From an uncultured Anaerolineae bacterium (GTDB lineage Bacteria > Chloroflexota > Anaerolineae > Anaerolineales > Villigracilaceae), in contig CAKZJX010000129.1 in NCBI GenBank assembly GCA_937120535.1, positions 1-41,082 of the forward strand: a DNA stretch of 41,082 nt, read 5' to 3'. The position numbers and the translations under genes were made by a program. The first letter of the stretch is position 1. Every line of letters starts with the position of its first letter. Under the pieces are notes generated by a model. That model had not been told where the DNA came from, did not search any database, and saw only the letters and a program-made list of their open reading frames with translations. Shown here in pieces: positions 1 through 41,082 of the stretch.

Positions 1-8
1 ATGTTCTC

Positions 9-52
9 TCTGGTAGAAGCTGGAGTGTTCACAATCCCAAGTTTCTACCAGA
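9..52 (+). other. Long inverted repeat upstream of lepB
   Basis: The arms at 9-21 and 40-52 pair over 13 positions with one G-U pair, around an 18-base loop; the core arms are CTGGTAGAA and TTCTACCAG. The element lies inside the longest lepB reading frame but ahead of the more likely start codon at 106, so it may be an untranslated leader structure or part of the upstream intergenic region. Its function is not known. Confidence 0.5.
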
Positions 53-68
53 AGGCGGTTTTGCTCAA

Positions 69-89
69 GGGCAGAACTGCCCCAATTTT
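69..89 (+). terminator. Possible rho-independent terminator or attenuator hairpin
   Basis: GGGCAG at 69-74 and CTGCCC at 77-82 form a compact palindrome, followed by a short T run at 86-89. This is terminator-like but weak because the T run has only four residues. If real, it ends an upstream transcript or attenuates lepB. It supports placing the lepB start at 106 rather than 1. Confidence 0.3.
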
Positions 90-105
90 GTCTAAACTCG
101 AGTCT

Positions 106-696
106 ATGGAAACCTTACCATTAACCGATCCCTCTTCCGAACCGAGTACACCGCCTGCCCCAACAGAAGAGGCCCGTCCATCCATTCGTTGGCAAAAATT
201 CCTGTTGGATCTGCTCGAGACGTTGGTAATGGCGATCGTGCTCTACATCGGCATCAACGCCGTCTCCGCTCGGGTACGCGTGGATGGCTGGAGCATGGCC
301 CCCACCTTAGAAGACGGCGAGTTTGTGTTGGTGAGCCGTCTAGCCTATCGCCTAGATCAGCCGCAGCGCGGCGATATTATCGTATTCAAGTATCCCGCCC
401 AACCCGATCAGGACTTGATCAAGCGCATCATCGGCCTGCCAGGGGATGTAGTGGAAGTCAAAAACGCCGGCGTATTTGTAAACGGCCAGCCCCTAGAAGA
501 ACCCTATATCGCCGATAAACCAGCCTATCAAGGATTGTGGTGGGTGCCGGCCGGACACCTCTTCGTGCTCGGCGATAACCGCAACGAATCCTCCGACTCC
601 CACTCTTGGGGCCTGTTGCCAATCGAGAATGTGATCGGCAAGGCCGTCCTAGTGTATTGGCCGATTCAGGAATGGAAAGTGCTCAAACCGCCCTAG
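106..696 (+). CDS. lepB: Signal peptidase I
   Basis: Membrane-bound serine protease that removes signal peptides from secreted proteins (family S26). Starting at ATG 106 the product has 196 residues; the frame stays open back to position 1 and would add 35 residues without family features. A TAAACT -10-like box at 93-98 sits 7 bases before ATG 106, which favours that start. In the longer numbering, a single membrane segment spans about 69-88. The catalytic Ser98 lies in GWSMAPTLEDGE, the general-base Lys141 in DLIKRIIGLPGD, and the conserved box GDNRNESSDS at 191-200. All catalytic elements are present and the length is normal for a Gram-positive-type LepB. The gene converges on rpoD with only 3 bases between the two stops. 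Confidence 0.93.
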   Translation: METLPLTDPSSEPSTPPAPTEEARPSIRWQKFLLDLLETLVMAIVLYIGINAVSARVRVDGWSMAPTLEDGEFVLVSRLAYRLDQPQRGDIIVFKYPAQPDQDLIKRIIGLPGDVVEVKNAGVFVNGQPLEEPYIADKPAYQGLWWVPAGHLFVLGDNRNESSDSHSWGLLPIENVIGKAVLVYWPIQEWKVLKPP

Positions 697-699
697 ATC

Positions 700-2271
700 T
701 CACCCCAAAAAATCTCGCAACAATCGGATCTGCGTCGGATGTCGCAACTTGCGCAGCGCCTTGGCCTCGATCTGGCGAATGCGCTCGCGAGTCACATTGA
801 AGAACTCGCTCACCTCGTCTAGCGTGTGGCTCTGCCCGTCCACCAACCCAAAGCGCAGTTCCAACACCTGGCGCTCACGCTCGCTGAGGACGTTCAACGC
901 GTTGCGCACTTGTTCGCGCAACAACTCACGCACTGCCGAATCCAGCGGCGAGAGCGAATCATCATCCGCCACAAAATCCTCCAACCGGCTGGATTCGTCA
1001 TCGCCCACTGGGCTATCCAGCGAGAGCGGATCCTCGGCCGATTGGAGCACGCGTGCCACTCGGCGCATAGCAGCCGCTAGCCGGCCCTGTAAAGCCGGAT
1101 CCAGAGGCGTCCCCTCGGCCTGCGCGTGCAAAATGGCCTGCACATCGGCTGTGGAGAGATATCCCACCTCCATGGTCAACTCTTCCAAGGTCGGCTCGCG
1201 CCCCAACTCCTGGGTCAACTGATGCTGAGCGCGCAGAAGGCGGGTGATCGACTCAAACATGTGAACCGGCACGCGGATGGTGCGCGCCTGCTCCGCGATC
1301 GAACGGTTGATCGCCTGGCGAATCCACCAGGTGGCATAAGTGCTGAACTTAAAACCGCGGCGCGGATCAAACTTGCTGATCGCCCGCAACAAGCCAAGGT
1401 TTCCCTCCTGGATCAAGTCCAAGAACGGGATCCCTCGGCCCAAGTAGCGCTTGGCCACACTGACCACCAGCCGCAGATTGGCTTGAATCAAGGTGTGATA
1501 GGCCTCCTCTGCCCGACGATAAACCGCGTCCATCGTCTCTTCAAGCACCATCTCATCGGGCAAGTGCTGGCAAAGCGTGCGCAAAGCCGGCAACCTTCGG
1601 TGCTCCTGGATATGCTCCTTCAACCATTTCGCATACGATTGGGGCAAAAGACAAAAACTCAAAAATACCAAAAACACCTTGTTCACCAAAGGCTCGAACA
1701 GCGAACTGCGCCCCCACAAATGATTCACCAGATACGAACGGAAAGGAGAAGGAGCCTGTCCCTGGCTGTTCATCTCCAGATGTTGCGCTTCGTCGAGCAA
1801 CTGGACCCAATCGAGCAAGAGGACGTTTAAATGACCTGCATCCTCCTCAAAACGTTCCCACGAGACGTACATCTGGCGCAAGATAACATGATACACCGAG
1901 CGCACTAGGTGCTCCTTCCGACGCATTGGCTGCCGTCGAAAATCGAGCAGCAAGCGCTCACCCTCGATACACAGCACCAGCCGAAACTCGCTTTCCGCAT
2001 CCAATAACTTAACCTGGCCGATCTCGCGCAGATAGAGACGGACCGGATCGTCCATCAACTCTGCCATCAGCTCTTCGCCAAGCTCCAACTCGCCTTCCAG
2101 GGCGTCCCCGTCAATCTGCTCCAACAATCCCAGGTCCGGCTCGCCCAAGGTGTCGGGAACTACCTCGCCGGTCAACGCCTCCAACTCATCCTCGTTCCAA
2201 CCTGCCGCCTTGCGTCCAGCGGTTGGCCGAGTCGAACGTTTCGATGAAGAAGATTTGGTAGCCATAGTCAC
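700..2271 (-). CDS. rpoD: Primary RNA polymerase sigma factor (sigma-70)
   Basis: Directs RNA polymerase to -35/-10 promoters. Region 1.2 is at about 72-107 ([20 protein letters not shown]). Regions 2.1-2.4 are at about 258-340 ([20 protein letters not shown], then the [13 protein letters not shown] core). Region 3 follows, and region 4 at about 450-523 carries the [18 protein letters not shown] helix-turn-helix. About 150 residues between regions 1.2 and 2.1 are poorly conserved. The N-terminus has a Lys/Ser-rich stretch and an acidic stretch. GTG at 2271 overlaps the dnaG stop as GTGA; an ATG two codons on (2265) is an equally possible start. Translational coupling to dnaG is likely. The classical primase-sigma order is kept, but no rpsU is seen. 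The presence of regions 1.2 and 4 argues for the housekeeping factor. Confidence 0.95.
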
Positions 2272-4196
2272 AAACGCCGTTTCAAACTCAACTGCCGATG
2301 AGCTTCGTCTAAGTTGCGCAACGCTCGCGCATGTTCCAAAGCCAACGTCTGATAGACATGAGCTTGAGCATCATCTTGTTGATACGCCTCCTCCTGTAAA
2401 AATCGCAACTGTTCGACGCTCTCCTCCAAGTGGATACGCCGCAGGCGGATCACCCCTCGCAGCGCCTCATCCAACAAACGCTCCTCGCCGGTTGCGGCCG
2501 CAAACATCTGCCTTTGGAGCTCGCCCACCAACCCCTGCAGAGCTTCGGGCACGTGAGCCAACACATACGGCAGATGATCGCTCTCCACCTGTTCCAAGGA
2601 CTGCTGCAGCGCGATCAACAACAACTGGTGATCAGTATACTCGAAATCGTGCGGAGTGAGAGGCGTCAAACCTGCTTCTTGCAACGAACGATCCAAGTGG
2701 AACAACAACTCTGGCTGATGGAACAGGATGGTCAGGAGGATAGCTTCGATCTGATGAACGAAACGCGTCGTCTCGATCAGCGGGGCTTCCGGCCCCGGGG
2801 CCGGCGCCTCCCGAGGCGGCCTCGCTCGCTTCGTCCTGAACCTCGGGCCGGGCGCGCCGAGCAACGCGCGTTCATCCACCCGCAGCAAACGCGCCAAGGC
2901 CTGGCGATAAGCATCGCGCTCCACCGGATTCGGCAAGTCCTCGATCAAGGGGATAACCTGGGCGGCGATCTGATTCTTCACCTTCGGATCGCTCAAGTCC
3001 TGGCCGGCGACCAAGGTCTCCATCACGTGAACTACCACTGGTCGGGCGTTTTCCACGATGCGGCGCCACTCCTCCCGATCGCGTTTCACCACTTCATCCG
3101 GGTCCAGCCCGTCCGGCAATCGCGCCACCCGCAAATCGGCCTGCAGGCGAGCCTCCTGGCGCAGCCAACCGCGGGCGTCAAAGCCGATCTCGCCTTCCTT
3201 ATCCATCGCCGATCGGGCCGCATCCAAGCCGCGCAGGATCGCCTGTTGCCCGGCCCGATCTGGGTCCAAGGCCAGCACAATGCGGCGGGTATATTTCTTA
3301 AGCAAGCGTAGCTGATCTTCGGTCAAGGCAGTGCCCATCGGCGAGACCACATTCTCAAATCCCGCCTGATGAAGGGCGATCACATCGAGATACCCCTCCA
3401 CGATCACCGCCCGATCAGCGGCGCGAATGGCTTTGCGAGCGCGATCCAGGCCGTAGAGCAGACGCCCCTTGGCGAAGATCGGTGTTTCGGGCGAGTTGAG
3501 GAACTTCGGCACAGCATTTGGATCCACAGCACGGCCACCGAAGCCAGCCATACGCCCCTGCTCATTGCGGATCGGGAACACAATTCGATGCCGAAACCGA
3601 TCGTAGAACCGGCCATGAGTCAGCGAGGCGCTGCCCTCCTCGCGAGCCACGATTAGACCAGCTTCGAGCAACTCCTGTTCGCTATAGCCACGGGCCGTAA
3701 AGTGCGTCAGGGCAGCATCCCAACGATTGGGAGCATACCCTAGACCAAAGGCCTCGATGGTGGCGTCGTTCAGACTGCGTTCTCGGCGCAGATAGGTTAA
3801 CACCTCCTGATTCTGCAGCAAATGACCGTGATAAAAGATCACCGCCTCTTCGAGCAATTTCCGCAAACGATCGTAAGCCTGGCGTTGTTCGGTCGTGACA
3901 GGCTTCCGAAGTTCGAGCGTCACGCCGGCGCGTGCCGCCAACCGTTCCGCCGCCTCCTGAAAGGTCAAACCATCTTTCTTCATAACGAACTTGATGACGT
4001 CGCCCCCTTCATTGCAGGCGCCAAAACAGCGCCAGGTGCCCGTCTCTGGCCAGACCACAAACGCCGGCGTGTGGCGATTATCGTGGAACGGGCAGAATCC
4101 AATATAATTCCTGCCAGAGCGACGGAGTTTTACCCCGGCCTCCGAGATCAGGTCCACGATATCCACTTTCGCCTTGATCTCATCAAGGGTAGACAT
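2268..4196 (-). CDS. dnaG: DNA primase
   Basis: Makes the RNA primers for DNA replication. The 642-residue product has a CHC2 zinc finger with ligands Cys35, His38, Cys57 and Cys61. A TOPRIM catalytic core follows, with the acidic motif EGYLD (Glu267) and DPD at 311-313 in LALDPDRAG. The C-terminal helical part (about 450-642) should contact the replicative helicase. Length and domain order are typical. Its stop overlaps the rpoD start, so the two genes form one transcription unit driven by the promoter at 4214-4242. The predicted leader is only about ten bases and carries a GGTGAT sequence just before the ATG. Confidence 0.96.
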
Positions 4197-4213
4197 AGAT
4201 CACCGCACCGCAA

Positions 4214-4242
4214 ATTATAGACGGCTTTCTATCCCCTTGCAA
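4214..4242 (-). promoter_or_regulatory. Sigma-70 promoter for dnaG-rpoD
   Basis: On the minus strand TTGCAA (4242-4237) and TATAAT (4219-4214) are separated by exactly 17 bases. The predicted transcription start near 4207 leaves a leader of about 10 bases before the dnaG ATG at 4196. Confidence 0.75.
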
Positions 4243-4380
4243 TCGCTGGCCATCCTTCTCAGGACTTTTTATCCCCAGTCATTGCCAAGCGAGCTGAGGT
4301 TATTTTCCAAACCACATGCGGCCCAGCAAGCCATCTTTCAGATGAATTAATGGCAGAGCGCCGCCAGACATAAAATCCGC

Positions 4381-4400
4381 CGGCGGCTTTGTCGCCGCCG
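4381..4400. other. GC-rich hairpin in the dnaG/GntR divergent region
   Basis: CGGCGGC at 4381-4387 and GCCGCCG at 4394-4400 are perfect inverted arms with a 6-base loop. There is no T run on the + side. It lies between two divergent promoters and could be a regulatory structure or binding site. No other function can be read from it. Confidence 0.35.
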
Positions 4401-4436
4401 AACAACAAAGGGAAAAATCCTTATGACATCTATCAC

Positions 4437-4464
4437 TTGGCAAAGCGCTCGTCCTATATATAAT
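4437..4464 (+). promoter_or_regulatory. Promoter of the GntR-methyltransferase block, leaderless type
   Basis: TTGGCA (4437-4442) and a perfect TATAAT (4459-4464) are separated by 16 bases. Transcription should begin at about 4471, essentially on the ATG at 4472, so the mRNA would have no leader and no Shine-Dalgarno site. Confidence 0.7.
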
Positions 4465-4471
4465 ACATAAT

Positions 4472-5224
4472 ATGAGTCCCCCTCCGATCCTGATCCGCCA
4501 ATCCCTTCGAAACGAAGTTTTCGACATCTTACACAAACGCATCATCGCCGGCGAGATCCGCCCCGGCGAATGGCTACGTCAGGAAGAGATCGCCTCGCAA
4601 CTGGGGGTGAGCATGACTCCGGTGCGCGAGGCGCTTGATCTGTTGGTCGCGGCCGGCCTGGCCGAGCGCGTCCCCTATCGCGGCGTTCGCGTCCTTCAAC
4701 TGACCCACGAAGAGATGCTAGATGCCTACGGCCTGCGACTGCTGCTCGAGCCCCTGGGGGCGCGCTTAGCTGCCCAACAGGCCTCACCCGATCAGATCGA
4801 GGAGGGGCGACGCCTTCTCGAGGAGATGAGCGCTCTCGTTCATCTTGAAGACATGCCTCGGCTACACGAAGCCTCGCGTCGCTTCCACGCCCTCATCTTA
4901 GACATGAGCGGCAGTACCTTGCTGATTCGCTTATACGGGATTGTGACCAATCAATTCCCGGATTGGATGCTCTACGAGGCCATGTTCCGCCACCCCGAAG
5001 CCCTGAGCGAAAGCCTACAGCGCGATCGTGCCGAACACCGAGCCATCCTAGAAGCCATCGCCGCTCACGACCCTGACGCTGCCGCCTGCGCCGCCCGCCG
5101 CCACATCCTCTCCCTCGGTCATGACCTACAAGACTACCTAGCTATCTCGCGCCAACGCTTGGAAGAGAAGGAGCGCCTGTTCACCCCTTGCGATCTTAGC
5201 CGCTCCGATCCCCCGGCCGGCTAA
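4472..5224 (+). CDS. GntR family regulator with FCD ligand domain
   Basis: The first ~75 of 250 residues form a GntR winged helix; the recognition region reads QEEIASQLGVSMTPVREAL, the classic GntR signature. The rest (about 82-215) is an all-helical FCD domain, which in this family binds small carboxylates and similar ligands and often a metal. FCD regulators usually repress a neighbouring catabolic operon until the substrate appears. The gene is first in the + strand block with the methyltransferase genes, 25 bases ahead of the corrinoid protein gene, so it most likely controls that block and itself. The ligand cannot be read from sequence. Confidence 0.9.
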   Translation: MSPPPILIRQSLRNEVFDILHKRIIAGEIRPGEWLRQEEIASQLGVSMTPVREALDLLVAAGLAERVPYRGVRVLQLTHEEMLDAYGLRLLLEPLGARLAAQQASPDQIEEGRRLLEEMSALVHLEDMPRLHEASRRFHALILDMSGSTLLIRLYGIVTNQFPDWMLYEAMFRHPEALSESLQRDRAEHRAILEAIAAHDPDAAACAARRHILSLGHDLQDYLAISRQRLEEKERLFTPCDLSRSDPPAG

Positions 5225-5249
5225 TTCTATTTCTTCCTAAGGAGAACCC

Positions 5250-5903
5250 ATGTCTCAGGAACTCTTAGAAAAAATGGCCCAATCCATCATTGACGGCGAT
5301 GCCGATCTGGCCGCCGAGTTGGCCCGTCAAGCAATCGCCGAAGGGCTCGACCCTTTGTTCGTGATCACCAACGGCTATGTGCCTGGGATCAACAAAGTCG
5401 GCGAAGCCTTTGGGGCAGGCGAAGCCTTTTTGCCGGAGCTGGTCATGGCCGGCGAAGCCATGAAGGCCGCTGTGGTCGTATTAGAGCCCGAACTGCTCAG
5501 GAAAGGCTCCGAGCGCAAGACCCTCGGCAAGGTGGTCATGGCCACTGTAGAAGGCGATATTCACGAGATCGGCAAATCACTGGTCTCCACCATGCTCTCC
5601 GCAGCCGGCTTTACAGTATACGACATGGGGGTAGACAACCCGTCCGACAAGATCATCGAAAAGGCCCTCGAAGTGGACGCCGATATCATCGGCCTCTCGG
5701 CCCTGCTGACCACCACCATGATCCGTCAGAAAGAAGTGATCGACAAGCTGGACGCTCGCGGCCTGCGCAAGAAGATCAAAGTAATGGTCGGCGGCGCGCC
5801 GGTCACCCGTGAATGGGTCCAAAAGATCGAGGCCGATGGCTACTCCGAAGATGCCATTGGCGCCGTTGCTGTGGCCAAAAAACTAATGGGCATCGAAGCA
5901 TAA
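5250..5903 (+). CDS. Cobalamin-binding (corrinoid) methyl carrier protein
   Basis: Small carrier that shuttles a methyl group on its cobalt (MtbC/MttC/MtgC-like family). Residues 1-90 form the four-helix cap domain and about 93-215 the Rossmann-like B12 domain. The cobalt-ligand signature D-x-H-x-x-G is intact at 103-108 (GDIHEIG, lower axial ligand His105), followed by a typical LSALLTTTM segment and GGAPVT near the end. A strong AAGGAG site lies 5 bases before the ATG. It is the only corrinoid protein in the window and is followed directly by two methyltransferase genes, so both may use it. No reductive activase of the RamA type is present nearby. Confidence 0.93.
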   Translation: MSQELLEKMAQSIIDGDADLAAELARQAIAEGLDPLFVITNGYVPGINKVGEAFGAGEAFLPELVMAGEAMKAAVVVLEPELLRKGSERKTLGKVVMATVEGDIHEIGKSLVSTMLSAAGFTVYDMGVDNPSDKIIEKALEVDADIIGLSALLTTTMIRQKEVIDKLDARGLRKKIKVMVGGAPVTREWVQKIEADGYSEDAIGAVAVAKKLMGIEA

Positions 5904-5923
5904 CCTCCCCAATTCTTAATACT

Positions 5924-7381
5924 ATGACCAAAACTATTCAATCCATCACCAACCCCAAGTTGCGCCTAGAGGTGCTCACCGCCGACGAAGTGCGCCGCAT
6001 TCACGACGCCACCCTCTACATGATCGAGAAGGTAGGCGTGCGCTTCCCCTCAAAACGCGCTCTCGAGATCTGGGAAGCCCATGGAGCAGAGGTAGACCAC
6101 CAGACCAAAATCGTACGCGCCAAACCCCATCTGATCGAAGAAGCTCTCAAACAAGCGCCTCCGGCCTACATGCTGGCGGCTCGCGATCCCCAACAAGACC
6201 TACCGTTGGACGGCAACCACGTCTTTGTCGGCACCGACGGCTGTGGTGTGGAAGTGATTGATATCTATACCGGTCAGCGCCGCACCTCCTGCCTGAACGA
6301 CGTGCGTGACATTGCCCGCATCGCCGACGCCACACCTGAGATCGCCTTCCACTGGGTGCCGCTCTCGGCCCAGGACAAACCCCCTCACACCCGCGGCTTG
6401 CACGAGATCAAAGTCATCTGGGAGAACTCCACCAAGCACGTTCAAACCGAGTCGATCTACAACGAGCGCGAAGCCCGCGCAGCGATGGAAATAGCCGCCC
6501 TGATCGCCGGTGGCAAAGAAGAGCTGCGCAAACGGCCAGTGCTCTCCCTCATGCAGTGTTCCACGCCGCCTCTGGGTCACGACGGCGGCTCCCTGGATGC
6601 CGCCCTGGTAGCTGCCGAGTTCGGTGTTCCCACCGGCTTCATGACCATGGCCTCTTGCCTGACCACCGGCCCAGCAACCCTGGCCGGCAACCTGGTGGTT
6701 GGCAATGCCGAGGTGATTGCCGCTACCGCTCTCCTACAACTGGCCTATCCGGGTGCGCCGGTCTTCTATGCGGCGGCCCAAACGGCCTCCGATCTGCGCA
6801 CCGGCGCCTACACCGGCGGCGGCCCAGAAGATTTCCTGCTGGCTGCAGCCGGCGGCGTCCTGGCCGACTTCTACAACATCCCCATCTCCATGGGATCGTT
6901 TGCTACTGGCGCCAAAGAACCCAACTGGCAAGCCGGCATCGAAAACTCCCTCTCCACCTTTATGGCCAGCATTACCATGTGCGACATGCTACTGGGAGTC
7001 GGCTTTCTCTATGGTTCGCGCATCTGGTCGTATGCCCAGATGATGATGGACTGCGAGATCTTCAACATCGTGCACAAAATGATGCAGGGCATTGTGGTGG
7101 ATGAGGAAACCCTAGCCCTTGAAACCATCGCCGCCGTGGGGCCAGGCGGTAACTTCCTGGCCCAAAAGCACACCAAGCGACACATGCGCAACCTCTTTCT
7201 GCCTGAGTTCCTAGATCGCCGCCCCTACGGCGAATGGGAAACCAAGCGCGACGACGCCCGCGATTGGGCGTTGGCCAAGGCCCGACGCATCTTGGCCGAA
7301 CACCAGCCCGATCCCCTCGACCCCAAACTCTCGGCCGAACTCGACCGAATTATCGAATCCCTAGAGCGCGTCCCGGTCTGA
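5924..7381 (+). CDS. MttB family amine methyltransferase, non-pyrrolysine (copy 1)
   Basis: Member of the trimethylamine methyltransferase family (COG5598), 485 residues from ATG 5924; the frame is open further upstream but that part overlaps the corrinoid gene. The N-terminus (PKLRLEVLTADEVRRIHDAT) and the body with GFMTMASCLTTGPATLAGN fit the TIM-barrel family. No in-frame TAG interrupts the gene, so it lacks the pyrrolysine codon of archaeal mttB. Characterised non-pyrrolysine relatives demethylate quaternary amines such as glycine betaine, proline betaine or carnitine and hand the methyl group to a corrinoid protein. The gene starts 20 bases after the corrinoid gene. The substrate is unknown. 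Confidence 0.88.
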   Translation: MTKTIQSITNPKLRLEVLTADEVRRIHDATLYMIEKVGVRFPSKRALEIWEAHGAEVDHQTKIVRAKPHLIEEALKQAPPAYMLAARDPQQDLPLDGNHVFVGTDGCGVEVIDIYTGQRRTSCLNDVRDIARIADATPEIAFHWVPLSAQDKPPHTRGLHEIKVIWENSTKHVQTESIYNEREARAAMEIAALIAGGKEELRKRPVLSLMQCSTPPLGHDGGSLDAALVAAEFGVPTGFMTMASCLTTGPATLAGNLVVGNAEVIAATALLQLAYPGAPVFYAAAQTASDLRTGAYTGGGPEDFLLAAAGGVLADFYNIPISMGSFATGAKEPNWQAGIENSLSTFMASITMCDMLLGVGFLYGSRIWSYAQMMMDCEIFNIVHKMMQGIVVDEETLALETIAAVGPGGNFLAQKHTKRHMRNLFLPEFLDRRPYGEWETKRDDARDWALAKARRILAEHQPDPLDPKLSAELDRIIESLERVPV

Positions 7382-7414
7382 GCTTGGCATACCCGCTCAC
7401 CCGAAACGATAGCC

Positions 7415-8884
7415 ATGCGCCCCAAATTGGAATTCCTCCCCCCAACCTTAATTGCGCGCATCCTCGACGAAGCCTTTCAACTGATGCAAAAACCCGGCAT
7501 CAAGGTCCAATCTGAGGAAGCGCGGCAACTGCTGGCAGCGGCCGGCGCCGACGTCGACGAAACCACCCAGGTGGTCCGCATTCCCGAGAAGGTGGTTCGC
7601 GCTGCGCTGGAAACCGTTCCCTCCGAGTTCTATCTCTACGATCGAAACGGCCGGCCCACGGTGCACTACGGCGGCGACGACGTGCACTTCGACCCCGGCT
7701 CCTCCGCCGTTCACATCCTGGACCCAGAGACCGGCAAACACCGCCCGTCCGAAACCCGCGACCTGGCGCGCCTGGTCAAAGTGGCCGAGACGCTTTCCCA
7801 GTACGACGCCCAATCCACAGCCGTCCTGTGCAACGACGTCGCCAAGGAGATCGGCGATCTGTTTCGCCTCTACGTGGTGCTGATGCTTTCCGAAAAGCCG
7901 ATCGTGACCGGCGCCTTCTCGCTCACGACGCTGGATGCCATGATCGACATGTTGGCCCTGTTCGCCGGCGGGCGCAAGGAACTGGCCGAAAAACCTCAGG
8001 CGGTCTTCGATGTCTGTCCCTCGCCGCCGCTGATCTGGTCGTCGTTCGGGGCCGGCAACTTGATCGCTTTGGCGCGCGCCAGCGTGCCGGCCGAGATCGT
8101 CTCCATGCCCTTGGCCGGCGCAGGGGCTCCAGTGACGTTGATCGGCTCGATCGTCCAGCACGCTGCCGAATGCCTGAGCGGCATCACCATCCACCAACTC
8201 GCCAACCCAGGCGCGCCCATCGTTTGGGGAGGCGCGCCGGCCATCTTCGACATGCGCAAAGGTGGCACGCCCATGGGCGCCATCGAGACTGCTATGCTCG
8301 ATGCTGGCTATGCGCAAGTCGGCAAATCGCTCAACTTGCCCACCCACGGCTACCTGGGCGCCACCGACAGCAAAGTGGTGGACATGCAAGCCGGCCTGGA
8401 GAGCGGCATGACCGCCTTGGTGGGCGCTCTGGCCGGCATCAACATGATCTCTGGCGCCGGCATGCTCGACTTCCTCGCCTGTCAGAGCACCGAGAAGTTA
8501 GCCATCGATGCTGAGATCATCGGCATGTGCAAGCGCCTGTTGGAGGGCATACAGGTCCGCACCGACACCTTGGCCACCGGCCTGTTCGAAGGCATTGACT
8601 TCAAGGCCGACTTCCTCAAACAAAAGATCACCCGTCAACTGTTTGCTGTGGAGCAGTACCTGCCTTCCCCGATCATTGACCGCGACTCGATCCGCGGCTG
8701 GCAGGACTCCGGTTCGCTCGACACCCTGGCTCGCGCCCAGGCCCGGGTGAACGACCTGGTGAGCAAGTACCGTCGCCCAGCGATCGCCCTGCGGCACGAG
8801 CAAGACCTGGTAAAATTTGTCACAGACTTGGCCCGCCAGGCAGGCATGAAGACCTTGCCCGCGTTAGAAGAAACCCCCAGTTGA
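7415..8884 (+). CDS. MttB family amine methyltransferase, non-pyrrolysine (copy 2)
   Basis: 489 residues, same family as the preceding gene but clearly diverged from it. It carries the stretch VHFDPGSSAVHILDPETGK, common in bacterial MttB homologues, and a conserved hydrophobic barrel (GAGAPVTLIGSIVQHAAECL). It has no in-frame TAG, so no pyrrolysine. It starts 33 bases after copy 1 and has only a weak ribosome site. Two unlike methyltransferases beside one corrinoid protein suggest two methylated substrates, or two successive demethylations, feeding one carrier. The substrate cannot be told from sequence. Confidence 0.87.
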   Translation: MRPKLEFLPPTLIARILDEAFQLMQKPGIKVQSEEARQLLAAAGADVDETTQVVRIPEKVVRAALETVPSEFYLYDRNGRPTVHYGGDDVHFDPGSSAVHILDPETGKHRPSETRDLARLVKVAETLSQYDAQSTAVLCNDVAKEIGDLFRLYVVLMLSEKPIVTGAFSLTTLDAMIDMLALFAGGRKELAEKPQAVFDVCPSPPLIWSSFGAGNLIALARASVPAEIVSMPLAGAGAPVTLIGSIVQHAAECLSGITIHQLANPGAPIVWGGAPAIFDMRKGGTPMGAIETAMLDAGYAQVGKSLNLPTHGYLGATDSKVVDMQAGLESGMTALVGALAGINMISGAGMLDFLACQSTEKLAIDAEIIGMCKRLLEGIQVRTDTLATGLFEGIDFKADFLKQKITRQLFAVEQYLPSPIIDRDSIRGWQDSGSLDTLARAQARVNDLVSKYRRPAIALRHEQDLVKFVTDLARQAGMKTLPALEETPS

Positions 8885-8945
8885 CTTCAGCCATAGCCAG
8901 TCGGCCTCCTGCCTCGCTTGCGCTGGTCCAACCCATCTCTTAAAA

Positions 8946-10760
8946 GTGGAAGCCCCTGTGATCCTCGACCTAGAAGTCCTGCTCCGCATCCCCGAAGTAG
9001 ACATTCACGGTGGTTACCATATTTCTCCCGACGGCCGCTACCTGGCCTTCTCCTGGAACAAGAGCGGCCTGTGGGAAATCTACGAACTCGACCTGACCAC
9101 CCTTTCCCAAGCCGAGACCCGAATCGTTCAGCGTTCCTCCGGGCCGGGGGGCAAATTTGTCCCGCGTTACTCGCCCGATGGGCGCTGCCTGGTCTGGGCC
9201 CTCGACCTGGATGGCAGTGAGCGCTTCCATCTTATCCTCTTCGAGCGAGAAACCGGCCAGCAGCGCAATCTGACCCCGGACGCGCCCTTCACCATCCAAC
9301 CTTCGTACTCCTGGTCGCCCGACAACCGTCGCCTCGCCTACCTCTGCGATGCCCACGACAACTTCGACCTCTACATACTTGACATGCACGAGCCGCAACC
9401 AAGCGACAAGCCGTTCTTCGAGACCGGCGGATCGGCTCATTTCGTGCGCTGGTCGCCCGATGGCCGTCACATCGCTGTGGTGGCCGAAAAGGAATGGCAG
9501 ACCGATGGCACCTTTATTGTGCCACTCGATGGCGGCCCAGCGCGGCGCATCGGCGGGGCTGAGGCCCTAGATGCCGCCCAGCCCGATTGGTCGCCAGATG
9601 GCCACAGCGTGGTCTTTTCCTCCCAGTCGGGGGAATGGGCCCAGATTGGCATCTATCGGCTAAGCGACGAGCACATTGAATGGCTCACCGCCGACCAGGG
9701 GAACAAGATCAACCCCGTCTGGTCGCCCGATGGGAGGCGCTTGGCCTGGGTGAACAATCACAGGGAAAGCGCTTGGGTGGAGATCCGCTCGTCGGACGGA
9801 AGCCGGCTGCGGGTGGAGCCAGAAGCGGGGTTCGCTCATCGTCCACGATTCACGCCAGATGGGCGCGCCCTGCTGTTCATCCACGAATCCCCACAGCATC
9901 CAGCCGGCCTCTGGATGTTTTCCCTAGACGATCATCGCTTGACCCGTTTGACCGACTCGCTCCCGCTGGAGTGGCGGTCGGTCCAATTCGTCCAGCCTCA
10001 GGCGATCAGCTATCCTTCGATGGATGGCACGCTGGTGCCGGCCGTGCTCTATGCGCCGCCGGGCGCCGGCCCAAATTCGCCGGCCGTGGTGGTGATCCAC
10101 GGCGGGCCGGCCTGGCACATCGGGCTCTATTGGAGCCCGCTCATCGCCCACATGACCTCGCGCGGATGGACGGTGATCGCACCCAACTACCGCGGTTCCA
10201 CCGGTTACGGCCAAGCCTGGATGAAGGCCAACCGCTATGAGATGGGACGGCTGGATACCGACGACTGCGCAGCGGCCGCCTTGTACCTGGTGCGCCAGGG
10301 GTTGGCCCATCCCAAGAAGATCGGGGTCACCGGACGTAGCCACGGCGGTTATCTGACCATGAGCTGCCTCACCCGCTACCCCGACTTATGGGCGGCCGGC
10401 TCGGCAGTGGTCCCCTTCCTCAACTGGTTTACTGGCCACGAAAACGTCCGACCCGATTTGCAGTATTGGGATATTCTGAACATGGGCGACCCGGTCACCC
10501 ATCGCGATTTGTGGTATGAACGCTCACCGTTCTTCTTCCTCGATCGGGTAAAAGCACCGGTGCAGTTCATCTGCGGGGAAAACGACACGCGTTGTCCGCC
10601 CGAAGAGTCGCTCGAGGCCGATCGGAAACTCCAAGCCTTGGGCATTCCCAGTGAACTCCATCTCTACCCGGGCGAAGGGCACGGATTCTTGAAGCTCGAG
10701 AACGTGATTGACTCGGAAAAGAAGTGTGTGGCGTTCCTGGCCCGTTTCTTAGAAGCCTGA
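8946..10760 (+). CDS. S9 family prolyl oligopeptidase-like serine peptidase
   Basis: 604 residues with no signal peptide visible, so probably cytoplasmic. The N-terminal ~340 residues are a beta-propeller with repeated WSPDG/YSPDG-type blades. The C-terminal alpha/beta-hydrolase has nucleophile Ser465 in GRSHGG, Asp547 in GENDTRCPP and His579 in GEGHGF, plus the oxyanion region HGGPAWH. Family members are acylaminoacyl peptidases, dipeptidyl peptidases and some esterases. The start is GTG at 8946, with GTG 8958 as an alternative. It lies inside the methyltransferase block, 61 bases after copy 2. It may release a methylated amino acid or free an ester-linked substrate, but that is inference. 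Confidence 0.88.
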   Translation: MEAPVILDLEVLLRIPEVDIHGGYHISPDGRYLAFSWNKSGLWEIYELDLTTLSQAETRIVQRSSGPGGKFVPRYSPDGRCLVWALDLDGSERFHLILFERETGQQRNLTPDAPFTIQPSYSWSPDNRRLAYLCDAHDNFDLYILDMHEPQPSDKPFFETGGSAHFVRWSPDGRHIAVVAEKEWQTDGTFIVPLDGGPARRIGGAEALDAAQPDWSPDGHSVVFSSQSGEWAQIGIYRLSDEHIEWLTADQGNKINPVWSPDGRRLAWVNNHRESAWVEIRSSDGSRLRVEPEAGFAHRPRFTPDGRALLFIHESPQHPAGLWMFSLDDHRLTRLTDSLPLEWRSVQFVQPQAISYPSMDGTLVPAVLYAPPGAGPNSPAVVVIHGGPAWHIGLYWSPLIAHMTSRGWTVIAPNYRGSTGYGQAWMKANRYEMGRLDTDDCAAAALYLVRQGLAHPKKIGVTGRSHGGYLTMSCLTRYPDLWAAGSAVVPFLNWFTGHENVRPDLQYWDILNMGDPVTHRDLWYERSPFFFLDRVKAPVQFICGENDTRCPPEESLEADRKLQALGIPSELHLYPGEGHGFLKLENVIDSEKKCVAFLARFLEA

Positions 10761-10787
10761 CCTCCGGAGCGTATCGCCCATGCTTCT

Positions 10788-10955
10788 CTCCCCCGCCTCG
10801 TTAGACGCCCTGCACCACGCGCACGCGAGAGCTAGATCGCATCCTGGAGACGGTCGGCAGGGAGCAGCTCGCCGGAAGAAGCAGTGCGCTTGCCGGCTGG
10901 CCTAGCCGCCAGCTGAAACCGCCTATCCCCACACACCGATGTTCTGGAGGGCAGT
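10788..10955 (+). other. Intergenic stretch with possible broken coding remnant
   Basis: The 195-base gap is the longest inside the + strand block. An ATG near 10780 begins a protein-like run (LLSPASLDALHHAH). After a one-base shift near 10826 a second protein-like run follows (ELDRILETVGREQLAG). Together they look like a decayed short gene, but I recognise no family. A strong GGAGG at 10946-10950 serves the next gene. Confidence 0.25.
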
Positions 10956-11837
10956 ATGCACACCGTTCTCAAAGGCAAAAGCAAAGACGTGATCATCGGC
11001 CCCGACAAACCGTTCGTGATCATTGGCGAGAAGATCAACCCAACCGGCAACAAGAAACTGGCTGCCGCCTTGACCGAAGGAAATTACCCACTAGCCCTGA
11101 CCTTGGCCCAACGCCAGATCGCCTGGGGGGCCGATGTCCTGGATGTCAACGTAGGAGTTCCCGACTTAGACGAAGTGACCGCCATCCGTTCCCTGGTGGC
11201 CCTGCTGGCCGAGCAGGTGGACCTGCCGCTGTGCATCGACTCGAACAGCCCACAGGTGCTGGAGGCCGGCCTCTCGGTGGCTCCTGGAAAACCCCTGGTC
11301 AATTCGGTCAGCGCCGAGGAGCGATCCCTGAACGCCATCCTCCCCATCGTCAAAGATCGAAACGCCGCTGTGATCGGCCTGACCATCTCTGAGAGCGGCA
11401 TCCCCAAGACAGCTGAGGAGCGCCTGGCCTTGGCTGAAAAAATCCTGGAACGCGCTGCGCAGAAAGGCATTCCAGCCGAAGATGTGATCATTGACCCCGT
11501 GGTGATGACCGTCGGTTCTGACAGCAAAGCGGCCCTGGTCACCCTGCAAACCATCGAATTGCTACGGCGCGAGTTCGGTGTGAACATCAGCCTAGGCGCC
11601 AGCAACGTCTCATTTGGCCTGCCCGACCGCCACACCGCCAACCAAGTGTTTCTGGCCATGGCCATCCAGGCCGGCGCTACCTGCGCCATCACCGACCCGA
11701 TCAAACTCGGTCAAACAGTGCGCGCCGCCGACCTGATGCTCGGCAAAGATGACTTCGCCATGCGCTACATCAAATACTTCCGCGCCGCCGAAAAGCGCCG
11801 TCAAGAAGAACAACTCGCTCAATCTGCAAAACCATGA
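10956..11837 (+). CDS. Methyltetrahydrofolate/corrinoid methyltransferase (pterin-binding, MtgA/AcsE-like)
   Basis: TIM-barrel pterin-binding enzyme of 293 residues, related to dihydropteroate synthase. Visible family motifs are IGEKINPTG near the N-terminus, DVLDVNVG, CIDSN, NSVS, IIDPVVMTVG and GASNVSFGLPDR. This set is typical of enzymes that move a methyl group between a corrinoid protein and tetrahydrofolate (AcsE, MtgA, MtrH-like). With the MttB enzymes and corrinoid protein upstream, the likely job is transfer from methyl-corrinoid to tetrahydrofolate, as in bacterial glycine betaine demethylation. GGAGG lies 5 bases before the ATG. The stop overlaps the next start as ATGA, tying it to the decarboxylase genes. 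Confidence 0.9.
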   Translation: MHTVLKGKSKDVIIGPDKPFVIIGEKINPTGNKKLAAALTEGNYPLALTLAQRQIAWGADVLDVNVGVPDLDEVTAIRSLVALLAEQVDLPLCIDSNSPQVLEAGLSVAPGKPLVNSVSAEERSLNAILPIVKDRNAAVIGLTISESGIPKTAEERLALAEKILERAAQKGIPAEDVIIDPVVMTVGSDSKAALVTLQTIELLRREFGVNISLGASNVSFGLPDRHTANQVFLAMAIQAGATCAITDPIKLGQTVRAADLMLGKDDFAMRYIKYFRAAEKRRQEEQLAQSAKP

Positions 11838-12160
11838 CCTCCAACCTCCCGTTCGTCTTGCAAATCACCCTGGTCGGCATGGGATTGGTGTTTGCTATCT
11901 TGGGCCTGCTGGCCTTGGGCATTGCCCTGCTGACCCGCTTGGTCCCCGAACGGCCAGCCCGCACGCCACCTCCCTCCCCCATCCAGCAAGAGCAGGCGCG
12001 TGCGGCGGCCATTGCCGTTGCCCTAGCGCTGGCTAGCCAGGCCCGGTCCACGGCGCGGCCGATCATCCCCCCAGAGCTAACCATCGTCGACGCCTGGCAG
12101 CTGGGCATGCGCACCCGCCAAATGACTCAGAAAGGCAACATGGGACGCCGACGAGAATAA
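11834..12160 (+). CDS. Na+-translocating decarboxylase gamma/delta (OadG/MmdD-like) subunit
   Basis: A 108-residue protein with one N-terminal membrane helix (about 7-35, LQITLVGMGLVFAILGLLAL) and an Ala/Arg/Pro-rich cytoplasmic tail, the architecture of OadG and MmdD. These subunits hold the carboxyltransferase and biotin carrier against the beta subunit. Sequence conservation in the family is low, so the call leans on position: the gene precedes biotin carrier and beta-subunit genes in the order known from methylmalonyl-CoA decarboxylase (delta, gamma, beta). Its start overlaps the pterin enzyme stop by 4 bases. Confidence 0.75.
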   Translation: MTSNLPFVLQITLVGMGLVFAILGLLALGIALLTRLVPERPARTPPPSPIQQEQARAAAIAVALALASQARSTARPIIPPELTIVDAWQLGMRTRQMTQKGNMGRRRE

Positions 12161-12178
12161 CTTCAACGCGAGAGACAT

Positions 12179-12577
12179 ATGCATTACCGCATTCGCATTA
12201 AAGACAAAACCTACGATGTTGTCATTGAAGATCTCAACGCCCGACCGATCCGAGTCCTTGTGGACGGAGAACCCTTTGAAGTGATGCCCGAACCGGGTCA
12301 GGACACGGCTGCGGCTCCCCATCCCCCTGCTGTCGGCCTCGGCATCAGAGGCAGCGAGAGCGAAGATCCGATCCTGCTGGCGCCGCTGCCCGGCACCGTT
12401 ACCGAGATCCTCGTCCATCCAGGGGACAGGGTAGAAAGCGGACAGCCGATCCTGATCATCGAGGCCATGAAGATGAAGAACTACCTGCGCGCCCCGCGCG
12501 CCGGCCAGATTGCCGCCATCTTGGTCCAGCCAGGACAAACCGTCAACCACAAGCAGCCCCTTCTGGAGTTTGCATGA
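12179..12577 (+). CDS. Biotin carboxyl carrier subunit of a decarboxylase
   Basis: 132 residues. The C-terminal ~75 residues form a biotinyl domain with the attachment motif EAMKMK, biotinyl lysine at Lys98, in the context LIIEAMKMKNYLRAPRAG. The N-terminal ~60 residues are a small beta-rich segment found in OadA/MmdC-type carriers, followed by a linker. The protein would carry CO2 from a carboxyltransferase to the membrane beta subunit. The stop overlaps the beta-subunit start as ATGA. A biotin ligase and the carboxyltransferase must be encoded elsewhere. Confidence 0.88.
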   Translation: MHYRIRIKDKTYDVVIEDLNARPIRVLVDGEPFEVMPEPGQDTAAAPHPPAVGLGIRGSESEDPILLAPLPGTVTEILVHPGDRVESGQPILIIEAMKMKNYLRAPRAGQIAAILVQPGQTVNHKQPLLEFA

Positions 12578-13710
12578 ACCTGTCCGATCTTCTGGCCAAC
12601 CTGTTCGGCGAGCTGACCTTCACTTGGGCCAACGCCGTCATGCTGCTCGTCGGCGGCATCTTAATTTACCTGGCCATAGCAAAAGAATACGAGCCCGTCT
12701 TACTGCTGCCGATCGGTTTCGGCTGCATCCTGGCCAACCTGGGAATGTCGGTCTACGCTCCGGAGAGCTTCCTGGGCGTGATCTATCGCGCTGGCATCGA
12801 AACCGATCTCTTCCCCTTGCTGATCTTCATCGGCGTTGGCGCCATGATCGACTTTCGCCCCCTGCTGGCCCAACCCCACCTGGCCTTGCTCGGAGCGGCC
12901 GGCCAATTCGGCATCTTCGGAACCTTGCTCTTGGCGACTGCCCTGGGATTTCCGTTGAACGAGGCCGCCTCGATCGGCGTGATCGGAGCGATCGACGGCC
13001 CCACCGCCATCTACGTGACCGCCAAACTAGCCCCGCATCTTCTCGGACCGGTAGCGGTCGCGGCCTACTCGTACATGAGTCTCATCCCGATCATTCAACC
13101 CCCAATCATGCGCCTGCTCACCACGCACCGCGAACGCCGCCTCCGCATGGACTACGCCCCGCGACCGGTCTCACGCACCACAGCCCTCCTCTTCCCCATC
13201 CTGATCACCATCCTAGTTAGCCTGATTGCGCCGGCCGCGGCCCCTCTGATCGCTGCCCTGATGCTGGGCAACCTGCTGCGCGAGGCCGGGGTGGTCGAGC
13301 GTCTCTCCAAGACCGCCCAAAACGAACTGATCAACATCGCCACCCTGTTCCTCGGCCTGACGATCGGCGCTACCATGACCGCCGAGAAGTTCGTATACGA
13401 CCCTGCCACGGGCTTCCAATGGCAAACCTTGCTGGTGCTGATGCTCGGCCTGCTCGCCTTTGTGGTGGACACGGTAGCCGGCCTGCTGTTCGGCAAACTG
13501 ATGGGATGGGTCACCGGTGGCAAGATCAATCCCCTGATCGGCGCCTGTGGCATTTCGGCCTTCCCGATAGCCGGTCGGCTCTCGGCGCGTGTCGCCCTCG
13601 AAGAAGACCCTGACAACTATCTCCTCATGCACGCCATGGGATCGAACACGGCCGGCCAACTGGGGAGCGTGATCGCCGGCGGCATCCTGCTAGCAATGGT
13701 CTTGGCGTGA
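12574..13710 (+). CDS. oadB: Na+-translocating decarboxylase beta subunit
   Basis: Polytopic membrane protein of 378 residues that decarboxylates carboxybiotin and pumps Na+ (OadB/MmdB/GcdB family). The key conserved region GAIDGPTAIYVTAKLAP carries Asp141, matching the essential Asp of the family. The C-terminal Na+-site region MGSNTAGQLGSVIAGG carries Asn358. About nine hydrophobic helices are visible, and the length is normal. It closes the + strand block; a hairpin at 13751-13772 follows. The alpha subunit that would define the substrate (oxaloacetate, methylmalonyl-CoA, glutaconyl-CoA) is missing from the window. Confidence 0.92.
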   Translation: MNLSDLLANLFGELTFTWANAVMLLVGGILIYLAIAKEYEPVLLLPIGFGCILANLGMSVYAPESFLGVIYRAGIETDLFPLLIFIGVGAMIDFRPLLAQPHLALLGAAGQFGIFGTLLLATALGFPLNEAASIGVIGAIDGPTAIYVTAKLAPHLLGPVAVAAYSYMSLIPIIQPPIMRLLTTHRERRLRMDYAPRPVSRTTALLFPILITILVSLIAPAAAPLIAALMLGNLLREAGVVERLSKTAQNELINIATLFLGLTIGATMTAEKFVYDPATGFQWQTLLVLMLGLLAFVVDTVAGLLFGKLMGWVTGGKINPLIGACGISAFPIAGRLSARVALEEDPDNYLLMHAMGSNTAGQLGSVIAGGILLAMVLA

Positions 13711-13750
13711 TCCGGGCCGATCCGTCCCTCAAGCAGCACAAGCAAACTGC

Positions 13751-13772
13751 GGCGTTCCTGGTAGGGAACGCC
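13751..13772. terminator. Hairpin between convergent genes
   Basis: GGCGTTCC (13751-13758) and GGAACGCC (13765-13772) form a perfect 8-bp stem with a 6-base loop. A second weaker stem (GCAAG/CTTGC) follows at about 13786-13801. Neither has a T run, so this may be a bidirectional transcription barrier rather than a classical terminator. Confidence 0.4.
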
Positions 13773-13807
13773 ACAGAGCTCCAGAGCAAGGCTTCTGCTT
13801 GCCTCAG

Positions 13808-14875
13808 CTAGCGAGCCTGATCCCAAATTGCCGTGGTGAACGCCCTGTTGACATCCACCTCAGCCGGCAGGGCTTGATATTGCGCCAACATCGCTGCCAG
13901 CGCCTGCCACTGCTCGGCGCTCTGCCAGCCAAAGCCATATGCGCTTTGGGCATCCTGCAGCTCAGTCTGCAGCATGTAGCGCATGTGATCGGGGTCGGTC
14001 TCGGGGCCGGCATATTTCAGAACGATCTCGACCGCCTGGTCAGGATGCGCCTGGGCATACTCGATACCTTGCAGCGCCGCACGCAAGAAGCGGGAGAGAA
14101 GCTCGGGCTGTTCGGCCAAGTAGCGCTCGCTGGTCACATAGGTCAAGCCCAAGGTCGGCACGCCATAGTCAGCTGCATCCCACAACACCAATTCATGTCC
14201 CCAACGGCGCAACAGGTACGGCTCATTGGATTTGAAGAGCGGATACACATCCACCTGCTTCTCCGAGAGCACGCGCGGGTCAAATCCTACGTTGACAAGG
14301 TTGACTTTGTTCACATCAGCGCCGGCCGCGTTAAGCAGGGCGAACAGATCAGGTGGGGGCGTGCCTTTATAGCCCACGATCTTGCCTTCCCAATCTTTGG
14401 GGGTTTTCAATCCCGATTCTTTGAGGGCGGCAAACGCTTGCTGACCACGCTGGCCGATCAAGGCGATGGCCACTACCGGCAAGCCTGGATCGGCGCGGCG
14501 TTGAAGCACGGTCGCAGCGTCCATCGTTGTCACCTGCACAGTTCCGGCTACCAGCAGTTGCACATGCTCTCCACGACCTGGAGAATGTTCAATGGTCACA
14601 TCCAAGCCCTGTTCGGCAAAAAACCCTTTCTCTTTCGCTACATAGGCACCGACGAAAGGCAGATTGGCCTGGGGTTTATAGCCGGCCATAAAGGTCAGCG
14701 CGATCAAGGGTTGGGCGGTAGGAGGTTCTGATGTTGTCGTGGCTTGTGCTTGGGTCGGGTTCTCTGTGCCAAGCGTTTCTGCGGTCGGGGCCGGCGAAAC
14801 GATCGGCGCTTGAGGTTGACAGGCGCTCAATGTCAAGAGCAAGGCGATCAGCATTGAGAACACGATGGTTCGCAT
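13808..14875 (-). CDS. ABC transporter substrate-binding lipoprotein (NMT1/SsuA-like)
   Basis: About 355 residues from ATG 14875. A lipoprotein signal ends with the lipobox LTLSAC, lipidated Cys19, then a Pro/Thr-rich linker. The mature part reads as the NMT1/ThiY/SsuA fold (YVAKEKGFFAEQGLDVTIEH near the N-terminus; IVGYKGTPPPDLFALL and LLSRFLRAALQGIEYAQAHP later). Such proteins deliver pyrimidine precursors, sulfonates, nitrate or other small organics. The longer frame to 14929 would overlap the permease end and add 18 residues before the signal, so I reject it. It is the last gene of a three-gene unit after the regulator and permease. Confidence 0.87.
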   Translation of the reverse strand: MRTIVFSMLIALLLTLSACQPQAPIVSPAPTAETLGTENPTQAQATTTSEPPTAQPLIALTFMAGYKPQANLPFVGAYVAKEKGFFAEQGLDVTIEHSPGRGEHVQLLVAGTVQVTTMDAATVLQRRADPGLPVVAIALIGQRGQQAFAALKESGLKTPKDWEGKIVGYKGTPPPDLFALLNAAGADVNKVNLVNVGFDPRVLSEKQVDVYPLFKSNEPYLLRRWGHELVLWDAADYGVPTLGLTYVTSERYLAEQPELLSRFLRAALQGIEYAQAHPDQAVEIVLKYAGPETDPDHMRYMLQTELQDAQSAYGFGWQSAEQWQALAAMLAQYQALPAEVDVNRAFTTAIWDQAR

Positions 14876-14916
14876 AGTTGGTAAGACTCTCCTTTCTTGA
14901 GATCGATCCTGAAAGA

Positions 14917-15666
14917 TTATCCGTTCCAACGCAGGACTTTTTTCTCCAGCCAGACAATACCAGTGTAGGCGCCCATGCCGGAAAGCGAGAGCAAAAAAAT
15001 GGCGGCAAACATCGGCGGCAGGTTAAGGTTACTATAGGCCAACCACATGATCCGCCCCAGCCCGCCAGAGGCGCCGGTCCACTCGGCAATCACCGCCCCG
15101 ACTAGCGAAAGCGGCGCGGTCACCCGCAGCGCTGCAAAGAAATACGGCAACGCTAGCCAGAGACGCAGATGGATGAGGATCTGCCAGGTAGTGGCCCGGT
15201 ATACCCGCATCAGGTCCAGCAGGTCGCGTTCCACGCTCTGCAAACCGACCAAGACGTTCACCAAAGTCGGAAAGAAGGTGAGCAAAGCGGTGATGATCAC
15301 CTTGGGCAACACCCCAAACCCCAGCCAGATGGTGAGCAGAGGCGCAATGGCCGCCAGCGGTGTGGATTTGATCAGGATGGCTAAGGTCATCACTCCTCGT
15401 TCCAGGTCGGGATTCAGGCTGACTAAGATGGCGATGATCACTCCGATCAACCCACCGACCATCAAGCCGGCCAAGGCTTCGCCCAGGGTGACCATCAGCG
15501 CTTCGACGAAGTAGGCCGGCCGCTCCAGCAGAGTGTTCACCACGCGACTAGGAGCCGGCAACAGGTAGACCGGAACACCATACCAACGCACCCAACCTTC
15601 CCACAGGACAAAGACAGCAGCGATTAGCAGCAAGGCGAGAGCCAACGAGCGGTTCAGCAAGCTCAT
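14917..15666 (-). CDS. ABC transporter permease (SsuC/TauC-like)
   Basis: About 249 residues from ATG 15666, which lies 11 bases beyond the regulator stop and has a GAGG site before it; the longer frame would run into the regulator gene. Six hydrophobic helices are visible. The cytoplasmic coupling region ([20 protein letters not shown]) precedes the conserved stretch [21 protein letters not shown]. The protein belongs to the BPD_transp_1 family next to NMT1-type binding proteins. No ATPase gene lies before or after, so the transporter must borrow one encoded elsewhere, or the locus has lost it. The last codons contain a CAGGACTTTTT match to the regulator's operator. Confidence 0.87.
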
Positions 15667-15677
15667 TCGACAGGACC

Positions 15678-16784
15678 TCACGCCAACCCTTGCCAGGCGG
15701 TCAAGGTATCGGGCGTAATGCGAAAGGCGCGCCACTCAGTTGTCGGCAAAGGACTGCTCTGACCTAGATAGCGCCGGCGCAACCGATGGAGCAGGCCGTT
15801 AAGCTCCCCAGGCAGTTCCGCGCTTTCCAGCGGAATGGCCCGCCCGCGAGCCAAGACGCGCCGCAAAGGCGGCCAAGGCTCATCTACGGTCAACGAGACC
15901 AACGGGTTGGCCAACACATATCCCGCCCATAGTGATCCCTGCCAAGCAGCTAGGTAGAAATACCGCCCATCCCACTCCTGCCAGACGGGAACCACATGGG
16001 GCGAGCCATCAGGGCGCACACAAGCCAGGCGCGCGATCCACGGGCCGGCCAGAAACGCAGCGATCTCCTCGGCGCTCAACGCTTTGCGAACGATCGGCGC
16101 CTCTGGCGATGGACCTTGCCAGGGACGATAGCGCATGGCGCCCAGACGATACGAAAGCCGCGCTGCCATCTCGCGCAGCGGCGGCAGAAAGCGTTCCACG
16201 TCCTGATCGCGCCATCGAAAGGCCGGCGCACTGAGCAAGAGCGCTGCTGAGGGAGTCCGTCCATCGCGGCAGATAGGCAACGCCAGGTCTACGCTGTCGT
16301 CAGATTGAACCAGGGCATACCCCTGGCAGAGGACCGCTTCAGACGGAGCAGTCAGCAACACCTGGCCAGCGGCGCTCTCTGCGCCGAACGGCCGGCCCGG
16401 CGCAAACACCACTCGCACCTGTGATGTCCCCTCCACCTGGGCAGACAACACACCCCCCGAAGCCGTCGGCACCACCAAAGCCAACGTCTCGGCTAGGTTC
16501 AACGCTGAGGCTTCTTGATAGAACGCCGTTTCCAAGCTGGGTATCGACATTCTACCTGCGCGCCAAGCTAGCAGGCGAGGGCCGGCCCGGTACCGCCCGC
16601 GCTTCTCCGCCTGCTCCACATATCCCAACGCCTTTAGCGTATTGAGCAGCACAAACAGCGAGCTCCGTGAGATGTCCACTCGAGCGAGCAACTCAGGCAG
16701 CTCCGCCCCCTGAGGATGCTCGAGGAGGATCTCAAGCAAAAGCAGAGCACGCTCTACAGAAGGATTGCCGGCTTCCGAAGACAT
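15678..16784 (-). CDS. IclR-type regulator fused to a pyridoxamine-phosphate-oxidase-like domain
   Basis: 368 residues in three parts. Residues 5-75 are an IclR winged helix ([40 protein letters not shown]). Residues 90-215 resemble a shortened IclR effector domain. Residues 234-365 form a split-barrel flavin-binding-like domain ([20 protein letters not shown], then [19 protein letters not shown]). Split-barrel proteins bind FMN, F420 or haem, so the regulator may sense a cofactor, redox state or pyridoxal-type ligand. It heads an operon with the ABC permease and binding protein. Its promoter overlaps a large inverted repeat, so it very likely regulates itself and the transporter. Confidence 0.8.
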
Positions 16785-16830
16785 AAAAAGTCCTGCATAC
16801 TGAATTTAAGTCTAGTATACAGGACTTTTT
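16785..16830 (-). promoter_or_regulatory. Operator: 17-bp inverted repeat
   Basis: Outer arms AAAAAGTCCTG (16785-16795) and CAGGACTTTTT (16820-16830) are exact inverses. After one mismatched base, inner arms ATACT (16797-16801) and AGTAT (16814-16818) continue the dyad around a 12-base centre. The repeat ends directly before the regulator ATG at 16784. The right arm exactly fills most of the promoter spacer and the inner right arm covers the -10 box, the expected layout for an autorepressor. Confidence 0.8.
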
Positions 16831-16842
16831 GCCTATTGTCAA
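16814..16842 (-). promoter_or_regulatory. Sigma-70 promoter of the IclR-ABC operon
   Basis: On the minus strand a perfect TTGACA (16842-16837) and TATACT (16819-16814) are 17 bases apart. Transcription should begin near 16807, leaving about 22 bases before the ATG. Those bases include the second operator arm, whose AGGA could serve as ribosome site. Confidence 0.82.
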
Positions 16843-17120
16843 GGTGGGGCGGGGCGAGGGTGTTCGAAAACACTCAGCTCGAGCGGCAAGCGCAGTCGAA
16901 GATACAATAACGGTGGGAACGCCGAAGAAGCCATGTACCCGCGGCGAGTGCAACACCATTGTCATGACGTGCGTGGCACCGGCAGTTTGCAGCAGATCGG
17001 CAATCAGGCACGCCGCTTGGAACTTCCTCAAAAGAAACGCATTTCACTGGATCAAGACGTTGGTTGTTCTTGGGCGTATCTCCCCTTATCAATTCAACCA
17101 ATTTTTTTTAGGACCAACGC
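16843..17120. other. Intergenic region without recognisable gene
   Basis: The region lies between the IclR promoter and the 3' end of the deacetylase gene. I see only a small hairpin near 16859-16873 (GTGTT/AACAC) and a run of eight or nine T near 17102-17109. No reading frame here has family features. Confidence 0.5.
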
Positions 17121-18058
17121 CTATGGTGCAGGTGTGCCGGTGGAGGCAGATGGCGTCATCCTCAGGGCATCGCTGATGTCCGACCAGGGCATCACCAGGC
17201 GAAAGGTATCTATGGTGTAATCGTTCTTCACCTCGCGCCGCCACAGGTAGAACAGCATACTGGGCCATTGTTCTGCCGTATAGCCAAGGCCGACAGCCGA
17301 TTCGTAGCCGGCGTTTTTGACGGCCTGGACGCGACGGCGTCATCCATCAAGCCAAAGGGATAGGCAAAGGTCTTCACCGGTACGCCAAGGGCTGTTTCTA
17401 AGTACAGGCGGGACTGCCGCACCTCCCAAGTCAGGGTGTTGCGGCCCTTGCCGTGGGCTTTGGTCAAATCGGCGTGACTCATGCTGTGACTGCCCACTTC
17501 CCAGCCAGCCTCGGCCAGGATGCGAATTTGTTCCGCATTCATATAACCATCTGCTTGCAGGCGGTTGCCTACAATGTAGACCACGCCGATAAAACCGAAT
17601 TTTTGCATGATCGGCCAGGCGTGGGTGTAAACGCTGATATCGCCGTCATCGAAGGTCAGCACAACCGGGCGCGGCGGCAGGGGGGCGCCCTGTGTGATGG
17701 CCTGCACCAGCAGGGACAAAGGGATGGTGGTGTATCCCCAGTCGTGAAGCATCTGCATGTGGCTTTCGAAATCCTGCGGCGTGACGTAGTAGCGGTTCTC
17801 TTGCTTGGGTGTGTCAATCCGGTGGTAGAGCAGAATGGGGCAGGTGATCCGCCCGGGACCCTGCACAAGCCAGGCCGGAGTCGGGGTCGGCGTGATGGTT
17901 GGGGTGAGCGTCGCAGTGGGGATGGGCGTGGAGGTGGAGGTGGAGCTTGCGGTAAAGGTCGCGGTCGGCCTGGGGGTCTCGGGAACAGCCACCACTTCAT
18001 AACTGCAGCCTGCCATTGCCAGGGTTACAGCTAGGATGAGATACCAATAACGTTGCAT
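17121..18058 (-). pseudogene. Polysaccharide deacetylase lipoprotein, frameshifted near the 3' end
   Basis: The start is ATG 18058 with GGAGA 5 bases upstream. The lipoprotein signal ends LAVTLAMAGC, then a Thr/Pro/Ser-rich linker of about 35 residues, then a NodB domain: ILLYHRID, the metal/catalytic motif VVLTFDDGD, the metal motif GSHSMSH and FAYPFG. The open frame ends at 17228 in an unrelated tail (ASRPSKTPATNR). A one-base change of register near 17322-17341 restores a plausible family ending (VQAVKNAGYESAVGLGY, then LFYLWRREVKNDYTIDTFRL and LVMPWSD) that stops at 17121. So the gene is either truly broken or carries a sequencing error. The full product would be about 312 residues and act on the cell surface on acetylated sugars. 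Confidence 0.8.
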
Positions 18059-18119
18059 AATCTTCTCCAAATGTTACGGGATAAGTAAGTCACGTCTTTT
18101 AGAAAAACCATTTTCCCCT

Positions 18120-18839
18120 TCAACCCACTTCCGCCTCGGCTCGCAAGTCAGCAACCAAAATCAAACCAAGCGTGATCAGAATCAACAAACCAATCAGGAT
18201 CAAGAGCAAGATGCCCATGCCCCAAGCGCCGGCCAGCGAGAAGGCCATAGCCCCCGCTACCACAACCGCCAGGGCCGGCATCGTGCGCCATGCTGACCAA
18301 GACACCCTCTGTCGCCACGGGACGAACAACCCAATACCCATGCCGACCAGCGAGACCAACACAGCCAGCGGAGTCAGCAACCGCCCAGGAAGCGGCGACG
18401 GGACAATCAACACCCCACACATGATCTGGCGATCTGGCAAGGGATACGAAGCGTACACCAACACCGACACAAAGATAAATCGTTCCAGATCGATATTTTG
18501 CCGGCCGATCGTCCAGGTGAGAGTGGCCGATTCGCCCGGCCCTAAGTCCACTCGATTCAGAGAGACCTCGGGCAACAGGGGAGTGCTGATCTCAGCGCGA
18601 ACCACCGGCGAAAGCGCCCGACTGGTCGGGTTAGTGAGGCGCAGGGTGACCTGAGCTTGCTCCGTGGGACTCATCAGCGCCGGACACGAGACACCGCGCA
18701 GAGAAGCGTTGGCGCGGCGATAGAATCCATAAAACTGCGCCTCCAGATCGGCCCAGGTGGCCAACAAAGCTAATCCAGACCCGACGGAGACGCCTAAAAT
18801 GTATGCAATTAGACCAAGGATGAGGATCGTGCGTTTCAC
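18120..18839 (-). CDS. Membrane protein of unknown function with extracytoplasmic beta domain
   Basis: I do not recognise a named family. The 239 residues show an N-terminal membrane helix (ILILGLIAYILGVSVGSGLA). An exported stretch of about 110 residues follows, resembling an immunoglobulin-like or CARDB-type fold (TPTEQAQVTLRLTNPTSRAL is close to its pattern; LGPGESATLTWTIG). Three C-terminal helices end in a short acidic tail. The start is GTG 18839 with a poor ribosome site. It lies 33 bases behind nuoN on the same strand, so it may be transcribed with complex I. Its cysteines (two in the exported part) might form a disulfide. Confidence 0.6.
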   Translation of the reverse strand: MKRTILILGLIAYILGVSVGSGLALLATWADLEAQFYGFYRRANASLRGVSCPALMSPTEQAQVTLRLTNPTSRALSPVVRAEISTPLLPEVSLNRVDLGPGESATLTWTIGRQNIDLERFIFVSVLVYASYPLPDRQIMCGVLIVPSPLPGRLLTPLAVLVSLVGMGIGLFVPWRQRVSWSAWRTMPALAVVVAGAMAFSLAGAWGMGILLLILIGLLILITLGLILVADLRAEAEVG

Positions 18840-18872
18840 GCGAGAGAAGCCAAGAGAGAAAACGAACCTCCA

Positions 18873-20312
18873 TCAGCGCAATAACATGGCCGAGCCGGCC
18901 AAGACAAACAGCCAGTTGGGGAAAAAGCTAAAGACCACGGTGGCCGCAGCCATAGCACTCCAGGTTAGATCAAGCCAGGAATCATGGCTAGTTTGCGGCT
19001 CGCCCTCGTACATGAACATATTAACAACCACCCGCAAATAGTAGTAAGCCGAGATCAGCGAAGTCACCACGCCGATAATTGCCAAGCCTACAAATCCACC
19101 CTGGATGGCCGCCCGAAAGAGATAGAACTTGCCGACCAGGCCGATGGTTGGCGGAAAACCGATCAGCGAGATCAAAAAGACGGTCATCGCCAACGCCAGG
19201 GCCGGCTTACGCCAGAACAAGCCGTCGTAATCGGCAATCTGCAATCCTCGACCATCGGGCTGCTCTAGGGCGATCACCACCGACCAGGCGCCAAAATTGG
19301 TGATCGTATAAGCCGCCAGGTAGATCAGGCCGGCCGCCAAAGAAACCGGCGCAACCTCGGGGTTGCCGTAAGGCACAAACGCCATCAAAATATAGCCAGT
19401 ATGGGCAACGCTAGAGTAGGCCAGCATACGCTTGATATCGCTCTGAGCGATGGCCAAGATATTGCCCAGGATCATCGTCAACGCAGCCAAGGCCCACAAA
19501 ACATCGGTCAAATTGGGCGCCAAAGAGGGAAAAGCAGTGGAAAAGACGCGCAGCAGAGCAGCAAAACCGGCGATCTTGGCGCCGGAAGACATAAAACCGG
19601 TTACGGCGGTCGGTGCGCCTTGATACACATCTGGCGTCCACATATGGAAGGGTACGGCGGCCACCTTGAAGCCAAATCCCACCAGGGCCAGGGCAGCGCC
19701 GATGGTGAGGAGCAGGTTCGAAGTCCCGCTAGAAGCGACGTTCAACACCGTTGAGAGATGAGTTGAGCCGGTAGCGCCGTAGATCAGGGCGATTCCATAC
19801 ACCAAGAAACCGGTCGAAAAGGCTCCCAGCAAGAAGTACTTCAGACCCGCCTCTTCAGAGCGAGGATCGGTCCGTTGGAAGGCCGCCAACACATATAGCG
19901 GAATAGAAAGCAACTCCAACGCAATGAAAACCATAATCAGATCGGTGCTCTGGGCCATGAGCATCATCCCGATCACACTGAACAACAGCAAGCTGTAATA
20001 TTCGCCACGCTCCAGTCCCATACGCCGCACATAACCATAGGCCAGGGCGATCCCCAACAGGCCAGAGAGCACTTGCAGGGCGTTGACAAAGACCGAAAAT
20101 CCATCTAAAGCCACCATGCCATTGAAGCCGTAGGCTGTGCGGCCGGCCTGAGAGAGAGTCAAACCCAACGTGATGGCTAAGCCAAGGGCCGCCAACAACG
20201 CCGTCAAGCCTTTGCGTCGGATGACGAAAACGTCCAGCAAGAGCAAAACACAGGCCCAAGCAGAAAGTACAGTCAGCGGAAGGATGGTTTGGATGTCAGT
20301 GAATTGGGGCAT
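18873..20312 (-). CDS. nuoN: NADH-quinone oxidoreductase subunit N
   Basis: Antiporter-like membrane subunit of complex I, 479 residues, about 14 hydrophobic helices. Conserved stretches include LLSIPLYVLAAFQRTD, the kinked-helix region FGFKVAAVPFHMWTPDVYQG and SDIKRMLAYSSVAHTGYILM. These contain the buried Lys/His residues used for proton transfer. It is the last of the 14 nuo genes, 35 bases after nuoM, with a GAGGGAG site before the ATG. Confidence 0.96.
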   Translation of the reverse strand: MPQFTDIQTILPLTVLSAWACVLLLLDVFVIRRKGLTALLAALGLAITLGLTLSQAGRTAYGFNGMVALDGFSVFVNALQVLSGLLGIALAYGYVRRMGLERGEYYSLLLFSVIGMMLMAQSTDLIMVFIALELLSIPLYVLAAFQRTDPRSEEAGLKYFLLGAFSTGFLVYGIALIYGATGSTHLSTVLNVASSGTSNLLLTIGAALALVGFGFKVAAVPFHMWTPDVYQGAPTAVTGFMSSGAKIAGFAALLRVFSTAFPSLAPNLTDVLWALAALTMILGNILAIAQSDIKRMLAYSSVAHTGYILMAFVPYGNPEVAPVSLAAGLIYLAAYTITNFGAWSVVIALEQPDGRGLQIADYDGLFWRKPALALAMTVFLISLIGFPPTIGLVGKFYLFRAAIQGGFVGLAIIGVVTSLISAYYYLRVVVNMFMYEGEPQTSHDSWLDLTWSAMAAATVVFSFFPNWLFVLAGSAMLLR

Positions 20313-20347
20313 AGAGGCTCCCTCTCATCCTGGAGAATGGATGAGGA

Positions 20348-21874
20348 TCAAGGCATAGCAATGGCGGTCGTCGACAGGGCCTGAACCAATTGGTTGACCG
20401 AAGGCGCCATCAGGTCAAAGAACGGCGCTGGGTACAAGCCAATCCAGAAGATGAAGACCAAAATCGGCAATACGGTCACGATCTCGCGCCAATTCAGATC
20501 GCGCAGCCCATGGCCATGATGCTCCACCTCGTCCACGATCGGCCCTTGAGGGCCGAGGAACATTCGCTGGAACATATACAAGATGTAGATCGCCGCCAGG
20601 ATCACACCGATCGCCGACAGCCCAGCATACCAGGGAGACCCGATCGCCTGCGAACCGAACGCACCCAACAGGATGGTGAACTCGCCCACAAAGCCATTGA
20701 GCCCTGGCAAGCCCATTGAGGAAAGCGAGACGATCAGCATAATCGTCCCGAAGATCGGGGTGATCTTCCACAAGCCGCCATACACCCTGATCTCGCGCGT
20801 GTGCGTCTGCTCATAGATCATGCCCACCAAGAGGAACAAGGCGCCGGTGCTCAAGCCATGATTGACCATCTGCAAAATTGCCCCGGAAATCCCTTGAGTG
20901 TTCAGGGCGAACAACCCCAACATCACAAATCCCAGGTGGGAGACCGAGGAAAAAGCCACTAATTTCTTCACATCCGATTGGGCATAGGAGACCGCTGCGC
21001 CATACAAGATGCCGATCGTGGCCAACAGGGCGATCCAGGGGGCAGCGCGCAGGCTGGCTTCGGGGAAGAGCGGCAAATTGAAGCGCAAGAAACCATAGGT
21101 GCCCATCTTCAGCAACACCCCAGCCAGGATGACCGAGCCGGCGGTCGGGGCTTCCACATGCGCATCGGGCAACCAGGAATGCAACGGCCACATCGGGACC
21201 TTGATGGCAAAGGCCGCAGCGAACGCCAAGAACAGCCACCACTGAACATTCGGCGGGATGTTGCCCTGGGCGATCAGATCGGGCACTGAAAACGTTCGGC
21301 CAGCGATGCCCAGCCACAGGATGGCCAACAACATCAAGATCGAGCCGGCCATGGTATACAAGAAGAACTTAATCGCAGCGTAAATCCGGTGCGGACCGCC
21401 CCAAATGCCAATCAAGAAGTACATCGGCACCAGGGTAAACTCCCAGAAAATGTAAAACAAGAACAGATCCTGCGCCAGGAACACGCCCAGCATGCCGGTC
21501 TCAAGCAGGGTGAAGAAGATCATAAAGTCCTTCACCCGTTCTTGGATAGCCGTCCAGGTAGAAAGGATCGAAATGGACGTGAGGAAAGTGGTTAGCAACA
21601 CCAACAAAATCGACAGGCCATCCACGCCCATGTGATACTGCACCGTCCAATCGCCAAAGGTGAACCAATCGTAGCAGGCCACCAACTGCAAGTTAGGATC
21701 CGAGGGACGGAACAGAGTAAACACCCAAATCGAAAGCCCAAACGTGATCAACGAGGTGATCAACGCTGTCCAACGCAGGGCGTTCTTATGCTCGCTCGGG
21801 ATCAAGAGCAAGATCAACACACCCACCAACGGGAAGAAGGTCATCAAAGTCAGGGGTTGCAGAAGAAAGTCCAT
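20348..21874 (-). CDS. nuoM: NADH-quinone oxidoreductase subunit M
   Basis: Antiporter-like subunit of complex I, 508 residues with about 14 membrane helices. Diagnostic regions are LLETGMLGVFLAQDLFLFYI, FWEFTLVPMYFLIGIWGG (with the essential Glu), FAIKVPMWPLHSWLPDAHVE and AQSDVKKLVAFSSVSHLGFV. The gene sits 45 bases after nuoL and has a GAGG site before its ATG. Length is normal for the family. Confidence 0.97.
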   Translation of the reverse strand: MDFLLQPLTLMTFFPLVGVLILLLIPSEHKNALRWTALITSLITFGLSIWVFTLFRPSDPNLQLVACYDWFTFGDWTVQYHMGVDGLSILLVLLTTFLTSISILSTWTAIQERVKDFMIFFTLLETGMLGVFLAQDLFLFYIFWEFTLVPMYFLIGIWGGPHRIYAAIKFFLYTMAGSILMLLAILWLGIAGRTFSVPDLIAQGNIPPNVQWWLFLAFAAAFAIKVPMWPLHSWLPDAHVEAPTAGSVILAGVLLKMGTYGFLRFNLPLFPEASLRAAPWIALLATIGILYGAAVSYAQSDVKKLVAFSSVSHLGFVMLGLFALNTQGISGAILQMVNHGLSTGALFLLVGMIYEQTHTREIRVYGGLWKITPIFGTIMLIVSLSSMGLPGLNGFVGEFTILLGAFGSQAIGSPWYAGLSAIGVILAAIYILYMFQRMFLGPQGPIVDEVEHHGHGLRDLNWREIVTVLPILVFIFWIGLYPAPFFDLMAPSVNQLVQALSTTAIAMP

Positions 21875-21919
21875 AGTCTACCTCGCGGTCAAGCGTTCGA
21901 TGTATACGATGACGTTTGC

Positions 21920-24025
21920 TTATCGAAGGATCAAGTAACCCAGGATGGCAACCACGCCCAGAAGGATCGAAAGGGCATAGGCGCGGACGAATCCATTCTG
22001 AACCCGCCGCGTGGTTGCCGAGACCCGTTTGGTAAACTCGCCCAACCAGTTGGCAAACCCATCAATCCCACGCTGATCGGCATAGCGATTCATGCCGACG
22101 TGAGCTAGCCAGTTATACGTGCCCACCAGCACCGTGTCGTGGAACCAATCGTGCCAGAAGCGATCCTCGATCACAGACCTGAGGAAATGCGCTAGGCGAA
22201 CATACGGTCGGACAAAGACCGTCCAATAGCCTTCGTCCACAAACCATTTGTATGCCATGCCGGTATAGATCCAGCCCAGTCGCCGAAGCGGATCCGGTTG
22301 GCCGGCCCCCGATGGGCGACGCCCATACACCCACCACGATACGGCAATCGTTACCAACGCCAGAGCAGTCGAGAGCCCAGCCACACCCAGATCGAGCGGC
22401 AGAGCTTTGACCTCGCCAACGGTATACTCCAACCAATGACCTAGGTGATGGAACCCTTTAAATGGCAGGTTAAGCGCCCCACCCACAATAGACAGTGCCG
22501 CTAGAACCATCAACGGAATGGTGATGATCGGCTTGCTCTCCTCCGCATGGGCTGCTGCTGCGTGGCGCGGCTCGCCAAAAAACACCATCCAAATTTGCCG
22601 TCCCATGTAAAAGGCGGTGAAAAAGGCAGCCAGACTCAACAAAACGTACACCGTGGGAGAGTGCAGACGCGCATCCAGCAAAATCTCGTCCTTCGACCAA
22701 AAGCCGGCAAAGGGGAAGATGCCGGCCAGCGCCAGCGCGCCAATCACATACAACCAGAACGTGATCGGCATTCGTTTGCGCAAGCCGCCCATATTGCGCA
22801 TATCGCCGGGGTCGAACACGTCTTCATGATGCTCGTCATGTCCGTGGCTGTGATGAGCCAGATGATGATGACCGCGCTCCAAGCCCAGGATCACCGAACC
22901 GGCCGAGAGAAAGAGCAACGCTTTGAAGAACGCATGGGTCACCAAATGGAACATGCCGGCCACAAAGGCACCCATCCCCACCGCCGCCACCATAAAGCCT
23001 AGCTGCGAGATGGTGGAATAGGCCAAGACTTTCTTGATGTCATACTGTCCCACGGCGATCGTAGCGGCAAACAAAGCAGTGACCGCACCGATCATCGCCA
23101 CGACATACTGGGCTTCAGGGACCAACGTATAGAGCTCTGCGGAACGGGCGATCAAATACACGCCGGCAGTCACCATTGTGGCCGCATGGATCAGGGCCGA
23201 GACCGGCGTGGGACCGGCCATCGCATCCGGCAACCAGACATAGAGCGGGATCTGGGCCGACTTGCCGGTCACCCCCACCAGCAAGAACAGCGTAATAGCG
23301 ATAATCAGCTCCGGCGGCGCCTGTCGGGCCGCTTCAAACACCTGATCAAACTGGAACGAGCGGAAATACCAGAACATCAAAAAGCCGGCAAGCAAGAACC
23401 CCAGATCGCCGATGCGATTGGCAACAAATGCCTTCTTGGCCGCATCCGAGTTGGCCCACGAAGGACGGGCCAACGTGTCCATCTCATACCAAAAACCGAT
23501 CAACAAGAACGAACACAGACCTACGCCTTCCCAACCCACAAACAACATCAAATACGAATCGCCGCTCACCAGGATCATCATCGCCACAATAAACAAATTG
23601 AAGAACACAAAGAAGCGGCGATAGCGCAGCGGATCCCCCTTATAGCGCACATCCTCGTGCATATAGCCGATGGCGTAGATATGGATCAGGGTGCCCACGC
23701 CAGCCACCACCAACATCATGGTGACCGACAACGTATCCACCCGAAACGCCCAATCAATCTGCAGATCGCCGATCTGAATCCAACGTGCCAACGGCACGAT
23801 GACCGTCTGGCCATGGTTCAACCAGAGCGAATATGCCAGCAAAACCGAGACCACAAACGCAGCGCCAGAAGCCAGGCTAGCCACCCAACCCACCAGCGCC
23901 TCGCCCCATGGACGGCGCAGCAACCATCCCCCGAAGATCAGGTTGATCAACAACCCGATTAACGGGAAGAACACCACCCACGGAGTCAAGAAGAAAAACT
24001 CGCCAGAAGCTACTTCGCTATGCAT
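21920..24025 (-). CDS. nuoL: NADH-quinone oxidoreductase subunit L
   Basis: Largest antiporter-like subunit, 701 residues, with the C-terminal extension that forms the long lateral helix along the membrane arm. Recognisable regions are FVGWEGVGLCSFLLIGFWYE, AQIPLYVWLPDAMAGPTPVS, ALIHAATMVTAGVYLIAR and GQYDIKKVLAYSTISQLGFM. An unusual loop at about residues 380-405 is packed with His (GHHHLAHHSHGHDEHH). It starts 54 bases after nuoK. Confidence 0.97.
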   Translation of the reverse strand: MHSEVASGEFFFLTPWVVFFPLIGLLINLIFGGWLLRRPWGEALVGWVASLASGAAFVVSVLLAYSLWLNHGQTVIVPLARWIQIGDLQIDWAFRVDTLSVTMMLVVAGVGTLIHIYAIGYMHEDVRYKGDPLRYRRFFVFFNLFIVAMMILVSGDSYLMLFVGWEGVGLCSFLLIGFWYEMDTLARPSWANSDAAKKAFVANRIGDLGFLLAGFLMFWYFRSFQFDQVFEAARQAPPELIIAITLFLLVGVTGKSAQIPLYVWLPDAMAGPTPVSALIHAATMVTAGVYLIARSAELYTLVPEAQYVVAMIGAVTALFAATIAVGQYDIKKVLAYSTISQLGFMVAAVGMGAFVAGMFHLVTHAFFKALLFLSAGSVILGLERGHHHLAHHSHGHDEHHEDVFDPGDMRNMGGLRKRMPITFWLYVIGALALAGIFPFAGFWSKDEILLDARLHSPTVYVLLSLAAFFTAFYMGRQIWMVFFGEPRHAAAAHAEESKPIITIPLMVLAALSIVGGALNLPFKGFHHLGHWLEYTVGEVKALPLDLGVAGLSTALALVTIAVSWWVYGRRPSGAGQPDPLRRLGWIYTGMAYKWFVDEGYWTVFVRPYVRLAHFLRSVIEDRFWHDWFHDTVLVGTYNWLAHVGMNRYADQRGIDGFANWLGEFTKRVSATTRRVQNGFVRAYALSILLGVVAILGYLILR

Positions 24026-24079
24026 AGATCACCACCCAACCCTGCATTGGCTTTGATGGTTCTCCACGTTTCACCTCCT

Positions 24080-24382
24080 CTATCCCCTCAGGTTGCTCAT
24101 TTCATCCACGTTGATCGTGTGTTTCGTCTTAAAGATTTGCACGATCAACGCCAGTCCCACCGCCACTTCAGCAGCCGCTACAGCGATCACAAAGAACACA
24201 AAAATCTGACCGTTCAACTGCTGCAAAGCGCTGGAAAACGCCACCATCGCCAGATTGGCTGAGTTCAACATCAACTCAATCGACATAAACATCACCAACG
24301 GATTACGGCGCAACAACACGCCCAACGCGCCGATCGTGAACAGAATGCCCGAGAGAAGCACGTAATAATTAAGCGGGATCAT
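24080..24382 (-). CDS. nuoK: NADH-quinone oxidoreductase subunit K
   Basis: Small membrane subunit of about 100 residues with three helices. Family features are [20 protein letters not shown], the conserved Glu in [12 protein letters not shown], and the second Glu-containing helix [14 protein letters not shown]. The frame also has a GTG at 24388, but relatives begin at Met-Ile-Pro, so ATG 24382 is preferred. It lies 33 bases after nuoJ. Confidence 0.96.
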
Positions 24383-24415
24383 GGCCACACTGCGCCGGGA
24401 AATACGCTCCCGTAG

Positions 24416-24937
24416 TTAGCGCCCTCCTTTCTCAGGTTTGGTCAACACAATGGCCCCGACCATGGCCACCAAGAGCAGAATTGAGGTCACCTCGAACGGA
24501 AGCAAATACTCGTTAAACAACATCTCGCCCATCTGACGCAAAAAGTCAGTGGTGTTCACCGCTGACGGCGGCGGAGAGAGCAAACTCACTGCCGGGCTAC
24601 GGGCAATCAACAAATAACCGATCTCGATGATTAACATCAACGCCAAGACGATCGCCAAGGGGCGCTGCCAGGGCAACACACCAGTGGGCCCCAGCTGCTC
24701 GGCACCCAGCAACATGATCACGAACAAGAACAACACCATGATGGCGCCGGCATACACCGTCACCTGAGTCATGGCGATCAAGGGCGCTCCGAGCAAGAGA
24801 TAAAACGCCGCCACCGTAACAAAGTTCAGCACCAGGAAGAGCGCCGAATACACCGCATTTCGGCTGAGCAACATCCCCAAAGCGCTTGCAACGGCTATCA
24901 CGGCCAGAACTAGAAACAAGATCAAGTCAAGAGTCAT
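24416..24937 (-). CDS. nuoJ: NADH-quinone oxidoreductase subunit J
   Basis: Membrane subunit of about 173 residues with five helices. The conserved third-helix region is AMTQVTVYAGAIMVLFLFVIML, here preceded by FYLLLGAPLI. The ATG at 24937 is preferred to a TTG two codons upstream. The gene lies 28 bases after nuoI. Its Tyr-containing helix 3 contains the pi-bulge region known to couple to quinone chemistry in the family. Confidence 0.95.
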   Translation of the reverse strand: MTLDLILFLVLAVIAVASALGMLLSRNAVYSALFLVLNFVTVAAFYLLLGAPLIAMTQVTVYAGAIMVLFLFVIMLLGAEQLGPTGVLPWQRPLAIVLALMLIIEIGYLLIARSPAVSLLSPPPSAVNTTDFLRQMGEMLFNEYLLPFEVTSILLLVAMVGAIVLTKPEKGGR

Positions 24938-24965
24938 AGGCAATCCCAGGCGATGGATCTATTCC

Positions 24966-25487
24966 TTACCCCTTAGGGTCGCTCATCTCGGGCACCGCGC
25001 GCGTGTACATGCCGGCCGGCACCCGCTGCGGGGTAGTCAATTCCGGCGAAGGAGTTGGCTCCAAGAGCATCTCTTTGGTGTAAATTGCTTCATGGCGGCT
25101 GGTAAACGACAACTCATAGTTGTCACCCAGTACGATCGCTTCGGTGGGACATGCATCCTCACAAAACCCACAGAAGATACAACGCAACATATTGATCTCA
25201 TACGTAGAGGCGTAGCGCTCGCCCGGCGAATAGCGCGCCTCATCGGTATTCTCAGCCGCCTCAACGAAGATCGCATCTGAAGGGCAAGCGGCCGCACACA
25301 GCGAACAGCCAATGCAACGCTCCAAGCCGTTCTCGTAGCGTCGCAAAATATGTCGTCCGCGGAAGCGCGGTCGCACCGGGCGCTTCACCTCCGGATACGA
25401 AACCGTCACTACCGGGTTAAAAAACGTCTGCCTAAACGTCGTCCACAACCCACGACCCAATTCAATCATCGGTTCAAGCACGCGCAT
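24966..25487 (-). CDS. nuoI: NADH-quinone oxidoreductase subunit I (two 4Fe-4S clusters)
   Basis: Hydrophilic ferredoxin-like subunit of 173 residues that carries electrons toward cluster N2. Two complete cluster motifs are visible: Cys58, 61, 64, 68 (CIGCSLCAAACP) and Cys103, 106, 109, 113 (CIFCGFCEDACP). The ATG at 25487 lies inside the end of nuoH, giving a 14-base overlap, and AGGAGA 7 bases upstream supports this start over an in-frame ATG at 25469. Confidence 0.97.
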   Translation of the reverse strand: MRVLEPMIELGRGLWTTFRQTFFNPVVTVSYPEVKRPVRPRFRGRHILRRYENGLERCIGCSLCAAACPSDAIFVEAAENTDEARYSPGERYASTYEINMLRCIFCGFCEDACPTEAIVLGDNYELSFTSRHEAIYTKEMLLEPTPSPELTTPQRVPAGMYTRAVPEMSDPKG

Positions 25488-26592
25488 AGTACTTTCTCCT
25501 CAAATCCACATAAATCACCGCCACTGCTACCAAACCACCCAAGACAGACAGCAAGGTGATCAACCAATAAGCCTCCAAAATGATCCCAATAGCCGTTACA
25601 AACACCAAGTATAGCGAAAGAGGCAGGAAGATCTTCCATCCCAGCGCCATCAAGCGATCGTAGCGAATGCGCGGCCACGTAGCCCGCACCCAGATCATCA
25701 CCCCTAACAAGACAATCACCTTTGCAAACAAGTAGACCGGACCCAAAAACCATGCTCGATCCACGCTCAAAAACGTATCGCGCAAGAACCAGAACTCACG
25801 ATACCCGCCCAAGAACAAGCTGGCGCCGATCATGCTGACCACGATCATCTTCTGATATTCCGCCATGAAGAACAGCGCGAACTTCATGCCCGAATACTCG
25901 GTGTGATAACCGGCGGTGAGTTCCTGCTCGGCCTCCGGCATGTCGAACGGATGACGGTTGACTTCGGCCAGGGTGGTCAAGAAGAGCAGCAAAAACCCAA
26001 TCGGCTGGATCACGCCGAACCACATCTCGCCTTGGGCTTCCACGATGTCAATCATCCGCATCGAGTTGCCCATCAAGATGGCCACCACAAACATCAGCCC
26101 TAGAGTCAGCTCATAGGAAATCATCTGAGCCGATGAGCGCAAACCGCCTAGCATGGCATACTTGTTGTTGCTCGACCAGCCGGCCATCACGATCCCGTAC
26201 ACAGCGATCGATGCCACCGACATCAGATACAACACACCGACGTTAATATCCGCCAGATACAACGTGATCGTCCGCCCGCCCAAGGTGAACGACGTTCCCC
26301 ACGGGATCACGGCGGCAATCACAATCGAGGGCACCATGGTCACCACCGGCGCCAGGAAGAACACTGCCCGATACACCCGGGCGGGTGTGAGTTCCTCCTT
26401 GAAAATCAGCTTCACTGCGTCGGCGATCGGTTGGAGCAAGCCTTGTGGGCCGGCCCGGTTGGGGCCGATCCGCACCTGAATGCGCGCTAGCAAACGCCGT
26501 TCATACAACGTCAAATACGCAAAGCCACCCAGCAAGGTGAAGATCACCACCAGCGACTTAATCAGCCATTCCCAGAACAGCGCCCAATCCAT
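25474..26592 (-). CDS. nuoH: NADH-quinone oxidoreductase subunit H
   Basis: Membrane subunit that forms the quinone cavity with NuoB and NuoD. 372 residues, about eight helices. Signatures are RIQVRIGPNRAGPQGLLQPI near the N-terminus, the acidic loop PFDMPEAEQELTAGYHTEYS, and LFFMAEY after it. The gene begins 3 bases after nuoG and overlaps nuoI at its end. Confidence 0.97.
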   Translation of the reverse strand: MDWALFWEWLIKSLVVIFTLLGGFAYLTLYERRLLARIQVRIGPNRAGPQGLLQPIADAVKLIFKEELTPARVYRAVFFLAPVVTMVPSIVIAAVIPWGTSFTLGGRTITLYLADINVGVLYLMSVASIAVYGIVMAGWSSNNKYAMLGGLRSSAQMISYELTLGLMFVVAILMGNSMRMIDIVEAQGEMWFGVIQPIGFLLLFLTTLAEVNRHPFDMPEAEQELTAGYHTEYSGMKFALFFMAEYQKMIVVSMIGASLFLGGYREFWFLRDTFLSVDRAWFLGPVYLFAKVIVLLGVMIWVRATWPRIRYDRLMALGWKIFLPLSLYLVFVTAIGIILEAYWLITLLSVLGGLVAVAVIYVDLRRKYYARA

Positions 26593-26595
26593 ACG

Positions 26596-29067
26596 CTACC
26601 CTCGCACCGTGTTTGCCACTTCGACTGATAGGAAGGTCGGCTCAAACAGAGGCACGCCACAACTACGCGGCGTGAGCAACACCCCACGCGGGATCGTCTC
26701 ATCAATGCGCACTACGACCTCGACCTGGTGACCATTCCAACTGAGCTGGACACTTTCCCCAGCAGCTACCCCCAACGCCTCCGCCGTAGCCGAGCTCACA
26801 TAGACCGCCGCTTGCCCAATGCGCTGTGTCAACAACCTCGAAGGCCACACCGTAGAGCCGCGATCATAGGCGCGAGTGACCGGAACGGCTAGCCACTCCC
26901 CTTCCTGTGGGCGCTGGGCCGGTCCTGCTTCAACTGACGGCAAGGCCAGCGGTTCGCCGCGCTCGGCGGCATTGCTCAGCGCAACACCCAAGCCCTCGCG
27001 GTTGGGATGTACCGTGCCAGAGAAATAATAGTGTGCCCGTCCGGTGATCGGCCACTGTTCCGCCGCTTCGGCCAGTTGAGCATACGTCAGGCCTTTGAAG
27101 GCGCTCACCGTCCGCGCCAGGTGATTGAACACCCCTTCCGATGAGCTGCCTTCCAGGACATACCCCATCCCCTGCGCCAGATGAGCGGTGATCACAAAGT
27201 CGGGATAGGTTTCTCCCATCGGCGGCAGGGCGGCGTAGAAGCGTTGTACTCGTCGCTCGCCCGAGGTAAACGTCCCCTCACGTTCGGCGTAGGTTTGAGC
27301 GGGTAACACCACATCGGCCAGGCGCGCCGTCTCAGTGAACCGAATCTCCTGCACGACCACAAACCGCGCCGCCCGCACCACCTCCGCCAAAGCCGGATCG
27401 TCTCCTACCGGATCGGCGCCGACGATATACAGCCCCTTGCCCCGCATCTGTTCGGCCAGGTCATCCATAGCCCGGAAACCGATCTCCCAGGCACCCTGAT
27501 CGTTGGGGCGCGGCCACACACCGATCAAGCCACTGCCCGGTTTTGCGACGTGGCCGTTCTCCTGCAACAACTGCGCCAGCGAGAACGCTAGCGTTGAAGA
27601 TTGCTCTTGACCCACGCCCTCGCTTCCGAAGAAAATCACCAAGCGCGAAGCGCCGGCCAGGGCCTGCGAAACACCGCTATCGGCCTTGAGCTTCTCGACC
27701 AACTGAGCTTCATCGCCGTAGGCATAGCGCACTACCCAGCGCGCGTAGCGGTCCAACTTGGTCTGGCGCGGGTTGGCAACGATCAGATCAGCACCGCGCT
27801 GCGCGGCCGCTTTCACCCGCAACCACCAGATTGGAGCCTCCTCGTACAGGTCAGACGCGGCCACCACGATGACATCCCCAGCGCCCAGATGCCCTAAATC
27901 AAAGCCGCGGGAGACGCCAAACAACGTGGTAGCTTCGCCGCCACCCATGTGGGTATAGAGCAAGGCCTGACCACCGGCCATATCGGCCAACAACTTCAGA
28001 TTAAGCAAGTCTTCGTTGGAAAGCCGCCCCGAGGCCAGGATCACCAGGTCGCTTCCGGCTTCGGAAAGCCGCTTGGCAGTCAGGTCAAGCGCTTCCTGCC
28101 AAGAGGTGGGTTGTAAATCGCCGTCCCGGCGCCATAGGGGTTTGGTCAGACGATCCGTTTCCAGGTAATGATGGGCAAAACGCCCCTTGTCGCAAATCCA
28201 GATCTCGTTGACCTGTTCATTCTGGCGTGGCATCACGCGCTTGATCACGATTCGACCGCCGGCCCGGGCCTCGCGGCGGGTGCTGAAGACAATATTGCAT
28301 CCCACCGCACACTGGGAACAGATCGAAGTCACGGGCGTCAACTCCCATGGGCGCGCTCCGAAGCGAAAATCGGCTGTGGTCAACGCCCCCACCGGGCAGA
28401 TGTCAGTCGTGTTGCCGGAAAAGATCGAGTCGAACCCCGGCTCGGTGAACGTGATGATCTGAGTCGTCCGACCGCGTTTGTCAAACCCGATCACAGGCTC
28501 GCCGGCAATGTCCTCTTGGAAGCGGATGCAACGACCGCACTGGATACAACGCTCCCGATCCAGCCAGATCAACTCGCCCAATGGGACGTGTTTTGCCAAG
28601 CGTTGCTTCTCATCGTACAAGAAGCGGCTTTCTGCCGGCCCATAGCGCATCGTCAAGTCTTGTAGCGGACACTCGCCGCCTTTATCGCAGATCGGACAAT
28701 CCAAGGGATGAGACGTCAGCAGAAATTCCACAATCTCCCCCTGTCCTTGACGCGCTTTTTCGGACGTATGCTGTGTCTTGACCACCATGCCCTCAGAAAC
28801 CAGGTTGGTGCAAGCGGTTTCCAATTTCGGCATAAACTGAATCTTGGGTTGATCTTGCTCATCGAGCACGGGCTGCCCGGTGGTGCGATCGATAATCGGC
28901 CGGCCGATCTCCACCAAGCACATGCGGCACATCCCGGCCGGCTCCAACTTCGGGTGATAACAAAAGACCGGGATGTCGATGCCGGCCCGTTTGGCCGCAT
29001 CCACGATCGTAATCCCAGCCGGAACCGTCACTTGCTTGCCGTCTATCGTCAAAGTTACGTCGGTCAT
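26596..29067 (-). CDS. nuoG: NADH-quinone oxidoreductase subunit G (Fe-S / molybdopterin-fold)
   Basis: Largest peripheral-arm subunit, 823 residues. The N-terminal ferredoxin domain has Cys36, 47 and 50 and a further Cys in ETACTN for a 2Fe-2S cluster. The His-Cys motif domain reads HPLDCPICDKGGECPLQD. Next is RCIQCGRCIRFQED with DICPVGAL. The molybdopterin-like domain opens with CSQCAVGC plus a fourth Cys 34 residues later (WICDKG), so the extra N7-type cluster is probably present. No molybdopterin cofactor is expected. GGGAG precedes the ATG. Confidence 0.97.
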   Translation of the reverse strand: MTDVTLTIDGKQVTVPAGITIVDAAKRAGIDIPVFCYHPKLEPAGMCRMCLVEIGRPIIDRTTGQPVLDEQDQPKIQFMPKLETACTNLVSEGMVVKTQHTSEKARQGQGEIVEFLLTSHPLDCPICDKGGECPLQDLTMRYGPAESRFLYDEKQRLAKHVPLGELIWLDRERCIQCGRCIRFQEDIAGEPVIGFDKRGRTTQIITFTEPGFDSIFSGNTTDICPVGALTTADFRFGARPWELTPVTSICSQCAVGCNIVFSTRREARAGGRIVIKRVMPRQNEQVNEIWICDKGRFAHHYLETDRLTKPLWRRDGDLQPTSWQEALDLTAKRLSEAGSDLVILASGRLSNEDLLNLKLLADMAGGQALLYTHMGGGEATTLFGVSRGFDLGHLGAGDVIVVAASDLYEEAPIWWLRVKAAAQRGADLIVANPRQTKLDRYARWVVRYAYGDEAQLVEKLKADSGVSQALAGASRLVIFFGSEGVGQEQSSTLAFSLAQLLQENGHVAKPGSGLIGVWPRPNDQGAWEIGFRAMDDLAEQMRGKGLYIVGADPVGDDPALAEVVRAARFVVVQEIRFTETARLADVVLPAQTYAEREGTFTSGERRVQRFYAALPPMGETYPDFVITAHLAQGMGYVLEGSSSEGVFNHLARTVSAFKGLTYAQLAEAAEQWPITGRAHYYFSGTVHPNREGLGVALSNAAERGEPLALPSVEAGPAQRPQEGEWLAVPVTRAYDRGSTVWPSRLLTQRIGQAAVYVSSATAEALGVAAGESVQLSWNGHQVEVVVRIDETIPRGVLLTPRSCGVPLFEPTFLSVEVANTVRG

Positions 29068-29082
29068 GGAATGCTCCCAGAC

Positions 29083-30327
29083 TTACGTTTGCGATGAGTC
29101 CACGAAATCTTGTGGGAACCGCTCGATGCCCGTCATCACCGCCATAATAGCGAACTCTCCCAGGGCGCACAGACATTTGCCCTGCATCTGTCGGGCGACG
29201 TTATAAAGGAGCTGTACGTCTTCCTTCTTGGGACGGCGTTCCAGGCGATCGAGAATCCTTAACATCCAGTAATTGCCCTCGCGGCAGGGGGTACACTTGC
29301 CACACGATTCATGCTTGAAGAAGTGCACCGTCTTGCGGATCACCCATTCGATGCTCACTGTATCATCGATCACGATGACCGATCCCGAACCCAGGTCAGA
29401 CCCCAAGGCGCGCACCGAAGCATAATCTAGGGGAGTATCAAGGGCTTTTTCGTCGGCCACAATCAGCGAGGAAGAGGCGCCGGCCGGCATGATGGCTTTG
29501 ATCGGGCGATCGTCCAAAATACCGCCGCCTCCGCCGTAGATCAGATCGCGGAAAGTCTTGCCGAAGGGCAATTCATAGTTGCCCGGCTTCTTCACCCGTC
29601 CAGAAAGCGAGAAAACCTTCACGCCGGCGCTGTCCGCCGTCCCCAGCGAGCGGTACCATTCTGCGCCATAAGTCAGGATCGGCGGGACGTTGGTCAGCGT
29701 CTCCACGTTGTTGACCACTGTAGGTTTGCCATATAGACCGAACGAGGGCGGGAAGGGTGGACGAATCCGGGGTTGACCGCGCTTGCCTTCCAGCGACTCG
29801 AGCAGGGCCGTCTCCTCGCCGCAGATATAGGCGCCTGCGCCCAGATGGGTGTAAATACGCAAGGAATAATCGCTGCCAAATAGCCGATCGCCCAACAGGC
29901 CGGCGGCTTCCATCTCTGCAATCTTTTGATCGAGCCACTCGGCAATATGCCAATACTCACCGCGCAGGTAAATGTAAGCAGTATGGGCCTGTACCGCATA
30001 CGAAGCAATGGCCACCCCCTCCAAAAACTGAAAGGGGTTTTTCTCCATAATCTCGCGGTCCTTAAACGTCCCCGGTTCAGACTCGTCGGCATTGGCTACC
30101 ACATAGTGTGGCCAATTGCGATTGTCCATGAAAGCCCATTTCACACCGGTGGGAAAGGCGGCACCACCGCGACCGCGCAACCCCGAAGCCTTGACCACCT
30201 CGGTCACCTGTTCGGGCGTCATTGAAATGACCGCCTTCTGCCAGGCCTCAAAACCGCCATGCTGACGGTACACATCAAGCTGATGAATATCTGGAATATC
30301 ACGATGACGAAGCAGAATGTGTGCCAT
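29083..30327 (-). CDS. nuoF: NADH-quinone oxidoreductase subunit F (NADH and FMN site)
   Basis: Subunit that oxidises NADH; 414 residues. The nucleotide-binding region GLRGRGGAAFPTGVKW, the FMN/NADH region GAGAYICGEETALLESLEG and the N3 cluster motif SCGKCTPCREG (around 340-350) with a later Cys in GKCLCALGEF are all intact. It lies 53 bases after nuoE and 15 bases before nuoG, the usual E-F-G order. Confidence 0.97.
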   Translation of the reverse strand: MAHILLRHRDIPDIHQLDVYRQHGGFEAWQKAVISMTPEQVTEVVKASGLRGRGGAAFPTGVKWAFMDNRNWPHYVVANADESEPGTFKDREIMEKNPFQFLEGVAIASYAVQAHTAYIYLRGEYWHIAEWLDQKIAEMEAAGLLGDRLFGSDYSLRIYTHLGAGAYICGEETALLESLEGKRGQPRIRPPFPPSFGLYGKPTVVNNVETLTNVPPILTYGAEWYRSLGTADSAGVKVFSLSGRVKKPGNYELPFGKTFRDLIYGGGGGILDDRPIKAIMPAGASSSLIVADEKALDTPLDYASVRALGSDLGSGSVIVIDDTVSIEWVIRKTVHFFKHESCGKCTPCREGNYWMLRILDRLERRPKKEDVQLLYNVARQMQGKCLCALGEFAIMAVMTGIERFPQDFVDSSQT

Positions 30328-30380
30328 AAGGTTCTTCTTCCATACAATCTCTAATCAACGAACCGATCTTTGAACTCGAC

Positions 30381-30887
30381 TCAGGTCGTCTCGCCCTGAG
30401 CTTTCTTGAGCGCCTCGATCAACTCTAAAGTGCGCTCTATCGTCATATTCTCGTAGTACGTGATTCGTTCTGGGCTTTGGATCTGAAAGACCGGCGCCCG
30501 ATCACACGCGCCAATACACATCACCGCTTCGAGGGTGACCAGACCATCCGGCGTGGTTTCGCCCAAGCGGATGCCCAAGTTCTCACACAGCCCCTCAAGG
30601 AATGTATCGGCACCACGCAGAGCGCAGGGCAGATCGTTGCACACCTGCATGCGATACTTGCCCTCTTGCTTATCGTGATACAAGGTGTAAAACCCGACGA
30701 TCGAAGCGACCTCCGTCCCGTCCATCTCTAAAAACTCAGCGATCTCTTGCATGGCCGCTTTCGTAATATAACCATCCCGGCGCTGGGCCAGATACAACAA
30801 GGGCATCACTGCCGAGCGTTTGTGCTCCGGCGGATACTTGGCCAAAATGCGTTGCACTTCCTGTGGATAGGTTTCAGCCAAACTCAT
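30381..30887 (-). CDS. nuoE: NADH-quinone oxidoreductase subunit E (2Fe-2S)
   Basis: 168 residues with an N-terminal helical region and a thioredoxin-like C-terminal domain. The N1a cluster ligands are Cys83 and Cys88 (CNDLPC) plus Cys124 and Cys128 (CIGAC). ATGA overlap with the nuoD stop suggests coupled translation. Length is normal. Confidence 0.96.
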   Translation of the reverse strand: MSLAETYPQEVQRILAKYPPEHKRSAVMPLLYLAQRRDGYITKAAMQEIAEFLEMDGTEVASIVGFYTLYHDKQEGKYRMQVCNDLPCALRGADTFLEGLCENLGIRLGETTPDGLVTLEAVMCIGACDRAPVFQIQSPERITYYENMTIERTLELIEALKKAQGETT

Positions 30888-32113
30888 CGGTCAATATCTC
30901 CCAGCACGAAGTCAATCGAGCCAATGATCGCCACCAAGTCGGCAATCAAATGCCCACGGGCCAATTCTGCAATCACGAACAGGTTTTCAAACGATGGGGT
31001 TCGCATGTGAATCCGATATGGCTTGGTTCCTCCATCGCTCTCCAGGTACACACCCAACTCGCCTCGCGGGCTTTCCACAGCCGAATAGATGGCTCCTTTC
31101 GGGGCTTTGAAGCCCTCCGTCCACAACACAAAGTGGTGGATCAAGGCTTCCATGCTCACCCCGATCTCTGAGCGAGGTGGCGGAACAAATTTACGATTGT
31201 TCGAGCGCACCGGCCCCATGGGCAACTTGTTCAGCGCTTGCTCGATGATCTTGAGCGATTCACGCATTTCCTGCACCCGAACCAAGAAGCGCGCATAGTT
31301 GTCGCCCTCCGTGCGCACCGGCACGTTGAAATCATACTGTTCGTAACCCATATACGGTCGCTTCTTGCGCAAATCCCACTCGACCCCGCTGGCGCGCAGG
31401 ATGGGGCCGCTAACACCATATTGCAAGGCTTTCTCCTTAGAAAGCCGACCAATGCCGAGCAAACGGTCTAAGAAGAACGGATTGCGCGTGAGCAAGGCCT
31501 CGTATTCATCAACTCGCTTCGGAAAAGTACGCACAAACTCGCGCACCATGGCCTCGAATTCTACCGGAACATCGCGCCACACCCCTCCCGGCCGGATATA
31601 TGTGGTCATCATGCGCTGTCCTGATACCAGCTCGAAAATATCCAGAATTTGCTCGCGTTCCCGAAAGGCATACATGAACATGGACATAGCTGCCAGGTCC
31701 AGCGCATGGGTGCCGATCCATACCAGGTGCGAGGCAATGCGTTGCAATTCAACCAAAATCACCCGTAGCGCCTGGGCACGCGGAGGCACGTCCAGATCGA
31801 CCAGTTTCTCCACGGCCATACAGTAGGCCAAGTTGTTCCCCATCGGATTCAGATAATCCATCCGATCGGTCATCACCTCGGCCTTCTGGTAGGTCTTGGC
31901 TTCCATGTTCTTCTCGATACCGGTGTGGAGATAGCCGATATCTGGGATGCAATTCACTATGATCTCGCCATCGAGTTCGAGCAGTAGGCGCAGCACACCG
32001 TGGGTTGACGGGTGCTGAGGCCCCATATTGAGCAACATGGTCTCGCCGTGAACGGCGCGTTCAGAGACCAAATGTCGAAGTTGATCCAGGGTGACTTCTT
32101 CAATCTGAACCAT
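30884..32113 (-). CDS. nuoD: NADH-quinone oxidoreductase subunit D
   Basis: Hydrogenase-like 49-kDa subunit lining the quinone site; about 409 residues from ATG 32113, which has GAGAGAG before it (a TTG at 32125 is less likely). Family regions are MGPQHPSTHGVLRLLLELDG with the quinone-site His, TYQKAEVMTDRMDYLNPMGN, and near the end APKGAIYSAVESPRGELGVY and DLVAIIGSIDFVLGDIDR. It is separate from nuoC, unlike the fused NuoCD of enterobacteria. Confidence 0.97.
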   Translation of the reverse strand: MVQIEEVTLDQLRHLVSERAVHGETMLLNMGPQHPSTHGVLRLLLELDGEIIVNCIPDIGYLHTGIEKNMEAKTYQKAEVMTDRMDYLNPMGNNLAYCMAVEKLVDLDVPPRAQALRVILVELQRIASHLVWIGTHALDLAAMSMFMYAFREREQILDIFELVSGQRMMTTYIRPGGVWRDVPVEFEAMVREFVRTFPKRVDEYEALLTRNPFFLDRLLGIGRLSKEKALQYGVSGPILRASGVEWDLRKKRPYMGYEQYDFNVPVRTEGDNYARFLVRVQEMRESLKIIEQALNKLPMGPVRSNNRKFVPPPRSEIGVSMEALIHHFVLWTEGFKAPKGAIYSAVESPRGELGVYLESDGGTKPYRIHMRTPSFENLFVIAELARGHLIADLVAIIGSIDFVLGDIDR

Positions 32114-32191
32114 AGGCTCTCTCAAATGAGCTCGGCGATGCAGTTCGTCGAGCTCGAGTCAAAGATAAAGTTATCCCTTGTGGGCCGGCAG

Positions 32192-32704
32192 TCACTCTTT
32201 GGCATATGGCTTCTGCCGGTTGATTTCTTCATAGTTGAACGTGAACTGCGGCTCTTCATAGCCCAGGGGATAATCCTTGCGCAACGGGTGCCCTTCCCAA
32301 TCGGCCGGCATCAGAATGCGGCGCAGATCTGGATGACCGACAAAGCGAATGCCGAACATATCCCACACCTCGCGCTCGCGCCAGTTTGCATTCAGGTACA
32401 AACCGGTTACAGTGGGCACTTCCGGCCGATCGCCATCCACCGGCACGCGCACCATAATAGTGAGATTCTGACTCAGCGAATTGAGAAGATACACCACGTG
32501 AAAGCGGGGAGCCTGTTGAGGCCAATAATCCACTGCAGTGATCGTGGACAACATCTCGAAGCCTTCCCGATCGCGCAACCAGGTTAACACGTCCACGATC
32601 TGATCCGGCTGGGCAAACACATGCGCTTCTTCACGAAACTCCTCAACAGGGGTTTGAAACCTCTCCTGGAGTCGTTGTACGACGGCTTGAAGTTTGCTAT
32701 CCAT
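32192..32704 (-). CDS. nuoC: NADH-quinone oxidoreductase subunit C
   Basis: 170-residue peripheral subunit with the 30-kDa signature REREVWDMFGIRFVGHPDL followed by MPADWEGHPLRKDYPLGYEE. It carries no cofactor and supports NuoD and NuoB. It begins 15 bases after nuoB. A 78-base spacer separates it from nuoD. Confidence 0.96.
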   Translation of the reverse strand: MDSKLQAVVQRLQERFQTPVEEFREEAHVFAQPDQIVDVLTWLRDREGFEMLSTITAVDYWPQQAPRFHVVYLLNSLSQNLTIMVRVPVDGDRPEVPTVTGLYLNANWREREVWDMFGIRFVGHPDLRRILMPADWEGHPLRKDYPLGYEEPQFTFNYEEINRQKPYAKE

Positions 32705-32719
32705 AATGTCATCCTGCCG

Positions 32720-33211
32720 CTATGCTTTGTCCACCAAGTCTTTGAACTTTTCGCCCTTGACCTTCTCATACAGAGCGATCACGCCGTGGATCAAGGCCTC
32801 CGGCCGAGGAGGGCAGCCGGCCACATACACATCGACCGGCACCACCTCATCTACCCCCTGAAACAGGGCGTAATTATTGAACACCCCACTACACGACGCA
32901 CAATCGCCCATGGCGATCACCCACTTAGGTTCAGGCATCTGATCGTACAAACGGCGCAACACCGGACCCATCTTGCGTGAGACTCGCCCGGCCACAATCA
33001 TCAGATCGCTCTGGCGTGGGCTGGCACGCATCAACTCCATCCCAAAGCGGCTCATATCGTAGTTGGGGGCTTGGGCTGCCATCATTTCAATTGCGCAACA
33101 CGCCAGGCCGAACAACATCGGCCACATGGAGCGGGTACGCGCCCAATTCACCACCTCTTCCAGGGTGGTGGTTACGATCCCCATATTTCCAAGCTTGCGC
33201 TCTACTCCCAT
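32720..33211 (-). CDS. nuoB: NADH-quinone oxidoreductase subunit B (cluster N2)
   Basis: 163 residues from ATG 33211, which overlaps the nuoA end by 10 bases and has GAGGAG 7 bases upstream. Ligands for the N2 cluster are the tandem Cys38-Cys39 ([10 protein letters not shown]), Cys104 (GDCASCSG) and Cys133 (AGCPPRPEA). The longer upstream frame runs through nuoA and is rejected. Confidence 0.96.
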
Positions 33212-33558
33212 TCCAACGCTCCTCTCTTCCAAGCATACACATAACCAACCAGTAAGATCAAAATAAACAGAAACATTTCCAGCACGGCCAATAACCCGAG
33301 CTGGCGAAAGACAATCGCCCACGGCAAGAAGAACACCACCTCAATATCAAACAGAATAAACAACACCGCGATCAAATAGAACCGTACCGGCATCCGCCGC
33401 GTACCCGGCCCGATCGGGATCATTCCCGATTCATATGGTTCATCCTTGACGATAGATTTACGCCTCGGCCCGAACAATTCCCCCAACCCAATAGCAATCA
33501 GACCAATAACGGTGGACAGCACGATGAGCAATGCGATGGCAGCGTATTCCAGTAGCAT
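33202..33558 (-). CDS. nuoA: NADH-quinone oxidoreductase subunit A
   Basis: Small three-helix membrane subunit, 118 residues from ATG 33558 with GAGGAGA just before it. The conserved loop [13 protein letters not shown] and the second-helix stretch [21 protein letters not shown] (20-residue core) mark the family. It is the first gene of the 14-gene complex I operon. The frame stays open 53 codons further upstream, but that part has no family features. Confidence 0.96.
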
Positions 33559-33593
33559 GGTCTCCTCGGAAAGCGAAACTGTCAGCGTGCGTA

Positions 33594-33602
33594 AGTATAA
33601 CA
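33594..33602 (-). promoter_or_regulatory. Extended -10 promoter of the nuo operon
   Basis: The minus strand reads TGTTATACT, an extended -10 element (TG, one base, TATACT at 33599-33594). No good -35 box is seen, as expected for extended -10 promoters. The start would fall near 33587, leaving about 29 bases with GAGGAG before nuoA. Confidence 0.5.
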
Positions 33603-33652
33603 CAAGGGTCATCCGCTGACCAGATAAGTACAACTTTTCACAAACTCTAAGC

Positions 33653-33677
33653 AAAAAAGAAGCCCAACAGCCTGGGC
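33653..33677 (-). terminator. Terminator-like hairpin upstream of the nuo promoter
   Basis: On the minus strand GCCCA and TGGGC pair around a 6-base loop, then a T-rich run (TTCTTTTTT) follows. It lies upstream of the extended -10 box and would stop transcripts entering the nuo operon from the deoC side. Confidence 0.5.
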
Positions 33678-33710
33678 GCGTGCCTGATGAGCATTTTACC
33701 ATAAAAGTTC

Positions 33711-33838
33711 TCCTCAACCAAAACCTTCATCCCCCTCTGCTACCATCCCTGCTAGTTCACCTAATCTTTTACCAACTTTAGAACAATCACTCCCCCTCTC
33801 ACCCTCCCCAACCACCTCAATCCCCCAACCCCACTTTC
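33711..33838 (+). other. C-rich, G-poor tract between nuoA and deoC
   Basis: Over about 125 bases the + strand contains only four or five G residues and is full of CCCT and CCAC runs. I find no gene here. C-rich, G-poor RNA is typical of Rho loading sites, but strand bias alone does not prove this. A shorter similar tract follows deoC at about 34836-34880. Confidence 0.35.
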
Positions 33839-33875
33839 GGTTAAAATATCCCCACACCCTCTTATGGAGCCTTCC

Positions 33876-34835
33876 ATGTCGCCTCCCTCTTCCCGCAACC
33901 CCGGCGTTCCACTAGAATTGGACTGGGTGCTAAGCGCCCAGGTGAATCGCAGTGCTGTTGAACGTCGAATCGCCTCCCTAGCCGGCCGCCGCACCGTGAA
34001 AAAAGACTGGCAAGCCGCTTGGCTGCTGCGCGCCATCACCTGCATCGACCTGACCACACTCGCCGGCGACGACACTCCCGGCCGCATCCATCGCCTATGC
34101 GCCAAGGCCAAACAACCCCTGCGTCCTGACCTACTGCAACGCCTAAATCTTGGCCAAGAACACATCACTGCTGCTGCAGTATGCGTTTATCCATCTCGAG
34201 TGCGCGATGCAGTAGAAGCCCTGCGCGGCAGCAACATTCCAGTGGCCTCGGTGGCGACTGGCTTTCCGGCCGGCCAAACGCCCCTGCCTCAGCGCATCCA
34301 AGAGATCGAGCAGGCCGTAGAGGCCGGCGCGCGCGAAGTAGACGTGGTCATCTCGCGCAGCTACGCGCTGACTGGAAACTGGCAAGCCCTATACGACGAA
34401 CTGCGTCTCTTCCGCGCTGCCTGCGGCCCAGCTCACATGAAGACCATTCTAGCCGTTGGCGAACTAGCCACCCTGCGGCAGGTGTACCAAGCCAGCCTGG
34501 TGGCCATGATGGCCGGCTCCGATTTCATCAAGACCTCCACCGGCAAAGAGGCCGTCAACGCCACTCTAGAAGTCGGCCTTGTGATGGCGCGCGCCATTCG
34601 TGACTACCAAGAGCGCTACGGCCACGCCGTTGGCTTCAAGCCGGCAGGCGGCATCAGCACGGCCAAACAAGCCATGGCATGGCAAATCCTGATGAAAGAA
34701 GAACTGGGAGACCCCTGGCTCACCCCTCAACTGTTCCGCATCGGCGCTTCGGGGCTACTAACCGACATAGAGCGGCAACTCTCCCACTTCGTCACCGGCC
34801 ACTACGCCGCCCGACACCACATGCCAATGACATAA
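33876..34835 (+). CDS. deoC: Deoxyribose-phosphate aldolase
   Basis: Class I aldolase that cleaves 2-deoxyribose 5-phosphate to glyceraldehyde 3-phosphate and acetaldehyde. ATG 33876 has GGAG 6 bases upstream and is preferred to ATG 33864, whose codon overlaps that site. The ~319-residue product is the long DERA type. The Schiff-base Lys219 is in DFIKTSTGKE, the second active-site lysine Lys255 in GFKPAGGIS, and the proton-relay Asp156 in EVDVVISR, spaced as in characterised enzymes. A TAAAAT box at 33842-33847 may be its -10. It stands alone in function beside the threonine genes. Confidence 0.94.
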   Translation: MSPPSSRNPGVPLELDWVLSAQVNRSAVERRIASLAGRRTVKKDWQAAWLLRAITCIDLTTLAGDDTPGRIHRLCAKAKQPLRPDLLQRLNLGQEHITAAAVCVYPSRVRDAVEALRGSNIPVASVATGFPAGQTPLPQRIQEIEQAVEAGAREVDVVISRSYALTGNWQALYDELRLFRAACGPAHMKTILAVGELATLRQVYQASLVAMMAGSDFIKTSTGKEAVNATLEVGLVMARAIRDYQERYGHAVGFKPAGGISTAKQAMAWQILMKEELGDPWLTPQLFRIGASGLLTDIERQLSHFVTGHYAARHHMPMT

Positions 34836-34922
34836 CCCCTCTCCTCTCCCGCGCTCCCTTCTCCCACTCTCCTCCCTCACCTATGGTACACTTGACCAAA
34901 TCTTCCCCAAGGATAATTTGCC

Positions 34923-35978
34923 ATGCCATACGGTGGGGTTCTCGAACGCTACAGCGCTCTGCTCGACCTGCCTGCTCACACTCGGCCAGTCACCTTGCTC
35001 GAAGGCAACACACCGCTTATCCCGGCCCGGCGCCTGGCCAATGCCTTGGGCGGCGACTTTGAGCTGTACATCAAATACGAAGGCCTCAACCCGACCGGCT
35101 CGTTCAAAGATCGCGGCATGACGGCTGCCCTCAGCGAAGCCGCCGGCCGCCGTGTACAGACGGTGATCTGCGCCAGCACCGGCAACACCGCCGCCTCGGC
35201 CGCTGCCTACGCTGCCCGCGCTGGCATGAAATCCATCGTCCTCATCCCCCAGGGCAAAGTGGCCGCCGGCAAACTGGCCGGCGCCATCGCCTACGGGGCC
35301 CAAGTGCTACAGGTCGAAGGCTCCTTCGACGACGCCCTTCGCCTGGTGGTGGCCATCTGCGAAAAACACCCGATCGCCCTGGTCAACTCCATCAACCCCT
35401 ACCGCATCGAAGGCCAGAAAACCGCCGCCTTCGAGATCTGTGATGCCCTCGGCCGCGCCCCGGATTGGCTCTGCCTGCCTGTGGGCAACGCCGGAAACAT
35501 CACCGCCTACTGGGCCGGCTTCAAACAATACCACCATCGCCATGCCCTTAACTTGCCCCGTCTGCTCGGCGTACAAGCCCAGGGCGCGGCTCCCCTAGTC
35601 CTCGGCCATCCCGTTGAGCATCCCGAAACCGTAGCCACGGCCATCCGCATCGGCAGACCTGCCCGTGGTCAACAGGCCCTCCAAGCCGCCAAAGAGTCCG
35701 GTGGGCGCATCATTGCCGTGAGCGATGACGCCATCCTCCATGCTCAACGCCAACTGGCCGCCCTGGAGGGCATCTGGGTAGAGCCGGCTTCGGCCGCCGG
35801 CCTGGCCGGTCTCGCCCATGAGATCGCCAGCGGCCGGCTCGACCCCCGAGGCCAATCCATCGTCATCGTCTGCACCGGTCATGGCCTAAAAGACCCCGAC
35901 ATCATCACCAACCTCATCCCAGAACCGCTTCGCGTTCCACCCGAGCTACACGCTCTCGAAAAAGCCATCCTAAGCTGA
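34923..35978 (+). CDS. thrC: Threonine synthase
   Basis: PLP enzyme converting O-phosphohomoserine to threonine, 351 residues. The PLP lysine is Lys62 in NPTGSFKDRGM; the phosphate-binding glycine/serine loop region reads CASTGNTAASAAAYAARAGM, and LPVGNAGNITAYWAGFKQY follows. AAGGA lies 9 bases before the ATG. thrB follows after 13 bases, so both are almost surely co-transcribed. The 87-base gap after deoC holds a C-rich tract and a TTGACC at 34892-34897 that could belong to a thrC promoter. Confidence 0.96.
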   Translation: MPYGGVLERYSALLDLPAHTRPVTLLEGNTPLIPARRLANALGGDFELYIKYEGLNPTGSFKDRGMTAALSEAAGRRVQTVICASTGNTAASAAAYAARAGMKSIVLIPQGKVAAGKLAGAIAYGAQVLQVEGSFDDALRLVVAICEKHPIALVNSINPYRIEGQKTAAFEICDALGRAPDWLCLPVGNAGNITAYWAGFKQYHHRHALNLPRLLGVQAQGAAPLVLGHPVEHPETVATAIRIGRPARGQQALQAAKESGGRIIAVSDDAILHAQRQLAALEGIWVEPASAAGLAGLAHEIASGRLDPRGQSIVIVCTGHGLKDPDIITNLIPEPLRVPPELHALEKAILS

Positions 35979-35991
35979 GGAGAGATGTCCC

Positions 35992-36906
35992 ATGAAAATC
36001 CTGGTAAAAGTCCCAGCCACCACCGCCAATCTCGGTCCGGGCTTCGACGCCCTGGGCCTTGCCCTCAACCTATGGAACGAAACCGAATTCATCGCCGCAG
36101 AAGACCGCCGCATCATCGTCGCCATCGAAGGCGAGGGACAAGGCAGACTCCCGACCAACGCCGAAAACCTGATCGTCCAAACTGCATTGCAAATCTACAA
36201 CCTGGTCAAAAAACCGTGCACCGGTCTACACATCCACTGCCGCAACCGCATCCCCATCGGCTCGGGGCTTGGCTCCTCTTCCGCCGCCCTGCTCACCGGC
36301 ATGCTAGGGGCCAACGCCCTCCTAGGCGCTCCCTTCACTGAGGAAGAGATCCTGCGCCTGGCCATTGAAACCGAAGGCCACCCCGACAACGTCGCCCCAG
36401 CCATGTTGGGCGGCTTGGTGGCCTCCATCGTGCACGACGGACGCGTCATCTCCCTCAAGCTGCCGGCCAAGGCCAATCGCTCCCCCATTCACGCCACAGT
36501 CGTCCTGCCCGATTTCGACTTCCCTACCGTACAGGCGCGCGCCATCTTGCCCAAACAAGTGGACCGCAAGGACGCCATCTACAACATCAGCCGCGCCGTA
36601 CTGGTCACCGAAGCCCTGCGCACCGGCAACCTTGACCTACTCGGCAAAGCCATGAGCGACATGCTCCATCAGCCCTATCGCATCCCCCTCATCCCAGGTG
36701 CACAAGCCGCCATGGAAGCGGCCCGTCAGGCCGGCGCAGCAGCCGTGGCCCTCTCTGGCGCCGGCCCCAGCCTGATCGCCTTCACCGCCAAACAAGACCC
36801 AGCCATCGGCATCGCCATGAAGCGTGCCTTCGAACAGGCCGGCCTCAGCGCTCGCATCTTCGAACTCGAGCCCAGCTACGAAGGAGCTGAGGTCACCATC
36901 GTCTAA
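35992..36906 (+). CDS. thrB: Homoserine kinase
   Basis: GHMP-family kinase making O-phosphohomoserine, the substrate of the preceding thrC product; 304 residues. The N-terminal stretch VPATTANLGPGFDALGLALN and the ATP loop IPIGSGLGSSSAALLTG (about 88-104) are diagnostic. The C-terminal GHMP motif reads VALSGAGPSLIAF. A GAGGAG site precedes the ATG. The gene converges on the P-type ATPase with 7 bases between stops. Confidence 0.96.
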   Translation: MKILVKVPATTANLGPGFDALGLALNLWNETEFIAAEDRRIIVAIEGEGQGRLPTNAENLIVQTALQIYNLVKKPCTGLHIHCRNRIPIGSGLGSSSAALLTGMLGANALLGAPFTEEEILRLAIETEGHPDNVAPAMLGGLVASIVHDGRVISLKLPAKANRSPIHATVVLPDFDFPTVQARAILPKQVDRKDAIYNISRAVLVTEALRTGNLDLLGKAMSDMLHQPYRIPLIPGAQAAMEAARQAGAAAVALSGAGPSLIAFTAKQDPAIGIAMKRAFEQAGLSARIFELEPSYEGAEVTIV

Positions 36907-36913
36907 CCCCCCT

Positions 36914-38992
36914 CTATTCCTGGCGCAATAACCGCGACGAATTCAACAAAATCCCCACATCGGGCAGCGACTGCAACGCCGCAGCAAAGATCGGCGGCAA
37001 ATACCCCAGGGCGGCCAGCGAAAGCCCCACCAAGTTATAGATCATCGTAAACAGCAAATTACCCCTGACCACGCGCATCGTTCGCCGAGCAAGGCGCACC
37101 GCCTGAGGCACCAACCGCCAATCCGGGCGCAACAACACTACATGGCCGGCTTCCATCGCAATATCCGTTGCTCCGCTCATTGCGATCCCTGCATCGGCCT
37201 GCGCCAGGGCCGGCGCATCGTTCACCCCATCGCCCACCATCACCACCTTGTGCCCCTGGCGCTGATACGCGCGCACCACCTCGATCTTCTCGGCCGGCAA
37301 AAGCCGTGCCCGATACCTCACCCCCAAGGACGACGCTAGAGCCGCCGCCGCCTGCTCATGATCACCGGTGAGCAACTCCATCGTGCGAAACCCCATCGCG
37401 CGCAACATCTGCAACGCCTCAGCCGCCTCCGGCCGCAAAACATCGGTCGCCGCCAACACTCCCGCCACGACACCGTCCACCTCGACAAACAAGACCGTCT
37501 TGCCCTGCGACTCAAACTCCGCACCAAGCGCCATCTCCTGCCCGAGCAAGCGCGCGTTCCCCACCTTCACGATTCGCCCCCGAACCCGAGCCTGCACCCC
37601 CAACCCTGCGGCCGACTCAAACTCCGAGGCCGGCTCCACATCCACCCCACGCGCCCGTGCCGCCTCCAACACCGCCCGAGCCAGAGGATGCTCCGAATAC
37701 CGCTCGACAGACGCTGCCAGCGAGAGCACTTCTGCCTCGCTTAAACCGTTCAGCGCCACCACATCGGTGATCTGGGGCCGGCCCAGGGTCAGCGTGCCGG
37801 TCTTATCCACCAAGAACACATCGGCCTGAGCCAGCGCCTCCAAATACCTCCCCCCTTTGATCAACAACCCGCGTCGGGCTGCTGAGCCGATCGAAGCCAA
37901 CATAGCGATCGGCGTAGCCAAAGCAAACCCACACGAACAAGCCACCACCAACACCGCCGCCGTCGCCAACAGATCGCCCCTCCACAAAAACGTCGCTGCC
38001 GCCATCCCCACCACCACCGGAAGATACCCACCCGAAAAACGATCGGCCAGCCGTTGCACCTCAGCCCGATGGCCCTCGGCCTGCTCCACCAACGCTACCA
38101 CCCGCCCAAACGCAGTTTCCCCGCCCACATGCGTCACCTGGATGCGCATGCTGCCCGCTTGCACAATTGCGGCAGCAAATACCCGATCTCCAGGTCCCAC
38201 GTCGACCGGCATTGCCTCGCCAGTGATTGCCGACGTCTCCACGGCGCAGCGCCCCTCGAGCACGATCCCATCTACCGGGATGCGTTCCCCAGGCCGGACC
38301 ACCACCGTCTCGCCGTGCCTCACCTCTGCGATCGAGACCTCCACCTCCCGTCCCTCCCGCTCGACGCGAGCCGTGCGCGGCGCCAACGCCATCAAGTCTT
38401 TGATAGCTCGGCGAGCACGGTTCGTGGTGAAACGCTCTGTGTAATCTCCAACCCGCATAAAGAACACCACCAATGCAGCCGTGATCCACTCGCCGATGGC
38501 TGCCGCAGCGATCACTCCCAAGGTCATCACCGTATGGGCGATGATCTGACGCCGCCAAGCTGCGCGCGCCACATTGACAAACACCGGCCAACCAAACGCT
38601 AGCGTTAGGGCCAGCCCCAGCGGCCAGGGGATGCGCTGCGTGATCGATTCGAACACCCCCAACCCTTCGCCGACGATGGCCGCCAACAGAACCATCGCAA
38701 ACGACACACCGAGCAGGATCAAGACGCGGCGAGAAAACTCCAGGGGGTGGATCCGACCGGGAGTCACCTCAGCCGGCTGGGGGTCGTTCGGGATCGAGTA
38801 GCCGGCCGCAGCCACGGCCGCGCGCAGGTCGTTGAGCGTGACCTGCTGCGGGTCAAACCGAACAATCGCCTTTTCCGAAGCCAAAAAGACCTCTACCTGA
38901 TCTACCCCTGGCAACGAAGCGAGCGCCTCTCGAACGGGCACCGTACACTCAGCGCAATCCATACCCGAGATGGGAACTTCGAGGGTCTGCAT
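36914..38992 (-). CDS. Heavy-metal P1B-type ATPase with CSC metal motif
   Basis: About 692 residues from ATG 38992. The N-terminal heavy-metal-associated domain has Cys13 and Cys16 (GMDCAEC). The actuator domain has AITGEAMPV. The intramembrane metal motif is Cys352-Ser353-Cys354 (VVACSCGFALATP), where copper and zinc pumps have CPC. Then come phosphorylation Asp396 in DKTGTLTLG, the SEHPLARAV motif, TGDHEQAAA and GDGVNDAPALAQAD. Exporters of the CSC subgroup (P1B-7 in published classifications) have no well-established metal. The frame is open upstream to 39091, but the promoter at 39000-39028 places the start at 38992 or 38998. Confidence 0.92.
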   Translation of the reverse strand: MQTLEVPISGMDCAECTVPVREALASLPGVDQVEVFLASEKAIVRFDPQQVTLNDLRAAVAAAGYSIPNDPQPAEVTPGRIHPLEFSRRVLILLGVSFAMVLLAAIVGEGLGVFESITQRIPWPLGLALTLAFGWPVFVNVARAAWRRQIIAHTVMTLGVIAAAAIGEWITAALVVFFMRVGDYTERFTTNRARRAIKDLMALAPRTARVEREGREVEVSIAEVRHGETVVVRPGERIPVDGIVLEGRCAVETSAITGEAMPVDVGPGDRVFAAAIVQAGSMRIQVTHVGGETAFGRVVALVEQAEGHRAEVQRLADRFSGGYLPVVVGMAAATFLWRGDLLATAAVLVVACSCGFALATPIAMLASIGSAARRGLLIKGGRYLEALAQADVFLVDKTGTLTLGRPQITDVVALNGLSEAEVLSLAASVERYSEHPLARAVLEAARARGVDVEPASEFESAAGLGVQARVRGRIVKVGNARLLGQEMALGAEFESQGKTVLFVEVDGVVAGVLAATDVLRPEAAEALQMLRAMGFRTMELLTGDHEQAAAALASSLGVRYRARLLPAEKIEVVRAYQRQGHKVVMVGDGVNDAPALAQADAGIAMSGATDIAMEAGHVVLLRPDWRLVPQAVRLARRTMRVVRGNLLFTMIYNLVGLSLAALGYLPPIFAAALQSLPDVGILLNSSRLLRQE

Positions 38993-38999
38993 GCCCATT

Positions 39000-39028
39000 A
39001 CTATACGATATGCACTGCAGGAAGACAA
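39000..39028 (-). promoter_or_regulatory. Promoter of the P1B ATPase, leaderless type
   Basis: On the minus strand TTGTCT (39028-39023) and TATAGT (39005-39000) are 17 bases apart. The transcription start should fall near 38993, right at ATG 38992 and past ATG 38998, so the mRNA would be leaderless. Confidence 0.6.
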
Positions 39029-39059
39029 TCCAAAAATTCTAGATAGTACCCTTTTGCTA

Positions 39060-39088
39060 TTGATTTTCAATAATCCCACCCTTATACT
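39060..39088 (+). promoter_or_regulatory. Sigma-70 promoter of the PilZ gene
   Basis: TTGATT (39060-39065) and TATACT (39083-39088) are 17 bases apart; the start near 39095 leaves about 23 bases before ATG 39118. It is divergent from the ATPase promoter, with 31 bases between the two -35 boxes. Confidence 0.7.
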
Positions 39089-39117
39089 CATCCTAGACCA
39101 ACCTTTGCAAAACAGCC

Positions 39118-39477
39118 ATGAAAAAGCCCATCTCTCCCCAGGAACGGCGACGCGCTTCGCGCAAGAAGTTTGGCTACTATATGCCTGTCCTAGAAAACGA
39201 GACCGGGCGCCTCGTCGGCCATCTGGTGGACATCAGCCCAGATGGATTACAACTGGAGACCTCCACGCCCTTATCGGTGGGAGAAGAACTTTCTCTGTAC
39301 ATAGAACTCACGCCCGAGGTCTCGGACAGGTTGTTCCTGTTCTTCTCCGCACGCACAAAGTGGGTTCAGCCAGATGAGATCATGCCCAATTTCTATCACG
39401 TAGGCTTTGAGATCACCCACATAGAGCCAGATGCTCACCAAACTTACCTGCGACTGATCGAAACATACGGGGAATAA
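39118..39477 (+). CDS. Single-domain PilZ protein
   Basis: 119-residue soluble protein. The N-terminal Arg-rich stretch QERRRASRKKFGYYMPV fits the PilZ RxxxR nucleotide-binding motif, and LVDISPDGLQLET supplies the D-x-S-x-x-G motif, so c-di-GMP binding is likely. The remainder is the six-stranded barrel (VGEELSLYIEL; NFYHVGFEITHIEP). Its partner is unknown; no pilus or flagellar gene is near. The TolB-like gene follows after 27 bases. Confidence 0.82.
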   Translation: MKKPISPQERRRASRKKFGYYMPVLENETGRLVGHLVDISPDGLQLETSTPLSVGEELSLYIELTPEVSDRLFLFFSARTKWVQPDEIMPNFYHVGFEITHIEPDAHQTYLRLIETYGE

Positions 39478-39504
39478 CCTTCACATCGGTTGTAGAATCG
39501 GGGT

Positions 39505-40563
39505 ATGCCCCTCCCTGCCTTGGACGGCAAGTACACCCAAGGCCGACGACGTCACAAGCTGTTCCGTCGTCCGCGGCGCCGCGCCTTGCCGCTCAGCGTG
39601 ATCGTGCTCGGTTTGCTGCTGTTGATGGCCTGGTTGATCCCGGTCCCTCAGGTGGAGCCAATCCTGCCGATCGATCCGCAAACTCTCCCCACCAACACCC
39701 CCGTCCCCACTTCCACCCCGACGCCCACCCCGACCTCAGTGTATGCCCAATTCGGGGGACGGATCGTCTTCACCTGCACCCGCAACGACATCAACCAGAT
39801 CTGTGCTGTCAACGCTGATGGCAGCGACTACACGCAGCTCACCGACGGCCTATCTCACAGCTACTATCCCACCTTTGCGCCCGACATGAGCGCCATCGTC
39901 TTTGCCCGCAACGAAGGCGATTACTTCGATCTGTTTCGCTACCAGATTGCTGATGGACAGATTCAACGCTTGACCACCTACATCGGCAATGCTTTTTCGC
40001 CAAAGTTCTCCCCCGACGGCTCGCAGATCATCTTTCTCAACCGCGTCCGAAATACCCCAATAGCCATCTGGGTCATGGGGCCGTTTGGAGAAGATCCACG
40101 CCCGCTCTATCTCGCTGAGCGAAACATTGTCGGAATTGCCTGGTCGCCCGACGGGAGATCGATCGCCTTTGCCATGGCAACCTCGCAACCGAATGCCCAC
40201 GAGATCTACCTGCTCGACGTGCATCATCTCGATCGCCCTCCGCGCCGGCTGACACATGCCGTAGAAGGCGCTACCGGAAGCCTATCCTGGTCGCCGGATG
40301 GCGCCTCGCTCTTGGTTTGTCTGGGGCCGGCGGGCGATAAAAATCTCTTCCGTTTCGAGATAGCCACAGGCAATGCCTATCCTCTCACTTTTGGGGGCAA
40401 CAATGCTTCAGCGGCCTATTCGCCCGACGGTCAACATATTGTCTTCAACTCCCTGCGCAACGGCGGGCAAGCCGATCTGTTCATGATTCGCGCCGATGGC
40501 CGCTCCATGCGCCTGCTGCTCGATCACCCCGAACCCGACTGGCAACCCCAATGGGGACCGTAG
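39505..40563 (+). CDS. Membrane-anchored TolB-like beta-propeller protein
   Basis: 352 residues. A basic N-terminus (RRRHKLFRRPRRRA) precedes one membrane helix at about 29-47, then a Thr/Pro-rich linker (TPVPTSTPTPTPTS), then five to six WD40-like TolB blades with repeated FSPDGSQI, WSPDGRSI, WSPDGASL and YSPDGQHI motifs. It is probably exported and anchored, working in protein or glycan interactions; there is no enzyme motif. It is not the Tol-Pal TolB, as no partner genes are present. A TAGAAT box at 39493-39498 lies 6 bases before the ATG, another possible leaderless start. Confidence 0.8.
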   Translation: MPLPALDGKYTQGRRRHKLFRRPRRRALPLSVIVLGLLLLMAWLIPVPQVEPILPIDPQTLPTNTPVPTSTPTPTPTSVYAQFGGRIVFTCTRNDINQICAVNADGSDYTQLTDGLSHSYYPTFAPDMSAIVFARNEGDYFDLFRYQIADGQIQRLTTYIGNAFSPKFSPDGSQIIFLNRVRNTPIAIWVMGPFGEDPRPLYLAERNIVGIAWSPDGRSIAFAMATSQPNAHEIYLLDVHHLDRPPRRLTHAVEGATGSLSWSPDGASLLVCLGPAGDKNLFRFEIATGNAYPLTFGGNNASAAYSPDGQHIVFNSLRNGGQADLFMIRADGRSMRLLLDHPEPDWQPQWGP

Positions 40564-40591
40564 AGGGGGAACGACGAACATAGTTGTACGC

Positions 40592-40758
40592 TTCGTTTAT
40601 TCGTTCCCGATTTGTTGACGGTCGTTGACGGCCCTCCCCTCCCCCAGGCACGAATGCCATCAACGAATTACAACAACGAATAAACGAATGCCCGTCCCCA
40701 TTCGTTTATTCGTTCCCTATTCGTTGACGGTCGTTGACGGTCGTTGACGGCCCTCCCC
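40592..40758. repeat. Compact direct- and inverted-repeat array
   Basis: A unit starting TTCGTTTATTCGTTCCC occurs at 40592 and again at 40701, each followed by copies of the 10-mer TCGTTGACGG (nearly two in the first unit, three in the second) and a C-rich CCCTCCCC tail. The segment between holds the same words in reverse orientation. It lies in the gap between the TolB-like gene and the TPR gene. I see no open reading frame with family features inside. Confidence 0.8.
40675..40714. repeat. Perfect 16-bp inverted repeat within the array
   Basis: AACGAATAAACGAATG (40675-40690) and its exact reverse complement (40699-40714) flank an 8-base centre. It would fold into a strong hairpin in either transcript or as a DNA cruciform. 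Confidence 0.85.
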
Positions 40759-40770
40759 CGCCCGGCAGGC

Positions 40771-41082
40771 TCACTTCAACGTCCGTAAAAATTCCAAAAA
40801 TGAGCGTGTGACAGGATGATTTTCTCCCGCCACTTCTAACGAGAGTTTGAGGGCGGCCTCTCCTATCTCAAGCGCCTGCTCCTTTTGACCCAGGCTGGCC
40901 GCAACACGGCTCAAAAACATCAAGGTATTGGCTTGCCCAACGCGGTCGCCAATGGCTTCATGCAGCCCAAAGGATTCTTGCAAGATGCTCATCCCCTGTT
41001 CGTACTGCTCCTGATTGCGTTCATTCAAGGCTGCGATGATGCGCGTCTGGCCGATGGCTTGCAGCACGTTGGCTTCGCCCAA
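40771..41082 (-). CDS. TPR-repeat protein, C-terminal part (cut by window edge)
   Basis: The last 103 residues of a minus-strand gene whose start lies beyond the window. Two to three tetratricopeptide repeats are visible (EQYEQGMSILQESFGLHEAI with GDRVGQANTLMFLSRVAASL; GQKEQALEIGEAALKLSLEV). This form of TPR is common at the C-terminus of large NB-ARC or CHAT-type signalling proteins, but nothing of the N-terminal part can be seen here. The stop at 40771 lies just after the repeat array. Confidence 0.75.
   Translation of the reverse strand: MGEANVLQAIGQTRIIAALNERNQEQYEQGMSILQESFGLHEAIGDRVGQANTLMFLSRVAASLGQKEQALEIGEAALKLSLEVAGENHPVTRSFLEFLRTLK

Follow-up and report, generated by a model that had tools for sequence, protein, structure and literature searches.

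The window, a 41,082-nucleotide stretch of DNA from an uncultured Anaerolineae bacterium (genome G000), very probably carries one of two chimeric operons that arose when two ancestral operons exchanged their tails reciprocally. The first ancestral operon would have encoded corrinoid-dependent demethylation, in the order GntR-CP-MttB1-MttB2-S9-MttB3-M20-MtgA-(DUF1638)-RACo-(Rieske), and the second a biotin-dependent, Na+-pumping decarboxylase, in the order mmdA-mmdD-mmdC-mmdB. In the simplest case an inversion, with its ends between mtgA and the tail and between mmdA and mmdD, would have rearranged them into mtgA-mmdD-mmdC-mmdB, as in the window, and mmdA-DUF1638-RACo-Rieske, as on contig C80 of the same genome. 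The genes present, the junctions with their reciprocal partner, how the genes are ordered in relatives and the strands on which the junctions lie in one relative (G027) are direct observations; from these we infer an inversion as the causal event.

Gene content of the run

The run comprises nine genes on the plus strand (4472-13710), plausibly one operon, whose genes are predicted to be co-transcribed. It opens with a GntR/FCD regulator (4472..5224), the orthologue of which heads the relatives' cluster where the locus extends that far. The regulator is followed by an MtgC-like corrinoid protein (5250..5903; TIGR02370, 230 bits, above cut-off), which carries the cobalamin-binding motif DIHEIG, by two MttB homologues (5924..7381 and 7415..8884; PF06253, 294 and 286 bits) and by an S9 prolyl-oligopeptidase family protein (8946..10760), a member of the conserved cluster. 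The next 195 bases (10761..10955) are a gap at a site that MttB3 and/or an M20 peptidase occupy in most relatives; a search of the gap for MttB3 or M20 remnants gave nothing significant (best E 0.11). The head half ends with an MtgA/AcsE-like methylcorrinoid:tetrahydrofolate methyltransferase (10956..11837; NF005719, 283 bits, above cut-off), which has AcsE among its solved relatives.

The chimeric junction is the ATGA (plus strand, 11834..11837) in which the stop codon of MtgA overlaps the start codon of MmdD. The small membrane subunit MmdD/OadG (11834..12160; PF04277, 33.3 bits, cut-off 27) would thus open the transplanted tail half; its C-terminus is conserved across relatives, and its TIGR01195 score is below cut-off (28 of 36 bits). 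It is followed by the biotin carrier MmdC (12179..12577; PF00364, 65 bits; EAMKMKN motif) and the carboxybiotin decarboxylase MmdB/OadB (12574..13710; PF03977, 487 bits), and these last two genes overlap as well (12574-12577). All of the genes named in a sequence-only reading of this DNA lie where it placed them and have clear family scores; the S9 peptidase and the GntR regulator, which belong to the same run, had been omitted from its list.

A scan of both strands of 4200-13900 for the sigma-70 consensus found 2 sites, none of them before mmdD. The sole plus-strand match is a candidate sigma-70-like promoter directly before GntR (4437..4464). As shuffles give 2.4 sites by chance, this match is weak, and the lack of a site before mmdD carries no weight for or against an internal promoter.

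In the head half, the MttB-family methyltransferases accompany their cognate corrinoid protein. MttB would transfer a methyl group from a putative methylated amine to the corrinoid protein and MtgA would pass it on to tetrahydrofolate, while RACo would re-reduce the corrinoid. The solved structures nearest to the first MttB homologue are 9yce, a glycine betaine methyltransferase, and 2qne, a putative methyltransferase. The trimethylamine (pyrrolysine) type of MttB was considered and rejected: the TIGR02369 scores (435 and 388 of 525 bits) are below the equivalog cut-off and both frames lack an internal stop, so the first homologue has no pyrrolysine codon. The reductive activase, recognised by its RACo domains, is encoded on contig C80, behind mmdA.

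The carboxyltransferase of the pump

None of the nine genes encodes a carboxyltransferase, as the sequence-only reading had noted. This absence is what speaks for a novel fused C1/Na+ system, suggested by the wording of that reading, in which the pump would need no carboxyltransferase or would draw carboxyl groups from a methyl-corrinoid-linked donor. Such a system is scarcely credible, since an orthologue of the pump's own carboxyltransferase is present in the genome with no pump genes beside it, and since MmdC keeps its biotin motif and MmdB its Na+-site residues. The whole genome has two PF01039 matches, both outside the window's contig, and the one on contig C80 (636 bits) is the orthologue of the mmdA that is linked to the pump genes in relatives. 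It shares 86-87% identity with MmdA of the canonical operons in G068, G051 and G002, and 87% with the unlinked MmdA of G027 and G041. For TIGR01117, both the C80 MmdA (754 bits) and a carboxyltransferase on C87 (850 bits) are under the cut-off of 998.8. In a search for an OadA-type (HMGL) alpha subunit, both PF00682 matches fell on contig C35, and the sole OadB is on C129. All four pump subunit types (MmdA, D, C and B) are encoded in the genome, with A unlinked; given the mmdA on C80, we reject a pump working without a carboxyltransferase, and the claim that the alpha subunit is lacking is not supported.

The Na+-site residues D141, S328 and N358 of MmdB/OadB are conserved in an alignment to 6iva; those of Salmonella OadB are Asp203, Ser382 and Asn412 (PMC7274780). 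The biotin motif is IEAMKMKN in the MmdC of the window and IDAMKMKN in G027 and G041. The decarboxylase is most likely a Na+-pumping methylmalonyl-CoA decarboxylase, in which MmdA would carboxylate the biotin of MmdC at the expense of an acyl-CoA, and MmdB would decarboxylate carboxybiotin while exporting Na+; the substrates of both this enzyme and the demethylation system are putative. Both enzymes could assemble in trans, because all of their parts have open reading frames.

Gene order in relatives

The order mmdA-mmdD-mmdC-mmdB is found in 37 of the 40 other OadB loci sampled from the family; mtgA takes the place of mmdA in two (G027 and G041) and one is truncated. Of the sampled family genomes, 28 possess MtgA as well as OadB, and in 3 of them MtgA is linked to the pump genes. 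The sequence-only reading had set restriction of the pairing to this one genome as grounds for its own refutation; the pairing does extend beyond it.

All three swapped genomes (G000, G027 and G041) have RACo after mmdA; in G000 DUF1638 lies before RACo and Rieske after it. In the five other genomes examined from the genus, RACo stays with the mtg cluster. It follows MtgA in G051, MtgA-DUF1638 in G074 and G068 (MtgA of G068, close to a contig end, is matched only in part), and M20 in G002 and G060. G074 and G060 bear on one operon only, because neither OadB nor MmdA orthologues were obtained from them. Each of the three swapped genomes has both chimeric junctions and lacks both ancestral ones, and none of the 8 examined genomes of the genus has just one of the two chimeric junctions. 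An assembly error is rejected because the junction recurs in three assemblies, once within a 3.1 Mb contig.

Orientation and flanking genes

The orientation of the two junctions is readable on contig C1 of G027, the best-assembled relative, and there only, since those of G000 and G041 are on different contigs. On C1, the minus strand carries mtgA-mmdD (2.142 Mb) and the plus strand mmdA-RACo (2.8295 Mb), ∼0.69 Mb away. Since the strands are opposite, one inversion recreates both mtgA-RACo and mmdA-mmdD.

Among genes with a reciprocal match in the two compared G027 stretches, 28 of 31 (G051) and 14 of 15 (G002) of those beyond mmdA are near G027 mmdA. Of the 14 genes matched on the mmdB side in G002, 8 map to 2.165-2.196 Mb in G027, which lies to the mtgA side of the junction; one inversion alone would have placed them elsewhere. 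Outside the operons themselves, the flanks of the two G000 loci had no counterpart in the compared G027 stretches.

These data bear on whether two unrelated events, in which mmdA was translocated alone and mmdDCB was captured by the mtg operon, could have produced the same arrangement. Gene order is heavily shuffled between the compared genomes and the genes after mmdA differ between G000 and G027, as such events might leave them, but in each of the three genomes mmdA is followed by what the mtg operon has lost, and a single inversion would account for the orientation seen in G027. We therefore consider two separate events quite improbable.

One origin or two

In single-matrix trees, G000 falls outside a group that contains G027 and G041 together with unswapped relatives, with support of 100 in the MmdA+OadB tree and 98.8/91 in a second tree. 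If this topology is right, there were either two swaps or one swap and one reversal. Mixture models do not settle this node, and under them a clade uniting the three swapped genomes, as expected from a single origin, is not rejected (p-AU 0.266, 0.576 and 0.352). Two lineages are known to carry the swap. G002 groups with G051/G068 in the MmdA+OadB tree and with G060 in marker trees, a difference in placement that may reflect movement of the mmd genes from one lineage to another.

The separation of the two swapped lineages in the single-matrix trees could point to an exchange that happened on two occasions or that selection preserved, with each pathway needing a gene in the other's operon. The benefit would be that demethylation is expressed jointly with the Na+ pump, and the corrinoid activase with MmdA, for example if C1 and propionyl-CoA metabolism, both probably cobalamin-dependent in this genome, are run together. 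The genome does hold two methylmalonyl-CoA mutase-family genes and an acetyl-CoA synthase cluster, a possible user of methyl-tetrahydrofolate, and each chimeric junction is tight in one lineage, with an ATGA overlap at mtgA/mmdD in G000 and at mmdA/RACo in G027 and G041. We regard this selective account as unlikely: the two gene sets lie apart in 25 of the 28 family genomes that contain both, a single origin stays compatible with the trees, and 4-base overlaps are a common background. Indeed, exact 4-base overlaps occur in 7 of 75 co-directional neighbour pairs called by a purpose-made ORF caller in five stretches of the genome, a count that includes the MtgA/OadG and BCCP/OadB overlaps themselves.

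Given this background and the 8-base gap between mtgA and mmdD in G027 and G041, the MtgA/OadG overlap alone is weak evidence of design. Thus the overlapping stops and starts described in the sequence-only reading are real, and their value as proof of co-translation is weakened. That reading was also right to place a betaine/amine-type methyl-transfer path beside the membrane part of a Na+ decarboxylase; its further claim that C1 metabolism and Na+ energetics are 'deliberately joined' is not supported. We find evidence neither for designed coupling nor to exclude it, and the tail exchange explains the neighbourhood best.

Recombination at a repeat shared by the ancestral spacers is unsupported, since a comparison of the two ancestral spacers of G051 found none in common at E 0.01, only small dispersed repeats. 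The mmdA-DUF1638 spacer of G000 ends in a leader, TTTAGAGGTACC, that resembles TTAAAGGTATCC of the mtgA-DUF1638 spacer of G074.

Comparison with known systems

Genome rearrangement can create new operons, joining unrelated genes in one transcription unit, as work on the life cycle of operons has described. The present case differs in being a reciprocal pair, with both halves kept in two lineages. Among the titles and abstract openings listed from the open-licence literature, none describes the arrangement found here. Split pump operons have precedent, and the reciprocal, persistent exchange is the unusual part. Relatives generally encode methylmalonyl-CoA decarboxylase in the order A-D-C-B, whereas here D-C-B is attached to mtgA. 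For the glutaconyl-CoA decarboxylase of Acidaminococcus fermentans, gcdA reportedly lies in another operon, with its own pathway genes. The title of Braune et al. 1999, cited in PMC7145394, describes the pump genes of that enzyme as 'forming a second operon'. The pump operon is likewise split here, but mmdA carries the tail of the demethylation operon.

The window thus offers a clean natural case in which two operons would have swapped tails and both halves were retained in two lineages. It also cautions against inferring function from a single neighbourhood, as a 'missing' subunit and a 'fused' pathway would both reflect one rearrangement. If the swap was repeated or selected, it would allow one to test whether function determines operon membership or arises from it.

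The demethylation genes resemble the glycine betaine system, MtgB/MtgC/MtgA with RamA and DUF1638 (PMC12478193 and PMC5764234); common to both are an MttB-family enzyme, a corrinoid protein, MtgA, an activase and DUF1638. Unlike that system, the genes here include several MttB paralogues and S9 and M20 peptidases, and the activase and DUF1638 lie behind mmdA.

A demethylation gene run continued by Na+ pump genes

We found that the window carries, all on the plus strand, a run of genes encoding a GntR regulator (4472–5224), a corrinoid protein, MttB1, MttB2, an S9 peptidase (8946–10760), MtgA, MmdD/OadG, MmdC/BCCP and MmdB/OadB; the GntR and S9 genes were absent from the sequence-only reading, and the genes it had named in 5250–13710 are all present as described. 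MtgA/MmdD and MmdC/MmdB each overlap by 4 bases. The biotin motif is kept in MmdC, as are the Na+-site residues in MmdB, where D141, S328 and N358 align with D203, S382 and N412 of Salmonella OadB, whose role is described in passages of PMC7274780. Between S9 and MtgA lies a gap of 195 bases (10761–10955), in which we found no recognisable trace of the MttB3 and M20 peptidase genes that occupy this place in most relatives. A consensus promoter scan gave a single plus-strand site, before GntR, with a site total no higher than chance. Past OadB, ORF translations from the minus strand (13808–16784) resemble an ABC transporter binding protein, a permease and a regulator. In two other genomes of the genus, G027 and G041, the MmdC biotin motif is DAMKM rather than EAMKM (L036:8205–8642, L037:8507–8944).

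The carboxyltransferase lies on another contig

The carboxyltransferase of the pump had been taken to be absent, but a search of the window's genome (G000) finds an MmdA orthologue on contig C80, unlinked to the pump genes. PF01039 detects two carboxyltransferases in G000, on contigs C87 and C80. The MmdA encoded directly upstream of mmdD in relatives has its G000 orthologue in the C80 protein, which is 86–87% identical to MmdA of G068, G051 and G002 and 81% identical to that of G072, from another genus of the family. The C87 protein more probably belongs to a carboxylase, because a biotin carboxylase adjoins it and its identity is only ∼60%. TIGR01117 favours C87 (850 versus 754 bits for C80), although both are below the cut-off, and thus orthology and gene order, rather than this model, are the basis for assigning C80 MmdA to the pump. 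OadB is present in one copy in G000.

mtgA and mmdA carry each other's tails

Downstream of mmdA on C80 are DUF1638, a RACo-type corrinoid activase and a Rieske oxygenase, in that order, and in G027 and G041 RACo follows mmdA with a 4-base overlap. These genes end the demethylation (mtg) cluster in relatives: the order is mtgA-RACo-Rieske in G051 and mtgA-DUF1638-RACo in G074 and G068 (the G068 mtgA being matched in part, near a contig end). Thus, the window holds one half of a chimeric operon pair, in which mtgA has the tail of mmdA and mmdA has the tail of mtgA. The earlier proposal, a deliberate joining of demethylation genes to a pump without its alpha subunit, stands insofar as the two gene sets adjoin, but the subunit is not lacking, since MmdA is on C80 beside the mtg tail. 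In G060 and G002 (L168 and L169) M20 is followed directly by RACo, without an intervening mtgA; G060 encodes MtgA on another contig, and G002 has only a MetH-sized match. MtgA can be lost or relocated from the mtg cluster. No OadB or MmdA orthologue was found in G074 or G060, and these genomes therefore bear on the mtg side only.

Passages of PMC5764234 and PMC12478193 tie RamA-like proteins, and DUF1638 in a putative role, to cobalamin reactivation. The Rieske oxygenase after RACo in G000 and G051 (L109:5172–6290, L114:15493–16617) is an oxygen-dependent enzyme type next to an anaerobic-type cluster; against the glycine betaine monooxygenase GbcA model (cut-off 670), the G000 copy reaches 230 bits.

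The junction is rare in the family

OadB is present in 41 of the 100 sampled family genomes, and we compared its surroundings by tblastn at 40 loci, leaving out the window's own genome. MmdA is upstream of the pump genes at 37 of these (at one, L055, OadG is under the listing score), and MtgA takes its place, as in the window, at two, in G027 and G041; at the remaining locus (L075) the contig starts inside OadB. MtgA (E up to 1e-80) is found in 57 of the 100 genomes. Both proteins occur in 28, where they are <2 kb apart in 3 and on separate contigs or >1 Mb apart in the other 25. The pairing is therefore found beyond the window, in G027 and G041, but is not a rule of the family. Two short peptide patterns retrieved 42 MtgA relatives from a named collection, which may omit records very near the window's genome; 40 have Chloroflexota-type titles, and three (L120, L121 and L153) repeat contigs of G074, G051 and G060, respectively. 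OadB is downstream of MtgA in only one of the 42, UBA7227, which is the same contig as in G041. Because the compared proteins of G027 and G041 barely differ (branch lengths ∼0.002), these two genomes count as one lineage, and the junction has been seen in two lineages.

A single inversion would account for both junctions

In G027, a single contig carries mtgA-mmdDCB at 2.140–2.143 Mb (minus strand) and mmdA-RACo at 2.828–2.831 Mb (plus strand), and inverting the ∼0.69 Mb between them recreates mtgA-RACo and mmdA-mmdD together. Because the junctions are on opposite strands, one inversion would suffice (mmdA-RACo on the other strand would rule this out), and a single inversion would produce both chimeric operons. 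We compared gene order with two G027 stretches (∼2.00–2.30 and 2.71–2.97 Mb). Reciprocal matches of genes beyond mmdA are located around G027 mmdA for 28 of 31 genes in G051 and 14 of 15 in G002, and mmdB-side matches adjoin G027 mmdB for 8/8 (G051), 8/8 (G068) and 6/14 (G002), the other eight G002 genes being on the mtgA side of the G027 junction. Gene order is heavily shuffled and supports the split in broad terms only. For G000, the sequences flanking the operons had no match in these two stretches. No shared repeat was found to account for recombination. The G002 mmdA-mmdD spacer (L039, about 9013–9168) is mostly a short repeat with 177 blastn matches within 258 kb of G002, and such dispersed repeats may drive the shuffling in the genus.

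Single-matrix trees place G000 outside a group of G027/G041 plus unswapped species, both for MmdA + OadB (40 genomes, support 100) and for DnaG, RpoD, NuoL and NuoM (98.8/91). Under a mixture model, three data sets left the G000 node open and did not reject a clade of G000 with G027/G041 (p-AU 0.266 for 13 proteins, 0.352 for MmdA + OadB and 0.576 for the four markers, the tree constrained to this clade being slightly better in that last set). The G000 branch is the longest of the genus in marker trees, and its single-matrix placement may thus be an artefact; a single swap event is allowed. MmdA + OadB place G002 with G051 and G068, and the markers place it with G060, a conflict that makes horizontal transfer of the mmd operon within the genus possible.

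Precedents and proposed working

That operons arise by rearrangement is well known, and in the Acidaminococcus glutaconyl-CoA decarboxylase gcdA is reportedly the separated gene. The genes of that enzyme, also a Na+ decarboxylase, reportedly occupy more than one operon (Braune 1999), as do those of the G000 pump. The unusual part is the reciprocal operon pair retained in two lineages; we found no paper on the combination in the open-licence literature.

From protein families and neighbourhoods, the demethylation half would pass a methyl group from a methylated amine to the corrinoid protein and on to tetrahydrofolate. Methyl-THF could then probably be oxidised or fed into acetyl-CoA, given two MTHFR-family matches in G000 and an acetyl-CoA synthase cluster (L119, G000:C111:38000–55000) with AcsB/CdhC, two CdhD-family subunits, a second RACo and a pterin-binding methyltransferase. 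The pump half would take CO2 off an acyl-CoA and export Na+; its substrate is probably methylmalonyl-CoA, because two mutase-family genes are present in G000. With complementary subunits at two loci, both operons would have to be expressed for either system to work.

We know of no characterised MttB system with two such peptidases as M20 and S9. In Chloroflexota, the mtg cluster regularly encodes both peptidases beside its MttB enzymes: of the 42 loci (L120–L161), 32 extend 5 kb or more upstream of MtgA, and these include M20 in 30 cases, S9 in 28 and an MttB in 31. The two peptidases alongside MttB enzymes suggest that the substrate is a peptide- or amide-linked methylated compound.
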